Shown here: positions 1 to 64,000 of the stretch, piece by piece
Layout: the number at the start of each line of letters is the position of its first letter
Position numbering within the stretch: position 1 is the stretch's first letter
From: Epilithonimonas zeae
GTDB taxonomy: Bacteria > Bacteroidota > Bacteroidia > Flavobacteriales > Weeksellaceae
Direction: 5' to 3'
DNA length: 64,000 nt
Assembly (NCBI RefSeq): GCF_900141765.1
Contig: NZ_FSRK01000001.1
Coordinates: 2,232,001-2,296,000 of the forward strand
Made by a program: the position numbers and the translations under genes
The notes under the pieces: model-generated
The model's database searches: none
What the model was told of the DNA's origin: nothing
Seen by the model: only the letters and a program-made list of their open reading frames with translations

Positions 1-2
1 TC

Positions 3-122
3 TACAAAACCAAACAGTTTGACGACACTTTCCCTACACCACTTTTCGAAGATTTAAGAAAAACCGGTGATTTGAAATTCAAAACTGAGAATGATGAGTT
101 TCTGGTTTTTGTTCTGGAGTGA
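3..122 (+). CDS. 3' end of an unidentified protein (39 residues visible)
   Basis: An open frame runs from the window edge to a TGA at 120-122. The visible tail is acidic and ends in a hydrophobic strand (FLVFVLE), so the protein probably ends in a beta strand. Its codon use fits the neighbouring genes. The start and any diagnostic domain lie outside the window, so I cannot name it. A palindromic repeat begins about 30 bases after the stop. Confidence 0.55.
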   Translation, partial: YKTKQFDDTFPTPLFEDLRKTGDLKFKTENDEFLVFVLE

Positions 123-139
123 ATTAGAACCACAAAAAT

Positions 140-270
140 TTTTAACACAAAGTCCACAAAGTTTTTTTTAAAATTCAAATGTTTTAAGGTCACAAGGTTT
201 ATACTTCGCAACTATATTTACTATATAATTATTTGTGACCTTTGCGAAAATCATTGTAAACTTTGTGGTT
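140..270. repeat. Nested palindromic intergenic repeat (CACAAAGTCC family)
   Basis: Two nested inverted repeats fill the space before rlmB. The outer arms CCACAAAGTTT (154-164) and AAACTTTGTGG (258-268) are perfect complements. The inner arms GGTCACAA (188-195) and TTGTGACC (233-240) are also perfect. A partial relative with the shared core CAAAGTCCACAAAG lies at 46864-46932. The form is that of a non-coding dispersed element able to fold into a long hairpin; no ORF fits it. Confidence 0.6.
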
Positions 271-318
271 AGTCAGAACTTTACAATTTTCTTAAGATAA
301 AACTAATCTCAAAAACCT

Positions 319-326
319 TACTTTTG
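319..326 (+). promoter_or_regulatory. -7 promoter box of rlmB
   Basis: TACTTTTG matches the Bacteroidota -7 consensus TAnnTTTG and lies 18 bases before the rlmB ATG. No clear -33 TTG is visible upstream, so the call rests on the -7 box and position. Confidence 0.6.
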
Positions 327-344
327 CAAAACAAATTTTTATAA

Positions 345-1097
345 ATGAACGAACAGAAAAAAGATGATTTCATCTTCGGATTAAGACCTGTAATGGAAGC
401 TTTGGAAGCTGGAAAAACAGTGGATAAAATCTTTGTCCAAAATGCTTTGCAAGGCGAAATCTATATAGAACTGAAACAACTTCTTGCCAAACACAACCTG
501 CGTCCAAACTATGTTCCTGTAGAAAAACTCAACCGTTTTACAAGAAAAAACCATCAAGGTGTGGTTGCTTTCATTTCTGACGTTCCTTTTTATAAAATTG
601 AAGATGTCCTGCCTCAACTTTTCGAAGAAGGAAAAACGCCTTTCATCCTGATTCTTGACAGATTGACCGATGTCAGAAACTTTGGAGCCATTTGTAGAAC
701 TGCAGAATGTGTTGGAATCGATGCAATTCTGATTCCTGAAAAAGGTGGTGCTCCAATCAACTCAGACGCGATTAAAACTTCGGCTGGAGCCATTTATAAC
801 ATTAAGATTTGTAAAGAAAAAAATCTCGCTCATTCGGTGGATTTTTTACAACAAAGTGGCATCAAAGTGTTTTCTGCAACAGAAAAGGCGCAGAAATTGA
901 TATACGATGCAGACTTCACAGAACCGTGCGCAATCGTGATGGGAAATGAGGAAACGGGGATTTCGAAAGAAGTACTTCATCATTCGGATGAGAAAATAAA
1001 ACTTCCGATAGAAGGTAAAACCCAATCTCTGAACGTCTCTGTAGCGTGTGGTGCAATTCTTTATGAAGCCGTAAGACAGAAAATTATTAATAACTAA
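345..1097 (+). CDS. rlmB: 23S rRNA 2'-O-methyltransferase (TrmH/SpoU family, RlmB-like)
   Basis: This 250-residue SPOUT-class enzyme should transfer a methyl group from SAM to a ribose 2'-OH; RlmB modifies G2251 of 23S rRNA. An N-terminal substrate-binding domain (about 8-85) is followed by the knotted catalytic domain. All three family motifs are visible: NFGAICRTAE (112-121), VMGNEETGIS (198-207) and LNVSVACGAILYE (229-241). Length is normal for RlmB. The ATG at 345 follows an A/T-rich leader and a good -7 box, so it is monocistronic or the first gene of its unit. Another TrmH-family target cannot be excluded, but the N-terminal domain favours RlmB. Confidence 0.9.
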   Translation: MNEQKKDDFIFGLRPVMEALEAGKTVDKIFVQNALQGEIYIELKQLLAKHNLRPNYVPVEKLNRFTRKNHQGVVAFISDVPFYKIEDVLPQLFEEGKTPFILILDRLTDVRNFGAICRTAECVGIDAILIPEKGGAPINSDAIKTSAGAIYNIKICKEKNLAHSVDFLQQSGIKVFSATEKAQKLIYDADFTEPCAIVMGNEETGISKEVLHHSDEKIKLPIEGKTQSLNVSVACGAILYEAVRQKIINN

Positions 1098-1103
1098 AAG
1101 ATT

Positions 1104-1221
1104 TATTTGGGCAACTTATCCGCCTTCCGCTCCAAATATTTTTTGCAGAAAATTTCAAATTCAATAGAACTTGAGAACAAGCAAAAAAGGATTTCCGCTC
1201 AAGTCGGGTTGCTGCAATTCA
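1104..1221 (-). repeat. Dispersed GGCGGATAA...GCCC repeat, copy 1
   Basis: Read on the minus strand, this element runs from GAATTGCAGCAACCCGACTT, through a short inverted segment, to GGAGCGGAAGGCGGATAAG and TTGCCCAAATAA. The same start and end modules occur in the same order at 22881-23028, and the end module also at 27892-28014. It sits between rlmB and the next gene. It explains a spurious in-frame N-terminal extension of the downstream lipoprotein. Confidence 0.75.
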
Positions 1222-1256
1222 GTGTTCCAATAAAAATCTTTTATCAAACATCAATT

Positions 1257-2309
1257 ATGAAAAAAATAACAGCGCTTGCGCTAATTGCGATAACATTAGT
1301 AGCTTGTAAAAAAGAAACAAAAACCGTTACAAGAGTTGACCCAAAAACAGGAAAAACAGAAACTGTAACTGTAGAAGTTTCTCCGGAAGAAGCTGCAAAA
1401 CCAAAAGCTATTGCTGACAGCAGTGGCATTTACAAACAAAAATTCATTTTGGAAAAAGGAACTACTTATCCTTTAGTTTCTTACCAGAGAGAAATTCAGC
1501 AACTCACTTCGCCTGATGGAAAAACAGTATCCGGAACAAGCGAATCTACAGACGAAATGTCCATTACCGTCAATGATTTCAAGGACAACATTTACGACCT
1601 GACTCTTAATATGGTTGGGAAAAGAATGTCAAGTTCAGCCAACGGAAAAACAATGGTTATTGACACCAAACAAGCTGCTCCAAAAGAGGAAGGTTTGAAA
1701 ATGGAATATATGATCAGCAAAGGTCTTGCAGGCAATAAACTGAATGTAAAAATGGACGCTTTTGGAAACATCAAATCCGTAACCGGTTTTGAAACTGTTC
1801 ATAATAATCTAAGAAAAGCCATCGCAGGAACAATCAAAGACAAAAAACAACAAGACGCCATTATTGAGAACTTCAAAGCTGGTTTCAATGAGGAAATGAT
1901 GAAGGAGCAATTAGGTAAAAACCTTAAATTGATACCTTCAAAAGGTGCTAAAATTGGAGAAAAATGGTCAACTTCCGAAGATATTGACCCAAGTGGAAAA
2001 CTGAAGCAGACTTTGACATTCACTTTGGTGAAAGTTGAAGACGGAAAAGCAGAAATCAACGTAACAGGTGTAATTCCTTCCAAATCCGACAAGCAATCCA
2101 AAGACGGAATGACGCACACGATGAGTATGGGCGGTTCTGAAAGTGGAAAAATCATCATCGATGAAAATACAGGCTGGCTTCTGAATCAGAATCTTTCTGT
2201 GAAAACGAATCAGAAAGAGACTTTATCAGACGGCAAACAGACGCAAAGTATGACAAAAAATTCTACAACGTCTATTATCATTAATCCTTCTTATAAAGAG
2301 GCTAATTAA
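1257..2309 (+). CDS. Exported lipoprotein (DUF6263-like)
   Basis: The 350-residue protein starts with a lipoprotein signal peptide: MKK, a hydrophobic stretch and the lipobox-like LVAC with Cys near residue 16. A charged Lys/Thr/Glu-rich linker follows, then a long domain rich in beta strands with several GK/DGK turns. The size and style fit DUF6263 proteins of Flavobacteriia, whose function is unknown. I chose ATG 1257 because it begins the signal peptide; an upstream in-frame TTG would add 50 residues that only translate a repeat. A small DUF4834-like gene follows after 18 bases, probably in one transcript ending at 2587-2622. Confidence 0.75.
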   Translation: MKKITALALIAITLVACKKETKTVTRVDPKTGKTETVTVEVSPEEAAKPKAIADSSGIYKQKFILEKGTTYPLVSYQREIQQLTSPDGKTVSGTSESTDEMSITVNDFKDNIYDLTLNMVGKRMSSSANGKTMVIDTKQAAPKEEGLKMEYMISKGLAGNKLNVKMDAFGNIKSVTGFETVHNNLRKAIAGTIKDKKQQDAIIENFKAGFNEEMMKEQLGKNLKLIPSKGAKIGEKWSTSEDIDPSGKLKQTLTFTLVKVEDGKAEINVTGVIPSKSDKQSKDGMTHTMSMGGSESGKIIIDENTGWLLNQNLSVKTNQKETLSDGKQTQSMTKNSTTSIIINPSYKEAN

Positions 2310-2327
2310 TTTAAAATAATTATTAAA

Positions 2328-2561
2328 ATGTTGAAACACATTTTTGAATTCATATTAGCAGTTATCATTATATTCTTCGTTTGGAATATTTTGAAAAGAT
2401 TGTTTTTCAATGCGTTTTATAAAAATTTTCCCGCATTGAATCCTAAAAATCAGCAGCAGAACCAACAGCAAAGCAACTCTAAAAAAATGCCTAACCAAAA
2501 GGTAAAATGGGATGCAGAAACTGTAGATTATGAGGAAATAAAAGAAGAGAAAAAAACTTAG
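2328..2561 (+). CDS. Small membrane-anchored protein (DUF4834-like)
   Basis: A 77-residue protein with one N-terminal membrane helix (about 7-25), a short aromatic juxtamembrane segment (FFNAFYKNF), a Gln/Asn-rich linker, and an acidic tail containing VKWDAETVDYEEI. This layout matches DUF4834, a family confined to Bacteroidota and of unknown role. It should lie in the inner membrane with a cytoplasmic tail. It follows the lipoprotein gene closely and is followed by a strong terminator. Confidence 0.7.
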   Translation: MLKHIFEFILAVIIIFFVWNILKRLFFNAFYKNFPALNPKNQQQNQQQSNSKKMPNQKVKWDAETVDYEEIKEEKKT

Positions 2562-2586
2562 TTTTACTCTTAATTAAAATAAACGC

Positions 2587-2622
2587 AAAACCTTTCAGAT
2601 TTTTGAGTCTGAAAGGTTTTTT
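2587..2622 (+). terminator. Intrinsic terminator
   Basis: A 13-bp perfect stem, AAAACCTTTCAGA (2587-2599) with TCTGAAAGGTTTT (2608-2620), continues into a T-run. It closes the lipoprotein-DUF4834 unit. Confidence 0.85.
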
Positions 2623-2663
2623 AATATTAAATTTGAAATTCGAAAATTTAAAGCAATCATTGT

Positions 2664-5201
2664 ATGTTCAAAAACAATAAAAATCTAATATTCGTTCTTG
2701 CAAGTCTTGTTCTATTCATTTTGCTGGCGGTGGTTTACGCAAATCCTGTTATCTCAGGAAAGCGATTGATGCAGCACGACATCGTATTTTACAAAGGTGG
2801 TGCAGAAGAACTTTTGCAATACCGTGCAAATAACGAAAACGAAACGTATTGGAGCGACGCAATGTTTGGCGGAATGCCGACTTATCAAACCGGGGCACAA
2901 TTCCGTGGTGATATCATCAAAAAAATTGATGATTTGTTTTTGTTTCTTCCAAAACCTGCGAATTATCTGTTCTTATTGTTTGCAGGGTTTTTCTTTTTAG
3001 GAATGGTTGCCGTTAGGAATTGGAAATATTCTTTGCTTGGCGCAACATTCTTCGGATTATCAACTTATTTTTATATAATTATCGCCGCCGGACACAATGG
3101 AAAAGTTCATACCATTGCTTATTTTGCACCACTTTTAGCCGGAATTATACTCGTTTATTTTAGAAAAAAATACATTCTCGGATTCATTGTTACAGCGCTT
3201 TTTGCCGGTTTGCAGATTTGTGCGAATCACCCACAAATGACTTATTATTTGTTTCTTGGATTAGGATTCTTATTCCTGTCCGAATTGATAAGAGCCATCA
3301 AAGGAAAAATTGAATGGAAACATTTCCTAATTTCCTCCGGAATTGTGGGATTAGCAGTAATCATTGGTGTTGGAATGAATTCCCAAAGAATTATGGCCAA
3401 TGCCGAATATGTAAAAGAAACCGTTCGTGGAAAACAAATCCTAAATACAGGTTCCCATACAGCAGGAAAATCCGGAATGGACAAAGAAAGCATCACAATG
3501 TGGAGCTACGGAAAATTAGAAACACTTAACTTATTCATTCCGAGATTAATGGGAGGAGGAAGTCAGGAACCAGGTTCAGACAAAATGATGGAACACGTAC
3601 AGGAATTAGCTCAGGAAAATATCAAATCCCAGCAAGAATACGAAATGATGATGAAAGGTTTTGGAAGCCTGACTTATTGGGGCGACCAACCGAGCACATC
3701 TGGACCAGCCTACCAAGGTGCCGTTGTTTGTTTCTTGGCGATTTTAGGGTTTTTCTTTGCCGGAAAAAAGTACAGATATTGGATTTTAGGCGCGTCGATT
3801 TTGACCGTTTTATTGGCCTGGGGAAGTAATTTCGCAATCCTGACAGATTTTTTCATTGATTATATTCCTTTATATAATAAATTCCGTGCACCGTCTTCTA
3901 TCTTGGTGGTTGTTGAGTTTTTGTTCCCGCTTATTGCGATTCTTGGATTGTACAAATTCTTTACTGATGAAAATCTGACCGAAGAATATAAAAAGAAAAC
4001 TTTGATTTATGTTTCAGGAACGGTTCTAGGAATCACACTGATTCTGACTCTTTTCGGAAAAGGAATTTTAGGCTTCTACACAGCGACTGAGAAAACTTAT
4101 CTTCCACCATTTTTATTGGATTATTTGGTAGGCGAAAGAGCATCAATGTTCCAAGCTGATGCAATCAAAGCAATTATTTATGTTTTGATTACAGCAGGTG
4201 CATTATTTTTAGGATTAAAGAAAAAACTGAACGTCAATATCGTTTTATTAATTATCGGATTCGTGAGTTTGTTTGACCTTTGGACAGTTAACAGACGTTA
4301 TCTGAACGATGATAATTTTGTTGATAAAACATTTGCTGATTCGCCGTTTCAGACAGAAAATTCGGAATATCTGATGAGTAAAGCCGGCAACGATTCTTTT
4401 GTTCAAAGTCTTTTGCAACAGACTGAAGTTAATAAAGCTTTACAAACGATTGCTGAAAAAGATAAAGACCATTACAGAATTTTCAATAATATTCTCTCAA
4501 CTTTCAGCGAGACTAATACATCTTATTTCAAATCGTCAATTGGTGGTTATCACGCTGTTAAATTGAGACGTTATGATGATTTAATCAACAAATATTTCTC
4601 AACAACCGACCAAGTGAAAACAGTTAGAATCCTGAACATGCTGAACACCAAATATTTCTTAGTTGGCGACCAGCAAAAACCAGAAATCACACCCAATCCT
4701 GAAGCTAATGGCAATGCGTGGTTTGTTTCTGATGTAAAATTTGTAAATAATCCAAATGAAGAAATTAACGAAACCGGAAATTTTGATACTAAAAAAATTG
4801 CTGTGATTTCTAAAGATGACAAAGCTTATTTCAACGGAAAAAATTTGGTTAAAGATTCAACCGCTTATTTGGATTTAAAAACATATCAGCCAAACGAATT
4901 ATCATTTGATTCATCTTCTAAAACGCCTCAATTGGCTGTATTTTCAGAGATTTATTATCCACACGGCTGGAATGTTTATTTGGACGGAAACAAAGTGGAT
5001 CACATCAAAGCAAATTACCTTTTGAGAGCCCTTTATGTTCCTGCAGGAAAACATAAAATCGAAATGAAATTTGAACCAGCTGTTATCGAAAAAGGGAAAT
5101 TATTCTCTTTGATAAGTTTTGGATTGTTTATTTTATTGAGTTTGATTGGTGGTTATTTTCTGTTTAAAGATTTTAGGAAGTCTGAGGTTGTTCAAGCCTA
5201 A
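2664..5201 (+). CDS. YfhO-family polytopic membrane protein
   Basis: This 845-residue protein has about 12-14 predicted membrane helices: one at the N-terminus (about 9-27), a block through roughly residue 220, further helices at 360-560, and a final helix near 810-832. A soluble region (about 565-805) lies between. The opening with NPVISGKRLMQHDI and an SDAMFGGMPTYQ motif is typical of the YfhO family, which in Gram-positives affects lipoteichoic acid glycosylation and is GT-C-like. In Bacteroidota a role in envelope glycan or lipid modification is inferred only. It lies alone between two terminators. Confidence 0.85.
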   Translation: MFKNNKNLIFVLASLVLFILLAVVYANPVISGKRLMQHDIVFYKGGAEELLQYRANNENETYWSDAMFGGMPTYQTGAQFRGDIIKKIDDLFLFLPKPANYLFLLFAGFFFLGMVAVRNWKYSLLGATFFGLSTYFYIIIAAGHNGKVHTIAYFAPLLAGIILVYFRKKYILGFIVTALFAGLQICANHPQMTYYLFLGLGFLFLSELIRAIKGKIEWKHFLISSGIVGLAVIIGVGMNSQRIMANAEYVKETVRGKQILNTGSHTAGKSGMDKESITMWSYGKLETLNLFIPRLMGGGSQEPGSDKMMEHVQELAQENIKSQQEYEMMMKGFGSLTYWGDQPSTSGPAYQGAVVCFLAILGFFFAGKKYRYWILGASILTVLLAWGSNFAILTDFFIDYIPLYNKFRAPSSILVVVEFLFPLIAILGLYKFFTDENLTEEYKKKTLIYVSGTVLGITLILTLFGKGILGFYTATEKTYLPPFLLDYLVGERASMFQADAIKAIIYVLITAGALFLGLKKKLNVNIVLLIIGFVSLFDLWTVNRRYLNDDNFVDKTFADSPFQTENSEYLMSKAGNDSFVQSLLQQTEVNKALQTIAEKDKDHYRIFNNILSTFSETNTSYFKSSIGGYHAVKLRRYDDLINKYFSTTDQVKTVRILNMLNTKYFLVGDQQKPEITPNPEANGNAWFVSDVKFVNNPNEEINETGNFDTKKIAVISKDDKAYFNGKNLVKDSTAYLDLKTYQPNELSFDSSSKTPQLAVFSEIYYPHGWNVYLDGNKVDHIKANYLLRALYVPAGKHKIEMKFEPAVIEKGKLFSLISFGLFILLSLIGGYFLFKDFRKSEVVQA

Positions 5202-5220
5202 AAATATTAGATAAAAACAT

Positions 5221-5252
5221 AAAAAAGCAACTCAAGTCGAGTTGCTTTTTAT
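5221..5252 (+). terminator. Intrinsic terminator of the YfhO gene
   Basis: AGCAACTC (5226-5233) pairs with GAGTTGCT (5239-5246), with A-runs before and a T-run after. Nearly the same stem recurs at 5731-5751 on the other side of the next small gene. Confidence 0.8.
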
Positions 5253-5278
5253 TAGATTTGAATTATAAAATTAAATCA

Positions 5279-5716
5279 ATGATTCCACAAACCGAAATTG
5301 AGCTAGAAAATTGGATGAAGAATAATTGCTATAATTTCAATAATTACTCTATTAATGAAAGTCTTATTTGGGAAGGTTTTGGAATCGAAAAAAACGGATC
5401 TATTTTTCATTGGTATTATACTGAACGAGGAGAAAAAAACATACTTAAAACCTTCCGAACTGAACAGGAAATTATTGAGTTTATATACAATCAATTAAAT
5501 ACGGATAAATGGGCGAAAACGCATTGTATAGGTTTTGGATTCGACAAAAATGAAGCAGAACGGTTAGCAAATATTCTTATTGAGATGAATATTGAATATT
5601 TTCAAGATCAAATTTCTTATTATCATGACAAACCAGCTTACAGAACTTTCATTTTAGGATGCGATATTTTGAAAGTTGAGAATTTAAAAACAAAATATTA
5701 TAATCCACCTCAATAA
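5279..5716 (+). CDS. Hypothetical protein resembling polymorphic-toxin immunity proteins
   Basis: A 145-residue soluble protein with no signal peptide or membrane segment. It is rich in Trp/Tyr/Glu/Asn and of mixed alpha/beta character, with motifs GFGIEKNGSIFHWYYTERG (about 34-52) and PAYRTFILGCDI (about 120-131). These remind me of small immunity families such as Imm59, but I recognise this only by style. No toxin gene is adjacent. The ATG at 5279 is preferred over a TTG at 5258. The gene lies between two near-identical terminators, as if it were an inserted cassette. Confidence 0.6.
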   Translation: MIPQTEIELENWMKNNCYNFNNYSINESLIWEGFGIEKNGSIFHWYYTERGEKNILKTFRTEQEIIEFIYNQLNTDKWAKTHCIGFGFDKNEAERLANILIEMNIEYFQDQISYYHDKPAYRTFILGCDILKVENLKTKYYNPPQ

Positions 5717-5726
5717 TCGCAAAATA

Positions 5727-5757
5727 AAAAAGCAACTCAAATTGAGTTGCTTTAATT
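5727..5757. terminator. Bidirectional terminator between the immunity-like gene and rpsO
   Basis: AGCAACTCAA (5731-5740) pairs with TTGAGTTGCT (5742-5751). It is flanked by A-runs on the left and T-runs on the right, so it can end the plus-strand gene and also rpsO on the minus strand. Confidence 0.8.
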
Positions 5758-5777
5758 TTTTTTGCGTGAGCTTGGAA

Positions 5778-6047
5778 TTATTTTCTGATTCCTAATTCAG
5801 CGATGATTGCTCTATATCTGTTGATATCTTTTTTCTTCAAATAGTCTAAAAGAGCTTTTCTTTTACCTACTAACTTTACAAGAGATCTTTCTGTGTTGAA
5901 GTCTTTGTGGTTAGCTTTCAAGTGCTGAGTCAAGTGGTTGATTCTAAAAGTGAATAGAGCAACTTGTCCTTCAGCAGTCCCTGTGTCTTGTGCAGATTTA
6001 CCGTGCTTTGCGAAAATTTCTGCTTTTTTTTCTGTTGTTAAATACAT
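5778..6047 (-). CDS. rpsO: 30S ribosomal protein S15
   Basis: The 89-residue product is a full-length S15. It binds 16S rRNA near the central-domain three-way junction early in 30S assembly. Family features seen are GTAEGQVALFTFRINHLTQHLK (in two parts: GTAEGQVAL, FRINHLTQHLK), H-KDFNTERSLVKLVGKRKALLDYL, and a basic C-terminus ending in GIRK. It is monocistronic, with a -7 box 38 bases upstream and a terminator just after the stop. In other phyla S15 represses its own mRNA; no such structure is obvious in the short leader here. Confidence 0.97.
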   Translation of the reverse strand: MYLTTEKKAEIFAKHGKSAQDTGTAEGQVALFTFRINHLTQHLKANHKDFNTERSLVKLVGKRKALLDYLKKKDINRYRAIIAELGIRK

Positions 6048-6084
6048 TCCAATATTGTTTAATGATTATTATGTAATTCGGGTG

Positions 6085-6092
6085 CAAAGATA
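6085..6092 (-). promoter_or_regulatory. -7 promoter box of rpsO
   Basis: On the minus strand this reads TATCTTTG, a perfect TAnnTTTG match, 37 bases before the rpsO ATG. Confidence 0.65.
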
Positions 6093-6131
6093 GGATTTAT
6101 TTTCGGATTAGAAACTGTAAATCAAAAATTA

Positions 6132-7427
6132 TCACCTCTCTTCTATCAAATAACTTTTCACCTGTTGAAAATCAACAGAAAATTCCACAGATCGCTTTTC
6201 TCTTTTATTGAATGCCTCTAATTTCTCTGGAATGGTAACTTCCTCCTTCAGAACATCTTCTACAACTTCTACAAACTTTGCAGGATGGGCTGTTTCTAAT
6301 AAAACACCAACAAAATCTTCATTCGATTTCTTAGAATATTTTTCTAAACCAAGATAAGCAACTGCGCCATGTGGGTCCAAAGTATAGCCAAAATCACTCT
6401 TAACTTTAATCATCGTATCTTTTGTTTCTTCATCTGAAAAAGAATAAGACTCGATCTCTTTTTTGAATTCTGAAACATCATTATTGAAAAGACTTTTCAT
6501 TCTTTCAAAATTGCTTGGATTGCCAACGTCCATTGCGTTGCTGATGGTTTGCTTTGAAGGTTTTGATTCGTAATTTCCGGTTTCCAGATAATTTGGAACG
6601 ACATCATTTGAATTTGTTGAAGCGATGAATTGATGAACAGGCAATCCCATTTTCTTGGCAAAAAGCCCCGCTGTCAAGTTCCCAAAGTTCCCACTCGGAA
6701 CAGAGAAAACAATTGGTTTTCCTAATTTTTGTAATTGAGCAAAAGCCCAGAAATAATAAAAAGATTGAGGAATCAATCTTGCGATATTAATACTATTCGC
6801 AGATGTTAAAGTGAATTTTCGATTCAGTTCCTCATCGGACAGAATTTGTTTTGCCAGAGCCTGACAATCATCAAAAGTTCCATCGATTTCTAAAGCTTTG
6901 ATATTTCCACCCCAAGTTGTAAGCTGTTTTTCTTGCAACGGACTTACTTTTCCTTTCGGATAAAGAATATAAACCTCGATTCCCTGCACTTCGAAAAATC
7001 CAGACGCAACTGCACTTCCCGTATCTCCAGAAGTTGCTGCAATCACTTTCATTGGTTTCCCTCCAGAGAAGTAAGACATCATTCTTGCCATAAATCTTGC
7101 GCCAACATCTTTGAAAGCCATTGTTGGTCCGTGAAATAACTCTAGTGAATAAATATCCTCTGAAATTTTCACTGCAGGAATTTCAAAGTTTAAAACTTCA
7201 TCGATGATCTCTTTCAAATTGTCATCGGAAATGGATTCATCGAGAAATTCTTTTGCCACTCGAAAACCAATTTCCTGCAACGTTAAATTGGGTAAATTTT
7301 CAAAAAATTCAGAATCCAATTGTGGAATATATTCCGGCATAAAAAGTCCGCCGTCATCTGCTAAACCTTTTAGAATAGCTGTTTTTATATTGGTTTGTTC
7401 TTGTTTTCTTGTTGATATGTATTTCAT
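6132..7427 (-). CDS. thrC: Threonine synthase
   Basis: This 431-residue PLP enzyme converts O-phosphohomoserine to threonine, the last pathway step. The N-terminal MKYISTRKQE block, HGPTMAFKDVGARFMA (PLP lysine in FKD), the AATSGDTGSAVASGF phosphate-binding loop and VPSGNFGNLTAGL are all visible. Length is normal. I chose the ATG at 7427; an upstream in-frame start would add 19 residues that translate an intergenic hairpin. It is the last gene of thrA-thrB-thrC. Confidence 0.95.
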   Translation of the reverse strand: MKYISTRKQEQTNIKTAILKGLADDGGLFMPEYIPQLDSEFFENLPNLTLQEIGFRVAKEFLDESISDDNLKEIIDEVLNFEIPAVKISEDIYSLELFHGPTMAFKDVGARFMARMMSYFSGGKPMKVIAATSGDTGSAVASGFFEVQGIEVYILYPKGKVSPLQEKQLTTWGGNIKALEIDGTFDDCQALAKQILSDEELNRKFTLTSANSINIARLIPQSFYYFWAFAQLQKLGKPIVFSVPSGNFGNLTAGLFAKKMGLPVHQFIASTNSNDVVPNYLETGNYESKPSKQTISNAMDVGNPSNFERMKSLFNNDVSEFKKEIESYSFSDEETKDTMIKVKSDFGYTLDPHGAVAYLGLEKYSKKSNEDFVGVLLETAHPAKFVEVVEDVLKEEVTIPEKLEAFNKREKRSVEFSVDFQQVKSYLIEER

Positions 7428-7451
7428 TTTATTTTTGTTAGATGTTGGGTT

Positions 7452-7495
7452 TTGGAAGCTGGATGTTAAAAAAACTTCTAACATCCAGCTTCCAA
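7452..7495. repeat. Perfect 17-bp inverted repeat between thrB and thrC
   Basis: TTGGAAGCTGGATGTTA (7452-7468) and TAACATCCAGCTTCCAA (7479-7495) are exact complements with a 10-base loop. The same words (CCAGCTTCCA, CTTCCGGCTTTTT) reappear degenerately at about 45719-45750 after mvaD. It probably belongs to a dispersed palindromic family, and in the thr mRNA it could modulate thrC expression or stability. Confidence 0.7.
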
Positions 7496-7505
7496 CTTTT
7501 GACTT

Positions 7506-8435
7506 TTAAATAACTCTCGCACCTTCGCCATTGATTTTAGTGACGAATGCTTCGCTTTCTATATTTTTCTGATTGAGTAATTCCTTGATTTTTTGTGAAA
7601 TTTCTTCCGCAATTTCCTTCTTTTCACACAACGCAAAAACCGACGGACCGGAACCGGAAATCCCAAAACCAATCGCACCGTTATCCAAAGCCAACTGTTT
7701 CATCTCGTAAAAATACGGGATCAGCATCGCGCGAACCGGTTCTATAATAACATCTTCCATACTTCGACCTACCAAATCCAAATCGTTGTTGCAAAATCCG
7801 GCAACCAAACCGGCAACATTTCCCCACTGCTGAACAGCAGATTTGAGACTGATTCTTTCCTTGATAATTTTCCTGGCTTCACCTGTCGGAACATCTACTT
7901 GCGGATGAACTGAAACCACCGACAAATCTTTTGGATAAGGCAGTTTGAGCGCGTCCAATGGTTCGTAACTCCTGACCAAAACCAAGCCGCCCAAAAGTGC
8001 CGGAGCAACATTATCGGCGTGTGCATTTCCGCAAGCAATTCGTTCTCCTTCCATTGCAAGAGGCAACAATTCTTGTTTGGAAAACGGTTTCCCCATCAAT
8101 TCATTAATTGCAACCAAAGCAGCAACACTGCTCGCTGCACTGGAACCCATTCCGCTGTTGAGTGGCATTTTTTTATATAATTCGATATCAATTCCTTGAT
8201 TAGAATTTATTTTTTCAAGAAATAATCGGATGACGTGTGAAACCACATTTTTGTTTGGGTCTTTCGGAAGTTTCCCGTTATCGCCTTCGATTTTTGTAAT
8301 GACGATTTGATTGGAATCGTTCTTTTTCAAGATAATTTCATCGCCGGGTTCTTGTATCGCAAAACCGAGAACATCGTAACCGCAAACTACATTAGCAACT
8401 GTAGCCGGAGCAAAAACTTTTATAGTATCTCTCAT
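7506..8435 (-). CDS. thrB: Homoserine kinase
   Basis: A 309-residue GHMP-superfamily kinase that phosphorylates homoserine for threonine synthase. The ATP-binding glycine/serine loop PLNSGMGSSAASS (91-103) is clear. The N-terminal VFAPATVANVVCGYDVLG and C-terminal FGISGSGPSVFAL motifs complete the GHMP pattern. It lies 78 bases upstream of thrC and 125 bases downstream of thrA, all on the minus strand, as one operon. Confidence 0.95.
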   Translation of the reverse strand: MRDTIKVFAPATVANVVCGYDVLGFAIQEPGDEIILKKNDSNQIVITKIEGDNGKLPKDPNKNVVSHVIRLFLEKINSNQGIDIELYKKMPLNSGMGSSAASSVAALVAINELMGKPFSKQELLPLAMEGERIACGNAHADNVAPALLGGLVLVRSYEPLDALKLPYPKDLSVVSVHPQVDVPTGEARKIIKERISLKSAVQQWGNVAGLVAGFCNNDLDLVGRSMEDVIIEPVRAMLIPYFYEMKQLALDNGAIGFGISGSGPSVFALCEKKEIAEEISQKIKELLNQKNIESEAFVTKINGEGARVI

Positions 8436-8560
8436 CTAATAAATAATTAAAAATGAATAATTAATTTTTTCTCTCGTAGATTTAAATGATTTTGCAGATA
8501 TTTAAATTAAATTCTTGAATCTGCAAAATTTGCATAATCAGCGAGCCATAACTGTAATTA

Positions 8561-11005
8561 TTATTGCGCTGTAACTCTTACCAAATCTGCAAAAACACCA
8601 GCTGCTGTAACTTCCGCACCTGCGCCCGGACCTTTCACAACCAACGGTGTATTTTTATATCTTGAAGTCGTGAACGAAATGATATTATCACTTCCGGACA
8701 ATCCAAAGAATGGATGATTAGCATCTACAATCTGAACTTCGATGTTGATTTTTCCGTCTTCTAAAACACCAATTAATCTCAGTTTTCTTCCAGAACTTTC
8801 CGCTTCATTTTTGAAAGATGAAAAGTAAGGTTCGTGTTTTTCCAGCTCTTCGTAGAATACAGGAATTGATTCAGCTTTGAGACAAGCTTCCGGAAGGAAA
8901 TCTTTGATATTGACATCAGACATTTCCAACGGCAATCCGATTTCTCTTCCCAAAATCAGCATCTTTCTGGAGAAATCCATTCCGTTCAAATCATCTCTCG
9001 GGTCCGGTTCTGTGTAACCTAATTCCTGAGCAGTTCTTACAACCTCAGCAAAAGTTTTACCGCCAACATAATTATTAAAAATATAAGAAATTGTTCCTGA
9101 CAAAATCGCTTCGATTTTCAGAATTTCATCACCGGAAATCCAGAGGTCATTTAGTGTTTTGATGATAGGAAGTCCGGCTCCAACATTAGTCTCGTATAAG
9201 AAACTCACATTGTTCTTTTTTGCCAATCTTTTGAACTTACTGTATTGCTCGTAAGACGAAGAATTTCCTTTTTTATTGCAAGTTACAATCGAGATATTAT
9301 TGTTAAATAACAACGGATATTCTGCAACAACATCTTCACTGGAAGTATTGTCTACAAAAACTAAATTAGGTAAATTTTTATCTGAAATGTAGTTTATAAA
9401 TTCTTTTAAATTTGATTTTTGTAAATCATTACTAAAGTTATTATTGAAATCAAAATTAGATTCCGGATTATCGAAAATTTTCATTTCCCGACTGTTGGTG
9501 ATTCCCACAACATTGATTTTAATCTGATGGTTTTCTTCGAGATTTTTCTGTTCTCTTTCCAATTGTCGGAACAATTCTTTTCCGATATTTCCTGTTCCTG
9601 CAAACATAACATTAAAGGTTTTTACAGGTGAAAGCAATAGCGAATCGTGAACAACATTAAGCGCTTTTGAAAGTTCATTTCTTTCAATCACGGCAGAAAT
9701 ATTGAGCTCAGATGAACCTTGCGCAATCGCAATAATGTTGATTCCGTTTTTACCCAAAGCACTGAAAAATTTACCGCTGATTCCTCTCGTTTTTTTCATA
9801 TTCTCGCCAACGACAGAAAGAATGCTTAATTCATTATCGAATTGCGGTTCATCAATTTTGTTGGAATTGATTTCAAAATCAAATTCTTCATAGATTGCTG
9901 TTTTCGCTTTTTTCTCATCATCAAAAGCAACCACAAACGAAATACTGTGTTCCGAACTTGCCTGCGTAATGAGAATAATATTCACGTCATACCGCGCCAA
10001 AACATTGAACAATCTCCCACTTAAACCCTTCATTCCAATCATTCCGTTTCCGGTAATATTGATGAGACAAGTTTTCTCGATAGAAACAATTCCTTTGATT
10101 AAACCTTTTGAAATTTCAGATTTTTGATGAATCAAAGTTCCTTCATTTTCCGGCTTAAAAGTATTTTTAATGTAAATCGGAATCTGACTTTCAATGGCAG
10201 GAATCATTGTTGGTGGATAAATCACTTTTGCACCGAAATAGGACATTTCCATCGCTTCCTGATAACTGAGTTCTGACTGAGAAAATGCATTCTTTACTAA
10301 TCTTGGGTCAGCCGTTAAGAAACCGTCAACATCTGTCCAAATCTGGATTTCGTCCGCTTTCAAACCAGACCCCAGAATTGCAGCAGTGTAATCAGAACCT
10401 CCTCTTCCCAAAGTTGTTGTATCATCATTTTTATCTTTTGCAATAAAACCCGTAACAACATAGATTTGATTTTCTAATTTCCAGTTTTTGAGGTTTTCAT
10501 TTGTGTTTTTAGAATCAACATTCGCATTTCCGAAGTGAGAATCCGTTGCAATCAATTCTCTTGAATCTTGGAAAACCGCAGGGAAACTTTCAGATTGAAG
10601 AAAAGCTGAAACAATCTTGCTTGACATCTGTTCTCCGTAAGAAAGCAGTCTATCCTTGATTCTGTCTGATAATTCGCCAAGATTTTTAACGCTGAATAAA
10701 ACATCTTCAATCTCATTGAAACTTACTTTCACCATCATCAACAATGGATTCTGAGCTGTTCTTGGCAATAATTCCGAAATAATCTGATAGTGTTTTTCTT
10801 CCGCAGATTTCAGGATTTCTGAGAAATCGTTTTGTTTCAAAGCTTCTTCTGATGCCGATAAAAGCGCATTCGTAATTCCTGACAAAGCGGAACAGACCAG
10901 GATTAAAGGTTCCTTTTTATTAAATTCTTTTTCTACAATTAGCTTCACATTTTGTAAAGCCTCCACACTTCCGACTGAAGTTCCGCCAAATTTTAAAATT
11001 TTCAT
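8561..11005 (-). CDS. thrA: Bifunctional aspartokinase / homoserine dehydrogenase I
   Basis: The 814-residue fusion carries out the first and third steps of the threonine branch. The aspartokinase domain (about 1-290) begins MKILKFGGTSVGS and has GRGGSDYTAA. Tandem ACT domains (about 300-455) should bind threonine. The homoserine dehydrogenase domain (about 465-814) has the NAD-binding FNVMFAGTGNIGKEL and GTISYIFNN, PDPRDDLNGMD and KGPGAGAEVTAAGV. It is first in the operon, 17 bases after an attenuator terminator whose leader peptide is Thr-rich. Feedback inhibition by threonine is inferred from the ACT domains. Confidence 0.95.
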   Translation of the reverse strand: MKILKFGGTSVGSVEALQNVKLIVEKEFNKKEPLILVCSALSGITNALLSASEEALKQNDFSEILKSAEEKHYQIISELLPRTAQNPLLMMVKVSFNEIEDVLFSVKNLGELSDRIKDRLLSYGEQMSSKIVSAFLQSESFPAVFQDSRELIATDSHFGNANVDSKNTNENLKNWKLENQIYVVTGFIAKDKNDDTTTLGRGGSDYTAAILGSGLKADEIQIWTDVDGFLTADPRLVKNAFSQSELSYQEAMEMSYFGAKVIYPPTMIPAIESQIPIYIKNTFKPENEGTLIHQKSEISKGLIKGIVSIEKTCLINITGNGMIGMKGLSGRLFNVLARYDVNIILITQASSEHSISFVVAFDDEKKAKTAIYEEFDFEINSNKIDEPQFDNELSILSVVGENMKKTRGISGKFFSALGKNGINIIAIAQGSSELNISAVIERNELSKALNVVHDSLLLSPVKTFNVMFAGTGNIGKELFRQLEREQKNLEENHQIKINVVGITNSREMKIFDNPESNFDFNNNFSNDLQKSNLKEFINYISDKNLPNLVFVDNTSSEDVVAEYPLLFNNNISIVTCNKKGNSSSYEQYSKFKRLAKKNNVSFLYETNVGAGLPIIKTLNDLWISGDEILKIEAILSGTISYIFNNYVGGKTFAEVVRTAQELGYTEPDPRDDLNGMDFSRKMLILGREIGLPLEMSDVNIKDFLPEACLKAESIPVFYEELEKHEPYFSSFKNEAESSGRKLRLIGVLEDGKINIEVQIVDANHPFFGLSGSDNIISFTTSRYKNTPLVVKGPGAGAEVTAAGVFADLVRVTAQ

Positions 11006-11022
11006 TAGTTATATTTTAAAAA

Positions 11023-11056
11023 CAAAAAAGCCTTTCTGAAATCAGAAAGGCTTTTG
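11023..11056 (-). terminator. thr attenuator terminator
   Basis: On the minus strand AGCCTTTCTGA (from 11052) pairs with TCAGAAAGGCT (to 11029), followed by six T. It lies between the leader peptide and thrA. The 5' arm word CCTTTCTG is also complementary to CAGAAAGG inside the leader peptide (plus positions 11091-11098), giving a competing antiterminator. Confidence 0.85.
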
Positions 11057-11079
11057 TTAATTATTTATTTTTTTCAATA

Positions 11080-11154
11080 TCACAAACACACCTTTCTGCA
11101 ACTACTAATTGTAGTTGTTGTAGAAATCGTTGTTGTTGTGAATGTGAAATTCAT
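11080..11154 (-). CDS. thrL: Threonine operon leader peptide (24 residues, 9 Thr)
   Basis: The ORF starts ATG at 11154 and ends TGA at 11080. It begins MNFTFTTTT, continues ISTTTTISS and ends CRKVCL: nine Thr and two Ile in 24 codons, with two Thr runs of four. Codons 13-15 can pair with codons 17-19 (CAACTAC with GTAGTTG, perfect 7 bp). Codons 19-21 hold CAGAAAGG, which can pair with the terminator 5' arm. Ribosome stalling at Thr codons would favour antitermination, as in the enterobacterial thr operon. A near-consensus -7 box TACTTTCG lies at 11174-11181. Confidence 0.85.
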   Translation of the reverse strand: MNFTFTTTTISTTTTISSCRKVCL

Positions 11155-11173
11155 TGTCTTGTAAAATCTTTAA

Positions 11174-11181
11174 CGAAAGTA
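11174..11181 (-). promoter_or_regulatory. Probable -7 box of the thr operon
   Basis: Minus-strand TACTTTCG differs from TAnnTTTG at one position. It lies 19 bases before the leader-peptide ATG, so the predicted transcript carries leader, attenuator and thrABC. Confidence 0.45.
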
Positions 11182-11240
11182 TGAAAACATTTCTCACCTG
11201 CCAATTTTTATTCAATTATTTTTAGATTAATTTAGATTTT

Positions 11241-12059
11241 TCATAGAATCGATAACGATTTAACCAAATTTTTCGGTGCATATCCAAACTGTTTTTTGAA
11301 AGCAAAAGAAAAATGGGACAGATTTTCAAATCCGGTTTCGAAATAGACATCAACAGGTTTCTTATGTTTCTCGGCAATTTCATAATGCGCTAATTCCAGC
11401 CGTTTTTTCGTCAGCCATCTTTGCGGTGTGGAGTTGAAAGCTTTGTAAAAATCCCTTTTGAAAGTCGTTAAACTACGGCCAGTCAAATATCCGAATTTCT
11501 CCAGCGGCATATTGAACATATAGTTCTTTTCCATAAAAGCCACCAAATCAATTTTTCCGGGTTCATCAAAATTATTCAGAACAGAATCTATATTTCCATT
11601 AATTGTTCTGAGAATATTAATCGCTTCATTGATTTTCAGCGACGCAATATTTTCCGGGAAATTATTCTGCATCTCAAAATACGGAATCAGTGAAGCGAGG
11701 CAACTTTCCAACAACGGATGTTTTTCGAAACTAATGATTTTTTCTGTTACAATTTTTGATTTTATGGGATTATCTGTGTAAAATTCTCTAAGTCTTTTTG
11801 ATGACAAATGCATTGCAACAGCTTTGTGAGGCAATTCATCTTTTGGATAATTGATGATTGTTGCCAACTGATTTCTAGGAATCAAAAAAGTACTTCCTGC
11901 TCCAAACACAAAACTCTCATCCGCCTGAATAATTTTTGTTTCACCGGAAATCAGCCAAACCAGCAAATGGTCGTCGAATGCTGCTTCTGTCTTGAACAAC
12001 TTACCTTCATAACAGGAAAGTTTAATTTCCGGGTTGATATAATTGACTTGATAATCCAT
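11241..12059 (-). CDS. AraC-family transcriptional regulator
   Basis: A 272-residue regulator. An N-terminal cupin-like sensing half (about 1-150) is followed by a C-terminal AraC/XylS DNA-binding domain (about 170-270). The second half has the two helix-turn-helix units, including GYLTGRSLTTFKRDFYKAF and FETGFENLSHFSFAFKKQFGYAPK. The ATG at 12059 is chosen over a GTG at 12071 because a perfect -7 box ends only one base before that GTG. It lies 27 bases after the SDR gene and probably controls it; its ligand is unknown. Confidence 0.88.
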   Translation of the reverse strand: MDYQVNYINPEIKLSCYEGKLFKTEAAFDDHLLVWLISGETKIIQADESFVFGAGSTFLIPRNQLATIINYPKDELPHKAVAMHLSSKRLREFYTDNPIKSKIVTEKIISFEKHPLLESCLASLIPYFEMQNNFPENIASLKINEAINILRTINGNIDSVLNNFDEPGKIDLVAFMEKNYMFNMPLEKFGYLTGRSLTTFKRDFYKAFNSTPQRWLTKKRLELAHYEIAEKHKKPVDVYFETGFENLSHFSFAFKKQFGYAPKNLVKSLSIL

Positions 12060-12072
12060 ATTGCTTGTCACA

Positions 12073-12080
12073 CAAAGTTA
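12073..12080 (-). promoter_or_regulatory. -7 box of the AraC-family gene
   Basis: Minus-strand TAACTTTG matches TAnnTTTG and lies 13 bases before the chosen ATG. This gives the regulator its own promoter within the SDR-AraC spacer. Confidence 0.55.
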
Positions 12081-12086
12081 CAAATA

Positions 12087-13076
12087 TCAACTCAGTTCAA
12101 ATGTCATTCCTATCATTTCTTCGCTTAGCTTCCACAATCTTTTTGAATTGGTCTCATCCAAAGAATAAGTTTTGATGCCTCCGATAATCGAGACATCAGA
12201 ACTCAATTGTGCAACATCAACATTTTCACAATAAACTCCTCCCAAATCATTAAGCAAAGGACTTGTCGCACACCAAACTGTTGTTGCAGCACCTTGGGGA
12301 ATGGTTTTCAGAGAAGCTTTAACTTCCGGCAATAAATTCCCTTCAGAATCAACATAACCTAATTTTTGAAATAAATCCAAAGGCGCTTCTCTCGATAATT
12401 CGGTTTCTCCGACTGCGCCCGGGCATAAAGCATAACTTCTCACTTTGAATTCTTTTGCACGATTATCCAATTCCAGCGAGAAAAGATTGACTGCAGTTTT
12501 TGATTGTCCATAACCTAACAATGTTTCATATTCTCGATTGAGAAAATTTGGGTCTTCGAAATTGAAATCTGAAAATTGATGTCCGCCGGAAGATACATTC
12601 ACTACTCTTGCGCCGTTTGCTTTTTTCAATGCGGGCCACAATCTCGCTGTTAACTGAAAATGAGCCAAATAATTGACAGCCAATTGAGATTCGAAACCAC
12701 GACTATCTTTGCGAAGCGGAACCCACATAATTCCGGCATTATTAATCAATAAATGAAGTGGTCTCACCGATTCTAAGAATTTTTCAGCAAACTTATCTAT
12801 CGAATCAGGATTAGCCAAATCTAATTCTTCCAGTTCTACATTAGGAATTCCTGCTAGATTTCTTTTTGCTTTTTCAATATCTCTTGCAGGAACTATTACA
12901 GTTGTACCAGCTTTTGATAAGGTTTTAACAGTTTCCAATCCGATTCCTGTATTTCCTCCTGTTACAATTGCAATCTTTCCTTCGAGATCAATTCCTTTGA
13001 TTACGTCTTCTGTTGTTGATTTTGCATTAAAGCCAGAATTAATCGGCTTTTGTAATGTGCCTTGATAATTGTTCAT
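12087..13076 (-). CDS. Short-chain dehydrogenase/reductase
   Basis: A 329-residue SDR with cofactor motif TGGNTGIGLETV (about 40-51), the structural NNAG (NNAGIMWVP), a catalytic Ser in VVNVSSGGHQ and the YxxxK motif YGQSKTAVN. The length and WVP/SSGGH details resemble the retinol-dehydrogenase/oxidoreductase-like SDR branch. The substrate is not predictable. It is probably induced by, or co-regulated with, the downstream AraC-type gene. Two direct repeats lie just upstream of its promoter. Confidence 0.88.
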   Translation of the reverse strand: MNNYQGTLQKPINSGFNAKSTTEDVIKGIDLEGKIAIVTGGNTGIGLETVKTLSKAGTTVIVPARDIEKAKRNLAGIPNVELEELDLANPDSIDKFAEKFLESVRPLHLLINNAGIMWVPLRKDSRGFESQLAVNYLAHFQLTARLWPALKKANGARVVNVSSGGHQFSDFNFEDPNFLNREYETLLGYGQSKTAVNLFSLELDNRAKEFKVRSYALCPGAVGETELSREAPLDLFQKLGYVDSEGNLLPEVKASLKTIPQGAATTVWCATSPLLNDLGGVYCENVDVAQLSSDVSIIGGIKTYSLDETNSKRLWKLSEEMIGMTFELS

Positions 13077-13097
13077 TGTTTAAATATTTTATTAAAG

Positions 13098-13164
13098 CAA
13101 AATTAAACCACATAATCTTCATCAATTTTGTTTAAACGTCCGAATAGACTTTGTTTAAAAGTCC
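13098..13164 (-). promoter_or_regulatory. SDR promoter with two direct repeats (candidate AraC operator)
   Basis: Minus-strand TAATTTTG (plus 13098-13105) is a good -7 box 21 bases before the SDR start, with a TTG at 13123-13125. Upstream lie two direct repeats sharing TTTGTTTAAA and GTCC: 13126-13141 and 13149-13164, offset by 23 bp. Paired direct repeats about two helical turns apart are typical AraC-family sites. Binding by the neighbouring regulator is inferred. Confidence 0.5.
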
Positions 13165-13277
13165 ATTTTTAAAATTAATCTGATATATTTTAATAATCAA
13201 CAATTTTTGGATTAAAATTTTAATTACTGAAAATCAAATACTTAAATATAAAATTAAAAAATATTTACTACTTTGTA

Positions 13278-13309
13278 TTGCATAATACCATTCTATTTAT
13301 ATATCTTTG
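13278..13309 (+). promoter_or_regulatory. Promoter of the padR-pspC unit
   Basis: TTG (13278-13280), 21 bases, then TATCTTTG (13302-13309) fits the Bacteroidota -33/-7 promoter. The gap from 13077 to 13409 holds this promoter, the divergent SDR promoter, and a roughly 100-base leader before padR with a weak TAAAGTT/AACTTTA stem (13315-13321 with 13373-13379). Confidence 0.65.
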
Positions 13310-13409
13310 CAATGTAAAGTTAGAGAAGCGAGTTTGAAGCCGACTTAAAAAATGAGAAAGCAAGAACATTAAACTTTATAATTATTTGAATTTTAACCAA
13401 ACAATTAAT

Positions 13410-13751
13410 ATGAATACCGAGAACACAAAAGCGCAAATGCGTAAAGGAATTCTGGAATTCTGTATTTTGAGCCTTATCCAACAACGCGAAATGTATGTTT
13501 CCGACCTGATAGAATCTCTCAAAAAAGGAAAACTGGATGTAGTGGAAGGAACTCTTTATCCTCTCCTTACAAGATTGAAAAACGGCGAATTCCTCGCTTA
13601 CAGATGGGAAGAATCTACAAGCGGACCGCCAAGAAAGTATTATCAGATTACTGAAAAAGGAAGTCTCTTCCTAGCAGAATTACAAACCACTTGGCAGGAA
13701 TTGACAGATTCCGTCAACCAAATCACATCAAACTCTCACTCTCAAAACTAA
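13410..13751 (+). CDS. PadR-family transcriptional regulator
   Basis: A 113-residue winged-helix regulator. The core shows MRKGILEFCILSLI, the recognition region VVEGTLYPLLTRLKNGEFL and the wing GPPRKYYQITEKG, all diagnostic for PadR. The C-terminal helix for dimerisation is short. ATG 13410 is preferred; upstream in-frame codons do not resemble the family. The stop is 4 bases before the PspC-domain gene, so the two are co-transcribed. PadR is probably an autorepressor of this envelope-stress-like operon. Confidence 0.92.
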   Translation: MNTENTKAQMRKGILEFCILSLIQQREMYVSDLIESLKKGKLDVVEGTLYPLLTRLKNGEFLAYRWEESTSGPPRKYYQITEKGSLFLAELQTTWQELTDSVNQITSNSHSQN

Positions 13752-13755
13752 TATT

Positions 13756-15483
13756 ATGAACAAGACATTATCTATAGCACTCGCAGGGTTCTCTTTTATG
13801 ATAGATGAACACGCTTATATCAAGCTTAGCGATTATCTGAATGCCTTGAGAAATTCTCTAGACGCTCAGGAAGCAGACGAAGTAATGCACGATATTGAAA
13901 TCCGAATGGTCGAGATTTTCAAAGAAGTACTTTCTAAAAGAGAAGTTATCAACGACTCTGACGTAGAAAAAGTAATTGCTCAAATCGGAACACCTGAACA
14001 AATCGATGAGCAGGAAGAAGCATATTTCTCTGAAGGAAAACAAAGTAAATCAAAGTCTTCTACAAGCTACAGCAGTTACAGCAGCAATTCTCAGAAACAA
14101 CTGTTCCGTGACCCGGAAAAACAAAAAATTGCAGGAGTTTGTGCAGGTTTAGCATCATATTTTGGAATGGATATCACTTGGATGAGGTTGATTTGGGTTG
14201 GTGCATTTTTGTTCCTTTGGGTCGCTCCGGGCTCATCTTTCTTGGTAGTGATTTTGTACTTCATCCTTTGGGCCGTTTTACCAAAAGCAGAATCAGCTTC
14301 TGACTTTTTGAAGATGAAAGGAAAGCCTTTAAACTTTGATAACCTAAAGGAAGAATCCAGCAAAATAGTACAGTTTGCCAATGAGACAACTACAAGAGCA
14401 GGAGAAATCTATAACGAGAATCGTCCGAAAATCGGTTCTGCAGGAGATTCTTTCTTGAAAGTTCTGAAATATTGTCTTGCTATTTTGCTAGCATTGATGG
14501 CAGCAGGATGTTTCATCGGATTATTCGCAATGATGTTTGCATATGGTTCTGACAAATTCGGGATGGACAATAATCTAGGATTCTATCTGGAAGAAAACAA
14601 TCTTGGTTATCTGTTGCTTGCAATTGCAGCCTTGCCAACTATTATCTTCGGAGTTGCGTTCTTATTATTATCAATCAAATTATTCTCTCCAAAATCAAAA
14701 TTCAATTATGTTGGGCCAGTGCTTGGAACATTAGGAATTATCTGGATTATTTTAATCGGAGTTTTGGCTGCAAGCGCATCTAGTTTCAACTTCAGATATA
14801 GTGGACAAAATGAAGATTATGAAAATATCTCTATCTCTGCTACAAACGACACGATTTATCTTGACAGCAAGAAAGTGGCAATTCCTGAAAACTTCAAAGC
14901 ATACTTTGGTAAAATCTATTCTGATAAAGCAACAATTTATAAAAGAGATTGGCCAAGTGTAGAAATTACAAGAAGAGAAGATATCAAAACACCTTACATC
15001 ATCATTAAGAAAGAAGCAGACGGCTACAACCAGCCTCTTAAGATGAAAGTTCCTGTGGAGATCAGAGGTAATAGAATTCTTCTTCCAAATTATTTCGAAT
15101 ATCCTTATGAATACAGATTCAGAGATTACAGATTAGATTATGAGTTGGTAATTCCATCTAAAATGAAAGTTATTAATGAAAAAGAATATGAAGTAAGCAC
15201 CCGTGGCGATGATGGACAAAATGAGGATGACCACGAAGATGATAACTATAACAATAATGGAATCACTGTTGAAGAAAATAAAATCAAAATCAACGGAACA
15301 ACTATCGAATATAATTCCGATGAAAGTGACAGTGTAAAAATCAATGGTAAAAACTACTCCAAAGATTCTGCAGATATCGTTCTGGAAAGAATGAAAATTG
15401 ACCAGCAGGTGAAAAAAAGCATCAAAGATATGAACATCAATATCAAAGATGGCAAAAAAGAAATCCATATTAAAACTAATTAA
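13756..15483 (+). CDS. PspC-domain membrane protein
   Basis: The 575-residue protein has an N-terminal cytoplasmic helical region (about 1-95, with IDEHAYIKLSDYLNALR). A Ser/Tyr-rich linker and a PspC domain (about 112-180; KIAGVCAGLASYFGMD and a Trp-rich membrane helix) follow. Further membrane helices lie at about 235-265, 285-310 and 325-345. The rest is a large periplasmic region ending in a very acidic stretch (about 475-490, GQNEDDHEDD). This PadR plus PspC arrangement is common in Flavobacteriia. The function is presumed envelope-stress related; the true substrate is unknown. Confidence 0.85.
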   Translation: MNKTLSIALAGFSFMIDEHAYIKLSDYLNALRNSLDAQEADEVMHDIEIRMVEIFKEVLSKREVINDSDVEKVIAQIGTPEQIDEQEEAYFSEGKQSKSKSSTSYSSYSSNSQKQLFRDPEKQKIAGVCAGLASYFGMDITWMRLIWVGAFLFLWVAPGSSFLVVILYFILWAVLPKAESASDFLKMKGKPLNFDNLKEESSKIVQFANETTTRAGEIYNENRPKIGSAGDSFLKVLKYCLAILLALMAAGCFIGLFAMMFAYGSDKFGMDNNLGFYLEENNLGYLLLAIAALPTIIFGVAFLLLSIKLFSPKSKFNYVGPVLGTLGIIWIILIGVLAASASSFNFRYSGQNEDYENISISATNDTIYLDSKKVAIPENFKAYFGKIYSDKATIYKRDWPSVEITRREDIKTPYIIIKKEADGYNQPLKMKVPVEIRGNRILLPNYFEYPYEYRFRDYRLDYELVIPSKMKVINEKEYEVSTRGDDGQNEDDHEDDNYNNNGITVEENKIKINGTTIEYNSDESDSVKINGKNYSKDSADIVLERMKIDQQVKKSIKDMNINIKDGKKEIHIKTN

Positions 15484-15503
15484 AAATTGAGAGTGGATTA
15501 GTT

Positions 15504-15545
15504 GAAAAGCGGGTCAAAAGATCTTCGGATCTCCGCTTTTCTCCT
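15504..15545 (+). terminator. Terminator with UUCG tetraloop
   Basis: AAAAGCGG (15505-15512) pairs with CCGCTTTT (15533-15540). Inside it AGATC-TTCG-GATCT forms a second helix capped by a stable UUCG loop. It lies after the PspC-domain gene. Confidence 0.75.
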
Positions 15546-15579
15546 AGTTCTTTAAAACCATCGAATCACAAAATTTAAT

Positions 15580-16497
15580 ATGAGACTCTTTCCTTTTTTA
15601 CTTTTGATAATTGGTTATTTACCAACTTCGGCTCAACATAACGGTAGTAAGCTCGTATCTGTTGAAGGTAAAAAAATGTCTTACAAAACTTTTAATCTTG
15701 AAAACAGAAAAGATGGAGAACCTATTTTGGTGTTCGAAGCTGGATTAGGAGGTGGCACCTTCGATCCGATCCTCCCGTATCTACCAGCTAACATTGGAGG
15801 AATAGAATATGAAAGAAATGGACTTGGAAATTCTGAAGCTGATTCTAAGATCCTCTCAGATTCTCAGGTTGTAGAAAGACTGCATAGTATGTTGCAATCA
15901 CTCAACATAAAACCTCCATACCTGCTTGTTGGACATTCTATTGGGGGACCTTACATCAGGCTATTTGCAGCAAAGTTTCCAAACGAGGTCTCCGGCCTTG
16001 TTTTATCAGACCCAACAGATTTTATGTTAACAAAAGAGGAAGATGAAAGAGCAAAGATAAAATCTGAAAGCAAAACTGGATATCAGGAAATTTCTACTAT
16101 CATAATAAAATCACTGTCACAGAATAAAAATGTTAGCCAGGGAACCAGAAACGATGCGGCAAGAGCATTAAACTCCAATTCTAAGGGATTTTTTATTGAA
16201 TATACAGATCTGCCAGCACTGAATAAAAAGATTGCTACAACTGTTATCATTTCGTACAACAAATATATTGAAACTCCGGATGAAGAGATGAACAAAAATC
16301 TAAATTTGGGAATCAATTTTAAAGCTTGGTGGAAAGAATATGATAATCTCAGAATAGAGCATTTTTCTGACCTGATCAAAGATAACGATAACAGCAAAAT
16401 CATTCTGCTACCAAAATATTCTCATGGCATACATTACCAAAATCCGGAATTAGTTGCAAAACTTATTGTGGAGAATTACAAAAGTTATGTTAAATAA
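15580..16497 (+). CDS. Exported alpha/beta hydrolase
   Basis: A 305-residue protein with a signal peptide (about 1-18, ending TSAQ). An alpha/beta-hydrolase fold follows, with oxyanion region FEAGLGGGTFD and nucleophile elbow GHSIGG (Ser120). The acid is probably in the LSDPTDF region and the His in KYSHGIHY near the C-terminus. It should be periplasmic. The substrate is unknown. Its first 45 coding bases closely resemble those of the next gene. The two genes lie 13 bases apart and probably form one transcript. Confidence 0.85.
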   Translation: MRLFPFLLLIIGYLPTSAQHNGSKLVSVEGKKMSYKTFNLENRKDGEPILVFEAGLGGGTFDPILPYLPANIGGIEYERNGLGNSEADSKILSDSQVVERLHSMLQSLNIKPPYLLVGHSIGGPYIRLFAAKFPNEVSGLVLSDPTDFMLTKEEDERAKIKSESKTGYQEISTIIIKSLSQNKNVSQGTRNDAARALNSNSKGFFIEYTDLPALNKKIATTVIISYNKYIETPDEEMNKNLNLGINFKAWWKEYDNLRIEHFSDLIKDNDNSKIILLPKYSHGIHYQNPELVAKLIVENYKSYVK

Positions 16498-16510
16498 AAT
16501 TTATATTAAT

Positions 16511-17341
16511 ATGAAACTCTATACTTTTTTACTTTTGATATTCCTCACCAATCTATCAAAAGCACAAACGCATCGTTTTATTTACGAGTACAAATTCAAA
16601 CCTGACTCCTCTTCTACCAATTACAGAAACGTGAATATGGCTCTGGACATCAATCCAACCGATGTAAAGTTCTATGATTATGAAAGTGTTTTGAATGATT
16701 CTATCAACAAAAAAGGGGGACGAAATTACAACTGGACCGGATCACCTGTCATCACAAGAAAGAAAAATTCTTATCAAAACACCAATTACGAGATGATGAT
16801 GGACTATTTTTCTTACCAAACCTCAGACAAAATGGATTGGAAACTTAAAAACGAAACAAAAACTTCCGGGCAATATACTTTGCAAAAAGCAACTACGGAT
16901 TTTGGAGGAAGAGAATGGACTGCCTGGTTTTGTAAGGATATTAATATTTCAGAAGGGCCTTATAAATTCCGAGGTTTACCTGGATTAATATTTGAGTTGA
17001 ATGATAACAATGATAATTTCATTTTCAAGTTAGTTAGAAGTCAAAAACTAGAAAAAACCTATGATACATCAGACTTTTTGGAAAGTTTTGGAGGGAAAAA
17101 ACCGCTGAATCTGAAAATTACTGATATGCACAAAATGATGCTACAGTTTTACAATGATCCAATGAAAGAACTGAGAGAGAAATTCGATGATGTACCACCA
17201 GGAACGTTCCAAGTTGGAGGCACTAAAATTACCAGCAAAGACCAATTCAAAGAAATGGCAAAAGTGATGCAAAATCATATTTTGAAAAGTTACAATCCTT
17301 TAGATTTGACCACAGCTGTAATTTATCCTAAAAATAATTAA
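16511..17341 (+). CDS. GLPGLI-family protein
   Basis: A 276-residue exported protein with signal peptide MKLYTFLLLIFLTNLSKAQ. It has the family hallmark FRGLPGLIFEL (GLPGLI at 155-160), preceded by a WTAWFCKDINISEGPY block. GLPGLI proteins are Bacteroidota-specific and of unknown function, often encoded near peptidases or TonB receptors. The ATG at 16511 begins the signal peptide. Overlapping upstream codons belong to the end of the hydrolase gene. Confidence 0.9.
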   Translation: MKLYTFLLLIFLTNLSKAQTHRFIYEYKFKPDSSSTNYRNVNMALDINPTDVKFYDYESVLNDSINKKGGRNYNWTGSPVITRKKNSYQNTNYEMMMDYFSYQTSDKMDWKLKNETKTSGQYTLQKATTDFGGREWTAWFCKDINISEGPYKFRGLPGLIFELNDNNDNFIFKLVRSQKLEKTYDTSDFLESFGGKKPLNLKITDMHKMMLQFYNDPMKELREKFDDVPPGTFQVGGTKITSKDQFKEMAKVMQNHILKSYNPLDLTTAVIYPKNN

Positions 17342-17391
17342 ATAATTCACAAATTTTTAAACTTAAAATCAATATTAAACAAAATAATTAT

Positions 17392-17399
17392 TAAATTTG
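17392..17399 (+). promoter_or_regulatory. -7 box of the small-peptide unit
   Basis: TAAATTTG is a perfect TAnnTTTG match 38 bases before the small ORF at 17438. The same octamer recurs at 17547-17554, just before the terminator. Confidence 0.55.
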
Positions 17400-17437
17400 T
17401 TTCAGAAATAATTTTCTAACACCAAAACCACAAAAAA

Positions 17438-17500
17438 ATGATACAATTAGTTATAGAAATCGTAATCAAGTTAGTCGATTTTATCAGTAGCCTATTTTAG
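17438..17500 (+). CDS. 20-residue amphipathic peptide, own promoter and terminator
   Basis: ATG at 17438 to TAG at 17498-17500 encodes MIQLVIEIVIKLVDFISSLF. Polar residues Q3, E7, K11, D14, S17 and S18 are spaced 3-4 apart, so in a helix they fall on one face and Ile/Leu/Val/Phe on the other. The start lies in an A-rich context (CCACAAAAAAATG). A -7 box lies 38 bases upstream and a strong terminator 56 bases downstream. Size and pattern resemble phenol-soluble modulins, delta-lysin or type I toxin peptides. Homology and expression are unproven; a chance ORF is possible. Confidence 0.5.
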   Translation: MIQLVIEIVIKLVDFISSLF

Positions 17501-17555
17501 ACTGTAAAGAATATCCAGATATTTCTTAAAAAATAAACATATTTTGTAAATTTGT

Positions 17556-17588
17556 AAAGTATAGCCAGCGGTTATACTTTATTTTTTT
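17556..17588 (+). terminator. Terminator of the small-peptide unit
   Basis: AAAGTATAGCC (17556-17566) pairs with GGTTATACTTT (17570-17580), with one G-U pair and a 3-base loop, followed by ATTTTTTT. It gives a predicted transcript of about 180 bases from the 17392 box. Confidence 0.75.
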
Positions 17589-17634
17589 GTCTATGAAATT
17601 GCATTTTCTGACAATCTAAAATGAAAATTAATCT

Positions 17635-18207
17635 ATGAAAAAAATATTAGCAAAAATTATTCTTAAAATCATTGGGTGGAAAGTTGTTCTCCAAGGCGAT
17701 GCCAGCAATCTTGACAGATGTATTCTGGTAGTTGCACCTCACACCCACAATAGTGAATATCTACTTGGTAATCTAGCCTATTGGACTTTAGGAAAAAAAC
17801 TAAAAATCATTATCAAAGATGCTCATACAAAAGCATGGTACGGAAGTATTGTAAAGAGTATCGGTGGAATTGGGATCGACAGATCTCAGAAAAATGATCT
17901 TATAAATTTTGTAGCTAACGAGTTCAAGAAAGATGATTTCAGTCTTGTAATTACGCCGGAAGGAACAAGAAGCCGTGTAGAAAAGTGGCGAAAAGGGTTT
18001 TATAATATGGCTTTAGCAGCAAAAGTACCGATTGTTTTAGCTGGCGGCGATTATAAAAGAAAAACCATCAATTTGGGTTATAAAATCCCTTATGAAAAAT
18101 TGGAAACACATACTTATGAAGAAATTATGCAGGAAATCCAAGATTTTTATATCAAATATGACATTACTCCGAAAATTCCGGAAAACTGGAATCCACAAAT
18201 ATACTAA
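17635..18207 (+). CDS. 1-acylglycerol-3-phosphate acyltransferase-like protein
   Basis: A 190-residue PlsC-superfamily acyltransferase. The catalytic block is PHTHNSE, where the usual HX4D has Glu in place of Asp (H36-E41). The substrate block TPEGTRSR (107-114) and a later VPIVLAGGDYKRK are intact. It should act at the inner membrane on lysophospholipids or a related acceptor. The HX4E variant occurs in a short-protein branch of the family, so phosphatidic-acid synthesis is not assured. It starts 46 bases after the small-peptide terminator. Confidence 0.85.
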   Translation: MKKILAKIILKIIGWKVVLQGDASNLDRCILVVAPHTHNSEYLLGNLAYWTLGKKLKIIIKDAHTKAWYGSIVKSIGGIGIDRSQKNDLINFVANEFKKDDFSLVITPEGTRSRVEKWRKGFYNMALAAKVPIVLAGGDYKRKTINLGYKIPYEKLETHTYEEIMQEIQDFYIKYDITPKIPENWNPQIY

Positions 18208-18249
18208 TCGATAGGAATTAATTATCTTATTAATTTTCAATTTTAATAA

Positions 18250-18681
18250 ATGGACGAAGCTAAAAAAATCGAAATATTAGACCAATTAAATAAAGCAAGT
18301 AAAAATACACTTGGAGAAACTTTAGACATTATTTACACAGATGTTTCTGATAAACATCTTTCTGCCACAATGCCTGTCAACTCTAGAGTTCATCAACCTT
18401 ATGGAATTATGCACGGCGGGGCAAGCTGCGTTCTGGCAGAAACTTTGGGCTCTTGCCTTTCATTGATCAATCTGGATGTTACGAAATCGGTTCCTGTCGG
18501 CACTAACATCAACAGTAATCATCTACGAGCAATACGAGAAGGAGTTGTGAAAGGAACGGCAACATTTATCCGAAAAGGAAATACGATGCATGTTTCGCAA
18601 ATAGAAATCCGAGATGAGAAAGGAAATCTGATTAATCATACAACGATGACCAATAATATTGTCCCAGTAGGGAAAGTCTAA
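18250..18681 (+). CDS. Hotdog-fold acyl-CoA thioesterase (MenI/PaaI-like)
   Basis: A 143-residue single hotdog domain with QPYGIMHGGASCVLAET (about 49-65). The Gly-Gly and Glu positions match 1,4-dihydroxy-2-naphthoyl-CoA hydrolases of the YdiI/MenI type. It lies 16 bases upstream of an isochorismate synthase gene, which supports a menaquinone role. Hydrolysis of DHNA-CoA is therefore inferred from context; another acyl-CoA substrate is possible. Confidence 0.85.
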   Translation: MDEAKKIEILDQLNKASKNTLGETLDIIYTDVSDKHLSATMPVNSRVHQPYGIMHGGASCVLAETLGSCLSLINLDVTKSVPVGTNINSNHLRAIREGVVKGTATFIRKGNTMHVSQIEIRDEKGNLINHTTMTNNIVPVGKV

Positions 18682-18697
18682 TTTATTTTTAAGAATA

Positions 18698-19675
18698 ATG
18701 CTCATTTTCAAATTACCTGATTCAGATTCCTTTTATACAATAGAGAATTCTCAGGAAAAGCTGGTTTCGTTCGTAAGCTTTGACACCAAAACGGTTTTGG
18801 ATTTTAAAGGTTCTATCAAAGAAATATCAAAAAAAGAAATCGAGGAACAAAATATTTCACCAAAAAGTAAAAGTTCATTAATAGAAATCGGTAAAGAAAC
18901 TCAAGAATCTTACGCTTTAAAAATTTCTCAGGCAAAAGATTTTATTGAGAAAAATGAGCTTAAAAAACTAGTTCTTTCCAGAAGAAAACTACTGATGTAT
19001 CTTGACATCGATTCTGAAAAAAAATTGTCTTTAACAAAAAGTTTTCTGAAATTCTGCGACAGCTACCCTTCTGCTTTCTGCTATTTGTTTGAAAAAAATG
19101 GTGAAATTTGGATGGGAGGATTTTCTGAGATTTTAGGAAAATTCGATAAGAGAAATAATTCTTTTGAAACAATGAGTGTTGCGGGAACGCTTCCACTGGA
19201 TGAAAACTGGACTGATAAAGAAATAGAAGAACAAAAAGCCGTTACAGAATATATTCAGTCCATTCTTAGAAAATTCTCTTCTAACCTTAAGGTTTCCTCA
19301 ACAAAAGATTTGATTTCAGGAAACATCAAACATTTGAAAACTGATTTTTCTGCAGAAATAAGTCCGGAAAGTCTGGATAAAATTATTTCTGAATTACATC
19401 CAACGCCAGCCGTTTGTGGCTTTCCAAAAGAACTTTGTGCGCAAGGTATCAAGAGTATCGAACATTTTAACAGAGAATTTTACGCAGGCTATATCAAGGT
19501 AGAAACTGAAGATTTTATTTATTACTTCGTAAATCTTAGATGTGCCAGCTTCTTTAAAAATTATGCTTTTCTGTTTGTAGGTGGTGGAATCACATTAAAA
19601 AGTGACGCTCAAAAAGAATGGGAAGAAACAGAACTTAAATCTCTTGCCATCCAAAATAATTTGATTTTCGAATAA
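18698..19675 (+). CDS. menF: Isochorismate synthase (chorismate-binding enzyme)
   Basis: A 325-residue chorismate-utilising enzyme. The conserved C-terminal domain (about 80-320) shows KLVLSRRKL, MSVAGTLPLD, LHPTPAVCGFPK, FYAGYIKVE and FVGGGITLKSDAQKEWEET. The PTPAVCG and GGGI signatures fit isochorismate synthases more than anthranilate synthases. The N-terminal part is short, as is usual in Flavobacteriia. Together with the upstream hotdog thioesterase it supplies the menaquinone pathway, the respiratory quinone of this group. Confidence 0.88.
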   Translation: MLIFKLPDSDSFYTIENSQEKLVSFVSFDTKTVLDFKGSIKEISKKEIEEQNISPKSKSSLIEIGKETQESYALKISQAKDFIEKNELKKLVLSRRKLLMYLDIDSEKKLSLTKSFLKFCDSYPSAFCYLFEKNGEIWMGGFSEILGKFDKRNNSFETMSVAGTLPLDENWTDKEIEEQKAVTEYIQSILRKFSSNLKVSSTKDLISGNIKHLKTDFSAEISPESLDKIISELHPTPAVCGFPKELCAQGIKSIEHFNREFYAGYIKVETEDFIYYFVNLRCASFFKNYAFLFVGGGITLKSDAQKEWEETELKSLAIQNNLIFE

Positions 19676-19803
19676 ATATAATTTATTGATTAAGACTAAT
19701 TATTCAATTACAATAAAACACAAATATTAATAATTAATCAAAAATTATATCAAAAATTTAAATTATAAACATTTAATTAGTATTTTTACGACAAATCGAT
19801 AAT

Positions 19804-20127
19804 ATGAATCAGCTTTTAAAGTTAATCTTGATAGCCGTTCTTATCTTGTGTTTTTTAAAAATGCCTTACATGTTTTACAGACTTTCCGGTTATGGGTTGT
19901 TTGCTGGATTTGGCTGGTTAGCTTATGATGCGTTTCAAAGAAAAGATTCTTTGGATGTCAAAATCTTTGTTGTTCTTGCACTGCTTTACAATCCTTTTAT
20001 TGGGCTTCCAATTCATAACCTTATCCAAGTCATCATTAATATTATAGTCATTATAGGAATGATTCTAAATATCCTCTTCTCACAAGAGAATCCTTATGAA
20101 GATTACACAAAAAAAGATGACCGTTAA
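19804..20127 (+). CDS. Small membrane protein (DUF6804-like)
   Basis: A 107-residue protein with three predicted membrane helices (about 6-20, 28-45, 70-92) and a charged C-terminus. The WLAYDAF and LLYNPFIGLPIH segments resemble DUF6804-type proteins, a small family of unknown function. It is monocistronic, followed by a shared terminator. Confidence 0.7.
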   Translation: MNQLLKLILIAVLILCFLKMPYMFYRLSGYGLFAGFGWLAYDAFQRKDSLDVKIFVVLALLYNPFIGLPIHNLIQVIINIIVIIGMILNILFSQENPYEDYTKKDDR

Positions 20128-20140
20128 GTCATCTTTTATT
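20110..20140. terminator. Bidirectional terminator
   Basis: AAAAGATGAC (20112-20121) pairs with GTCATCTTTT (20128-20137) over a 6-base loop, between two convergent genes. Confidence 0.8.
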
Positions 20141-20716
20141 TTATAATCCTACTTGAATTTTAAAACCTGAATTGATCCTTATTTTCATTTGAGTTACAAC
20201 TGGCTCCAACTCTTTACCTTTTAATTCTAATGCAATAGAAACATCTTTGGATTTCAAATATTCCATCAACTCTTTATCTGCTGGTGTAAAATTAAGTGCC
20301 GTCGGGCTTACATTATTAACAACTGCTGCAATTTCAATTTCTGCAAGAGTAGGTGTTTTGATATAGATCTTCGCATCTTGAACTTTATCTAATTTAATCG
20401 AATCTGAATCAGAGGAAGAAACAAAATTCACTACAAAACTAGACAACTTTGCAGATTTTACATTATCAATCGTCGCTCCGTTAAACTGCTCTCTGATTTT
20501 TGCATCTAAATCAAGATTAAGAGGGATTGCAGGATATTTGATTGGTTCTGTTGTTACAGCAAAAGGAATTGTAGTTTCAACATCAAACGGAATTGAAAAT
20601 GGAACCGGAATGGTAATATCATCTATTATATCCTCGACCTTGCTGCAACTATTCATACTAATTAATCCTACAATTAAAGTAGAAACCGCCAGAGTACTTA
20701 TGATTAATTTTTTCAT
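20141..20716 (-). CDS. Hypothetical lipoprotein
   Basis: A 191-residue protein with a lipoprotein signal peptide (MKKLII..., lipobox-like MNSC near residues 21-24). The mature domain is acidic and rich in Ile/Pro/Thr, probably an all-beta fold. An early motif IPVPFSIPFDVETTIPF has short Pro-Phe repeats. No known family is recognised. It lies immediately downstream of the nucleoside permease gene on the same strand (42-base gap). Confidence 0.7.
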   Translation of the reverse strand: MKKLIISTLAVSTLIVGLISMNSCSKVEDIIDDITIPVPFSIPFDVETTIPFAVTTEPIKYPAIPLNLDLDAKIREQFNGATIDNVKSAKLSSFVVNFVSSSDSDSIKLDKVQDAKIYIKTPTLAEIEIAAVVNNVSPTALNFTPADKELMEYLKSKDVSIALELKGKELEPVVTQMKIRINSGFKIQVGL

Positions 20717-20758
20717 TTCTTTTATTTATTATTTTATTATCAAATATTCGCCCAAAGA

Positions 20759-22138
20759 TTAGTGCGTTATATTTTTAACATCTTCCGCAGAATGTTTATG
20801 CTTGAAAAATACGCCAAATAAAACAGCAATAATCAAAGCATAGCCTGCAAAATAAAGCCAGATATGTGGCCAGTTTTTCACCATTACTACATTAGATAAA
20901 GTCCCATCCGGATTAACTACAGCGTTAAAAGAATTTTTCAAAATTTCTATGAAGGTAGAATCTGTTGGAGTAGTTTCTAAGTATGATGATAACTCTGAAG
21001 CTGTCGTAAATTTAATCGTGAAAAACTTATCAATAGCCCAACCTGCAATGTAACTTCCCAAAACAGCTCCAAAACCATTGGTCATCATCATAAACAAACC
21101 TTGAGCAGATGATCTGATCTTTTTATCTGTCGTAGTTTCCACAAAAAGAGAACCCGAAATATTGAAAAAATCAAATGCCATCCCGTAAACCACACAAGAT
21201 AAGATAATCATCCAAAGTCCATTCACAGGATCTCCGTAAGCAAAAAGTCCAAATCTAAGAACCCAAGCCAGCATACTGATTAACATTACTTTTTTGATAC
21301 CATATCTTCTCAGGAAAAACGGGATTGCCAAAATAAATAAGGTTTCCGAAATCTGAGAAATTGACATAATTATCGTTGATTTTTCAACAACTATTGAGTT
21401 CGCATATTTTGGAAAATGAGCAAACTCACTCAGGAAAACATCGCCGTAAGCATTAGTCAATTGCAATGCAGCACCCAATAACATTGAGAATAAAAAGAAC
21501 AGTGCCATTTTAAAATTCCCGAATAATTTGAAGGCATTCAAACCTAATTGCTCAGAAAGCGGTGCGTTTTTATCAATTAATTTTTGAGGTGGACATTTTG
21601 GTAATGTTAATGCGTAAATACCTAAAGCAATTGCAGCTACACCAGCAATATAAAACTGTCCTTCTGTAGCCTTGTTACCTGTTAAATTCGTAATCCACAT
21701 GGCGACGATGAAACCTACAGTTCCCCAAACTCTGATGGGTGGAAAATCCTTAACAACATCCAAATGACTGTTTTTCAGAATTGTATATGAAATCGAATTG
21801 GTTAATGCAATTGTCGGCATATAGAAACACATTGCAACCAACATTATGGAGAAAAATGAGTTTGGCGTTTCTGCGTGAGGTAAAATAAAAAGAACCGCGC
21901 CATATAAAATTTGTAAAACAGAATAAATTCTTTCTGCATTCACCCAACGGTCAGCAATAATTCCTGTGATCGTTGGCATGAAAATCGAGGCAATACCCAT
22001 TGTTCCGAAAACCGCTCCAAACTGAGCGCCGTCCCAATGTTTTGTTCCAAACCAGAAGTTAGCCATTGTAATTAGCCAAGCTCCCCAAACAAAAAACTGA
22101 AGAAAGCTAAGTATTGTCAGTCGTAATTTTAAATTCAT
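20759..22138 (-). CDS. nupG: Nucleoside permease, MFS nucleoside:H+ symporter family
   Basis: A 459-residue transporter with 12 predicted helices. The start MNLKLRLTILSFLQFFVWGAWLI... (first 20: MNLKLRLTILSFLQFFVWGA) and the IASIFMPTITGIIADRW loop are typical of the NupG/XapB family. A Pro-rich central cytoplasmic loop (LPKCPP) separates the halves. It should import nucleosides with protons across the inner membrane. The exact specificity (nucleosides or xanthosine) is not readable from sequence. The gene name reflects family only. Confidence 0.85.
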   Translation of the reverse strand: MNLKLRLTILSFLQFFVWGAWLITMANFWFGTKHWDGAQFGAVFGTMGIASIFMPTITGIIADRWVNAERIYSVLQILYGAVLFILPHAETPNSFFSIMLVAMCFYMPTIALTNSISYTILKNSHLDVVKDFPPIRVWGTVGFIVAMWITNLTGNKATEGQFYIAGVAAIALGIYALTLPKCPPQKLIDKNAPLSEQLGLNAFKLFGNFKMALFFLFSMLLGAALQLTNAYGDVFLSEFAHFPKYANSIVVEKSTIIMSISQISETLFILAIPFFLRRYGIKKVMLISMLAWVLRFGLFAYGDPVNGLWMIILSCVVYGMAFDFFNISGSLFVETTTDKKIRSSAQGLFMMMTNGFGAVLGSYIAGWAIDKFFTIKFTTASELSSYLETTPTDSTFIEILKNSFNAVVNPDGTLSNVVMVKNWPHIWLYFAGYALIIAVLFGVFFKHKHSAEDVKNITH

Positions 22139-22160
22139 ATCTTAAAATGATAATATATAT

Positions 22161-22763
22161 TTATTCTATTTTTTTATTTCTGCGTTTGATTTCTTCCTGC
22201 AATCTGAGTGCTGTATCATAATCTTCTTCTTTTACCGCATCATTCAGCAATTGGTTTAATTCTTCCAAAGAAACACCTGACAGATCATTGAAATCTGTTG
22301 AAATTTCTTCCTCTTCTTCTACTCCTACTTTTTGAGTTTCTTCGAGTTCTAATAAAATTCCAGCTTCGTTCAGAACATCTGAAGTCGTATAAATAGGCGA
22401 ATCGAAACGAACAGCCATTGCAACCGCATCAGAAGTTCTTGCATCCAAAATCAGTTCTTCTTCTGTTAACGGATTTTTGAAATTTATATTGGAGAAGAAA
22501 ACGCCGTCTTTGATTTGATAAATAATAACAGACTCCAGTTTAAAACCTGTATTTTTTACGAACTGAGCGAAAAGATCGTGCGTCAAAGGACGAGGCGGAT
22601 TGATATCTTTCTCTAATCCTAAAGAAATGGATTGCGCTTCAAAATTCCCGATAACAACTGGTAATTTGACCGATGTTTCTTCATGTTCCAACAACAGCGC
22701 ATAAGCTCCCGATTGAGTCTGGCTGTATGAGATCCCTCTAATGATTAATTTTTTATAATCCAT
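22161..22763 (-). CDS. Bifunctional nuclease-family protein (DUF151) with UVR motif
   Basis: A 200-residue protein. The N-terminal DUF151 domain (about 1-135) contains LPVVIGNFEAQSI, PRPLTHDLF and DARTSDAVAMAVR. An acidic linker follows, then a C-terminal UVR motif (about 165-198; LNDAVKEEDYDTALRLQEEI), as found in UvrB and ClpC. DUF151 proteins include RNase/DNase activities in plants, and the bacterial role is unclear. The start codon is only 4 bases after a perfect -7 box, suggesting a leaderless mRNA. Confidence 0.88.
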   Translation of the reverse strand: MDYKKLIIRGISYSQTQSGAYALLLEHEETSVKLPVVIGNFEAQSISLGLEKDINPPRPLTHDLFAQFVKNTGFKLESVIIYQIKDGVFFSNINFKNPLTEEELILDARTSDAVAMAVRFDSPIYTTSDVLNEAGILLELEETQKVGVEEEEEISTDFNDLSGVSLEELNQLLNDAVKEEDYDTALRLQEEIKRRNKKIE

Positions 22764-22767
22764 TTAG

Positions 22768-22775
22768 CAAATATA
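22768..22775 (-). promoter_or_regulatory. -7 box 4 bases before the DUF151 ATG
   Basis: Minus-strand TATATTTG is separated from the ATG by four bases (22764-22767), so the predicted transcript starts at or very near the AUG. Confidence 0.65.
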
Positions 22776-22880
22776 AAATTTTTTGTTAATTTTCATTTAG
22801 GATTTGTTGATTTTTACATTGTTTAGGTTATAAAATCATTAAATAATTCAGTATTTCACTTTCCGAATCCTTAAAGCGTT

Positions 22881-23028
22881 GAATTGCAGCAGCCCGACTT
22901 ATCTCAATTACATTTATTTTTTTATTTGAATCGATGAACCACTTCGTTAGGTTTGAACGGAGCTCTTTTTATTTTTTTGTCAAAAAAGAAAAAAGTGGGA
23001 GCGGAAGGCGGATAAAGCTGCCCAAATA
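22881..23028 (+). repeat. Dispersed GGCGGATAA...GCCC repeat, copy 2
   Basis: The element runs from GAATTGCAGCAGCCCGACTT, through GAACGGAGCTCTTTTT and a complementary AAAAAGTGGGAGCGGAAGG, to GGCGGATAAAGCTGCCCAAA. It is the plus-strand equivalent of the copy at 1104-1221. Most of the gap from 22776 to 23094 is this repeat plus the etfA terminator. Confidence 0.8.
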
Positions 23029-23044
23029 ATGAAACTTATTATAA

Positions 23045-23078
23045 CAAAAAAACCTGAATCAATGACCCAGGTTTATAT
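23045..23078 (-). terminator. etfBA terminator
   Basis: On the minus strand AAACCTG and CAGGTTT form the stem around an 11-base loop, followed by a T-run. It lies 17 bases after the etfA stop. Confidence 0.7.
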
Positions 23079-23094
23079 TTTTATGAAAATTAGG

Positions 23095-24042
23095 TTAAGC
23101 TTTCAATGCTTTGATTTTCTCTGTCAATGCAGGAATAATTTGGAAAGCGTCTCCTACTACGCCATAATCCGCAGATTTGAAGAAAGGTGCTTCTGCATCG
23201 TTGTTGATTACAACAATGGTTTTAGAACTGTTAACGCCTGCCAAATGCTGAATGGCACCGGAAATACCAACTGCAATGTAAAGATTGGGAGAAATTGCTT
23301 TTCCAGTTTGTCCAACGTGCTCCGTATGAGGTCTCCAACCTATATCGGAAACCGGTTTTGAACAAGCTGTTGCTGCGCCAAGAACATTTGCCAAATCCTC
23401 AATCATTCCCCAATTTTCCGGACCTTTCATTCCTCTTCCGGCAGAAACTACGATTTCCGCTTCTTTAAGGTCAAGTTTTCCTGAAGACTGCTCGTGATTA
23501 ATAACTTTTGTATCTTCATTGGCAATGCTCAATTCTTTCACTTCCTCCGAACCTGAAACTGCATTTTCCTTAACTCCGAAAGCATTTTGAGAAACGGTTA
23601 CAATCACACCATCTGCATCAGCTTTTGCGTGCATAAAACCTTTTCCAGAGAAAGCTTTTCTCTTAACTTGGAAAGGCGAGGTGCTTTCAGGAACATCAAT
23701 CACATTCGTAATCAACGAATAATTTTTCTGAATTGCCAACATTGGCGCTACAGAAGAAGCATCTGTTGTATGAGGAAAAACGATAATATTTCCGTCAGCA
23801 ATTTGGTTAACTGCTTCTGCATAAGCCTTAGCACTGAAGTTCTTAAGACCTGCATCTTTTACATTCACTACTTTATCTGCTCCATATTTGTAAAGCAAAT
23901 CAGAAGAATCTGTAGGATTGATAGAAATTGCAGTCACTGAATCTCCAGTTTTTCCTGCAATAGCTTTTGCATAAGAAACTGCTTCAAATGCTGCTTTTTT
24001 GTAAACTCCGTTTATATTTTCTGCGTATACGAATACTGCCAT
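23095..24042 (-). CDS. etfA: Electron transfer flavoprotein subunit alpha
   Basis: A 315-residue ETF alpha subunit that binds FAD and passes electrons from acyl-CoA dehydrogenases to the quinone pool. The FAD domain at the C-terminus shows VVSAGRGMKGPENW, SKPVSDIGWRPHTEHVGQTG and LYIAVGISGAIQHLAG, all diagnostic. It lies 24 bases downstream of etfB in the same operon. Length is normal. Confidence 0.96.
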   Translation of the reverse strand: MAVFVYAENINGVYKKAAFEAVSYAKAIAGKTGDSVTAISINPTDSSDLLYKYGADKVVNVKDAGLKNFSAKAYAEAVNQIADGNIIVFPHTTDASSVAPMLAIQKNYSLITNVIDVPESTSPFQVKRKAFSGKGFMHAKADADGVIVTVSQNAFGVKENAVSGSEEVKELSIANEDTKVINHEQSSGKLDLKEAEIVVSAGRGMKGPENWGMIEDLANVLGAATACSKPVSDIGWRPHTEHVGQTGKAISPNLYIAVGISGAIQHLAGVNSSKTIVVINNDAEAPFFKSADYGVVGDAFQIIPALTEKIKALKA

Positions 24043-24066
24043 TTTGTTTGATTTAAGGATTAAGAA

Positions 24067-24813
24067 TTAAATTACTTTCGCTTCTTCGTGAAGTAATCTT
24101 ACCAACTCGTCTAGGTTATCCGCAGAAACCAACTTCACTGCTGCTCTTGGAGCAACACTGTCAAAAGAAACAGCTTCCACTTTCACTTCAGAATTGGAAG
24201 GTTCTACAACATTGAGAGGTTTTGTTCTTGCAGACATAATTCCTCTCATATTTGGGATAATCAAATCTTTTTCATCCACCAAGCCTTTTTGTCCTGCAAC
24301 AACAGCTGGTAACTTAACCGAAATCGTTTCTTTACCACCTTCTATTTCTCTAACTGCAGTAGCCTCTGAGCCATTTACATCCAAACCAACCGCTGCATTA
24401 ACGAAAGCATAATTCAACAACTGAGCAACCATTCCCGGAACAGCACCACCATTATAATCAATCGATTCTTTTCCTGTCAGAACCAAATCGTAATTACCAT
24501 CTTGAGCAATTCTCGCAATTTCTTTTGCTACAGAGAAGCTGTCTTTCGCCTCTGTGTTAACTCTTACAGCATCGTTCGCTCCGATTGCCAAAGCTTTTCT
24601 GATAACTGCTTCTGTTCCTGCATCTCCAACATTCACAACTGTTACAGTCGCCCCTTGAGATTCTTGTAATTTTATAGCTTTTGTTAAAGCAAACTCATCT
24701 AATGGATTAATCACCCATTGGATTCCATTTTTGTCAAAAGCAGATTTATCTGCTGTAAAATTAATTTTACTTGTAGTATCCGGAACACTACTGATACAAA
24801 CTAATATTTTCAT
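24067..24813 (-). CDS. etfB: Electron transfer flavoprotein subunit beta
   Basis: A 248-residue ETF beta subunit, partner of EtfA. It opens with MKILVCISSVPDT and has WVINPLDEFALTKAI, DLVLTGKESIDYNGGAVPGM (the AMP/FAD-contact region) and a C-terminal tail that wraps the alpha subunit. It is first in the etfBA operon; fatty-acid or amino-acid oxidation is the likely supplier of electrons. Confidence 0.96.
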   Translation of the reverse strand: MKILVCISSVPDTTSKINFTADKSAFDKNGIQWVINPLDEFALTKAIKLQESQGATVTVVNVGDAGTEAVIRKALAIGANDAVRVNTEAKDSFSVAKEIARIAQDGNYDLVLTGKESIDYNGGAVPGMVAQLLNYAFVNAAVGLDVNGSEATAVREIEGGKETISVKLPAVVAGQKGLVDEKDLIIPNMRGIMSARTKPLNVVEPSNSEVKVEAVSFDSVAPRAAVKLVSADNLDELVRLLHEEAKVI

Positions 24814-24906
24814 CTGTTAAATATATTTTAATTAATTATCAATAAGAATCGATCTTAACGATAACATTTGATGTTACTAAGTCTGGCTAATATATATAAA
24901 AAATAC

Positions 24907-24918
24907 TATGCATGCATA
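24907..24918. other. Perfect 12-bp palindrome in the etfB upstream region
   Basis: TATGCATGCATA lies 94 bases upstream of the etfB start, in an A/T-rich 263-base gap with no other clear signal. It could be an operator; no regulator is implied. Confidence 0.3.
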
Positions 24919-25076
24919 ATTTATTGTTATTTATTAAATAACATCTAAAACTGCTTTAATAAAAGGGTATTTAGATTCTTTATAAATAATTTTATCCATT
25001 TGAAGCCAATTTTGCAGAATTTGGACTTAACAAATATCTGGGTCAAATTATCGAATTTTCAAAAAATCAATAAATT

Positions 25077-25778
25077 TCACTTTTTTACCTGACTTGCTCT
25101 GAATTCTATTTTGCTTGGCAAAACTCGTGGATTCATATTCAACATATCGAGGACAAGATTTCCCATATCTTCCGGCTGGATTTTCCAATCATCTTTTTCG
25201 GAAGGAACATTGCCATTGAAATAAGTCGCTACTGAACCTGGCATTATGGTTGAAACTTTAATATTATATTTTCTAAGGTCAATCATTGCGGCCTGCGTAA
25301 AACCAACAACGCCAAACTTCGAAGCGTTATAACCTGCTCCATTTTCAAAGAAATTAGTTCCGGCAAGACTTGCAATCGTAATGTAATAACCTTGAGATTT
25401 TTTCAGTTCTTCAACCGAGGCTTTTAGTGAATAGAAACAACCTGTCAGATTGGTTTCCTGCATCGCGTTCCAGTCTTCAATACTTAACTCATCAACTGGC
25501 TTAAAAACTCCCAAACCAGCGTTGGCGATAACAACATCCAGCTTGCCAAATCTTTCTGTGATTTTGGAAACTGCGTTTTCTTCATCTGCAAAATTCCGAA
25601 CGTCTGAACTTACTCCAAAAATACTTTCTGAAATGACTTTAAGTTCCGAAACAGCTTTGTCCACATCTTCTTGTTTTCGTCCGCTGATGGCTACTTTGTG
25701 ACCGTTTTTCAATAAAACTTCTGCAATTCCGAAACCTATTCCCTTGGTTCCGCCTGTGATGTATATAACTTTTGACAT
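25077..25778 (-). CDS. Short-chain dehydrogenase/reductase
   Basis: A 233-residue classical SDR. It has cofactor motif TGGTKGIGFGIAEVL (8-22), the NAG of ANAGLG, a Ser in TIASLAG and YNASKFGVVG with catalytic Tyr/Lys. The lack of an Asp after strand 2 and the presence of SGRKQ suggest NADP(H). The substrate is unknown. It appears monocistronic, with A/T-rich gaps on both sides. Confidence 0.9.
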   Translation of the reverse strand: MSKVIYITGGTKGIGFGIAEVLLKNGHKVAISGRKQEDVDKAVSELKVISESIFGVSSDVRNFADEENAVSKITERFGKLDVVIANAGLGVFKPVDELSIEDWNAMQETNLTGCFYSLKASVEELKKSQGYYITIASLAGTNFFENGAGYNASKFGVVGFTQAAMIDLRKYNIKVSTIMPGSVATYFNGNVPSEKDDWKIQPEDMGNLVLDMLNMNPRVLPSKIEFRASQVKK

Positions 25779-25917
25779 AAATTTTATAAATTTTATTTTA
25801 ACTATATAGACTCCATAAGTTTTTTTGAAGAAATTTTAAGTTATTCTATTTGATCTCTTCTAAAATATAACTAATTCTCTATCTATCTATATGGCTTCAT
25901 TAACGATTAATATTAAT

Positions 25918-25948
25918 AAAAAAGACAGCCTAAACTGTCTTTATTTTT
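25918..25948 (-). terminator. Terminator of the M20 dipeptidase gene
   Basis: AAAGACAG (25921-25928) pairs with CTGTCTTT (25935-25942); on the minus strand it is followed by a T-run just after the dipeptidase stop. Confidence 0.75.
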
Positions 25949-27331
25949 TTAACCTTTAGCATAAAATTCAAAGAAATAAGGTATGCTTTCTATTCCTTTG
26001 TAATAATTATACAATCCGTAATGTTCGTTCGGTGAATGGATAGCATCGGAATCCAAACCAAATCCCATCAATACAGATTTTGCGCCCAACACTTTCTCGA
26101 ACAAAGATGTAATAGGAATACTTCCACCACTTCTGTAAGGCAAAACTTCTTTACCAAATGCTTTTTCCATTGCTTTTTTAGCAGCCAAAAATTCTTTGGT
26201 GTTGCTTTCCAAAACATAAGGCATTCCGCCGTGATGTGGCGTTACTTTTACTTTCACACTTTTTGGAGCGATTTTCTCAAAATACTTTGTGAATTTTTCA
26301 GTGATTTCTTCCGGTGTTTGATTGGGAACAAGTCTCATTGAGATCTTAGCAAAAGCTTTGGAAGCAATTACTGTTTTTGCACCTTCACCAGTGTAACCGC
26401 CCCAAATTCCGTTAACATCTAAAGTTGGTCTGATAGAAGCTCTTTCCAAAGTTGTGTAACCTTCTTCTCCCTGAATATCGTTAAGGTTGATTGATTTCTT
26501 ATAAGCTTCTGGGTCGTCTTTTAATTTGTTCATTTCCTTTCTGTCTTCGTCGGAAACAACTAGAACATTGTCATAAAAACCGTCGATTGTAATGTGACCT
26601 TTGTCATCAATTAAATCGCCAATCATTTTTGCAAGAACATTAATTGGATTCGGGACTGCACCACCATAAAGTCCTGAATGTAAATCACGATTCGGGCCTT
26701 CTACTTCAACCTCAACATAACTCAATCCGCGCAAACCTGTCGTAACCGTTGGCTGCTCATTAGAATAAATATGCGTATCAGAAATCAAGATTACATCACA
26801 ACTCAGTTTTTCCTTATTTTCTTCAAGGAAATCTGCCAAACTTGCAGAACCCACTTCTTCTTCACCTTCAATCAAAAACTTGACATTACAAGGCAAAGAA
26901 TCTGTTTTTATCATTGCTTCGAAAGCTTTGACGTGCATAAAGAATTGCCCTTTGTCATCTGCGGAACCTCTTGCGAAAATCGCACCTTCCGGATGAAGTT
27001 CCGTTGCTTTAACAAACGGTTCGAAAGGATCGCTTGTCCATAATTCTAAAGGATCAGCTGGTTGAACGTCATAATGTCCGTAAACCAAAACTGTTGGCAA
27101 ATTAGCATCGATGATTTTCTCTCCGAAAACGATTGGATAACCTTTGGTCTCAAGGATTTCTACGTTATCTGCTCCGGCAACTTTAAGATGTTTTGCTACC
27201 TCATCAGCACATTTCAGAACCTCTGATTTGTAAGCCGGATCTGCACTGATAGAAGCAATTCTAAGGATATCAAATAATTCATCAAGAAAACGTTGTTTGT
27301 TCTCCTGAATGTAATTTTGTGTATTACTCAT
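25949..27331 (-). CDS. M20-family dipeptidase
   Basis: A 460-residue metallopeptidase of the M20A/CNDP-like type. Zinc-binding motifs are visible as VYGHYDVQPADP (His, Asp), ARGSADDKGQ (second Asp), LIEGEEEVGS (Glu pair) and HSPNEHY near the C-terminus. The dimerisation lid lies at about 200-330. It probably hydrolyses dipeptides in the cytoplasm; no signal peptide is present. It is monocistronic. Confidence 0.92.
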   Translation of the reverse strand: MSNTQNYIQENKQRFLDELFDILRIASISADPAYKSEVLKCADEVAKHLKVAGADNVEILETKGYPIVFGEKIIDANLPTVLVYGHYDVQPADPLELWTSDPFEPFVKATELHPEGAIFARGSADDKGQFFMHVKAFEAMIKTDSLPCNVKFLIEGEEEVGSASLADFLEENKEKLSCDVILISDTHIYSNEQPTVTTGLRGLSYVEVEVEGPNRDLHSGLYGGAVPNPINVLAKMIGDLIDDKGHITIDGFYDNVLVVSDEDRKEMNKLKDDPEAYKKSINLNDIQGEEGYTTLERASIRPTLDVNGIWGGYTGEGAKTVIASKAFAKISMRLVPNQTPEEITEKFTKYFEKIAPKSVKVKVTPHHGGMPYVLESNTKEFLAAKKAMEKAFGKEVLPYRSGGSIPITSLFEKVLGAKSVLMGFGLDSDAIHSPNEHYGLYNYYKGIESIPYFFEFYAKG

Positions 27332-27410
27332 TTTATTTATTAATGATAAATGATGATTGATAAATGATTTTAAACTTTGTCAAAAATGAAAAAGTAAGGT
27401 TCGTAAAAAT

Positions 27411-27442
27411 AAAAAATGTCCTGCAAACGCAAGACATTTTTT
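27411..27442 (-). terminator. Terminator of the small lipoprotein gene
   Basis: AAAATGTC (27413-27420) pairs with GACATTTT, extended by TGC/GCA with one mismatch; T-run on the minus strand. Confidence 0.7.
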
Positions 27443-27465
27443 ATTATAATATTTTTATAAAATTC

Positions 27466-27723
27466 TTAGTGGTGCTCAGCTGGAGCTTCGGCTGTTGCAG
27501 CTGGTTTAACTTCTGATGTCACTGTCTTTGCAGAATCTGCTACAACATGAGAAACAGCTTTTGTAGAATCTGCAGTTGGATGATAAGTTCCGTGAGGTGC
27601 ATTAGGATCGTCATATCTTACCACTTCATCCGTTTTTTTCAAACGTCCTTTGTTCCCACCAGCAGGAAGATCACAAGACACAACTAAGATAGCAGAAGCC
27701 AACAATATTACAGATTTTTTCAT
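27466..27723 (-). CDS. Small hypothetical lipoprotein
   Basis: An 85-residue protein with a lipoprotein signal (MKKSVILLASAILVVSC, Cys17). The mature part has a basic KGRLKK patch, an Asp/Pro/His-rich YDDPNAPHGTYHP and an Ala/Val/Lys/Thr-rich tail ending EHH. It is low complexity and probably disordered at the membrane surface. The His/Asp clusters could bind metal, but this is speculation. It has its own promoter and terminator. Confidence 0.75.
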   Translation of the reverse strand: MKKSVILLASAILVVSCDLPAGGNKGRLKKTDEVVRYDDPNAPHGTYHPTADSTKAVSHVVADSAKTVTSEVKPAATAEAPAEHH

Positions 27724-27742
27724 TTTTTATTATTTAACGTGT

Positions 27743-27750
27743 CAAAAGTA
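27743..27750 (-). promoter_or_regulatory. -7 box of the small lipoprotein gene
   Basis: Minus-strand TACTTTTG matches TAnnTTTG, 19 bases before the ATG. Confidence 0.6.
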
Positions 27751-27891
27751 GTGAAATTGAGATTTTCTGCAAAATTATTTTTGTAAAATGTATATTATAC
27801 AAATGTATTATATAATAAGTCTAATTAATTCACCTCGATCTTATTTCAAAACTAAAATCCAAAGATCAATATTTCTACTTTGCGAAGCGCG

Positions 27892-28014
27892 CCCCGACCT
27901 GAGTGGAGCTCTTTTTCTGTTATTGCGATTGTACAAAAGGCCGACAGATTGCTTCTCTTTGTTCGCAATGACAGAAAAAAGCGGGAACGGAGGGCGGATA
28001 AAGGCGCCCAAATA
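27892..28014 (+). repeat. Dispersed repeat copy 3 with a nested inverted repeat
   Basis: The outer part begins CCCCGACCTGAGTGGAGCTC and ends GCGGGAACGGAGGGCGGATA then AAGGCGCCCAAATAA, matching the copies at 1104 and 22881. In the middle sits a separate palindrome, TCTGTTATTGCGA with TTCGCAATGACAGA, around GACAGATTGCTTCTC. One element appears nested in the loop of the other. Most of the gap 27751-28086 is this element plus the clpP terminator. Confidence 0.75.
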
Positions 28015-28051
28015 ATTAAATTGGAGAGAACCGGGTTTGAGAGTTTAAAAT

Positions 28052-28085
28052 AAAAAAACCTGACTCAAATGAATCAGGTTGTTGT
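28052..28085 (-). terminator. clpP terminator
   Basis: AACCTGA (28058-28064) pairs with TCAGGTT (28074-28080); an A-run on the plus strand gives the T-run on the minus strand. Confidence 0.7.
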
Positions 28086-28086
28086 T

Positions 28087-28764
28087 CTATTTTTTTCTTT
28101 CGAGAACTTCGTCTACCATTCCGTATTCTTTGGCTTCGCTAGATGTCATCCAGTAATCTCTGTCGGACGCTTTTTCTACCCACTCGTAAGTTTGACCAGA
28201 ATGTTCTGAAATAATGTCATACAATTCTTTTTTCAGTTTCAACATCTCTCTTAGGTTGATCTCCATATCAGAAGCTACACCTTGTGCACCACCAGAAGGC
28301 TGGTGAATCATCACTCGAGAATGCTTCAAAGCAGAACGTTTTCCTTTTTCGCCCGCTACCAAAAGAACTGCGCCCATAGAAGCCGCAATTCCGGTACAGA
28401 TTGTTGCTACATCCGGTTTGATGATTTGCATCGTATCATAGATCCCCAATCCTGCGTAAACGCTTCCGCCAGGAGAATTGATGTAAATCTGAATATCCTT
28501 CGCAGAGTCTGAACTCTCTAAGAACAATAACTGCGCAGTGATGATATTCGCAACCTGATCGTCGATTCCTGTTCCGAGGAAAATGATTCTGTCCATCATC
28601 AATCTAGAAAAAACGTCCATCTGTGCAACGTTCATTCTTCTTTCCTCCATAATGTAAGGCGTAAGATTGGTTGGGTTGAACATTCCCATATATTGGTCTG
28701 TAACAAGACCATTGTTTCCCATATGTTTTACCGAGAAATCTCTGAATTCTTTTTTAATGTCCAT
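28087..28764 (-). CDS. clpP: ATP-dependent Clp protease proteolytic subunit
   Basis: A 225-residue serine protease subunit that forms the tetradecameric chamber fed by ClpX or ClpA/C. Catalytic Ser129 lies in GIAASMGAV and His154 in VMIHQP; the INSPGGSV oxyanion region is intact. It has about 25 more N-terminal residues than E. coli mature ClpP, consistent with a processed propeptide. dnaG lies upstream on the same strand (72-base gap). No clpX is adjacent here. Confidence 0.96.
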   Translation of the reverse strand: MDIKKEFRDFSVKHMGNNGLVTDQYMGMFNPTNLTPYIMEERRMNVAQMDVFSRLMMDRIIFLGTGIDDQVANIITAQLLFLESSDSAKDIQIYINSPGGSVYAGLGIYDTMQIIKPDVATICTGIAASMGAVLLVAGEKGKRSALKHSRVMIHQPSGGAQGVASDMEINLREMLKLKKELYDIISEHSGQTYEWVEKASDRDYWMTSSEAKEYGMVDEVLERKK

Positions 28765-28836
28765 ATTATATTTGGTTATTTTTAAATCTATATTGAGTTT
28801 GCAATTTCTATTCCTTTGCTAAAGTAAGTCATTCTG

Positions 28837-30762
28837 TCACAAAATACGAAATAATTCGCTGTCTAATTTGTTTTTGAGTTGAGTCAAGAGAATGATATTT
28901 TGATAAATATGCGTATTATCTTGCTCATTATCTGTTGTATTCTTCAGGTCGTTGATTAACTTAACAACATATTCTCTTTTATGTCTTAAAACAATATCCG
29001 AAACAAGCTTCGGAACAACCTCCTCTTCTGAACTGAAATAAATATTGAACTTGTTCCAGTTGCTTGTGTGATAGTTTTCTATAAGTGCATTCGCTAGTTT
29101 ACCAGAGATTTCCTCATCCATCATATTGAAGAAAAAATTACCTGATCTTATTTCGTTTTGAAGAATACCTTCTTTGATTTCAGAAATAATTGTTTTATGA
29201 ATATCCAGCTGAATCTCGCATTCATCTTCTTCCAAATGATTCAGAATTTCTTCTATGACTGTAATTTTGTAAGCGTTTCCATCAGCATCTTTTCTGTCTA
29301 AGACGAAATCACCATATTTCAACATCAAATCAACCAATTTTTCTTCCTGAAGCAACAATGGATTGACAGAAAAAGTATTTTCCTGAACAATTTCTAATTT
29401 TGGAGCAGCCTTTTTCTCTTCAAACTTAGGTTTTGATTCCTGCTGTTGTGTGACATTGGTCTGAATCTGAAGTTCATTAAACAAACTTTGCTCACTCAAT
29501 CCAAATTTATTCGAAACTTCTTTCAAATAAACTTCACGTTTCAAAGCATTTTGCACAAACGCAACCGATTTTACAATATCACGGATTGATTCTGCTTTTC
29601 TGATGGGGTCATTGCCTGCATCTTTCAGAAGAATCTCAGCTTTGAAATCGATGAAATCTTTGGCTTCTTTATCAATGAAATTCTCAACATATTCCTGCGG
29701 ATGTTTTCTTGCAAAAGAATCGGGATCATCACCATCTGGAAAGAGAAGAACACGAATGTTCATTCCTTCGGAAAGTAACATATCGATGCTTCGGAAACTC
29801 GCTTTGATTCCTGCTTTATCACCATCGAAAAGAATCGTTACGTTTTCAGTTAATCTTTTTATTAATTTGATCTGTTCCGTTGTCAAAGACGTTCCTGAAC
29901 TTGCCACAACATTTTCAATTCCTGACTGATGAAGCGAAACCACATCCATATAACCTTCCACCAAAAGACAAAGGTTTTTTCTGGAAATGGATTGTTTGCT
30001 TTGATTCAGACCATAAAGAACATTGGATTTATGGTAAATTTCGGTTTCCGGAGAGTTGAGGTATTTCGCAGTTTTGACATTATTCTTGAGAATTCTTGCA
30101 CCAAAACCAAGAACTCTTCCCGAAAAACTGTGAATCGGAAACACTACTCTATCACGGAATCTATCTATTCCTGAAGGTGTATTTTCCGGAAATATGGACA
30201 ACCCTGATTTTTCAAGAATATCTTTGGAATAAGCTTTTCCAAGAGCGAACTCTGTAAACGCATTTTTCTTTTCAGGAGAATAACCTAATTGGAATTTTTT
30301 GATAATATCATCCCGAAGTTCTCTTTCTTTAAAATAAGAATAAGCAATCATTTTGCCTTCTTCCGATTCCCAAAGCTGATCTTGGAAAAAATCATTGGCA
30401 ACCTCGTGGATCTTATAAAGCAAATCACGCTCGGTTTGTGATTGTTTTTCTTCTTCAGAATATTCTCGGATATTTTCCTCTATCTCTATCCCATATTTTT
30501 TCGCCGCGTGGCGAAGTGCTTCGGGATAAGTGAAATTCTCGATTTCCATTAAAAAAGAAATAGCTGTTCCTCCTTTTCCTGTCGAGAAGTCTTTCCAGAT
30601 CTGCTTACTAGGAGAAACTACAAAACTTGGTGATTTTTCCTCGTGAAAAGGACTCAAACCCTTGAAGTTAGAGCCTGCCCTTTTCAACTGAACATATTCA
30701 CCAATGATCTCTTCTACACGGATGGTAGAAAATATTTTATCAATCGTCTCTTTCGTAATCAC
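28837..30762 (-). CDS. dnaG: DNA primase
   Basis: A 641-residue primase: N-terminal CHC2-like domain (about 1-95), TOPRIM catalytic core (about 250-345; LLVEGYMDVVSLHQSG and LFDGDKAGIKASFR), then a C-terminal helicase-binding region. The zinc-finger ligands are mostly lost: the usual CPFH is SPFH (37-40) and the CxxC position is DFST (58-61). The surrounding fold residues are conserved. Zinc-free DnaG is, to my knowledge, common in Bacteroidota. It makes RNA primers at replication forks with DnaB. Confidence 0.95.
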   Translation of the reverse strand: MITKETIDKIFSTIRVEEIIGEYVQLKRAGSNFKGLSPFHEEKSPSFVVSPSKQIWKDFSTGKGGTAISFLMEIENFTYPEALRHAAKKYGIEIEENIREYSEEEKQSQTERDLLYKIHEVANDFFQDQLWESEEGKMIAYSYFKERELRDDIIKKFQLGYSPEKKNAFTEFALGKAYSKDILEKSGLSIFPENTPSGIDRFRDRVVFPIHSFSGRVLGFGARILKNNVKTAKYLNSPETEIYHKSNVLYGLNQSKQSISRKNLCLLVEGYMDVVSLHQSGIENVVASSGTSLTTEQIKLIKRLTENVTILFDGDKAGIKASFRSIDMLLSEGMNIRVLLFPDGDDPDSFARKHPQEYVENFIDKEAKDFIDFKAEILLKDAGNDPIRKAESIRDIVKSVAFVQNALKREVYLKEVSNKFGLSEQSLFNELQIQTNVTQQQESKPKFEEKKAAPKLEIVQENTFSVNPLLLQEEKLVDLMLKYGDFVLDRKDADGNAYKITVIEEILNHLEEDECEIQLDIHKTIISEIKEGILQNEIRSGNFFFNMMDEEISGKLANALIENYHTSNWNKFNIYFSSEEEVVPKLVSDIVLRHKREYVVKLINDLKNTTDNEQDNTHIYQNIILLTQLKNKLDSELFRIL

Positions 30763-30820
30763 GATGTAAAGGTAATAATTAGTTTTAATTTTTATTCTGA
30801 AATAAAATCTGCAGAAACCT

Positions 30821-30828
30821 TATTTTTG
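30821..30828 (+). promoter_or_regulatory. -7 box of tsaE
   Basis: TATTTTTG matches TAnnTTTG, 13 bases before the tsaE ATG. Confidence 0.6.
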
Positions 30829-30841
30829 TAAAAAATTTAAG

Positions 30842-31249
30842 ATGCAATTTACAATTCATCAGCTTGAAGAATGGAAAGACATTGTCAATCAAATCATTCC
30901 AAATCTTCAACATAATATTCTTCTTCTCAAAGGCAATCTGGGCGCAGGAAAAACCACTTTTTCTCAGTTTTTGCTTCAGGAATTGGGAAGCTCAGACGAA
31001 ATCTCATCTCCAACCTACTCTATTGTGAATGAGTATGATACACCAAAAGGAAAAGTTTTTCATTTTGATTTGTACCGATTAAAATCTGTGGAAGAAGCTT
31101 ATGATTTCGGGATTGAGGAATATCTTGACAATGGATTTTTGTCAATTATAGAATGGCCGGAAATCTATATGGACGAGCTTGAAGGTTACGATTTTCACGA
31201 AATGACCATCACCAATACAGAATCCGGAAGAGAAATCGAGTTTAATTAA
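30842..31249 (+). CDS. tsaE: tRNA threonylcarbamoyladenosine biosynthesis ATPase TsaE
   Basis: A 135-residue P-loop ATPase with GNLGAGKTT (31-39), the switch-like SSPTYSIVNEY, FHFDLYRL (Walker B-like) and IIEWPE. These are the TsaE signatures. With TsaB, TsaC and TsaD it forms t6A37 on ANN-reading tRNAs; TsaE drives the TsaBD cycle. It is divergent from dnaG, with a -7 box 13 bases upstream. Confidence 0.95.
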   Translation: MQFTIHQLEEWKDIVNQIIPNLQHNILLLKGNLGAGKTTFSQFLLQELGSSDEISSPTYSIVNEYDTPKGKVFHFDLYRLKSVEEAYDFGIEEYLDNGFLSIIEWPEIYMDELEGYDFHEMTITNTESGREIEFN

Positions 31250-31268
31250 ACATAATAGTAATTTGTTT

Positions 31269-31276
31269 TATCTTTG
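31269..31276 (+). promoter_or_regulatory. -7 box of the alanine dehydrogenase operon
   Basis: TATCTTTG matches TAnnTTTG, 30 bases before the ATG at 31307, and lies too close to the alternative TTG at 31286 to serve it well. Confidence 0.6.
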
Positions 31277-31306
31277 CTTTAGATTTTGAACAATGATTCG
31301 TTTTAT

Positions 31307-32503
31307 ATGAGCAGTACATCAACCATATTTACGCCTTTTACAGAAGAAGAACTGATTCCTAAAGAGGAAAAACTAGAAGTTGTAAAAAAAGGAAAAACCT
31401 TTAGCATTGGTATTCCAAAAGAAACTTGTCTGAACGAAAAAAGAACGTGTATCATTCCGGATGCAGTTCAGATTTTGGTAAATAATGGACACAAAGTCAT
31501 TATAGAAAGTGGCGCCGGAGAAGGCTCACACTTTTCTGATATTTTATACTCCGAAGCTGGTGCAGAGATTACAAACGACCCCAAAGTCGCTTTTTCTCAA
31601 GACTTGGTTCTAAAAATAAATCCACCAACCGAAGAGGAAATCGATTACTTGAGACCGATGACTTATTTAATTTCGGCTTTACAAATCAATCTTAGAGACA
31701 AAGATTATTTCCTGAAATTAGCTTGCAAAAAAGTCAATGCGATTGCTTTCGAATTCATAATGGATGAATACAAACAATTGTCATTGGTAAGATTAATTGG
31801 TGAAATTGCTGGAAGTGTTTCCATCCTTTACGCCTCAGAATTATTGGCAATGTCCAACGGATTGATGCTTGGCGGAATCACTGGTGTTCGTCCTACGGAA
31901 GTTGTAATTCTTGGAGCGGGAATCGTTGGAGAATTCGCGACAAAAGCTGCTATAGGACTTGGAGCGAGTGTCAAAGTTTTTGATAATTCATTGTCGAAGC
32001 TTCGAAGACTTCATACTTTGGTGGACAGTCGTGTTCCAACATCGGTCATCGACCCGAAAGAATTAACAAAATCGCTTAGAAGAGCCGATGTTGTTATCGG
32101 AGCTTTACCAAGGTTGAATCTTCCTCCAATCGTTACCGAAGATATGGTAATGAAAATGAAAAAAGGAAGTGTCATCATCGATATCACAATCGATAATGGA
32201 AAGGTGATTGAAACCTCAGAGCTGACAACAACAGAAAAACCATTCATTGTAAAACACGACGTTATCCACTGTGGTTTACCGAATTTGACTTCAAGAATGC
32301 CGAGAACGACAACGAAAGCTGTGAGCAATTTCTTCCTAAGCTATCTGTTAGGTTATGACGAAGAGGGCGGTTTCGAAAATATGCTGATTCATAAAAACGA
32401 AATCAAACAATCTCTTTATATGTACAAAGGAAGACATACGAAACAATTGATTTGCAACAAGTTCGACCTTCCTTATCATGATATCAATCTTTTGATTTTC
32501 TAA
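31307..32503 (+). CDS. ald: Alanine dehydrogenase
   Basis: A 398-residue AlaDH/PNT-family enzyme: NAD-dependent interconversion of L-alanine with pyruvate and ammonia. Visible are GIPKETCLNEKR, HKVIIESGAGEGSHFSD, the Rossmann motif VVILGAGIVGEFATKAAIGLGA and VIGALPRLNLPPIVTEDMV. The N-terminus has about 30 extra residues, as in other Flavobacteriia. ATG 31307 is chosen from the promoter position. Three further genes follow closely (DUF4258, histidine kinase, response regulator). Confidence 0.88.
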   Translation: MSSTSTIFTPFTEEELIPKEEKLEVVKKGKTFSIGIPKETCLNEKRTCIIPDAVQILVNNGHKVIIESGAGEGSHFSDILYSEAGAEITNDPKVAFSQDLVLKINPPTEEEIDYLRPMTYLISALQINLRDKDYFLKLACKKVNAIAFEFIMDEYKQLSLVRLIGEIAGSVSILYASELLAMSNGLMLGGITGVRPTEVVILGAGIVGEFATKAAIGLGASVKVFDNSLSKLRRLHTLVDSRVPTSVIDPKELTKSLRRADVVIGALPRLNLPPIVTEDMVMKMKKGSVIIDITIDNGKVIETSELTTTEKPFIVKHDVIHCGLPNLTSRMPRTTTKAVSNFFLSYLLGYDEEGGFENMLIHKNEIKQSLYMYKGRHTKQLICNKFDLPYHDINLLIF

Positions 32504-32512
32504 ATCTCATTA

Positions 32513-32884
32513 ATGCTAAAAAAATTAAAATTCTACGCTATCGGTCTGGTTCCAGGCTTGTTAATCGTATTTTTCATACTCAATCAAAAAGGTACAAGTT
32601 GCTCTTATTTCCCTAATGACAGGGTAATTGCTGAAACGTTGACAAAAGATTTCACCTATTCTCCAGCTTTCCAAACGGAGATGGAGCTCAACAAAATCTC
32701 AGAACAATTCTTGAAAGACAGCATCATCGCTGGTGGAAAAATTGATTTTGACCGAAGCAAAGCACAAGAGAAACCTTGTCCAAAATACGTTTTGGTTTAT
32801 CCGAAAAACAATCCGAGATTCGAAATTAATTATTCTAAATGCAAGGAAAATGCTGAATTTACCAGCTTGAAAAAACTGAAATAA
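32513..32884 (+). CDS. Membrane-anchored DUF4258-like protein
   Basis: A 123-residue protein with one N-terminal membrane helix (about 6-23), then KGTSCSYFPNDRV and a C-terminal PCPKYVLVYPKNN. Three conserved-looking cysteines (about 30, 88, 108) lie outside the membrane. This fits DUF4258, of unknown function. It lies 9 bases after ald and 1 base before a sensor kinase with no obvious sensory domain, so it might act as the kinase's partner; this is inference only. Confidence 0.7.
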   Translation: MLKKLKFYAIGLVPGLLIVFFILNQKGTSCSYFPNDRVIAETLTKDFTYSPAFQTEMELNKISEQFLKDSIIAGGKIDFDRSKAQEKPCPKYVLVYPKNNPRFEINYSKCKENAEFTSLKKLK

Positions 32885-32885
32885 T

Positions 32886-33662
32886 ATGTCTGGCAAAAAT
32901 CTCTTACTTCCGGATTATTTTCTGTTTGGTGGGATTTTCGTCATCTTTTTTTTGCTGGTTTTAACTTTCTTCCTTTATGGGAAATACAAATCGTCAAAAG
33001 CGAAAAATAAAATTTTAGAAGACAATTACAAAGCGATTGAAAGCAAACTCGACAATGTACGCTTAGAACATATCGAGACCAAACTCAATCCGCATCTTTT
33101 CAAAAACATTCTCAATTCGGTTCAATCACACGCTTATCAGACTTATATTTCGTTGGATAAATTGGCGAGTATTCTGGATTATATTCTTTATGAAAGCAGC
33201 AACAAATTCGTGAGTCCAAAAGAGGAATTGGATTTTGCAATGAACCTTATCGAAATCAATAAAATCAAAATCAATCCTTTGTTCGATTTTAGAATTAAAA
33301 CGAAAATTAATAAAGAAGATTCTATATATCTGGAGAAAGTTTTTGCCCCATTGATTTCTGTTGATTTGATTGAAAATGCTTTTAAACACACCGATTTTTT
33401 GGCTGAGGATTCTTTTATTGCCGTGAATTTAATTTTAGATGACGGGAAATTTGAGATGAAAGTCTCCAACAAAATCTCCGAAAAAACACCATTAAAAAAG
33501 GAAAACAGCGGATTCGGAAGCAAATCATTTGACCAAAGATTGAAACTGATTTACAAAGACCATTACAAGCTGAACAAAAATATCACCAACGGAAATTACG
33601 TCGCCCATTTAACCATTAATCTTTCAGAATTTTATGATAAAATGCGTTATTCTGGACGATGA
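32886..33662 (+). CDS. LytS-type sensor histidine kinase
   Basis: A 258-residue kinase with one membrane helix (about 13-31), a short coiled segment, and a HisKA-LytS-like core. The His is in KLNPHLFKN (His70), the N box is LIENAFKH (161-168), and a short ATPase tail has SGFGSKSFDQRL. No periplasmic sensor domain is present. Its last 29 bases overlap the response regulator gene, implying translational coupling. The signal is unknown. Confidence 0.88.
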   Translation: MSGKNLLLPDYFLFGGIFVIFFLLVLTFFLYGKYKSSKAKNKILEDNYKAIESKLDNVRLEHIETKLNPHLFKNILNSVQSHAYQTYISLDKLASILDYILYESSNKFVSPKEELDFAMNLIEINKIKINPLFDFRIKTKINKEDSIYLEKVFAPLISVDLIENAFKHTDFLAEDSFIAVNLILDDGKFEMKVSNKISEKTPLKKENSGFGSKSFDQRLKLIYKDHYKLNKNITNGNYVAHLTINLSEFYDKMRYSGR

Positions 33663-34341
33663 ATTATTGGCAATCAGCTACCTGAAACTTCTCTGCGACC
33701 AGATTGAAGGTATAGAAGTTGTGAAAGCTTTCAACAATCCGAAAATATTTTTGCAAGAAATCAATGATATCGACTGTGATGTCTGCATTCTTGATATCGA
33801 AATGCCTGGAATGAATGGACTTCAAGTCGCGGAATTAATCAAAAACAAAAAAATCATTTTCACAACCGCTTACAAAGAATATGCGGCAGAAGCTTTTGAC
33901 CTTGATGTGGTAGATTATGTACGGAAACCTATCAAAAAAGAACGTCTTCAACAAGCTTTTGAAAAGGCTGAAAAATTACTCGGCGAGCAGAAAAAAAATC
34001 AGTTTTTTGAGTGGAATACCAATCTCGGAAAAACCCGAATTTTTGTCAGTGATGTGGTTTACATCAAAACTTCTGACATAGACAGCCGCGACAAAGACTT
34101 AATGCTGAAAAACAATTCAGAAATCACACTTAAAAATCTGAGCTTCAAAAATTTATCTGAATTATTACCTGAAAAATTGTTTGTTCAAATTAATAAAAAG
34201 GAAATGGTTAACATTCAGCATATTCAGGTTTTTTCTTCTTCGGAAATTATTCTGGATATGGTTTCATCAGACGGAATTCCTTTAAAATTGGGTGTCAGCG
34301 ATATTTTCAAAAATCAAATTTCTGAAAAATTGTCAAGATAA
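33634..34341 (+). CDS. LytTR-family response regulator
   Basis: A 235-residue regulator with a receiver domain (about 1-120): acidic pocket DDE (8-10), phosphoacceptor Asp54 in CILDIEMPGMNG and a Lys in YVRKPIKKE. A C-terminal LytTR DNA-binding domain (about 135-235) follows. The gene starts within the kinase gene. It is the cognate partner of that kinase; likely targets include the upstream ald operon, but no paired LytTR repeats were identified. Confidence 0.92.
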   Translation: MIKCVILDDELLAISYLKLLCDQIEGIEVVKAFNNPKIFLQEINDIDCDVCILDIEMPGMNGLQVAELIKNKKIIFTTAYKEYAAEAFDLDVVDYVRKPIKKERLQQAFEKAEKLLGEQKKNQFFEWNTNLGKTRIFVSDVVYIKTSDIDSRDKDLMLKNNSEITLKNLSFKNLSELLPEKLFVQINKKEMVNIQHIQVFSSSEIILDMVSSDGIPLKLGVSDIFKNQISEKLSR

Positions 34342-34459
34342 TTTCAGCGCAGAATTTACTGCTTTCATTACATTTCTGAATTGAATTAACTTTTGATTCA
34401 TCAAAACTTCTCAAATTTACATCCTGAAATCAGTACAATTCAAGTTACCGATTTGTGAA

Positions 34460-36751
34460 ATGAATTTGATTATGAAAAAGTACAGAAATATTATCTTTTA
34501 CGTCCTTACAATTGCGTTTTTCTCTTGTTTGATGTATTGGTTTTTTGTAGAAGGAAAAACTTTGGAAATTGGAGAAAGTATTGCGCCGACTAAAGTAACT
34601 GGCGGAACGATGTGGGACACTTTCGCTACATCATTCTTAGAAAATCTTCATCATCCATTGGCACTTCTTTTGGCACAAATTGTTACCATAATTGTTGTTG
34701 CTAAGTTTTTCGGATGGATTTGTGTTAAGCTGAAACAACCATCTGTAATTGGCGAGATGATTGCAGGTATTGTCCTTGGACCATCACTTGTAGGATTATA
34801 TTTTCCAGAATTTTCAGCGTTTATGTTCCCAAAAGAATCGCTTCCTAACTTACAATTTCTAAGTCAGATTGGTTTGATTCTCTTCATGTATATCGTGGGG
34901 ATGGAGCTGGATTTGAGCGTTCTGAGAAAAAAAGCACACGATGCGGTTGTTATCAGCCACGCAAGTATTATCATTCCTTTTGCTTTGGGTGTTGGACTGG
35001 CTTACTTTATCTATAAAGAATTTGCGCCTGACGGAATTCAATTCAGTTCGTTTGCCTTATTTATGGCGATTGCGATGAGTATCACAGCATTTCCAGTTCT
35101 TGCAAGAATTGTTCAGGAAAGGAATCTCCATAAAACCAAAATTGGAACCGTTGTAATTACTTGTGCTGCAGCCGATGACATTACGGCCTGGTGCATCTTA
35201 GCAGCCGTAATTGCAGTTGTAAAAGCAGGCTCTTTTTCGGGTTCTATTTTTGTCATTATAATGGCAATTGTTTACGTTTTCTTGATGATAAGATTGGTAA
35301 AACCTTTCCTTACAAGAATTGCCGAATCACAAAAAGGAAAAGGATTCATCAACAAAGCATTGGTTGCCGTTTTCTTTTTGATATTGATTATCTCATCTTA
35401 TTTGACAGAAGTTATCGGGATTCATGCACTTTTCGGAGCGTTTATGGCTGGAGCGATAATGCCTGAAAATGTGAAATTCAGAAACCTTTTCATCGAGAAA
35501 GTTGAAGACGTCGCTTTGGTTTTGTTACTTCCATTATTCTTTGTATTCACAGGACTTAGAACACAAATCGGATTATTGAACGACCCCCATCTCTGGAAAA
35601 TCGGTGGATTGATTATCTTGACGGCGGTTATCGGTAAATTTGTAGGAAGCGCATTGACTGCTAAATTTCTAAGATTAAATTGGAAAGACAGTCTCACCAT
35701 CGGTGCTTTGATGAATACAAGAGGTTTGACTGAACTGATTGTTCTTAATATCGGTTATGACTTAGGTGTTTTAGGCCCTGAATTATTTGCGATGCTTGTG
35801 ATAATGGCGCTATTCACAACTTTTATGACAGGTCCTTGTCTTGATATGATCAATTATTTCTTCAAAGGAAAAAAATCAAGTCTGGAAGAAGACGACAATG
35901 ATAATGATGAAAAATATAAAGTTCTTTTATCATTTGAAACGCCGGAATCCGGAAGTACATTGTTGAAATTAGCTGATAATTTTACCCATAAAATGAACGG
36001 TAATAAAAGCGTAACAGCAATGAACATTGCTCCTCTTGATGAATTGCACGCTTTTGACATCGAAGATTATGAAAAAGAACTATTTGAAGATGTGATTGAT
36101 ACTTCTCAGGCCTTAAAACTGGAAGTAACGACACTTTTCAAAGCTTCCACAGATACACAAAGTGATTTAGTTAATATTACTAACAAAGGTAATTATGATT
36201 TGCTTTTGATAATGTTAGGAAAATCCATTTACGAAGGAACTTTGCTTGGAAAATTGCTTGGTTTCACGACCAAAATCATCAATCCAAGTAAATTACTCAA
36301 TACGGTTACTGGAAAATCATATATTTTCAACAACTCCCCTTTTGATGATTTCACATTAAGTATTATCGATAAAACCAATATTCCTGTTGGGATAATGGTG
36401 GACAAAAACTTTGAAAGTGCAGACAGAATCTTTATCCCAATTTTTGATTTGAGCGATTTTTATCTGGTTGAATATGCTAAACGATTGATCAATAATAACG
36501 ACTCTCAGGTTATCATTTTGGACGCAGCAGGACAAATCCGTAAGAATACAGAAATCCGTGAATTGATAAGAAATATCGAACATATCGCGCCGAATCACAT
36601 TACGCTTTACAATGAAAAAACAATCGAAAAAGAATTCCTAGAATCTCAGGATTTGATGTTGATCAGCAGCAAAAGCTGGAAAAATCTGATTGATACAAAA
36701 AGTCTTTGGTTATCAGACATTCCATCCACTTTAATTGTTTCGAATCCATAA
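34460..36751 (+). CDS. Cation:proton antiporter, CPA2 family
   Basis: A 763-residue protein: N-terminal hydrophobic segment, then an Na+/H+ exchanger domain with about 12 helices (about 65-475; QPSVIGEMIAGIVLGPSLVG, ITAFPVLARI, AADDITAWCILA, NTRGLTELIVLNIG), and a C-terminal soluble half (about 500-763) resembling tandem Usp folds. The Asp-Asp of AADDITAW is the expected ion-binding pair. It probably exchanges K+ or Na+ for H+ at the inner membrane. A second ATG at 34472 is also possible. Its 3' end lies upstream of the tyrA leader. Confidence 0.9.
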   Translation: MNLIMKKYRNIIFYVLTIAFFSCLMYWFFVEGKTLEIGESIAPTKVTGGTMWDTFATSFLENLHHPLALLLAQIVTIIVVAKFFGWICVKLKQPSVIGEMIAGIVLGPSLVGLYFPEFSAFMFPKESLPNLQFLSQIGLILFMYIVGMELDLSVLRKKAHDAVVISHASIIIPFALGVGLAYFIYKEFAPDGIQFSSFALFMAIAMSITAFPVLARIVQERNLHKTKIGTVVITCAAADDITAWCILAAVIAVVKAGSFSGSIFVIIMAIVYVFLMIRLVKPFLTRIAESQKGKGFINKALVAVFFLILIISSYLTEVIGIHALFGAFMAGAIMPENVKFRNLFIEKVEDVALVLLLPLFFVFTGLRTQIGLLNDPHLWKIGGLIILTAVIGKFVGSALTAKFLRLNWKDSLTIGALMNTRGLTELIVLNIGYDLGVLGPELFAMLVIMALFTTFMTGPCLDMINYFFKGKKSSLEEDDNDNDEKYKVLLSFETPESGSTLLKLADNFTHKMNGNKSVTAMNIAPLDELHAFDIEDYEKELFEDVIDTSQALKLEVTTLFKASTDTQSDLVNITNKGNYDLLLIMLGKSIYEGTLLGKLLGFTTKIINPSKLLNTVTGKSYIFNNSPFDDFTLSIIDKTNIPVGIMVDKNFESADRIFIPIFDLSDFYLVEYAKRLINNNDSQVIILDAAGQIRKNTEIRELIRNIEHIAPNHITLYNEKTIEKEFLESQDLMLISSKSWKNLIDTKSLWLSDIPSTLIVSNP

Positions 36752-36780
36752 TTTTTTTTGAATTTTAGAAAATTAATTTC

Positions 36781-36788
36781 TATCTTCG
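36781..36788 (+). promoter_or_regulatory. Probable -7 box of the tyr leader/tyrA unit
   Basis: TATCTTCG differs from TAnnTTTG at one base, as does the thr-operon box (TACTTTCG). It ends 4 bases before the leader-peptide GTG, the same spacing as the leaderless genes in this window. Confidence 0.45.
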
Positions 36789-36792
36789 TTTT

Positions 36793-36849
36793 GTGAAAAA
36801 AATAAACAGAACATATTATTATGCAATTTTGACCCTGAAACAGGATTAG
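36793..36849 (+). CDS. Tyrosine leader peptide (18 residues, Tyr-Tyr-Tyr)
   Basis: GTG at 36793 to TAG at 36847-36849 encodes MKKINRTYYYAILTLKQD, with three consecutive TAT codons. A terminator follows (36870-36896) and then tyrA, whose product feeds tyrosine synthesis. ATTAGGA at 36845-36851, spanning the leader stop, is complementary to TCCTAAT at 36879-36885 in the terminator, giving an alternative fold. This is the layout of Tyr-codon attenuation. The GTG start close to the -7 box is the weakest point. Confidence 0.65.
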   Translation: MKKINRTYYYAILTLKQD

Positions 36850-36868
36850 GATTCGTATGTACAAATAT

Positions 36869-36899
36869 CAAAACCTCGTCCTAATGACGGGGTTTTTTG
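36869..36899 (+). terminator. tyrA attenuator terminator
   Basis: AAAACCTCGTC (36870-36880) pairs with GACGGGGTTTT (36886-36896), including one G-U pair, with loop CTAAT and a following T-run. It lies 84 bases before the tyrA start. Confidence 0.85.
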
Positions 36900-36980
36900 T
36901 TTTAAATTATTAATAGAAAAATATTATAAATGAAACGCTTTGCGTTCCATCTGACAGAATAAAAAAATAAGTATTTACAG

Positions 36981-37826
36981 ATGAAAATAGGAATTATTGG
37001 AACCGGATTAATTGGAGGTTCCATTGCATTGAAATTAAAAGAGAAAAACTTCGCAGAATTTGTTTATGGAATTGACCAAAACGAAGAAAATCTAAACAAA
37101 GCTCTCGAGCTCAATATCATTGATGAAAAGGCAGATTTAGAATTAGGAATCAAAAATTCTGAATTAATTATCATTTCGATTCCGGTGGATTCTGCGAAGA
37201 AAATATTACCCGATGTTTTGGATTTGATTAATGAAAATCAAGTCGTAATGGACGTTGGTTCTACAAAATCAGGCATTGTAGATTCAATTAAAAATCATTT
37301 AAACAGAAAACGATTTGTCGCTTTTCACCCGATGTGGGGAACGGAAAATTCTGGTCCAAATGCGGCAACTAAAGACAGTTTTACAGGAAAAGCTGCCGTG
37401 ATTTGCAACAAAGAAGAATCTGACGAAAATGCCTTGGAAATTGTAGAACAAGTTATTGAGGCTTTGGAAATGCATCCGATTTATATGAATGCCGATGTAC
37501 ACGATATTCACACGGCTTATATTTCGCATATTTCGCACATTACTTCTTACGCTTTGGCCAATACTGTTTTGGAAAAGGAACGAGAAGAGGATACGATTTT
37601 CCAATTGGCAAGTTCCGGTTTTTCAAGTACCGTTCGTCTGGCAAAATCTCATCCTGAAATGTGGGTTCCCATTTTCCGTCAGAACAAAGAAAACGTTTTG
37701 GATGTTCTTAATGAACATATTTCACAGCTTAGAAAATTCAAATCTGCTTTGGAGAAAGAGAATTTTGATTACTTGGAGGAATTGATTAGGAATGCGAATA
37801 AGATTCGGGGGATTTTGGATAAATAG
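36981..37826 (+). CDS. tyrA: Prephenate dehydrogenase
   Basis: A 281-residue enzyme that converts prephenate to 4-hydroxyphenylpyruvate for tyrosine. The N-terminal Rossmann motif GIIGTGLIGGSIA (4-16), DVGSTKSGI, FHPMWGTENSGP (His in the active site) and SHISHITSYAL are characteristic. Length is normal for the single-domain form with no chorismate mutase. It stands alone behind a Tyr-rich leader and attenuator rather than with other aromatic genes. Confidence 0.94.
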   Translation: MKIGIIGTGLIGGSIALKLKEKNFAEFVYGIDQNEENLNKALELNIIDEKADLELGIKNSELIIISIPVDSAKKILPDVLDLINENQVVMDVGSTKSGIVDSIKNHLNRKRFVAFHPMWGTENSGPNAATKDSFTGKAAVICNKEESDENALEIVEQVIEALEMHPIYMNADVHDIHTAYISHISHITSYALANTVLEKEREEDTIFQLASSGFSSTVRLAKSHPEMWVPIFRQNKENVLDVLNEHISQLRKFKSALEKENFDYLEELIRNANKIRGILDK

Positions 37827-37857
37827 AAAACAATCTAAATGGAAAACTAAAATATTC

Positions 37858-38751
37858 TTAATGAGTCCAATTTTCAAGTTTTCCATTTTCTTTTTGCCAT
37901 ATTTCAATATAAACATCCTCTGACATTGGTTTACCTTTATCTTTAATAATGTCAAAATTTAAATCTTTTAGAGCATTCTCGAATTTTTTAATACAATAGC
38001 TATATTCTTCTTTCTCAAAAAACTCCTCAATTTCTTTTTCAGAATACGTCATTCTAATTTGGGAAACCTTACCATTTCCACCAATCGTAACAAGATATCT
38101 TTCTGAACAATCATTTTCATTTTGCCATTTTTCTTTCTTTAATCTCTTAAAAAGAACATCTGAAATTTTATCTTTATCAATTCTATTTATTGATTTCGGT
38201 ACTTTTTGATAATTATGAACTTCTTCTTGTCTTACTAAATTTCCGCTACTAAATTCCAACACAGTTTCATATTCAAATATTTTATAAAAAACACCGTCCC
38301 AGCGAAGTTGTCTATTATTTTTGATTTTTTGAGGAAAATTAATAATACCAGAAAACCAATCTATCAACACTCGGTTATCCCGAGTCTTATCTCCAAATAT
38401 TTTTTTAATTTTTTTTGTAGAATCATCTGCACTAATTGAAGTTTTATCTTTCAATGCTCCACAGGAAATAATTTTTGTCAGATATAATTTATCATCAATA
38501 ACTTCATATATTGCTTGATAACCTCTCCAACAATTTAATGGGACACCGAGTTTTTCAGAACCTCTAAAACTTAATCCAAATAATTTTTCTTCATCAGGAT
38601 TTTGTTTTTGAAGATATTGTTCTAAAATTAAATTATACGTTGGAATTGTATCTTTCTTATAAATAATATAATCAGGCATTTGCGGGCTTGCGAAAATGTC
38701 TGTCATAATAAAAATGAAAATCGTAAAAAGAATTTTAAACAATATTTTCAT
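37858..38751 (-). CDS. Hypothetical exported protein
   Basis: A 297-residue protein with a signal peptide (about 1-22, ending FAS). The mature part is rich in Lys/Glu/Asp/Tyr. It has a conserved-looking NCWRGYQAIYEVIDDKLYL (with CGAL shortly after), VLIDWFSG, WDGVFYKIFEYE and a C-terminal repeat-like region. I do not recognise a family. It is probably periplasmic or surface-exposed. The gene is A/T-richer than its neighbours and convergent with tyrA, consistent with variable accessory content. Confidence 0.65.
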   Translation of the reverse strand: MKILFKILFTIFIFIMTDIFASPQMPDYIIYKKDTIPTYNLILEQYLQKQNPDEEKLFGLSFRGSEKLGVPLNCWRGYQAIYEVIDDKLYLTKIISCGALKDKTSISADDSTKKIKKIFGDKTRDNRVLIDWFSGIINFPQKIKNNRQLRWDGVFYKIFEYETVLEFSSGNLVRQEEVHNYQKVPKSINRIDKDKISDVLFKRLKKEKWQNENDCSERYLVTIGGNGKVSQIRMTYSEKEIEEFFEKEEYSYCIKKFENALKDLNFDIIKDKGKPMSEDVYIEIWQKENGKLENWTH

Positions 38752-38764
38752 TTAGAAAGTACAT

Positions 38765-39268
38765 TTATTTATCAAATTGATTCGGATGTAATTTCTTAAT
38801 ATCATCCACGGTTCCAAGAACTTTATCTTTCAGCGAATCCTGATATTTTTGCAGTTTTTCAGAGACTCCAGAATCGGAAGTCCCTATAATTTTTGCTGCG
38901 AGAATTCCGGCATTTGAAGCACCATTAAGAGCAACCGTTGCCACAGGAATCCCAGAAGGCATCTGAAGAATTGACAAAACTGAATCCCAACCGTCAATAG
39001 AATTGCTGGACAAAATCGGAACGCCAATCACAGGCAAAGTCGTACAGCTGGCAACCATTCCAGGAAGATGAGCCGCGCCTCCAGCTCCAGCAACAATAAC
39101 CTTCAAACCTCTTTCTTTAGCAGTTTTCGCGTAATCAAACATTCTTTCCGGCGTTCTGTGCGCAGAAACGACTGTTAATTCGTAAGGAATTTCCAGAGAT
39201 TTTAGAAAATCTGCAGCTTGCTGCATTATTGGCAAATCGCTTTGACTGCCCATTATTATTCCGACCAT
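38765..39268 (-). CDS. purE: N5-carboxyaminoimidazole ribonucleotide mutase
   Basis: A 167-residue class I PurE, converting N5-CAIR to CAIR in purine synthesis. The N-terminal MGSQSDLPIMQQAADFL, VSAHRTPERM, AGAGGAAHLPGM and PVIGVPI motifs are intact. It has its own -7 box 20 bases upstream. Its usual partner purK lies 1.6 kb away on the same strand with two plus-strand genes between. Confidence 0.95.
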   Translation of the reverse strand: MVGIIMGSQSDLPIMQQAADFLKSLEIPYELTVVSAHRTPERMFDYAKTAKERGLKVIVAGAGGAAHLPGMVASCTTLPVIGVPILSSNSIDGWDSVLSILQMPSGIPVATVALNGASNAGILAAKIIGTSDSGVSEKLQKYQDSLKDKVLGTVDDIKKLHPNQFDK

Positions 39269-39288
39269 TTCAATTTCTATTAGATGCT

Positions 39289-39296
39289 CAAAGATA
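39289..39296 (-). promoter_or_regulatory. -7 box of purE
   Basis: Minus-strand TATCTTTG matches TAnnTTTG, 20 bases before the purE ATG. Confidence 0.6.
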
Positions 39297-39328
39297 AAGA
39301 TTTATCAATAAAATCGAGTTTTTTGGAA

Positions 39329-39336
39329 TATCTTTG
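39329..39336 (+). promoter_or_regulatory. -7 box of the DMT transporter gene
   Basis: TATCTTTG overlaps the TTG at 39334, so that codon cannot be the start. The next good candidate is TTG 39355. Confidence 0.55.
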
Positions 39337-39354
39337 TTTCTTAATTTTCCAGAT

Positions 39355-40254
39355 TTGAATTCCAAAACCATTATCGCTATTCTAATTGTTGCCATTGTTT
39401 GGGGCACAACTTTCCTTGGTATCAAAATCGGAGTGGAAACTGTTCCACCTTGGTTTGTTGCAGGATTTCGTCAATTTTTAGCATCATTGATTCTTTTACC
39501 ATTTTTAATTTTTACAAAAAATATGAAATGGATTGGCTGGAAGAATTTTAGAATTCAATTGACTTTGTCATCCTTACTTTTAATTGGTGCGAATGGTTTA
39601 ACAACCGTTGCGGAGAAAAACTTAACGAGCAGTTTAGCTTCCTTAATTAGTGCACTTTCGCCGGTTTTTATCTTTATTGGAAGTATGATTATCGGAATGG
39701 AAAAATTCACTATCCGAACTTTAGTTGGTTTGTTAATGGGATTTTCGGGAGTGATTTTTATTTTCTGGGACGGATTGAGTGAACTTTCCAATCCAGATTA
39801 CAGAAATGGTTTGATTGTGATGATTCTGGCACTTTTAGGCTGGGCAACCGGAACAATTTATACCAAGAAACTTCACGTTCAGAATAACAATCTTTTCCTG
39901 AATCTCTTCTACCAATTTGCTTGGGCAGGAATTATCCAGTTGATTTTCGCCTTTTCTTTTTCAGATAAAATCGAAGTTGAAACTTGGTCTGTTAAAAGTA
40001 TTTCTGCGATTATTTATTTGGCAGTTTTCGGTTCTGTGTTAGCTTTCTTTGCTTATAATTATCTTTTAAAAACATTACTTCCAACACAGGTTTCTATGCT
40101 GTCTTACGTGAATACGATTATCAGTATTTTCTTGAGCTGGTTAATTCTTGGAGAATCGATTTCGGAAAAATTCATTATCGCTACAGCATTAATTATCAGC
40201 GGAGTTTTTATCATTAATTATAAACCCGGAATGTTGAGAAGAGCAAACAAATAA
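39355..40254 (+). CDS. DMT-family (EamA) transporter
   Basis: A 299-residue inner-membrane protein with ten predicted helices in two EamA repeats. The WGTTFLGIKIG block at the N-terminus and LTTVAEKNLTSSLASLISALSPVFIF (in part: EKNLTSSLASLISALSP) in the first half are typical. It exports or imports small metabolites; the substrate is unknown. TTG 39355 is proposed as the start because an upstream TTG overlaps the promoter box. Confidence 0.82.
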   Translation: MNSKTIIAILIVAIVWGTTFLGIKIGVETVPPWFVAGFRQFLASLILLPFLIFTKNMKWIGWKNFRIQLTLSSLLLIGANGLTTVAEKNLTSSLASLISALSPVFIFIGSMIIGMEKFTIRTLVGLLMGFSGVIFIFWDGLSELSNPDYRNGLIVMILALLGWATGTIYTKKLHVQNNNLFLNLFYQFAWAGIIQLIFAFSFSDKIEVETWSVKSISAIIYLAVFGSVLAFFAYNYLLKTLLPTQVSMLSYVNTIISIFLSWLILGESISEKFIIATALIISGVFIINYKPGMLRRANK

Positions 40255-40325
40255 CAAAATTTATTCTTAGATTTATTCTGGCAACTAAATTGATAATGTT
40301 AGATAAACCTAAAATATAAATCACT

Positions 40326-40793
40326 ATGAAAAAGACAATTCTAATAGCTTCTTCAGCTATTTTATTGATTGCGACATCCTGCAAAAAACAAGAACAAACT
40401 ATTGTAACCGACCAGAATAATGACACGGTTGCTGTAGTAACAACTGAAACAAAAACACTTACAGAGGTTGATGCAAAAGCTGCAGTAGATAAAGCCCAAG
40501 CAGATTTGGATGCCGCTATAAAAAAGGGAGACAAACAAGCTGAAACTGCTGCCAGAAAAGCTTTAGCAGATGCTAACACAGTTTGGAACGATACTAAGAC
40601 TGCCGTAGGCAACGCAGCTAAAGATGTGAAAGAAGGCGTTGATAATGCTGTTGACAAAACAAAAGTGGCAGCACAAGATGCGAAGCAAGATATGAAAGCT
40701 GCTGCAAAAGACGCCAAAGAAGCGACAAAAAAAGCAACCGAAGATGCAAAAGATGCTTACAATAACGCTTTGGACAAAGCAAAAGCAAAGTAA
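40326..40793 (+). CDS. Ala/Lys-rich helical lipoprotein
   Basis: A 155-residue protein with a lipoprotein signal (MKKTILIASSAILLIATSC, Cys19). After a Thr/Val-rich linker the rest (about 50-155) is almost entirely Ala/Lys/Asp/Glu/Gln in heptad- or 11-mer-like repeats (KDVKEGVDNAVDKTKVAAQD, KDAKEATKKATEDAKDA). This predicts a long amphipathic coiled helix like LEA or apolipoprotein repeats. It is likely anchored in the outer membrane and may act in envelope stress. The same composition creates a long false ORF on the other strand. Confidence 0.75.
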   Translation: MKKTILIASSAILLIATSCKKQEQTIVTDQNNDTVAVVTTETKTLTEVDAKAAVDKAQADLDAAIKKGDKQAETAARKALADANTVWNDTKTAVGNAAKDVKEGVDNAVDKTKVAAQDAKQDMKAAAKDAKEATKKATEDAKDAYNNALDKAKAK

Positions 40794-40801
40794 ATTAAAA
40801 C

Positions 40802-40834
40802 AAAAAAAGGTCAGAAATCTCTGACCTTTTTTTA
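40802..40834. terminator. Bidirectional terminator
   Basis: AAAAAGGTCAG (40804-40814) pairs with CTGACCTTTTT (40821-40831) between the convergent lipoprotein gene and purK. Confidence 0.85.
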
Positions 40835-41941
40835 TGCTATAACTCTTACTAAAGATTTGATGTGAATCAATTTCGCCATCAATTCTTCTCTGGAATCTGC
40901 CAAAACATTGATATGCCCCATTTTTCGTCCAGGCTTTGTTTCTGTTTTTCCGTAGAGGTGAACGTAGGTTTTTGGTAATTTTAAAACTTCTTCCAATCCT
41001 TCATATTTTACTTTTCCAGAATAATTTTCTTCACCAACAAGATTCAGCATTCCTGAAAATCCGAAAGCTTCTGTATCAGCTAAGGGTGAGTTTGTCACGA
41101 CTCTGTAAAATTGTTCAAACTGAGAATTTGAGTTTCCTTCCTGTGATTGATGTCCAGAATTATGAAGTCTCGGCGCCGTCTCATTCACCCAAACTTTTCC
41201 AATTTTATCGAGGAATAATTCGATGGCGAAAAGCCCTGCAGAATCTGCACTTCGGATGAATTGATTAGCAATCACATCAATCTGTCTTTGAGTTTCCTCA
41301 GAAATATCAGCCGGGCAAATATTAAAATCGAGGAGATTCAGTTTTGGATCGGCAACCATTTCTGTTACTGGAAATGTTTTTATTTCTCCGTTTTCATTTT
41401 TAGCAACAATCACAGATAATTCTTTGTCGATATCAACCAGATTTTCCAAAACAGATTCCTGAGTCCAAAGGTTTCTCCAATCGTCATTTGAACGAAGTAA
41501 CTGAACGCCTTTTCCGTCGTAACCTCCTGTATTCAATTTCTGAACAAACGGAATTTGGATTTTGATTTCGTCTTCACTTCCATCCATAATTTCGAATTCT
41601 GGAGACGGAATTCTATTCTCCTCATAAAATTGTTTCTGCAAAATCTTCTGCTGAATGATTTTGATAATCTTAGAACTCGGAACGACTCTTACACCTTGAT
41701 TTTCCAGTTCTTCCAGCGCATCCGTATTCACGTGTTCAATCTCAATCGTTATAACATCTTTGTCTTTTCCAAACTCAAGAACATCATTATAATCATTGAA
41801 ATTCCCTCTTGTAAAATGAGAAATGCCGGCACAAGAACATTCTGGATTTGGGTCAAGAACATAAAACTCATCATCATATTTCAATGCTTCTTGAATGAAC
41901 ATTCGCCCCAATTGTCCACCCCCTAAAATTCCGATTTTCAT
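40832..41941 (-). CDS. purK: N5-carboxyaminoimidazole ribonucleotide synthase
   Basis: A 369-residue ATP-grasp enzyme forming N5-CAIR from AIR, bicarbonate and ATP. It opens with MKIGILGGGQLGRMF, then PFVQKLNTGGYDGKGVQLL (ATP-binding), FAIELFLD and NETAPRLHNSGHQS near the metal site. It supplies PurE. An A/T-rich gap with two TAAA-loop hairpins separates it from the next upstream gene. Confidence 0.95.
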   Translation of the reverse strand: MKIGILGGGQLGRMFIQEALKYDDEFYVLDPNPECSCAGISHFTRGNFNDYNDVLEFGKDKDVITIEIEHVNTDALEELENQGVRVVPSSKIIKIIQQKILQKQFYEENRIPSPEFEIMDGSEDEIKIQIPFVQKLNTGGYDGKGVQLLRSNDDWRNLWTQESVLENLVDIDKELSVIVAKNENGEIKTFPVTEMVADPKLNLLDFNICPADISEETQRQIDVIANQFIRSADSAGLFAIELFLDKIGKVWVNETAPRLHNSGHQSQEGNSNSQFEQFYRVVTNSPLADTEAFGFSGMLNLVGEENYSGKVKYEGLEEVLKLPKTYVHLYGKTETKPGRKMGHINVLADSREELMAKLIHIKSLVRVIA

Positions 41942-41994
41942 TTTTTTTACTTTCTTTTAGATTTATTTTAATGCAAATTTCGCAAATTATTTTT

Positions 41995-42045
41995 TGACTA
42001 AAGTCAATTGATTTTTAAATTAAAAAAATGGGCTAAAGCCCATTT
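41995..42045 (-). repeat. Two tandem hairpins with TAAA loops; terminator of the NTF2-like gene
   Basis: TGAC-TAAA-GTCA (41995-42006) and AAATGGGC-TAAA-GCCCATTT (42026-42045) lie 19 bases apart. The second is followed by a T-run on the minus strand and lies just after the 42056 stop, so it is probably the terminator there. GGGCTAAAGCCC hairpins are a recurrent element in Flavobacteriia to my knowledge. Confidence 0.6.
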
Positions 42046-42055
42046 CTATTGATAT

Positions 42056-42496
42056 TTATTTCCTACAATTATCCTTTCTTCTCGTATCGATAATGTATTG
42101 AATTTTCCATTCGTTATTCAACTTTACCAATTGAAAAGAATTGACGCCACAATGCGAGAAGTTACCTTTGTAATAAAACTCATAGGGCGTCCAAACCGAA
42201 GCCAGATTTCCATCAATCAAGATATTTGAAAATATGATTCTCTCATCCAGACTTTGCTTTTCAGCTTTAGAAATACTTAATACAAAATCATTAATATTTT
42301 CATTTTTAACTTCTCCAGCCTTAGTTATCGTTTGCAAAACAGCATTTTTAGAAAACGATTTTCTAATCAATACAGAATCAGAAGTTTTCATTCCATTAAA
42401 TAATTGATTAACCGTTGACTTAACCAAATCCTCTTCCGAAGTCTGAGAAAACCCAAAAATTGGAAGAATACTCAATAACAAAAATCTGATTTTCAT
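42056..42496 (-). CDS. Exported NTF2-like (lumazine-binding-like) protein
   Basis: A 146-residue protein with a signal peptide (about 1-17, ending GFSQ). A single NTF2-like cone fold follows: VKSTVNQLFNGMKTSDSVLIRKSF, LASVWTPYEFYYKGNFSHCGVNSF and LVKLNNEWKIQYII (each quoted in part). These fit nuclear-transport-factor-2-like / Lumazine_bd_2 proteins, small exported proteins of unknown function. It has its own -7 box. Confidence 0.8.
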   Translation of the reverse strand: MKIRFLLLSILPIFGFSQTSEEDLVKSTVNQLFNGMKTSDSVLIRKSFSKNAVLQTITKAGEVKNENINDFVLSISKAEKQSLDERIIFSNILIDGNLASVWTPYEFYYKGNFSHCGVNSFQLVKLNNEWKIQYIIDTRRKDNCRK

Positions 42497-42512
42497 CTGT
42501 CAATATTTTCTA

Positions 42513-42520
42513 CAAAAGTA
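42513..42520 (-). promoter_or_regulatory. -7 box of the NTF2-like gene
   Basis: Minus-strand TACTTTTG matches TAnnTTTG, 16 bases before the ATG. Confidence 0.55.
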
Positions 42521-42664
42521 GAGTTTTTTTGTGGTTGTTGCTTTTTAAAATCAAGATAAAATTGAATCTTAAAGTGTTCATTTCCTACGAATTTGGTATA
42601 ACTTATAGGAATCAAAAACATTGAAATTTATGTGATTTAACAATAAAATTCGTCGCAAACGTTT

Positions 42665-42672
42665 TATATTTG
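42665..42672 (+). promoter_or_regulatory. -7 box 4 bases before the TauE-like ATG
   Basis: TATATTTG is separated from ATG 42677 by CGGG only, predicting a leaderless transcript. Confidence 0.65.
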
Positions 42673-42676
42673 CGGG

Positions 42677-43507
42677 ATGTCAGAAATCATAATTCTCTTT
42701 ATTGGAGCAATTGCTGCCGGATTGATGGGTTCTCTTACAGGTCTGGGTGGCGGTGTCATCATTATTCCTCTTCTTACGCTTGGTTTCGGTGTTCCGATGC
42801 ATTATGCAATTGGCGCTTCTCTCATCTCGGTCATTGGGACTTCTTCGGGTGCAGCAGTAGCTTTTGTGAAAGAAGGTTTTACCAATATGCGAATCGGAAT
42901 GTTCTTGGAAATTGCAACCACAACTGGAGCAGTTTCAGGAGCTTTGGTTTCAGGATTTCTGAATCCGAATACAATCGGGATTATTTTTGCGAGTATCTTA
43001 ATTCTTACCGTTCTTTTAAATCTTAAAGGAAAACCTGACCACCAGGAAGAATTAATTAAAGGAAGTTTGGCAGATAAACTCAAGCTTTACGGAACATTTC
43101 CAGATAAAGACGGCATCAAACGTTACGCTTCCAGAAATACAATTCCAGGATTTTTGATGATGGTTTTTGCAGGCGCAATGTCCGGACTTTTAGGAATCGG
43201 TTCTGGCGCTTTGAAGGTTTTGGCAATGGATAATATGATGAAATTACCTTTCAAAGTTTCCACTACGACAAGTAATTTTATGATTGGCGTGACCGCTGTT
43301 GCAGGTGCGTTGATTTATTTTCAAAGAGGGCAGATTATTCCTGTTATTGCCGCGCCGGTTTTGATAGGTGTGGTGGTTGGAAGTTTCATAGGTTCGAAAA
43401 CTTTGATGATTTCCAAAACAAAGAAATTGAAAGTATTTTTCGCAATCGTAATCACGATTCTTTCAATTTATATGATGTACAACGGTGTCAATAAAAATTT
43501 CCATTAA
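42677..43507 (+). CDS. Sulfite exporter TauE/SafE-family permease
   Basis: A 276-residue inner-membrane protein with about eight helices. Internal two-fold repeats are visible: GSLTGLGGGVIIIPLL in the first half and GAMSGLLGIGSGALKVL in the second. The family exports sulfite, sulfoacetate or other organic anions. The stop overlaps the start of a DUF1634 gene by one base, a common pairing. The substrate is unknown. The N-terminal Met lies 4 bases from the promoter box. Confidence 0.9.
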   Translation: MSEIIILFIGAIAAGLMGSLTGLGGGVIIIPLLTLGFGVPMHYAIGASLISVIGTSSGAAVAFVKEGFTNMRIGMFLEIATTTGAVSGALVSGFLNPNTIGIIFASILILTVLLNLKGKPDHQEELIKGSLADKLKLYGTFPDKDGIKRYASRNTIPGFLMMVFAGAMSGLLGIGSGALKVLAMDNMMKLPFKVSTTTSNFMIGVTAVAGALIYFQRGQIIPVIAAPVLIGVVVGSFIGSKTLMISKTKKLKVFFAIVITILSIYMMYNGVNKNFH

Positions 43508-43893
43508 TGAGAACAAAACCATTTACAGACGTTGATTTAAATCGTTCCGTGGGAAATCTCCTAAGATTGGGTGTTCTACTTTCCGTAGTCACTTCTTTGG
43601 TGGGATTTGTAAAGCTTTTTACGGAAGGTTTTGTAATGCCAAGAAAATACCGGCTTTTGGAAATGGGAGATTCCTCTGAAAAAGTCTGGGGTCAGTTTTG
43701 GAATTCGTTGATGAAAGGCGAAGGAATGGCTATCATTCAACTTGGGATTTTGTTTCTTATTTTAACGCCATTGGTTAGAATTATTTTTGCATTGATTGGT
43801 TATCTTAAAGAAAAAGACTATGTTTATGTTATAATTTCTCTAATTGTTTTGGCAATTATGACCGTGAGTTTTTTAACAGGATATGCCCATTAA
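43507..43893 (+). CDS. DUF1634 membrane protein
   Basis: A 128-residue protein with three predicted membrane helices (about 18-38, 75-95, 103-123). The DLNRSVGNLLRLGVLLS opening and the tail match DUF1634, found next to TauE/SafE permeases. It probably forms part of that transporter. Start and stop of the two genes overlap (TAATG). Its end overlaps the convergent glyoxalase-like gene by 4 bases. Confidence 0.88.
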   Translation: MRTKPFTDVDLNRSVGNLLRLGVLLSVVTSLVGFVKLFTEGFVMPRKYRLLEMGDSSEKVWGQFWNSLMKGEGMAIIQLGILFLILTPLVRIIFALIGYLKEKDYVYVIISLIVLAIMTVSFLTGYAH

Positions 43894-44267
43894 TTCTCAT
43901 AAAACTCTAAAGGTAAATTATCTGGGTCAGTTGTAAAAAAGAATTGTTTATCGGTAAATTCATCGATTCTGATTTCTTCACAATCCAAACCTTTTTCTAC
44001 TAATTCATTTCGTTTTTCTTCCACACTATCTACTGAAAAAGCCAAATGACGAAGGCCACAACTTTCTGGTCTTGAAGGTCGAGCTGGCGGATTTGGAAAA
44101 GAAAATAATTCAATCACATAATGTTCTCCGATTGCTAAATCCAGTTTGTAAGACTGTCTTTCTTCACGATAAACTTCACGAATAATATTAAGACCTAAAA
44201 CTTCTGTATAAAATTTTTTTGAAACTTCGTAATTGGAACAGATGATGGCGATGTGGTGGATTTGCAT
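43890..44267 (-). CDS. VOC-family protein (glyoxalase-like)
   Basis: A 125-residue single vicinal-oxygen-chelate domain of the GloA2/YaeR type. Metal-site residues are visible in IHHIAIICS (His), HYVIELFSFP (Glu), LRHLAFSVD (His) and LPLEFYEN (Glu at the C-terminus). It probably binds a divalent metal; the substrate is unknown. The PPARPSRPES loop is typical of this subgroup. Confidence 0.88.
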   Translation of the reverse strand: MQIHHIAIICSNYEVSKKFYTEVLGLNIIREVYREERQSYKLDLAIGEHYVIELFSFPNPPARPSRPESCGLRHLAFSVDSVEEKRNELVEKGLDCEEIRIDEFTDKQFFFTTDPDNLPLEFYEN

Positions 44268-44309
44268 AGTGTAATTGTAAAAAGTAGAATGTATTAAGTA
44301 TAAAGTATT

Positions 44310-45176
44310 TTATTTTGATTCCTCTTTCAATTTCTCCAAATAATCATTTTCCAATTCTTTCAGTTGTTTGAAGTAATTCTCCTTATCCATAAACAATTTT
44401 GGATTGTAAACATCTCCAGATCTACGTTTCTCGTGCAAATCGAACTGGCTTGCGTGCGAAGCGACCCAAACATCAAAATCCAATTTTTTCATCGCATCCA
44501 AAGTATAGGCATAATCTTTTTGCATATTTGGATAAGCTTGAACATCAGAGAATTTGTGGTCAATAATAATGGAAGGCATATTCGCAATTAAAACTTTATA
44601 AGTTCTGTCTTTATCTTTGGTTTCGAAGATAAAACTGCAGGAACCTTTTGTGTGTCCAGGATGATGAAGCAAAGTTAAAGTCGTATTTCCTAATTTGATT
44701 TTGTCATTATTTTTCAAAAGAAAATCTGGGTTCAATGGCTTGAAAGTCACTCCATACTTCCCTAATTCGTAGTCAGATTTTCCGCCGGATTTGAGTTCGG
44801 CTAATTCGGCTTCGTCAACATAAAGTTTGGCGCCAGTTTCTTTTTTGATATCAGCCATTGCGCCCATGTGGTCAAAATGCGCTTGAGTCAAAGTTAGAAT
44901 TTTAATATTTTTATATTTGAATCCTAATTTCTCAATATTCGCTTTGATTTGAGGATCAGAATCTGCCAGACCAGTATTGATAAGGATATTTCCCTTATTT
45001 GTAACAATGAGATATGAGGCCAAATCGTAAGTCCCGACATAATACAAATTCCCGACAATTCTGAACGGCTCATAAGGTTGAGACCATTTTTCAGGATTAT
45101 TTTTTGGTTCTGTTACGGTTTGTGCATTTCCGAAAAAGGAAATGATTAATAGGAATAATATTGTGAGTCTTTTCAT
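44310..45176 (-). CDS. Subclass B3 metallo-beta-lactamase, GOB type
   Basis: A 288-residue periplasmic enzyme with a signal peptide (about 1-18). The zinc-site motif is QAHFDH (98-103), where Gln replaces the first His of HxHxDH. This substitution marks GOB enzymes of Elizabethkingia. His175 (HHPGHTKGS) and His241 (VASHASQFDLH) complete the site. The segments YEPFRI, GNLYYVGTYDLASYLIV, LLHHPGHTKGSCSFIFET and WVASHASQFDLHEKR are as I recall for GOB. It should hydrolyse beta-lactams including carbapenems; activity is inferred from family. Confidence 0.92.
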   Translation of the reverse strand: MKRLTILFLLIISFFGNAQTVTEPKNNPEKWSQPYEPFRIVGNLYYVGTYDLASYLIVTNKGNILINTGLADSDPQIKANIEKLGFKYKNIKILTLTQAHFDHMGAMADIKKETGAKLYVDEAELAELKSGGKSDYELGKYGVTFKPLNPDFLLKNNDKIKLGNTTLTLLHHPGHTKGSCSFIFETKDKDRTYKVLIANMPSIIIDHKFSDVQAYPNMQKDYAYTLDAMKKLDFDVWVASHASQFDLHEKRRSGDVYNPKLFMDKENYFKQLKELENDYLEKLKEESK

Positions 45177-45195
45177 AAATAAGAATAGTTATTAT

Positions 45196-45260
45196 CCACA
45201 TTTTTGTCATTCCGGAGGAATCTCAGCGGTCTAGATTCCTCCGGAATGACAAAAATGTGG
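45196..45260. repeat. Perfect 28-bp inverted repeat (hairpin element, copy 1)
   Basis: Arms 45196-45223 and 45233-45260 are exact 28-base complements around a 9-base loop. The arm starts CCACATTTTTGTCATTCCGG and ends AGGAATCT. The right arm is identical to that of copy 2 at 45666-45693. It lies 16 bases past the 3' end of the GIY-YIG gene. Confidence 0.9.
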
Positions 45261-45276
45261 TTAATTAAAATTGTTG

Positions 45277-45585
45277 TTAAAACAAATGATTTAAAAATTC
45301 CAAATTAGGATTCTGAATTCTTATAAATTCTAATTTTTTATTTCTTGATAAATCCTTTATTTCTTTTTCTCGTTCAATAGCGTGTTGAATCCAACCAAAC
45401 TTTTCATAATAAACTAAAAACTCAACATTATATTTTGCTGTAAAGCTATTTGAATTTGTTTTAGTTTTATGTTGATGCAATCTAATATGAAGATTGTTTG
45501 TAACCCCCGTGTAAAGAACTGTTCTTCTTTTATTGGTTAAAATATAAACATAAAACGTGTAAGCTCCTTCTGGAAATTCAATCAT
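45277..45585 (-). CDS. Stand-alone GIY-YIG nuclease-domain protein
   Basis: A 102-residue single-domain protein of the URI/UvrC-type GIY-YIG superfamily. The GIY equivalent is FYVYILTN (11-18) and the YIG equivalent LYTGVTNNL (24-32). Arg35 lies in HIRLHQHK, and the metal-binding Glu is probably Glu71 or Glu73 in AIEREKEIKD. There is no DNA-binding domain. The gene is closely flanked on both sides by copies of the same hairpin repeat, which suggests a link between the nuclease and the repeat. Its cellular role is unknown. Confidence 0.85.
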   Translation of the reverse strand: MIEFPEGAYTFYVYILTNKRRTVLYTGVTNNLHIRLHQHKTKTNSNSFTAKYNVEFLVYYEKFGWIQHAIEREKEIKDLSRNKKLEFIRIQNPNLEFLNHLF

Positions 45586-45622
45586 TTGTTTGTGTTTTTA
45601 TCATAAAATATTTCCAGATTAT

Positions 45623-45693
45623 TGTTATTCCGAAGGAATCTAAACTGTTATATTTTTCTATATTGAGATTCCTCCGGAATGACAAAAATGTGG
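45623..45693. repeat. Hairpin element, copy 2 (imperfect)
   Basis: Left arm 45623-45641 (TGTTATTCCGAAGGAATCT) pairs with a right arm at 45666-45693 whose 28 bases are identical to copy 1. The left arm has two substitutions and lacks the outer CCACATTTT part; the loop is 24 bases. It lies 38 bases before the start of the GIY-YIG gene. Confidence 0.85.
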
Positions 45694-45749
45694 GTTAACT
45701 TTTGCATTATAATTTCACTTCCGACCTCCAGCTTCCATCTTCCGGCTTT

Positions 45750-46805
45750 TTAAAATCTCATCACATCTTTCACTACTCCACCTTTTTGCGTCAATGGAAT
45801 CAGTTCTGTTTTGATGAAATCTGTGATTCTGTCGTTGTCAATATCATTTGGAAAAAGCAAATGAACATTAGCTCCAGCGTCTAAAGTGAAAAACAAAGAC
45901 AAGCCCGTAATTCTTCTAAAATCCCAAATCTTATTAATGACCTGCAAAGTTCCAGTCTGCATCAGGATAAAAGCAGGTTCGCTCATCATCATCATTGCGT
46001 GAAGTGTCAATGCTTCGTGTTCAGCCAATTTGATGAAACCTTCCATATCACCTGATGAAAGAATCGTTTTCAGTTTGGTAAAATTCTCGTGTGCTTCTTG
46101 GAAACGTCTTTCTGCATAAGGATTGGTGTTCATCAAGCCGTGACCAACCGTTGAAGAAACCGATTTCTGACCTTCGTGAATCAGCAAAACCCAATCGTTG
46201 AAGTTTTTGAAAATCGGATGGATTTCCTCATCCGGATATTGAACAGCGAATAAATCCGAACTTCCTTCCACTTCTTCAGTTTTCCCCCAAACCACCAAAC
46301 CTTCATAAAGACTTCTGCAAGCACTTCCGCTTCCTAATCTTGCCAAAAAGCTTGCTTTTTTTGTTTTAAAATCGGAGTCTGAATTTCCTGAGAAAATATT
46401 ATCTAGGTTCATCAAACATTTAGCAATCGCTCCGAAACCTGAAGCTGAACTTGCAATTCCTGAACTGTGCGGAAACGTATTTTCAGTTTTGATGATGTAT
46501 TTTCCTTTTAGAATCCAAGGTAGATATTGCTCGATATTTTTGAAATATTTTTCGATTTTCTCAGCGAATTTTTTTTCTTCATTTCCTGATAAAAAAGTCT
46601 TCACCGAAAAATCTTCTCCGGCAAAAAACTCCATTGTTGTATTGGTTCTGCAATGGTTCAAAGTATAGCTGACACTTGGATTGGCAGGAATCTGATTTTC
46701 GTACTTCCCCCAATATTTGATGAGTGCAATATTAGAGGGACAGCTTGAGGAGACGAGTTGATTGGATATCTGAAATTGGGAATTTCCCAAAAATTCTTGA
46801 GTCAT
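45750..46805 (-). CDS. mvaD: Diphosphomevalonate decarboxylase
   Basis: A 351-residue GHMP-family enzyme making isopentenyl diphosphate from mevalonate diphosphate. SCPSNIALIKYWGK, PANPSVSYTL, the ATP loop FPHSSGIASSASGFGA, ARLGSGSACRSLYEG and FTLDAGANVHLL are characteristic. ATG 46805 is chosen: a -7 box (46827-46834) lies between it and an upstream in-frame start that would add 24 unconserved residues. It supports the mevalonate route used by Flavobacteriia. Confidence 0.93.
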   Translation of the reverse strand: MTQEFLGNSQFQISNQLVSSSCPSNIALIKYWGKYENQIPANPSVSYTLNHCRTNTTMEFFAGEDFSVKTFLSGNEEKKFAEKIEKYFKNIEQYLPWILKGKYIIKTENTFPHSSGIASSASGFGAIAKCLMNLDNIFSGNSDSDFKTKKASFLARLGSGSACRSLYEGLVVWGKTEEVEGSSDLFAVQYPDEEIHPIFKNFNDWVLLIHEGQKSVSSTVGHGLMNTNPYAERRFQEAHENFTKLKTILSSGDMEGFIKLAEHEALTLHAMMMMSEPAFILMQTGTLQVINKIWDFRRITGLSLFFTLDAGANVHLLFPNDIDNDRITDFIKTELIPLTQKGGVVKDVMRF

Positions 46806-46826
46806 AGGTTTGGCTTTTGGCTTTGG

Positions 46827-46834
46827 CAAATTTA
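46827..46834 (-). promoter_or_regulatory. -7 box of mvaD
   Basis: Minus-strand TAAATTTG matches TAnnTTTG, 21 bases before the chosen ATG. Confidence 0.6.
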
Positions 46835-46863
46835 AAATAAAATAGTTGTTTATGGGAATTTTG

Positions 46864-46932
46864 AACGCAAAGTCCACAAAGATTTTTTGAACTTATTGCA
46901 AACATTTTTAAGGCTCGCAAAGACGCTGACGC
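46864..46932. repeat. Partial copy of the CACAAAGTCC-type repeat
   Basis: CGCAAAGTCCACAAAGATTT and, further on, AAGGCTCGCAAAGACGC resemble the element at 140-270 but the inverted partner is missing. It fills part of the gap 46835-47160; the rest is the element at 47048-47110 and A/T-rich sequence. Confidence 0.5.
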
Positions 46933-47047
46933 TCATCAAAGAATTAATATCATATTTTGAACTTCATATTCTGTAACATTTTTGTCTTTTTTAAACTAAT
47001 TTTGTGAGGCTTTAAAAATCGTTGAAAAGAAAGACAAAACCTCAACA

Positions 47048-47110
47048 TAGCCCCGATGGTAGCGACATCCTTTTTTGCAAAAAAAGATATAGCGGACAGC
47101 GGGTCGGAAT
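47048..47110 (+). repeat. Flavobacterial AGCCCCGAT...AGCGGACAGCGGG hairpin element
   Basis: TAGCCCCGATGGTAGCGACA, then CCTTTTTTGCAAAAAAAGA, then TATAGCGGACAGCGGG. The centre folds as a T-run/A-run hairpin and the ends carry complementary CCCCG/CGGG and AGCG words. I recognise it as an element that recurs in intergenic regions of Flavobacteriia. Here it precedes the ABC transporter genes by 50 bases. Confidence 0.7.
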
Positions 47111-47160
47111 ATTGAATCGAAGGACAAATCTTGTTGCTTCTAAAAATAAAAAACATCTGT

Positions 47161-48066
47161 ATGCTGAAAGCAGAAAATATCAAAAAAACATACAACGCCG
47201 GAAAGAAAATCGCACTTCAGGACTTTTCTATTGAAGTTCCTACTGCAAGTGTTTACGGGCTTTTGGGACCGAACGGCGCCGGAAAAACGTCATTTATCCG
47301 TATCATCAACCAAATTACGCAGGCAGATGAAGGTAAGGTTTGGATTGACGGCCAGGAACTGAATCCGGAACACATCCGAAACATTGGTTATATGCCGGAG
47401 GAACGCGGACTTTATAAGAATATGACGGTGGGCGACCAGCTTCTGTATTTTGGTGAGTTGAAAGGAATGTCCCGTCAGGAAGCACTTTCGCAGGCGAAAT
47501 TCTGGTTTGAACAACTGAACATCGACCAATGGTGGAAGAAAAAACTGAGTGAACTTTCAAAAGGAATGGCGCAGAAAATCCAGTTTGTAGTGACGGTTTT
47601 GCACCGCCCGAAATTGTTGATTCTGGATGAGCCTTTTTCCGGTTTTGACCCTGTGAATGCGAATCTCATCAAAGACCAAATCATCCGGTTGAAAAATGAG
47701 GGAACGACAATCATCTTATCAACGCACCGAATGGAAAGTGTGGAGGAAATGTGTGATTTTGTAGCGTTGATTAATAACTCTAAGAAAGTTCTGGACGGGA
47801 AAGTTTTTGATGTCCGTGAACAGTTTAAACAGAATGTTTTTTCGGTGGTTTTGTCGGATGTGAACTCTGAAAACCTTGAGGAATTAACAAGAAAATATCA
47901 AATCGAAAACATTGGAACTGCGAACGGTTTGTTCAATTTTGAATTGAAAAATACAGAGAATCAAAATATTCTTTTGCAAGACCTTTTGAAAACTGGAACA
48001 ATACGAACTTTCAATGAGAAGATTCCTAGTATGAACGAGGTTTTCATTAATGCGGTGCAATCATAA
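47161..48066 (+). CDS. ABC transporter ATP-binding protein (NatA-like)
   Basis: A 301-residue ATPase with Walker A GPNGAGKTS (about 37-45), the signature LSKGMAQKIQF, Walker B KLLILDEPF and the His switch STHRMES. A C-terminal extension of about 85 residues (DUF4162-like) is present. ATG 47161 gives the normal MLKAENIKKTY start; an upstream TTG would add 10 residues. It pairs with the permease 45 bases downstream to form an exporter of the NatAB class. The substrate is unknown. Confidence 0.9.
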   Translation: MLKAENIKKTYNAGKKIALQDFSIEVPTASVYGLLGPNGAGKTSFIRIINQITQADEGKVWIDGQELNPEHIRNIGYMPEERGLYKNMTVGDQLLYFGELKGMSRQEALSQAKFWFEQLNIDQWWKKKLSELSKGMAQKIQFVVTVLHRPKLLILDEPFSGFDPVNANLIKDQIIRLKNEGTTIILSTHRMESVEEMCDFVALINNSKKVLDGKVFDVREQFKQNVFSVVLSDVNSENLEELTRKYQIENIGTANGLFNFELKNTENQNILLQDLLKTGTIRTFNEKIPSMNEVFINAVQS

Positions 48067-48111
48067 TTGATAAATGATTCTACTTAATACATTTTACTTT
48101 TTTTACAATAA

Positions 48112-49422
48112 ATGAAAAATATATATTTAATTACCAAAAGAGAATTTCTGACGCAGGTAAAGAAAAAATCTTTTATTATTTTAACGCTTTTGGCGCCGCT
48201 GATGATTGTTGGATTTGGTGCTTTGATTGGGTTTATGTTCAAAGCTAATGAAGCGGAATACAAATTCGAAGTGGTTGATAAAAGCGGAATTTTTGCTGGT
48301 CAATTGAAATCGACAAAAGACATTACTTACACTTTTGTTCCGACCAACACCGAAAATACTTTGGTTAAAAATCTAAAAGAACTGAAAGGTTCAGACGGAA
48401 TTCTTATCATTCCGGAACTGATAGACAAGAATTTTGATGCTTTGGAAAGTGGAACAAAATTATTAACCAACAAAAAAATTGGTGTTGATACCAAAGTTGC
48501 TGTTTCTTCTGACCTAAGCAATATTCTGAAGAAAGAGAAAATCAAAATGTTGGGAATCTCAGAAGACAGAATCGTCAATCTTGATAAAAATTTTAAAATC
48601 ATTTCTCAAAATGTAACGGAAAGCGACCGACCAGAAAGTGACCTCGCTTTCGGAATCAGAACGGCGTTGAGTTTTGGATTGATGTACGTGGTTTTTATGT
48701 TCATCATTATTTACGGTGTCAGAGTAATGAGAAGCGTGCTCGAGGAGAAAAACAACCGTGTTGTGGAAATCATCATCTCATCTGTGAAACCATTTGAGCT
48801 AATGATGGGGAAAATCTTAGGTGTGACTTTGGTGGCTTTGACCCAGTTTATCGTTTGGATTGCGATGTCTGTGACTGCTGCTCTTTTCTTAAATACTGGA
48901 TTCTCTGCAATGCAAAAAAATATGCCCGCGGAACAAGGTGAAATGATGAAAAATTTTGATTTTCAACAAATCGCTACTGAAGTTTCCCACGTTCTTTTGG
49001 ATATGAATTATATCGGAATCATCAGCGTTTTTGTATTTTTCTTTTTGTTTGGATACATCTTTTATAGCTCGATGTATGCAGCGATTGGAAGTGCAGTTGA
49101 CAATGAAACAGAAACTCAGCAGTTCACAATGTTTGCCATTATTCCTTTGATGATAGGACTTTACGGAAGTTTCACGATTATGAATAATCCAGATGGACCG
49201 ATGGCGTTTTGGTTGTCCATTATTCCGTTTACGTCGCCTGTTGCGATGATCGCCAGGATTCCGTTTGGTGTGCCGCTTTGGGAGATTCTGTTATCGATTT
49301 TTCTATTGATCGCTTCTACTCTATTGATGGTTTATATTGCCGCGAAAATCTACAGAGTGGGAATTTTGATGTACGGAAATAAGGCAACTTTGAAGGAGAT
49401 CTGGAAGTGGATCAGGAGTTGA
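48112..49422 (+). CDS. ABC transporter permease (NatB-like, ABC-2 type)
   Basis: A 436-residue permease: first helix at about 22-42, a large periplasmic loop (about 45-180), then five or six helices (about 182-425). The VMRSVLEEKNNRVVEIIISSVKP cytoplasmic motif (seen as EEKNNRVVEIIISSVKP) is typical of NatB/YhaP permeases. It works with the ATPase upstream. It may export sodium, drugs or a peptide; specificity is not readable. Confidence 0.9.
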   Translation: MKNIYLITKREFLTQVKKKSFIILTLLAPLMIVGFGALIGFMFKANEAEYKFEVVDKSGIFAGQLKSTKDITYTFVPTNTENTLVKNLKELKGSDGILIIPELIDKNFDALESGTKLLTNKKIGVDTKVAVSSDLSNILKKEKIKMLGISEDRIVNLDKNFKIISQNVTESDRPESDLAFGIRTALSFGLMYVVFMFIIIYGVRVMRSVLEEKNNRVVEIIISSVKPFELMMGKILGVTLVALTQFIVWIAMSVTAALFLNTGFSAMQKNMPAEQGEMMKNFDFQQIATEVSHVLLDMNYIGIISVFVFFFLFGYIFYSSMYAAIGSAVDNETETQQFTMFAIIPLMIGLYGSFTIMNNPDGPMAFWLSIIPFTSPVAMIARIPFGVPLWEILLSIFLLIASTLLMVYIAAKIYRVGILMYGNKATLKEIWKWIRS

Positions 49423-49468
49423 TTTTCTTTATTGAAAATTTTCATTTTATTTGTGGAAAATTAATAAT

Positions 49469-49933
49469 GTGAAAAAACTTACTTTATTAGCTCTTATTTT
49501 GTTATTCATTATTTCTTGTCGAAAAGATGATGATGAAAAATCAGAATCGATAATTACTGGAACTTGGAAACTTATTGATTATCGTTCTGTTTCCGGAAAA
49601 GATGGCTCAGTTATTTATTCAAATACAATTCCTGAAAATGATTGTAAAAGAAAATCAAACTACAATTATAAAAATAATGGGAAATACATTGGAGAATATT
49701 TTCGGGATCCGAATACTGGAGAATGTGGTAATAAAGCTTTTTTAGAAGAGATGGATTACGTTTATAATGAATCTTCTAAAACTATTTCTTACAAGATTGA
49801 CGGAATTACTCAAGATATTCTAAATGTGAATTCCCTAACTAAAACTGAAATGCAAATTTTAATGAATGATCAAATGGATCAAGATGGAGATGGAACTCCT
49901 GATAGAATTTTCAGCATTTACATTAAACAATAA
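49469..49933 (+). CDS. Lipocalin-like lipoprotein
   Basis: A 154-residue protein with a lipoprotein signal (MKKLTLLALILLFIISC, Cys17), an acidic linker RKDDDEKSES, then IITGTWKLIDYRSV, the lipocalin-like opening. A later DQDGDGTPDRIF resembles a calcium-binding loop. GTG 49469 is proposed as the start because it begins the signal peptide and no ATG fits. Ligand unknown. A bidirectional terminator follows. Confidence 0.75.
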   Translation: MKKLTLLALILLFIISCRKDDDEKSESIITGTWKLIDYRSVSGKDGSVIYSNTIPENDCKRKSNYNYKNNGKYIGEYFRDPNTGECGNKAFLEEMDYVYNESSKTISYKIDGITQDILNVNSLTKTEMQILMNDQMDQDGDGTPDRIFSIYIKQ

Positions 49934-49937
49934 AAAC

Positions 49938-49968
49938 AAAAAACCTCAGAAAATTCTGAGGTTTTTAT
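49938..49968. terminator. Bidirectional terminator
   Basis: AAAACCTCAGA (49940-49950) pairs with TCTGAGGTTTT (49955-49965) over a 4-base loop between convergent genes. Confidence 0.88.
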
Positions 49969-51318
49969 TTATTTCTTTTTCTTAGCTTTTGACTTTTGTT
50001 TCTGCTGTGCTCTATTCGCTCCGAATTTCTTAGGTGCTTTACGTTTACTCGGTCCTCCAAGATTGATTTTCTTGTTCTTATCTTTTTTCTCGTGGAAAGC
50101 AGATTCGCCTTCATTGAGTTTGGCACTTGTTAGGAATTTCATTTTCACTTCATCCTGTTCAGAAGCAATTTTGACTTTCGAAATAGTTACTTCTTCTGGG
50201 AATTCAGATTTGGCAATTTCTTTGTCCATCAACAATTCGATATCCAAAAGTTGAGCTTCTTCTTTTTTGGTATAGAAAGTTACCGCAATTCCATCTTTAT
50301 CTGCACGCCCAGTTCTACCGATTCTGTGGATGTATTGTTCCGGAACTTCTGGAACTTCGAAGTTGAAAACATGAGAAATATCCGGAATATCCAAACCTCT
50401 CGCCATAATATCTGTTGTAATCACGCCACGCAGTTCTTCATTAGAAAACTCCTGCATCACTCTCAAACGAAAATTCTGAGATTTGTTGGAGTGAATCACA
50501 CCAAATTGGTCAGGAAATTCAATATTCAGTTTTTCGAAGATCAGGTCTGCATGTTTCTTATTATTAGCGAAAATTAAGATTTTTTCTAAATCCGTTTCTG
50601 TTTTTAAGAGGTGAATTAATAAATTCAGTTTCGTGTTGAAATTCTCAACCGGAACTGCAGACTGTGCAATCTTCTCCAAAGGCGTTCCTGATCTTGCCAA
50701 TGAGATCTCAATTGGACCAGCGAAATATTCGTTCAGCAAAGCATCTACAGCATCTGTCATCGTTGCAGAAAAAAGGATGTTTTGTCTTTTCTCCTTCATC
50801 ATTTCGAAGATATGCGTCAGTTGGGGGCGGAAACCAAGATTCAGCATTTCATCAAATTCATCGATGATCAATTTGTTTACTTCTTTCAATGAAATTGCAT
50901 TGTCAATCGCTAGATCCATTACTCTACCAGGCGTTCCTACCAAAATATCACAACCGTCATTGAACAATAATTTTTGTGTATTGATGTTTTTTCCACCGTA
51001 GATTCCGATCACTCTTGCAGTAAGATTTTGTGTCAGCGTCGTTAAAACTTCCGTTACCTGAACCACCAATTCTCTTGTAGGAACCAGAACCAAAATTGTA
51101 GGATTTCCGGATTTGTTATATTTCCAATTTTTAAGAACAGGAAGCAGATAGGCCAAAGTTTTTCCCGTTCCGGTTTGGGCAATTCCCATTACATCACGTC
51201 CAGAAAGTATCGGACTGATGCTTTTTTCCTGAATAGGTGTTGGCTCAAAAAGGTTGAGATCAGCTAAAACGTCTAGAATCTTTTCCGGTAAATCGAAGTC
51301 TGCAAAAGTGGTTTTCAT
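49969..51318 (-). CDS. DEAD-box RNA helicase (RhlE-like)
   Basis: A 449-residue helicase. Motif I is AQTGTGKT (47-54), motif Ia PTRELV, Ib TPGRV, III SAT, V TDIMARGLDI and VI HRIGRTGR. Motif II is DEFD (153-156) instead of DEAD. A Lys/Arg-rich tail (about 405-449, many KK pairs) should bind RNA. It probably acts in ribosome assembly or mRNA turnover. The ATG is 4 bases from a perfect -7 box. Confidence 0.93.
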   Translation of the reverse strand: MKTTFADFDLPEKILDVLADLNLFEPTPIQEKSISPILSGRDVMGIAQTGTGKTLAYLLPVLKNWKYNKSGNPTILVLVPTRELVVQVTEVLTTLTQNLTARVIGIYGGKNINTQKLLFNDGCDILVGTPGRVMDLAIDNAISLKEVNKLIIDEFDEMLNLGFRPQLTHIFEMMKEKRQNILFSATMTDAVDALLNEYFAGPIEISLARSGTPLEKIAQSAVPVENFNTKLNLLIHLLKTETDLEKILIFANNKKHADLIFEKLNIEFPDQFGVIHSNKSQNFRLRVMQEFSNEELRGVITTDIMARGLDIPDISHVFNFEVPEVPEQYIHRIGRTGRADKDGIAVTFYTKKEEAQLLDIELLMDKEIAKSEFPEEVTISKVKIASEQDEVKMKFLTSAKLNEGESAFHEKKDKNKKINLGGPSKRKAPKKFGANRAQQKQKSKAKKKK

Positions 51319-51322
51319 CCGG

Positions 51323-51330
51323 CAAAGATA
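51323..51330 (-). promoter_or_regulatory. -7 box 4 bases before the helicase ATG
   Basis: Minus-strand TATCTTTG is followed after four bases (51319-51322) by the ATG, predicting a leaderless mRNA. Confidence 0.65.
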
Positions 51331-51445
51331 TGGATTTTGAAATCAAGGGAGGATTATCAACTAATAGTTAATCACTTCTGATATTTTTTTTACCACTTGG
51401 ACACATAGAATAAAATCAAAAACTCTGCATCTATATGGTTATGAA

Positions 51446-52609
51446 TTACGATTTTTGCTCTTCCTTCAAAATAATCCTGAAAGTCGTTCCTTTCCCAACT
51501 TCAGAGTTTGCAATTCTCACGTCGCCTTTGTGATATTCTGACACTACTCTTTTCGTCAAAGACAATCCTAATCCCCATCCCCGTTTTTTGGTAGAAAATC
51601 CAGGTTTGAAGGCATTTCGGATTTGTTGTTTAGTCATTCCGCAACCAGTGTCGGTCACGTCGATGTAGACGTTTTTATTTTTTTTGTAAAGCGACAATTC
51701 CAGTTTACCTTCACCTTTCATTGCATCAACTGCATTTTTTACAAGATTTTCGATGACCCAGCTCATCAGAATCTGGCTGTGTGGAACCAAAACCGGTTCG
51801 TAAGTTTTTCTTAAGGTAAATTCAACCTTAGTTGAAATTCTGGATTTTAAATAATCAAAATTTTGCTGAACGGTTTCATTGATATCCAAATCATTAAGTG
51901 TTGGAATAGAACCAATTTTTGAGAATCTTTCGGAAATAGTTTTGAGTCTGTTGACATCCATTTCCAATTCTTTTACACCCATTCCATTTTCATCTTCGAG
52001 CTTCATAATCTCAACCCAACCAATCATTGAGGAAAGAGGCGTTCCAATCTGATGCGCTGTTTCTTTGGCTAAACCTGCCCAAACAAAACCTTCGTCGGTT
52101 TTCTTCAGTAATCGTAAAAACCAAAATGAAAAAACAAGATAAAGCGAAATGAAAATTGCCAACAAAAGTGGATAATAACGAAGATAATTCATCAAATCCG
52201 AATTATCATAATACAAATATTGATTATTAAAATCCGGCAACTGAATCTCGAATGGCGGATATTTGTTTTCCATTTCAGTCATTTTTGCCTTTAGTTTTTC
52301 TTTGTCTTTAAGAATCTCTTCGGAAATACCTCGGCTTTCTAAAACTTCTCTTTTTTTGTTGGTAACAATGATGGGCAAATCTTCATTCTCACTAATGACA
52401 TAAAGTGCTAACTCGCTGAATCTCGAATCTACATCGGTATCCTGAAGATAACGCATTGCTGTTGCCAAAGACTTAATTCTTTCAGTTTCTTTACTTCTAA
52501 GATGCTGAATCAGGAAATTGGAGGAGATTATAATTCCTGCAACAATTGAGGTCAATATAAAATATACAACCCAGCTATTGATACGTTTCAGAAAATTAAG
52601 TCCTTTCAT
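51446..52609 (-). CDS. Membrane-bound sensor histidine kinase
   Basis: A 387-residue kinase with two membrane helices (about 12-32 and 147-167) enclosing a roughly 110-residue periplasmic sensor region. The H box is AKETAHQIGTPLSSMIGW (His186), the N box is IENLVKNAVDAM and the G boxes are DTGCGM and GWGLGLSLTKRV. No response regulator lies nearby, so it is an orphan here. The upstream gap (about 52650-52690) has degenerate TTAGA words. Confidence 0.9.
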   Translation of the reverse strand: MKGLNFLKRINSWVVYFILTSIVAGIIISSNFLIQHLRSKETERIKSLATAMRYLQDTDVDSRFSELALYVISENEDLPIIVTNKKREVLESRGISEEILKDKEKLKAKMTEMENKYPPFEIQLPDFNNQYLYYDNSDLMNYLRYYPLLLAIFISLYLVFSFWFLRLLKKTDEGFVWAGLAKETAHQIGTPLSSMIGWVEIMKLEDENGMGVKELEMDVNRLKTISERFSKIGSIPTLNDLDINETVQQNFDYLKSRISTKVEFTLRKTYEPVLVPHSQILMSWVIENLVKNAVDAMKGEGKLELSLYKKNKNVYIDVTDTGCGMTKQQIRNAFKPGFSTKKRGWGLGLSLTKRVVSEYHKGDVRIANSEVGKGTTFRIILKEEQKS

Positions 52610-52650
52610 TAATGCTTATAAAACGGCAATTTAGGAATTTATTATATAAA

Positions 52651-52690
52651 ATTAGAGGTTAGATTTTAGACATTAGAAATTAGACTGGAA
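52651..52690. repeat. Degenerate TTAGA-rich short repeat
   Basis: ATTAGAGGTTAGATTTTAGA followed by CATTAGAAATTAGAC: six ATTAGA/TTAGA words in 40 bases, between divergent genes. It could be a simple-sequence element or a remnant of a dispersed repeat. Confidence 0.45.
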
Positions 52691-52733
52691 ATCAAGATTA
52701 ATTTAGATATTTGTATTCAAAAAAAATTAAAAA

Positions 52734-53600
52734 ATGATAACGATTCAGAATAATAAACTAAAAGCGAATTTCAACGAACTTGGAGCAGAATTGATTTCTC
52801 TCATCAATCTTGAGACTGAGAAAGAAATAATATGGAATGGCAATCCAGATTTTTGGGGCGGACAAAGTCCTGTGCTCTTTCCGATAGTTGGAGCTTTGAA
52901 AAATGAACAATATATTTTTGAAGGTCAAACTTATGAATTGCCTCGCCACGGTTTTGCAAGAAGACGAACTTTTAATGTGAAAAATTCATCCGACAATGAG
53001 GTTAATTTTGAATTAAAATCTGATGAAGAATCTTTAAAAATCTATCCTTTCGAATTCAGTTTGGAAATCAAATATACTTTGGTTGAGAAAAAACTGACGG
53101 TTTCTTATCAAGTTAAAAACCTTTCTGAAAAAGAAATGTATTTTTCATTAGGCGCACATCCGGGATTTGCAATCGATACAGAAAATGGTTTGAATTACAA
53201 CGATTACGAAATTTCTTTTTCTGATGATGAAAAACTAGAAATTCATCCTTTAGTTGATAATCTCATCAGCAATGAAACTCAAACCATCGAACTTGATAAT
53301 AAAACGCTTTTATTGTCTTACGAACTTTTTTCTAAAGATGCTTTGGTAATGACCACAATGAAAAGCAGAGAATTGATTTTGAGAAATAATAAAAATAATC
53401 ACAAAGTCATTTTCACTTTTTCAAATTTTCCTTACTTCGGGATTTGGGCAGCTAAAAATGCGGATTTTGTTTGTCTGGAGCCTTGGCAGGGAATTGCGGA
53501 TTTGGAAAACCATAATCAGGAATTGACTGAGAAATTTGGGATTTTGAAATTGGAGAAGCATCAAGATTGGAAGGCTGATTGGGCGGTTGAGATTGAGTAA
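52734..53600 (+). CDS. Aldose 1-epimerase-family protein
   Basis: A 288-residue beta-sandwich protein of the galactose mutarotase-like superfamily, closest to the YeaD/LACX branch. WNGNPDFWGGQSPVLFPIVG (about 34-53), the catalytic-type GFARRR, LGAHPGFAI (His) and ICLEPWQG-like VCLEPWQG (Glu) are visible. It probably interconverts sugar anomers, possibly hexose-6-phosphates. It is cytoplasmic, and the next gene follows after 16 bases. Confidence 0.88.
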   Translation: MITIQNNKLKANFNELGAELISLINLETEKEIIWNGNPDFWGGQSPVLFPIVGALKNEQYIFEGQTYELPRHGFARRRTFNVKNSSDNEVNFELKSDEESLKIYPFEFSLEIKYTLVEKKLTVSYQVKNLSEKEMYFSLGAHPGFAIDTENGLNYNDYEISFSDDEKLEIHPLVDNLISNETQTIELDNKTLLLSYELFSKDALVMTTMKSRELILRNNKNNHKVIFTFSNFPYFGIWAAKNADFVCLEPWQGIADLENHNQELTEKFGILKLEKHQDWKADWAVEIE

Positions 53601-53616
53601 TTAAAAAAATGAATTA

Positions 53617-54072
53617 ATGGCGTTTCTAATCTTTTTTGCATTTTCTTTATTCTTATTAATCATATTTCTTGATAGATATATGATGCATAAAGCAGTAAAA
53701 AACAAACTTCAAAAAATATTGAATTTAGAAGAGAAAATTGTATTAATAAAAGAAAATGTAAAAAGTGAAACGTTTACAGTTGGATTAAAAAATCACAGAT
53801 ACCACTTTAGAAAATCTGATTTATATTTTTTTGACAATGCATTTGTTATTATAGGATTTTACAAAATTGTTGGAGTAAAAATATACACTTGTATTATAGT
53901 TTTTTCTGATGGAAACGATTTAGATACTAAAGATTTAAAAACATTTAATCTTAATTCTTCAAACAATGATATTTATATAGAATTTGGAAAAGCAAGCTTT
54001 ACAAGTACAAATGTATCTGTAAGATTAAAAAACATCTCAAAAGAAGAAAAACAATTGATTAAAATCAAATAA
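53617..54072 (+). CDS. Hypothetical membrane-anchored protein
   Basis: A 151-residue protein with one N-terminal membrane helix (about 2-18), then a basic HKAVKNKLQKIL segment and a beta-rich soluble domain. FRKSDLYFFDNAFVIIGFY suggests a PH-like or bacterial YcxB-like fold. No family is certain. Base composition is markedly A/T-rich compared with the epimerase gene upstream. Confidence 0.65.
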   Translation: MAFLIFFAFSLFLLIIFLDRYMMHKAVKNKLQKILNLEEKIVLIKENVKSETFTVGLKNHRYHFRKSDLYFFDNAFVIIGFYKIVGVKIYTCIIVFSDGNDLDTKDLKTFNLNSSNNDIYIEFGKASFTSTNVSVRLKNISKEEKQLIKIK

Positions 54073-54106
54073 AATAGCTTTCGACCAAGTCAAAAGCTAT
54101 CTTTAA
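54071..54106. terminator. Bidirectional terminator
   Basis: ATAGCTTT (54074-54081) pairs with AAAGCTAT (54093-54100) between the convergent genes; T-rich on both exits. Confidence 0.7.
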
Positions 54107-54107
54107 T

Positions 54108-54653
54108 TTATTCTTTATCCAACTTGTTCCAATATTCTAAAATTTCACTTTTGATACTTTCTGGCAAAGTTTTGAAATTGTTGGAATAAACATCTTTTGT
54201 ATAACCACTTTCTGCAGAAGTCGAAATCTCGTAAAGTTTATCTTTCTTAGAAAAAATCAAGTGAACAGATTGTTGCTTTAGATTATAATCGTTCAAGGCG
54301 TAGATGAATAAAGCATCAATGCTCTTGTCTTTATCATAATCTGCAAAGGCTTTGCGTTGCCCCCAAGCGCTGATGATGCCGTCATAATTGATTTGTTTTT
54401 TGGCAACCACTTTCCAGTCTCCACCAACTTTGGTAAATCTCTGAAACGTCATTTTATCGGGTTTCGCACCTTTCTCGATTTTAGAAAAAATGAAAACATT
54501 GTCCTCATTGTCAGGAGAATTTGCTTCATCAACTTGAATAATCCTTGTCCCTTCATAAGGGAAATTCTTGTAGGAATCCGGGTTTCTTACGATATTAGAA
54601 ACCTGTGCGTTCATCAATGTTCCTATGAACATCATTGGTAATAAAATTTTCAT
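54108..54653 (-). CDS. Hypothetical exported protein
   Basis: A 181-residue protein with a signal peptide (MKILLPMMFIGTLMNAQ). The mature part includes TRIIQVDEANSPDNEDNVFI (20 residues), a DYDKDKSIDALFIYAL loop like those of FG-GAP-type repeats, and a polar C-terminus. It resembles an exported family seen next to peptidases in Riemerella and Chryseobacterium (sometimes labelled surface polysaccharide related), but I am not sure. ATG 54653 is preferred; ATG 54668 would add 5 residues. Confidence 0.65.
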   Translation of the reverse strand: MKILLPMMFIGTLMNAQVSNIVRNPDSYKNFPYEGTRIIQVDEANSPDNEDNVFIFSKIEKGAKPDKMTFQRFTKVGGDWKVVAKKQINYDGIISAWGQRKAFADYDKDKSIDALFIYALNDYNLKQQSVHLIFSKKDKLYEISTSAESGYTKDVYSNNFKTLPESIKSEILEYWNKLDKE

Positions 54654-54739
54654 ATTTGTGTTTTTCATACTCAGCTAAAATAAAAAATTGCAGCTGAAAA
54701 AATTCAACTGCAATTTAATTATTCATTTGTAATTATTCA

Positions 54740-56737
54740 CTACAAAGTTTCCTTCAACCAATCAAAGAATTCTCTCTGCCAAACCAAACCATTTTGGGGA
54801 TGTAGAACCCAGTGATTTTCGTTCGGGAAGTAAAGGAACTTTGTTTTCAGACCTTTCAGTTTTGCTGCTTGGAAAGCTTCCTGACCTTGCTCGTAAGGAA
54901 CTCGGAAATCTATTCCGCCTTGGATGACCATAATCGGCTTGTTCCATTTGTCCACAAAATTACTCGGATTGAATTCCGAATAAGCTTTCGGAGTTGGTTT
55001 CTGCCAATAGCTTCCGCCCAAATCCCAATTGGCAAACCAAAGTTCCTCAGTCGTTCCGTACCAAGATTTCATATCAAACAAACCATCGTGTGCAATAAAT
55101 GTTTTGAATCTGTTCTCGTGAAAACCAGCCAGCATAAATACCGAATAACCTCCGTAACTTGCGCCTACAGCTGCTACTCTATTTCCATCTACATAAGGTA
55201 AAGTTTTTGCAAAATCGGTGGCTGACAAATAATCTTTAATTGGTTGTCCGCCCCAATCGCCACTGATTTCTTCATTCCATTTCACGCCCCAACCTGGCAT
55301 TCCTCTTCTGTTTGGAGCGACTACGATATAACCGTTAGCAGCCATCAAAGCGAAATTCCATCTTGTGGAGAAAAATTGTGTCAATCCGGATTGTGGTCCA
55401 CCTTGACAATATACCAAAGTCGGATATTTTTTATTTGGGTCAAAGTTCGGAGGATAATGGAACCAAACGCCCATTTCTTTTCCGTCCGTTGTCTTTACCA
55501 TTTTCAGTTCAGATTTTCCTGTGACTAATTTGGAGTAATTATCTTTATTAATATCAGTAATCTGCTTCAAAGCTGAACTTTTCAAATCAACTTCAAATAA
55601 ATCCGCATTATGATTGATGTCGGTTTTTGTAACCCAAAGTTTGCCTTTGTTTTCCAAAACAACATCATTAATATCAAAATCGCCTTTTGTGATTTGTTTT
55701 ACCGTTTTGTTTTTAACATCAACAGAGAACAATTGTTTTGTCCCTCTGAAAGCCGAAGTGAAATAAATTAATTTGGAGTCCGAAGCCCATTTTACATCGC
55801 CCGTCACACTTTCGTCCCAAGTTTTGGTCAAATTGGTTTTTGCTTTCGACTTCCAATCCATAATTACGATATCGTTCTTATCAGCTTCAAAACCGTCTCT
55901 TTCCATAGAATTCCAAAGGAGAAGTTTTCCATCATTACTGAATTTTGGATTGACATCGTAACCTTTCATTCCTTCTGTTAAATTTGTAGTTTTCCCGGAA
56001 GCAAGATTGTAAGCAAAAATATCTGTGTTGGTACTTTGAGCATATTCTGCACCTGACTTTGCTTTGGTTACATAAAGTAATTCCGAAGAATCCGGACTCC
56101 AAACAAAATCTTCCGCTCCGCCAAAAGGTTTCTGCGGCGAATCAAAAGCTTTGCCTTCCAACAAATCTTTTGCAAATTCTGCAGTTTCTGTTGTATTAAC
56201 TACAAAAACGTGATTGTAAGAACCTTCGTTCCAAGTGTCCCAATGACGGTGATTGAGGTCTGTATAGATTTGAGCCGTTGTTTTTGGAAGGTCTTTGTAT
56301 TTATCTTTTCCAAGAAGATTTTCGATATGAATAGCTTTACTAAAAGCTACTTTTTTCCCATCCGGAGAAATTACGATATTATCAACTTCGCCAACATCAT
56401 AAAATTCTGACCAAGTTTTTCCTGAATCTTTTGACAAGAAAATCTTATTATTTTCAAGAGCATAAATCCCATTACTATCCCATTGAATAAGATTTTTCTT
56501 TCCTAAATCAATCTTGGTTGATTTTCCGGAAACATCAAGCCAAAAAGCTTCGGAATTTGATTTTTCTGTTTTAAGGTCTGTTTTGCTGATTTTGTAAATC
56601 AGAGAAGAATTATCCGGCGAAACGGCCTGAACACCAAGGCGATTGAGTGTCCACATTATTTCAGGCGTCATTACCTGTTGTGCATTCATCATAAAAGGCG
56701 CTGTTGCAGCTGCAACCATGAAATGTTTGATTTTCAT
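54740..56737 (-). CDS. S9-family serine peptidase (DPP-like)
   Basis: A 665-residue exported peptidase: signal peptide (about 1-19), a beta-propeller of WD-like repeats (about 25-400; SPDGKKVAFS, SPDSSELLYV, KFSNDGKLLLW) and an alpha/beta-hydrolase domain. The catalytic triad is Ser527 (GASYGGY), Asp610 (GGIDFRVP) and His642 (NENHW). It should cleave dipeptides or short peptides in the periplasm, like dipeptidyl-peptidase 5. Specificity cannot be read from sequence. Confidence 0.92.
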   Translation of the reverse strand: MKIKHFMVAAATAPFMMNAQQVMTPEIMWTLNRLGVQAVSPDNSSLIYKISKTDLKTEKSNSEAFWLDVSGKSTKIDLGKKNLIQWDSNGIYALENNKIFLSKDSGKTWSEFYDVGEVDNIVISPDGKKVAFSKAIHIENLLGKDKYKDLPKTTAQIYTDLNHRHWDTWNEGSYNHVFVVNTTETAEFAKDLLEGKAFDSPQKPFGGAEDFVWSPDSSELLYVTKAKSGAEYAQSTNTDIFAYNLASGKTTNLTEGMKGYDVNPKFSNDGKLLLWNSMERDGFEADKNDIVIMDWKSKAKTNLTKTWDESVTGDVKWASDSKLIYFTSAFRGTKQLFSVDVKNKTVKQITKGDFDINDVVLENKGKLWVTKTDINHNADLFEVDLKSSALKQITDINKDNYSKLVTGKSELKMVKTTDGKEMGVWFHYPPNFDPNKKYPTLVYCQGGPQSGLTQFFSTRWNFALMAANGYIVVAPNRRGMPGWGVKWNEEISGDWGGQPIKDYLSATDFAKTLPYVDGNRVAAVGASYGGYSVFMLAGFHENRFKTFIAHDGLFDMKSWYGTTEELWFANWDLGGSYWQKPTPKAYSEFNPSNFVDKWNKPIMVIQGGIDFRVPYEQGQEAFQAAKLKGLKTKFLYFPNENHWVLHPQNGLVWQREFFDWLKETL

Positions 56738-56791
56738 CTATTTATAATTATCATTTTGAAAAAACTCGGACGAAGTTATTAAAAATTTAAG

Positions 56792-56799
56792 TAAATTTG
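56792..56799 (+). promoter_or_regulatory. -7 box of the T9SS cargo gene
   Basis: TAAATTTG matches TAnnTTTG, 26 bases before the ATG. Confidence 0.6.
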
Positions 56800-56825
56800 G
56801 GTTTAACCAATTAAAACTAATTTTT

Positions 56826-57449
56826 ATGAAAAAACTTTTACTCTTTTTATTACTAGCTGTTTCTCAATTAAATTTTGCACAATCTGATAATCTGCCCAAT
56901 AGAACAATTTATTTTAAACCACCGGCAAACTGGACAAATGTATGTTCTTTCATGAATTACATTGACCCAGTCGTTACAATCGATTTTTTTCCTCCAGGCA
57001 ATCAGATGGCAAGTGCTTGCGAGGGTTGGTACAAAACAACTTATGCTTTTAATAAAGCCTATATTGAGTTTAATAATTGTAAAGCTTTCAGTGGGATGAT
57101 ATTTCCTGATTATGATAAATTTACAATCACTTCAGAAGATACTATTTTCTATGATTATTCTGAAGGACCAATTTCTAATCCACCAGCTTGTTTATTAGCT
57201 GTAAATGACCCATCGAAAAAAATTGCTATTGTTAAAATTTTTCCAAATCCAGTGCAGGATTATGTGAATATAGAATCGGATAAAAATTTCATTGCCTACG
57301 AAATTATTGACGAGTCTGGAAAATTAATCTTGAATAAGGATTTCAAATCTTCTAAAATTGATATTAGTAATTTGAAGGCGGGTCTTTATTTCATCAAACT
57401 AAAATCATTAGACAACGAAACTAATATTGTGAAGTTTATTAAGAAATAA
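56826..57449 (+). CDS. T9SS type A sorting-domain protein
   Basis: A 207-residue exported protein with a signal peptide (about 1-18, ending NFAQ), a Cys-containing globular part (about 20-130) and a C-terminal type A sorting domain (about 136-207). The domain shows IFPNPVQDYVNIES, the SGKLI turn and LKAGLYFIKL, ending in KFIKK. The tail directs type IX secretion across the outer membrane, where it is cut off. The cargo part is small and matches no family I know. Confidence 0.88.
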   Translation: MKKLLLFLLLAVSQLNFAQSDNLPNRTIYFKPPANWTNVCSFMNYIDPVVTIDFFPPGNQMASACEGWYKTTYAFNKAYIEFNNCKAFSGMIFPDYDKFTITSEDTIFYDYSEGPISNPPACLLAVNDPSKKIAIVKIFPNPVQDYVNIESDKNFIAYEIIDESGKLILNKDFKSSKIDISNLKAGLYFIKLKSLDNETNIVKFIKK

Positions 57450-57475
57450 GTTTTTATTTATTGATTTATAATCCC

Positions 57476-57483
57476 TATATTTG
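57476..57483 (+). promoter_or_regulatory. -7 box of secG
   Basis: TATATTTG matches TAnnTTTG, 30 bases before the secG ATG at 57514, and rules out an upstream in-frame start at 57481. Confidence 0.65.
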
Positions 57484-57513
57484 CGCTTCAAAATTTATTA
57501 TCAAGACAATACT

Positions 57514-57852
57514 ATGAGCACAATATTTACGCTGTTTATGATTCTAATTATCATTGCTAGCATTTTATTAGTTATCATCATTATGGCGCAAAATCCAAAA
57601 GGAGGCGGACTTTCCGGAACTTTCGGAGGTGCTTCTGCTGCTAATTTCGGGGTTCAGAGAACCAATGATTTTATGGAAAAAGCAACTTGGACTTTAGGAA
57701 CTACAATCGTAGTTTTGATTTTCCTAAGTATCATCCTTACAGGAAAGCCATCGCAAACAGCACCCTCTATTCCTACACCAGCGAAATCTGAAGCGCCTGT
57801 AAAAACACCAGCAAATAGTACTCCTGCTACACAAACTCCAGCGACTAAATAA
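57514..57852 (+). CDS. secG: Preprotein translocase subunit SecG
   Basis: A 112-residue SecG with two membrane helices (about 3-23 and 61-80). Between them is the conserved loop MAQNPKGGGLSGTFGG. The tail is Pro/Ala/Thr-rich (about 83-112) and probably disordered. It assists SecYEG translocation. ATG 57514 is supported by the family start and the promoter. Confidence 0.94.
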   Translation: MSTIFTLFMILIIIASILLVIIIMAQNPKGGGLSGTFGGASAANFGVQRTNDFMEKATWTLGTTIVVLIFLSIILTGKPSQTAPSIPTPAKSEAPVKTPANSTPATQTPATK

Positions 57853-57873
57853 TTAAGACTTATTTATAAAATA

Positions 57874-57905
57874 GAAACGCTTCCAATTTGGAAGCGTTTT
57901 TTATA
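57874..57905 (+). terminator. secG terminator
   Basis: AAACGCTTCCA (57875-57885) pairs with TGGAAGCGTTT and continues into a T-run. Confidence 0.88.
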
Positions 57906-57910
57906 TTGTT

Positions 57911-58498
57911 TTAAGAAAACTTATTCTCATCGAAGCATTTTTTCATCAGTAATTGGAAACAATCTCCCATATCGTCTGAAGCTCTGCAGATGGCGTTTTC
58001 TAACATATTTCTAACTTGCTTTTCTGTAACACCGGCTTCTGTCCAGCTTTTACCGGATGTATAAGAATTAAGAATGAAAGGCATAATCCTATCAATAGCA
58101 CAAGCAAAAATAGCGTCTGGTGTTTCTTCTTCTTCAAATTCTATCCAAAGATTGTAGAACTCAGCTGAAATTGGTTCATCCAAGATACCGAAGATTTTTT
58201 TAGCAGCTAATTTTTCTCTTTCGAATTTGCCCTTCATTCCTTCTTCGTCAAAAAGAAATGTATCTCCAGCATCTATCTCTACCAAATCGTGAATCGACAA
58301 CATTCTGATAACTCTCAACAAATTAATTTCCGTATTGTTTTTGGCATAAGGATAAAGAATTTGTGCCAATATAATGATCTGCCAACTGTGTTCTGCCGTA
58401 TTCTCTCTTCGGGAATCGTCCGCATTGTAATTTCTTCTCTGTACATTTTTCAAGGCATCAACAGCCAGGATGAAATCTATTTCTTTCTGTATCTTCAT
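57911..58498 (-). CDS. HD-domain phosphohydrolase (YfbR-like)
   Basis: A 195-residue HD-superfamily protein with metal motifs RENTAEHSWQ (first His), HDLVEIDAGD (HD) and a later Asp in ACAIDRI. It resembles YfbR-type 5'-deoxynucleotidases, which dephosphorylate dNMPs. It is cytoplasmic. The XAC2610-like gene lies 3 bases upstream on the same strand, so they may be co-transcribed. Confidence 0.88.
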   Translation of the reverse strand: MKIQKEIDFILAVDALKNVQRRNYNADDSRRENTAEHSWQIIILAQILYPYAKNNTEINLLRVIRMLSIHDLVEIDAGDTFLFDEEGMKGKFEREKLAAKKIFGILDEPISAEFYNLWIEFEEEETPDAIFACAIDRIMPFILNSYTSGKSWTEAGVTEKQVRNMLENAICRASDDMGDCFQLLMKKCFDENKFS

Positions 58499-58501
58499 TT
58501 T

Positions 58502-59185
58502 TTAATCTTTGTAATAATCTTTGATCTTATATTTTTTTGATCTACTTGTCCACTTATTATTGATGAGATTTCTCGTAGTGACTGTCACATACTCGCCGTC
58601 CATCGCATCTTCTTCAAACTCATAGACTTTCTGGAGTCCCTTCTTGGGAATTACTGCATATTCTGTGGTAATGTGCCAACAACAACCGTCTTTTGCAAAA
58701 GTAATAATGCGTTTACGTTTGTGATCTGTCTGGAACATTCCGAGGTTTTCGTAGGCCAAGGCTGTTAATTCTTCGCTAGGAACAAATTGTTTCCTGGTAG
58801 AATTGTAAACGTAAATATCATAAGATGGTCCGCCATAACCACTTTGATTTCCGTTCCTTACAGCAATATCTTCTGTTCCGTCAAAATTGAAATCATCAAA
58901 TATCAGCGGACTCTGCTCATTGTACAATTGGATAACATTGACGCTTGGCTTTTGATTTTTGTTCAAATAAAAATAAAGGTCATCCGATCTGAGTGTTTGG
59001 AAATTTTTTTTCGATTTTTTATTAATTAATTCTACGACGCCTTCTCCGCTACAAGTATCGCCCTCACAATTCTGGACTGTGATCCTTGCATCGAATTGTT
59101 TTGAACCATCCCTGATCTTGAATTGATTTTGAGCCAAATACAATTGACCAATTGACACTAATATAAATCCTATATTTTTTTTCAT
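58502..59185 (-). CDS. XAC2610-related exported protein
   Basis: A 227-residue protein with a signal peptide (about 1-18). A conserved FDDFNFDGTEDIAVRNG loop is followed by GYGGPSYDIYVYN, the signature of XAC2610-related proteins. A GCCWH motif is present near residue 165. It is likely periplasmic; the function is unknown. It lies between the HD-domain gene and pepE on one strand, with gaps of 3 and 10 bases, forming a probable three-gene unit. Confidence 0.8.
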   Translation of the reverse strand: MKKNIGFILVSIGQLYLAQNQFKIRDGSKQFDARITVQNCEGDTCSGEGVVELINKKSKKNFQTLRSDDLYFYLNKNQKPSVNVIQLYNEQSPLIFDDFNFDGTEDIAVRNGNQSGYGGPSYDIYVYNSTRKQFVPSEELTALAYENLGMFQTDHKRKRIITFAKDGCCWHITTEYAVIPKKGLQKVYEFEEDAMDGEYVTVTTRNLINNKWTSRSKKYKIKDYYKD

Positions 59186-59195
59186 TGACCCGGTT

Positions 59196-59888
59196 TTATA
59201 ATTCGGTTCCTGATTCTACTTCATAAGGTTCTTTTCCTACTTCGAAGATTTTAGTCAACTCAGACCCTTCTACAGTGATCTTATCATCTATCTTTCTGAT
59301 CCAATTTCCTTCTCTCAGCCCAATAACTTTGATATCGTTCTGAGTCAAGAATTCTTTGATTCTGGTTTCTCTGGTTTCTCCATTATGTTTGATTTGGGGA
59401 TTTGGGTCAAGATAATGAGGATTGATATTAAAAGGTACTAATCCCATGCAATCAAAACTTGGTGGATAGACAATCGGCATATCGTTGGTTGTTTTCATAT
59501 TGATTCCGCCGATGTTACTTCCTGCACTGCACCCAAGATAAGGTTTCCCCGACTCTACATTTTGTTTTAAAACAGTCATTAACCCTAATTCATGAAGTGT
59601 TTTAACTAAGAGAAAGGTGTTGCCGCCGCCGGTGAAAAAAGCTTTGCCCGAATTAATTGCTTCTTCTTTATCATCGAACTCGTGAAGACCTCTAACATTG
59701 ATATTAATTGTCGCAAAAAATTCTTTTGCTTTGGCTGTATAATCTTCGTGGGAGATTCCGCCTGGTCTTGCAAAAGGAATAAAAATTAATTCTTCAATTC
59801 CATTAAAAAGAATCTGGAGTTCTGGTTTGAGATATTCTAAATATTGACCACCGAAGAGTGTGGATGTGGATGCGAGGATGATGTTCAT
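59196..59888 (-). CDS. pepE: Dipeptidase E
   Basis: A 230-residue S51-family aspartyl dipeptidase. FTGGGNTFLL and the nucleophile region GCSAGSN (Ser121) are clear; MNIILASTSTLFGG starts the fold and INPHYLD holds the catalytic His. It cleaves Asp-X dipeptides in the cytoplasm. It is first of the pepE-XAC2610-HD unit. Confidence 0.92.
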   Translation of the reverse strand: MNIILASTSTLFGGQYLEYLKPELQILFNGIEELIFIPFARPGGISHEDYTAKAKEFFATININVRGLHEFDDKEEAINSGKAFFTGGGNTFLLVKTLHELGLMTVLKQNVESGKPYLGCSAGSNIGGINMKTTNDMPIVYPPSFDCMGLVPFNINPHYLDPNPQIKHNGETRETRIKEFLTQNDIKVIGLREGNWIRKIDDKITVEGSELTKIFEVGKEPYEVESGTEL

Positions 59889-59998
59889 TGGTTGATTTGT
59901 TGATTTGCTGGCAGCAAATTTCGGTAAATGTTTTTTAATAAATGGAAAATTCTATTGGAGGTAAGGGTTGAATTGCAAAAAAATGCCAGGCGTAATAT

Positions 59999-60229
59999 GT
60001 AAGAATAGAAAACAGTATCGCAAGAATAGAAAACTATATGCTAATTAAAGAAAAATTTATTAAGGCAATATAGAATTATAGTGTAAGAATATAAAACTAA
60101 GTTGTAACAATATAAAATCAGATCGTAATAAATGAAAAATATATTATAATACTATAAAACTAAACTGCAGAAAGTGAAAACTAAAATGAAACAATGTAAA
60201 ACCGTATTTTCAGAATTGAAAACCAGATT
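59999..60229. repeat. Eleven degenerate 21-bp tandem repeats with phased A-tracts
   Basis: From 59999 the sequence divides into exact 21-base units with no indels. A typical unit is GTAAGAATATAAAAC plus six variable bases. Ten of eleven have AAAA at unit positions 11-14 and seven have C at 15. Unit starts are 59999, 60020, 60041, 60062, 60083, 60104, 60125, 60146, 60167, 60188 and 60209. All reading frames are broken by stops. The 21-bp step is two helical turns, so the A-tracts lie on one face and should bend DNA. The rest of the gap from 59889 to 60342 holds nothing clear except a terminator. Confidence 0.8.
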
Positions 60230-60260
60230 ACAAAAATATCTCTCGTAATGCCTTTCTAAT

Positions 60261-60291
60261 AAAAAAAACCTGCAGAGGATCTGCAGGTTCA
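60261..60291 (-). terminator. Terminator of the beta-helix lipoprotein gene
   Basis: AACCTGCAGA (60267-60276) and TCTGCAGGTT (60280-60289) are perfect complements with a 3-base loop; eight A on the plus strand give the T-run on the minus strand. Confidence 0.88.
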
Positions 60292-60342
60292 AATAATTTT
60301 TTGATTTGATATGAAGAAAAAAGAATTTTCTAAATTAGGATT

Positions 60343-61530
60343 TTACAATCCTGCCCATCCATTAGCCCAAGATGGTGTAGATGTCCCATTTCCTGCACCA
60401 GTAGCATTTGCATTTTCTGTGTAAGTGCCTGCTGCTGCTGGCTGAGCAACAGAACCTGTTGCTGAAGCGATTGTTACAGCGTTGGCTCCAACGTTATCAA
60501 ATTTGATGTTTGTAAACTTATTTTTACCATTCAGGTTTGCAATAGTTGTATCGTGTTGAATTGTGATAGCTGTAGCCCAACCAGAAAATACAACATTGTC
60601 CAAAGTTGCGCCTGTTCCTACTCTGAATAAGTTTGTACCAGCTCCTTCATTATCTGTTGTAGTGAATCCGATAAATGTTGCATTTTTGATTGTAGGATTT
60701 GACATAGGTGTTGCAGTCTGATTCCCAGAATTGTTATCTGCCTCTATCCCTCTGTTTCCAACATTTGCTGCATTTCTCTTAGCATAGATATTTGTTGCAT
60801 TACCGTTCCATCCTTCTGTCCAGTCGAATGCATCGTCGTCATTATTGATAGAGAGAATATTGCTCACATTCACTGTACCACCGAAGAATTCGATTCCGTC
60901 ATCTGCTCCGTCTAGTATTGAAACACCGTCTATTTTAGTTCCGTTACCTACTCCAAAGAGAGAGAGTCCGTTGTATTCTTTAGCATCATTAAATCTTGCT
61001 CCAGCCCATCTAATCTGCGTGTAAGTGATAGATCCGCTATTATCATCAGAAACCGTACCGCCGTAAGGAAGGCTACCTCCCACTTCTGAAGCAGCAGTTG
61101 TACCAGCATTGATAGGTGCTTTTCCACAAATTACAATACCGCCCCAATCTGCTTTCTTAGGTGTTGCAGCTCCTGAAGTGAAGACCACAGGACTGGATGC
61201 TGTACCATTGATAAAAATTTTACCACCTTGAGCTACTGCTAAGTAAGTATCTGTACCGCCAGAACAAAGGATTTTTGTACCTGCAGGAATTGTCAATTCT
61301 GCACCATTGTTTACGATCACCGGACCGTTCATACGGTAAACTATATTAGCATCAAGGACCAATTTATCTCCAGATTTCAAAGCTAATTTAAAATTGTTTG
61401 GATCAATTGTTACATTACTTGGATTAGGGGTAATAGTTGTGTCCTCGTCAGAAGAGCAAGAATTGAAAACTGCTACTGTTGTAAGCGATAGTGTGCAAAG
61501 TACTAATGCGCTTGAGATGAACTTTTTCAT
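60343..61530 (-). CDS. Beta-helix lipoprotein, partner of a TonB-dependent receptor
   Basis: A 395-residue protein with a lipoprotein signal (MKKFISSALVL..., lipobox near FNSC, Cys25). A long right-handed beta-helix-like region (about 60-370) follows, with AELTIPAGTKILCSGG and GGKIFINGTASSPVVFTSG typical of such repeats. NGLSLFGVGNGTKIDGV and ADDGIEFFGG continue it. It lies 39 bases downstream of the receptor gene, so it probably binds ligand at the outer-membrane surface. The ligand is unknown. Confidence 0.82.
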   Translation of the reverse strand: MKKFISSALVLCTLSLTTVAVFNSCSSDEDTTITPNPSNVTIDPNNFKLALKSGDKLVLDANIVYRMNGPVIVNNGAELTIPAGTKILCSGGTDTYLAVAQGGKIFINGTASSPVVFTSGAATPKKADWGGIVICGKAPINAGTTAASEVGGSLPYGGTVSDDNSGSITYTQIRWAGARFNDAKEYNGLSLFGVGNGTKIDGVSILDGADDGIEFFGGTVNVSNILSINNDDDAFDWTEGWNGNATNIYAKRNAANVGNRGIEADNNSGNQTATPMSNPTIKNATFIGFTTTDNEGAGTNLFRVGTGATLDNVVFSGWATAITIQHDTTIANLNGKNKFTNIKFDNVGANAVTIASATGSVAQPAAAGTYTENANATGAGNGTSTPSWANGWAGL

Positions 61531-61569
61531 TGTAATTACTTTTGTTTATTTTTATTATATTATTATTTA

Positions 61570-63999
61570 TTAAAATTTGTACCCAACGTTGACACCAATT
61601 ACCTGACCTCTTTTGAAGTTATAAGTTTCTGAGTTGTTGAAGTTTTCCTGAACTCTTCTAATTGAGGGATTTAAAATATTTTTAACAGACACTCCAAAAT
61701 CTATGTTGTTTTGAAATCTGAACTTCGCTGTAAAATCCAGCATATTGACCGGCTTCTGAACAATATTTCCAATTTTATTTGTACTGATGGAATAGATGTA
61801 ACTGCCGATGTAAGAGTAGGAAGCTACCAAATCCATTTCGCTTCCTCGGCTGAACTTGTGGTTGAAACCAAGATTACCATTTCCTACAAAATCTGTTGCA
61901 CCCTGTAATTTATCTTCTTTCACATCAAAGTTAACCGCCAACAAGCTATTACCAGAATCCTGGTTGTAAGTATCTTTGGCAACTTTATCTCCATTGAGTT
62001 CAGCTTTTGAGTCCATATATGTTGCGTTTACAAACGTGTACAGTTTGGAACCGTTACCAAAACTAATGATGTCTTTTCTAAGCTCTGCTTCGAAACCATA
62101 AACATATGCCCAATCACCAGTATTCAGATAAGAAAAGAAAGGATCTGAGGAATTGATAAATGTTTTAGCAATAGGATTTTGTATGTATTTCCCAAAACCT
62201 GTAAGGGAGATTACTTCGCCTGCTTTTGGGAAATATTCCCATTTAAGATCCAGATTATTGTTATCAGATGGTTTCAAATAATAGTTACCTTGTGTAGTCT
62301 CTGTAACATCTACATAAATGTAGGGTGCCATTTCCTTCATTTGTGGTAAGGTGTAGGTTCTTGAAGCAGCTAATCGTAAGTTTTGTCTATCATTGATAGA
62401 ATATTTTAGGTTAAATGCCGGCAAAAATTTGTTGTAAACCTTCTCGATATTATTAATCGGTGTATAGAATTGTACATCCCATTCGATATATTGTCTGATA
62501 CGGTCGTACCTTACCCCTAACTGCGCCATAAATTTTTCAGAAAATTTATAGTCTACGTTTGCAAATCCTGAATTGATATCCTGATTGCCATTGTAAATCA
62601 CAGGTTTCAAAGTGCCTGCGTCTCCAAAGTTACTGGTAATATTGAAGAAGCCTTTCGAATAGTTATAAGCGTTAAAGATAGCATCCAGATTATTAGGATC
62701 TGCAACTATTGCTGGTGTTGCAATCTCGTTATCCCATTTGAAATCCATCTGTTTTGAGAAGAATGTTCTTTTTTTGAATCTTCCTTGGTATCCAAAAGCT
62801 ATTTTGGACTGATCCTTCAAATTATAGTTGAAGGTGATGTTCCCAGTGTATTCTTTGTCATCCAGATTGTCATAATAACGATTGTTGAGACCCGATTCTC
62901 TGGTTACTGTGTAGGTTCCTTCATCATTTCGTACCAAAGTATTGGTAATTCTATCTGGTCTCTGACTATTAAGATAATTGTAACCTGCAATCCAGTTGAT
63001 TGAGAACCTTTCTCCAAATTTGTGATCTCCTCCTAATTGATTAACTAAAGTATTGGTAACTTTATAATCTGCCCTTCTTACATAAGCACCCCCGTTTTCT
63101 GCGTAATCCCGAAGTTCACCTTCATAGATCTTGGCTTCCTGATTGGTTGAGTGGATATAATTGGTAATCAATTTTAACTGATGATTTGCATTGATTCTAT
63201 AGAAAAGATTTAACAAACCTGTAGAGTTGGTAGTGTAACCATACTTTTGAACTTTATCAAAATCTTTAAATACAGTTTCCTGTCCAAATTGCCCTTCAGA
63301 TCCTTCTCTGTAAGTAAAATCATTATTGAAGCCTACATAAGCAAACGTATTCAATCTACCCTGATCTCCGATTTTGAAAGATTTTCCGGCTTGTAGATTC
63401 AAACCAGTATTAATTGGCATTGTCATAGATGGTCCAAATGCATCTTTGAAGTTCCAGCTTGTTTTGTAGTTATAAGCAGAAAGAGCATTAGCTGGAACTT
63501 TCATCACTTTGGTTCCAAAATAATTAGGCCCATCCTGTAGTAAGAATTTATCTGTTTTAGAATTTTGCAGATTATACCCACTATCCATTCCAAGATAGAT
63601 ATAACCTTTTCCAGAATATTCTTTGGAAACGATGTTAATATTAGCACCTCCAAAATCTCCCATCAACCTTGGATTAAAGACTTTTTCCAAAGAGATATAG
63701 TCTATGATATCGGTTTTGAGTAATGATAAGTCAATATTTTTATTTTCTGGATCATCTGATGGGATAACCAATCCGTTAAGAGTTGTCGCGTTGTAACGAT
63801 CTAGTAAACCTCTTACAGAAATAGTGTTTCCGCCTTCTTGTTTTACAGTCCCAGTGGCTTTGGTCACAGCAGTAGCAACATCTCCAACACCTTGTTTGGA
63901 TAGCTGTGCAGCTCCTACTCTTTCAATTACCTCTACGGATTTTTTCTGCACGGTAATGATATTGGCCTCTGTACTTTTTTTAGTATTCCCGATGATTTT
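61570..63999 (-). CDS. TonB-dependent receptor (5' end outside the window)
   Basis: About 809 residues of an outer-membrane receptor are visible; the frame stays open to the window end. The plug domain (GVGDVATAVTKATGTV, SVRGLLDRYNATTLNGLVIP) is near the visible start. It is followed by the 22-strand beta barrel and ends YNFKRGQVIGVNVGYKF with the C-terminal aromatic. The missing part should hold the signal peptide, a carboxypeptidase-like domain and possibly the TonB box. With the downstream lipoprotein it forms an uptake pair that differs from SusCD. The substrate is unknown. Confidence 0.9.
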   Translation of the reverse strand, partial: KIIGNTKKSTEANIITVQKKSVEVIERVGAAQLSKQGVGDVATAVTKATGTVKQEGGNTISVRGLLDRYNATTLNGLVIPSDDPENKNIDLSLLKTDIIDYISLEKVFNPRLMGDFGGANINIVSKEYSGKGYIYLGMDSGYNLQNSKTDKFLLQDGPNYFGTKVMKVPANALSAYNYKTSWNFKDAFGPSMTMPINTGLNLQAGKSFKIGDQGRLNTFAYVGFNNDFTYREGSEGQFGQETVFKDFDKVQKYGYTTNSTGLLNLFYRINANHQLKLITNYIHSTNQEAKIYEGELRDYAENGGAYVRRADYKVTNTLVNQLGGDHKFGERFSINWIAGYNYLNSQRPDRITNTLVRNDEGTYTVTRESGLNNRYYDNLDDKEYTGNITFNYNLKDQSKIAFGYQGRFKKRTFFSKQMDFKWDNEIATPAIVADPNNLDAIFNAYNYSKGFFNITSNFGDAGTLKPVIYNGNQDINSGFANVDYKFSEKFMAQLGVRYDRIRQYIEWDVQFYTPINNIEKVYNKFLPAFNLKYSINDRQNLRLAASRTYTLPQMKEMAPYIYVDVTETTQGNYYLKPSDNNNLDLKWEYFPKAGEVISLTGFGKYIQNPIAKTFINSSDPFFSYLNTGDWAYVYGFEAELRKDIISFGNGSKLYTFVNATYMDSKAELNGDKVAKDTYNQDSGNSLLAVNFDVKEDKLQGATDFVGNGNLGFNHKFSRGSEMDLVASYSYIGSYIYSISTNKIGNIVQKPVNMLDFTAKFRFQNNIDFGVSVKNILNPSIRRVQENFNNSETYNFKRGQVIGVNVGYKF

Positions 64000-64000
64000 A

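Follow-up and report, generated by a model that had tools for sequence, protein, structure and literature searches.

The window, a 64,000-nt stretch of Epilithonimonas zeae DNA, carries a small GIY-YIG nuclease gene between two hairpins, each a head-to-head pair of short palindromic units (REPs). The features of the locus are as follows.

44310..45176, minus strand: conserved neighbour and site marker in relatives, which we take to be a metallo-beta-lactamase-like hydrolase gene (open reading frame; comparison with relatives)
45196..45260, no strand: hairpin 1, located 3' of the nuclease gene, a head-to-head REP pair with perfect 28-nt arms (repeat search, folding)
45205..45223, plus strand: REP unit TGTCATTCCGGAGGAATCT, with tag TGTC and stem ATTCC/GGAAT (sequence)
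45233..45251, minus strand: REP unit TGTCATTCCGGAGGAATCT (sequence)
45277..45585, minus strand: single-domain GIY-YIG nuclease gene, 102 aa (open reading frame; PF01541; AlphaFold2)
45614..45693, no strand: hairpin 2, located 5' of the nuclease gene, a head-to-head REP pair with one imperfect arm (repeat search, folding)
45623..45641, plus strand: degenerate REP unit TGTTATTCCGAAGGAATCT (sequence)
45666..45684, minus strand: REP unit TGTCATTCCGGAGGAATCT (sequence)
45750..46877, minus strand: conserved neighbour and site marker in relatives, presumably a diphosphomevalonate decarboxylase-like (mvaD-like) gene (open reading frame; comparison with relatives)

Hairpin 1 is a perfect 28-nt inverted repeat (arms 45196-45223 and 45233-45260) with a 9-nt loop, and 16 bases separate it from the stop end of the gene at 45277. 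The right arm of hairpin 2 (45666-45693), across the gene, is identical to the right arm of hairpin 1, and its left arm is imperfect (a 32-nt match at 84%). Both hairpins are thus as the initial annotation described them. The 19-nt REP unit TGTCATTCCGGAGGAATCT consists of an unpaired TGTC tag and a small palindrome, ATTCC-GGA-GGAAT; one of the four units in the window is degenerate. When folded as DNA, the two hairpins give -32.3 kcal/mol (z -12.9) and -16.1 kcal/mol (z -5.9). The arm core GATTCCTCCGGAATGAC, allowing up to three mismatches, is found four times in the window versus 0.10 expected from shuffles, and at 80 places in the 4.08-Mb source genome (41 on the plus and 39 on the minus strand). 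The reversed pattern, used as a control at the same number of mismatches, is found at none. Read from the list of places, 24 head-to-head pairs account for 48 of the 80. If 80 arms were placed at random, the probability that a given gene would have one at no more than 120 bp on each side is about 5.5e-6. The hairpin repeats around the nuclease gene are beyond chance, and in the source genome the gene does lie between inverted REPs of a dispersed family. An Rfam identity for the hairpin was considered and rejected: all 16 matches (E up to 1) are below the gathering scores and mostly involve microRNA models, which we read as an effect of a long perfect hairpin.

The 102-aa protein matches PF01541 (GIY-YIG) with an E-value of 1.6e-14 and has no other domain in Pfam; NCBIfam has no family for it. 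The AlphaFold2 model has a pLDDT of 92.2, a confident GIY-YIG fold. A profile-based fold search, whose profile was built from six proteobacterial relatives, places UPF0213 (1zg2) nearest among PDB entries, as the sole match with E < 0.001; Slx1 and Slx1-Slx4 follow (E about 0.01 to 0.05), and the N-domain of UvrC is also matched. Y14, Y25, G27, R35, E73, and N92 are invariant in 25 aligned sequences. The protein therefore has the GIY-YIG domain with the conserved Tyr, Tyr, Arg, Glu, and Asn by which small GIY-YIG nucleases are recognised, residues that are presumably catalytic. Judged by sequence, it is a UPF0213/COG2827-like small GIY-YIG predicted nuclease, sharing fold and conserved residues with other such proteins (1zg2, 1ywl) and with Slx1. 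Slx1 is a nuclease of branched DNA, and because of the Slx1-like modelled fold it is plausible that the window nuclease cuts hairpins or cruciforms. The closest named proteins are from Epilithonimonas and Chryseobacterium. A whole-genome profile search finds only one other PF01541 match in the source genome, within a 603-aa frame that is, by its size, probably UvrC.

Relatives of the nuclease are found across bacteria. A scan with one genome per species found at least 583, and the best 80 loci were analyzed; this set is rich in Alphaproteobacteria because the search was led by an Azospirillum protein. Among these best 80 of at least 583, REPs are found within 300 bp of the nuclease gene on both sides in 30 loci, on one side in 21, and on neither in 29 (30, 18, and 32 with a stricter tag). 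The corresponding numbers for 433 other ORFs in the same loci are 6, 43, and 384 (Fisher p 2.9e-21 for both sides), and only two of 103 short ORFs (<150 aa) have REPs on both sides. REP density is 2.66/kb near the nuclease versus 0.21/kb beyond 1 kb, while three wrong tags give 0.04-0.11 near and 0.05-0.09 far, with ratios near 1. A motif-free test agrees: in 29 of 75 loci the two flanks of the gene share inverted matches of at least 16 nt, versus 1.2% for flanks of different loci, and in 20 of 75 they share direct matches.

The flanking REPs also have a regular arrangement. This arrangement, like the comparison with other ORFs and the densities above, was read from 79 of the 80 loci (L208 has no open frame); some genes are in wrong frames, which puts borders slightly off here and in the counts above. 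Left and right REPs are of the same type in 25 of 30 loci, compared with 30% between loci. In 23 of 38 cases the nearest upstream REP is no more than 23 bp from the start, and in 25 of 38 it has plus orientation; downstream, the nearest REP is no more than 13 bp from the stop in 23 of 43 cases and has minus orientation in 31 of 43. Many REPs are thus directly next to the gene and point towards one another across it, so that the gene stands where the loop of a REP pair would be.

With the stricter tag, loci not labelled Alphaproteobacteria have REPs on both sides in 20 cases, on one side in nine, and on neither in four (REP in 29 of 33). The 47 alphaproteobacterial loci divide into 10, 9, and 28, and account for 28 of the 32 REP-less loci. 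Taxon labels were taken from record titles, and since many records are MAG contigs, placement may be wrong. So labelled, the REP loci outside Alphaproteobacteria include Beta-, Gamma-, and Deltaproteobacteria, Patescibacteria, Chloroflexi, Planctomycetes, Ignavibacteria, Omnitrophus, and others; Nitrospirae have a REP on one side only. Far from the gene (>1 kb), REP density is 0.218/kb in loci without a near REP and 0.200/kb in those with one, and only 20 of 84 far REPs share their stem start with the near REP (0.069 for REPs of other loci). On the nuclease tree, the REP label is clustered but patchy, with 38 changes versus 66.6 when shuffled. The tree is slightly off because some loci are in wrong frames (long branches L230, L197, L236, L186, and L250; the L098 row is a nonsense translation), and it leaves out L037, L055, L057, L062, L167, L169, L191, L104, and rows outside 75-160 aa.

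In Bacteroidota, 60 loci were sampled, one per genome and away from contig ends where discernible. They come from the top of the matches listed (at least 198 genomes) and are therefore biased to the best Pfam scores. A tag-and-stem finder detects REPs on both sides in 10, on one side in eight, and on neither in 42, with densities of 1.55/kb near versus 0.083/kb far. A hairpin-finder alone, for which the stems of many REPs are too short, gives two genes with hairpins on both sides and eight on one. Among the 29 Bacteroidota loci nearest to the window protein, eight have REPs on both sides and 12 on one. Over four locus sets, wrong tags give near-to-far ratios from 0 to 2.6, except for one of 7.1 (4 near, 2 far; a 29-locus set); apart from this case, the enrichment near the gene is specific to the tag.

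In a plasmid collection with 34 matching records, 12 were examined; a REP lies beside the GIY-YIG gene in six, and one more has a single weak match. These REP-flanked genes are from Azospirillum lipoferum, Neisseria gonorrhoeae, Rhizobium CIAT894, Aeromonas, Spirosoma, and Sinorhizobium meliloti, the last with a CCTC tag. According to a 2013 paper, the CGTC REPs of N. gonorrhoeae are dRS3 (PMC3733652). In several bacterial groups, then, the gene is bracketed by REPs far beyond chance. The initial annotation had linked the gene to hairpins in Flavobacteriia; the association stands, and its range is wider. Hairpins also flank further nuclease genes of this type, but not all of them. On a plasmid of Planktothrix agardhii (L102), the GIY-YIG gene lies between an MmeI-type enzyme and DISARM drmA, with no REPs detected.

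The number of REPs goes with the gene as well. One REP type (ATTCC) was counted in 296 Bacteroidota genomes, which are not independent of one another: the 173 with a nuclease relative have a median of 4 copies (at least 10 in 53), and the 123 nuclease-free genomes have a median of 0 (at least 10 in six; p 1e-16). Shuffling the labels inside each of 17 mixed families gives an equally strong difference in 14 of 5000 permutations. There are exceptions: in two families (f1 and f10) REPs are more numerous in the genome that has no nuclease, and the six REP-rich nuclease-free genomes have 24 (G299), 20 (G155), 18 (G271), 18 (G259), 16 (G101), and 11 (G224) copies. The maximum of the 296 is 346, in G182. 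In the genus, genomes with a close relative of the window gene have a mean of 52.4 own-type arms versus 27.3 without (one-sided p 0.04), and for a wider set the means are 49.5 and 23.9 (p 0.004). Two genomes (G008 and G021) have 68 and 32 arms with only a UvrC-size GIY-YIG match and no small one. Nuclease and REP copy number go together in both Bacteroidota and the genus, a relation on which the initial annotation had let its reading depend.

Comparison of sequences suggests, furthermore, that REP type is matched to nuclease type. For 49 REP-flanked Bacteroidota nucleases (70-170 aa; loci without an open frame fell out), REP likeness is correlated with protein likeness (Mantel rho 0.266, 0 of 2000 permutations). 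Below a relative score of 0.6 the correlation is weak (rho 0.149, 53 of 2000). A comparison within genomes is evenly split: in 11 cases the REP of the closest foreign nuclease is the more similar one, and in another 11 it is the less similar. In G018 all seven places of the variant flanking the nuclease are in the array beside it, and in G176 14 of 19 places of the flanking variant are at the nuclease locus. Because of the weak correlation at low likeness, the even split, and these two genomes, the matching is suggested but not settled.

Close relatives of the window gene are found in five of 23 genus genomes, with 81-100% identity (the G013 copy is broken and matched in part). All five loci (L033-L037) have TGTC REPs on both sides, although the hairpin search alone shows only one strong hairpin in L033 and L035. 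In G018 (L036), the gene is elsewhere in the genome, within an array of the variant REP: six tandem units of about 145 bp lie on one side of it and a seventh on the opposite side. Every unit contains a hairpin whose REP variant is absent elsewhere in that genome at one mismatch. Counting all 29 GIY-YIG loci of the genus, seven have REPs on both sides and seven on one, and distant paralogs have other REPs or none. Next to several paralogs (L047, L049, L050, L061, and L044-L046) there are hairpins or REPs of other kinds, whose cores (e.g., CTGAGCGGAGTCGAAG or GGCTGAGCCTGTCGAAGCC) likewise adjoin a TGTCA tag.

The two neighbours of the window gene (hydrolase and mvaD-like) are together in 14 of 22 genus loci, where the site between them can be compared. 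It is bare in G004, G019, and G021, and has one hairpin and no gene in G003, G007, G010, and G014. The arrangement hairpin-gene-hairpin is found in G000, G016, and G017, and in G013 the gene between the hairpins is frameshifted. The two hairpins of G018 are separated by sequence that resembles the DNA immediately 3' of the gene. In G008 (L287) and G022 (L279), the site has about 575 bp of unrelated sequence, which looks like one ORF. This pattern fits either gain of the gene into a hairpin or recombination between hairpins that removed it. A comparison of G000 with G016 shows higher similarity for the gene than for the neighbour (identical third positions 80.4% of 102 vs 62.6% of 345, p 0.0008), which suggests transfer. 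It is also closer between G016 and G017 (third positions 73.5% vs 62.8%), hardly closer between G000 and G017 (76.5% vs 73.4%), and not closer between G016 and G013 (90.8% vs 91.9% of all positions).

In Azospirillum lipoferum, a gene with a REP pair on either side lies between sufB and sufC. The same site in A. ramasamyi, A. oryzae, and strain B510 has no gene and no REP; therefore, the whole REP-gene-REP unit came or went together. Sinorhizobium K101 and M103 have the gene with fewer upstream REP pairs than S. meliloti Ak57. Gene and REPs are thus present or absent at the same site in relatives, and sites without the unit, which the initial annotation had proposed looking for, are found in both Azospirillum and the genus of the window. 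No target-site duplication is visible by eye at the compared sites, whose flanks are too diverged for certainty. Two differing sites were found when hairpin sites of the source genome were compared with 800 kb of G007, again with flanks too diverged for a clean junction. Opposite window positions 7430-7507, about 280 bp are inserted in G007 (C5, about 1280408-1280769), including a TGTC hairpin that the source genome does not have.

The association of the nuclease gene with REPs is almost certainly real, and the nuclease probably acts on them. The small GIY-YIG protein would be the dedicated endonuclease of TGTC/CGTC-tagged REPs. It may recognise a folded REP with its tag, as a single-stranded hairpin or a cruciform, and cut at or near it, as relatives with the Slx1/UvrC fold cut branched or damaged DNA; the host's break repair would then copy the REP pair, with or without the gene, to a new place. 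We lean, by a little, towards the nuclease spreading REPs as their autonomous partner. REP-nuclease-REP would be the autonomous element, and dispersed head-to-head pairs its non-autonomous relatives, as REPINs are to RAYTs. It is an even question whether small GIY-YIG nucleases and TGTC/CGTC REPs make up one ancient, bacteria-wide class of mobile elements without a known transposase, in which each clade has its own REP type. Several observations stand against this explanation: many relatives of the nuclease have no REPs, some nuclease-free genomes keep hairpins, flanking and dispersed REPs can differ, far REPs are as dense in loci without a near REP as in those with one, the REP label is patchy on the tree, and no target-site duplication is visible. 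The interpretation of the initial annotation, in which the protein may act on or spread the hairpin, is partly supported, and neither of the two outcomes that it named as refuting was obtained.

GIY-YIG enzymes are known as homing endonucleases, and the gene may alternatively, as the main rival reading, be a homing parasite: the nuclease would cut pre-existing REP pairs, and the gene would be copied in during repair, with the REPs themselves spread by other means. We consider this possible but rather unlikely. The genus sites with a single hairpin and no gene are what such a parasite would use, in a common geometry the gene occupies the loop of a head-to-head pair, and G000 and G016 are more alike in the gene than in its neighbour. 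If the nuclease depended on REPs as landing sites, the two would likewise be found together, so that co-occurrence fits both readings. However, the three Azospirillum relatives have no REP at the sufB-sufC site, where the unit came or went whole, and the genus pattern also fits gene loss by recombination between hairpins; G018 has, between its two hairpins, the stretch that resembles DNA 3' of the gene. The window gene resembles freestanding GIY-YIG homing endonucleases in its patchy presence at one site and in being closer than its neighbour in one pair; it differs in being bracketed by dispersed repeats that outnumber it and in the Azospirillum site that shows no REP when the unit is absent.

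It is improbable that the protein is an immobile repair enzyme or resolvase (UvrC/Slx1-like) with the task of trimming cruciforms formed by REPs, or one whose gene is under the control of the REPs at its ends. The fold, with its matches to UPF0213, Slx1, and the UvrC N-domain, would suit this role. Caulobacter has three small COG2827 genes, one with an SOS box, for which a repair role is left open in the report (PMC1839093). The gene is, however, patchy at one genus site and is found inside an operon that relatives have without it; moreover, a genome may have up to 25 GIY-YIG matches among the matches listed, and the paralogs of one genome are beside different REP types. The genome with 25 is G075, and G154, G170, and G210 also have many. 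In G154, tandem matches with equal scores are found at C1:1733881, 1734198, and 1734515.

That small orphan genes and REPs merely gather in the same permissive intergenic places, as the intergenic position of REPs (Di Nocera et al., PMC3733652) and the inclusion of operon genes with short gaps among the control ORFs might allow, is very improbable and already disfavoured by the short ORFs of the same loci (both sides in 2 of 103), by REPs that often abut the gene within about 20 bp with matching left and right types, and by the REP copy number that goes with the gene.

It is reported that REPs are of two kinds, GTAG REPs, which are partnered by RAYTs, and CGTC REPs (Di Nocera et al. 2013, PMC3733652). 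The latter, in five phyla including Bacteroidetes, often have the tag TGTC, have stems nearly always starting with AT, and are mostly head-to-head dimers; Neisseria dRS3 and Rickettsia RPE-4 and RPE-6 are among them. Four families are described there, with stems of 8-9 bp, loops of 4-5 nt, and the tail CCA. The same paper states that CGTC REPs "apparently lack a dedicated transposase" and raises the question of how they are mobilised. The REP of the window has in common with them the unpaired tag (TGTC), the AT start of the stem, dispersal (80 places), and head-to-head dimers (24 pairs), but its stem is of 5 bp (ATTCC/GGAAT), its loop of 3 nt, and its end CT. It is therefore a relative outside the four families. 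Many REPs flanking the 80 loci fit closely and approach the stem, loop, and tail form of CGTC REPs, e.g., CGTCATTCCCGCGAAAGCGGGAATCC. Whereas CGTC REPs are given without a transposase partner in the relevant passages of the 2013 paper, the window REP has a nuclease beside it. Among the titles and abstract openings listed from the open-licence PMC literature (preprints and most subscription journals are outside it), none links GIY-YIG genes with CGTC REPs, and none mentions a REP association of UPF0213, COG2827, or Slx1 proteins, unlike the REP-flanked nuclease of the window.

The likeness to RAYTs and REPINs proposed in the initial annotation applies to the anatomy. As with RAYTs (TnpA-REP), GTAG REPs, and REPINs, there are short palindromes in tens of dispersed copies, many of them in head-to-head pairs that are probably non-autonomous elements, and one gene bracketed by the repeats. 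It does not extend to the enzyme or the tag. RAYTs have an HUH motif with a catalytic tyrosine, whereas the window protein has only PF01541 and a GIY-YIG fold, and the REP tag is TGTC/CGTC instead of GTAG. If the preferred reading, in which the nuclease spreads REPs, is true, REP-like populations arose with two unrelated enzymes. The nuclease would then be the enzyme that is reported to be missing for CGTC REPs, including dRS3 and the RPE repeats, and a role would be found for many small GIY-YIG proteins whose present annotation is UvrC-like or unknown. Hairpin repeats of this kind are widespread, and a linked, co-occurring nuclease turns the question of their mobilisation into a simple assay.

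At both of the dispersed REP sites of Azospirillum that were compared, no REP pair is visible in relatives, and there is no clear duplication. On three plasmids of A. lipoferum (L393 on p1, L394 on p6, and L399 on p5), dispersed REP pairs occupy the centre of a repeat element of about 200 bp, whose ends on p1 and p5 look like inverted repeats (ATAGGCGCTAAC / GTTAGCGCCTAT). Such sequences suggest that REP pairs may insert into other palindromes or may be carried by a MITE.
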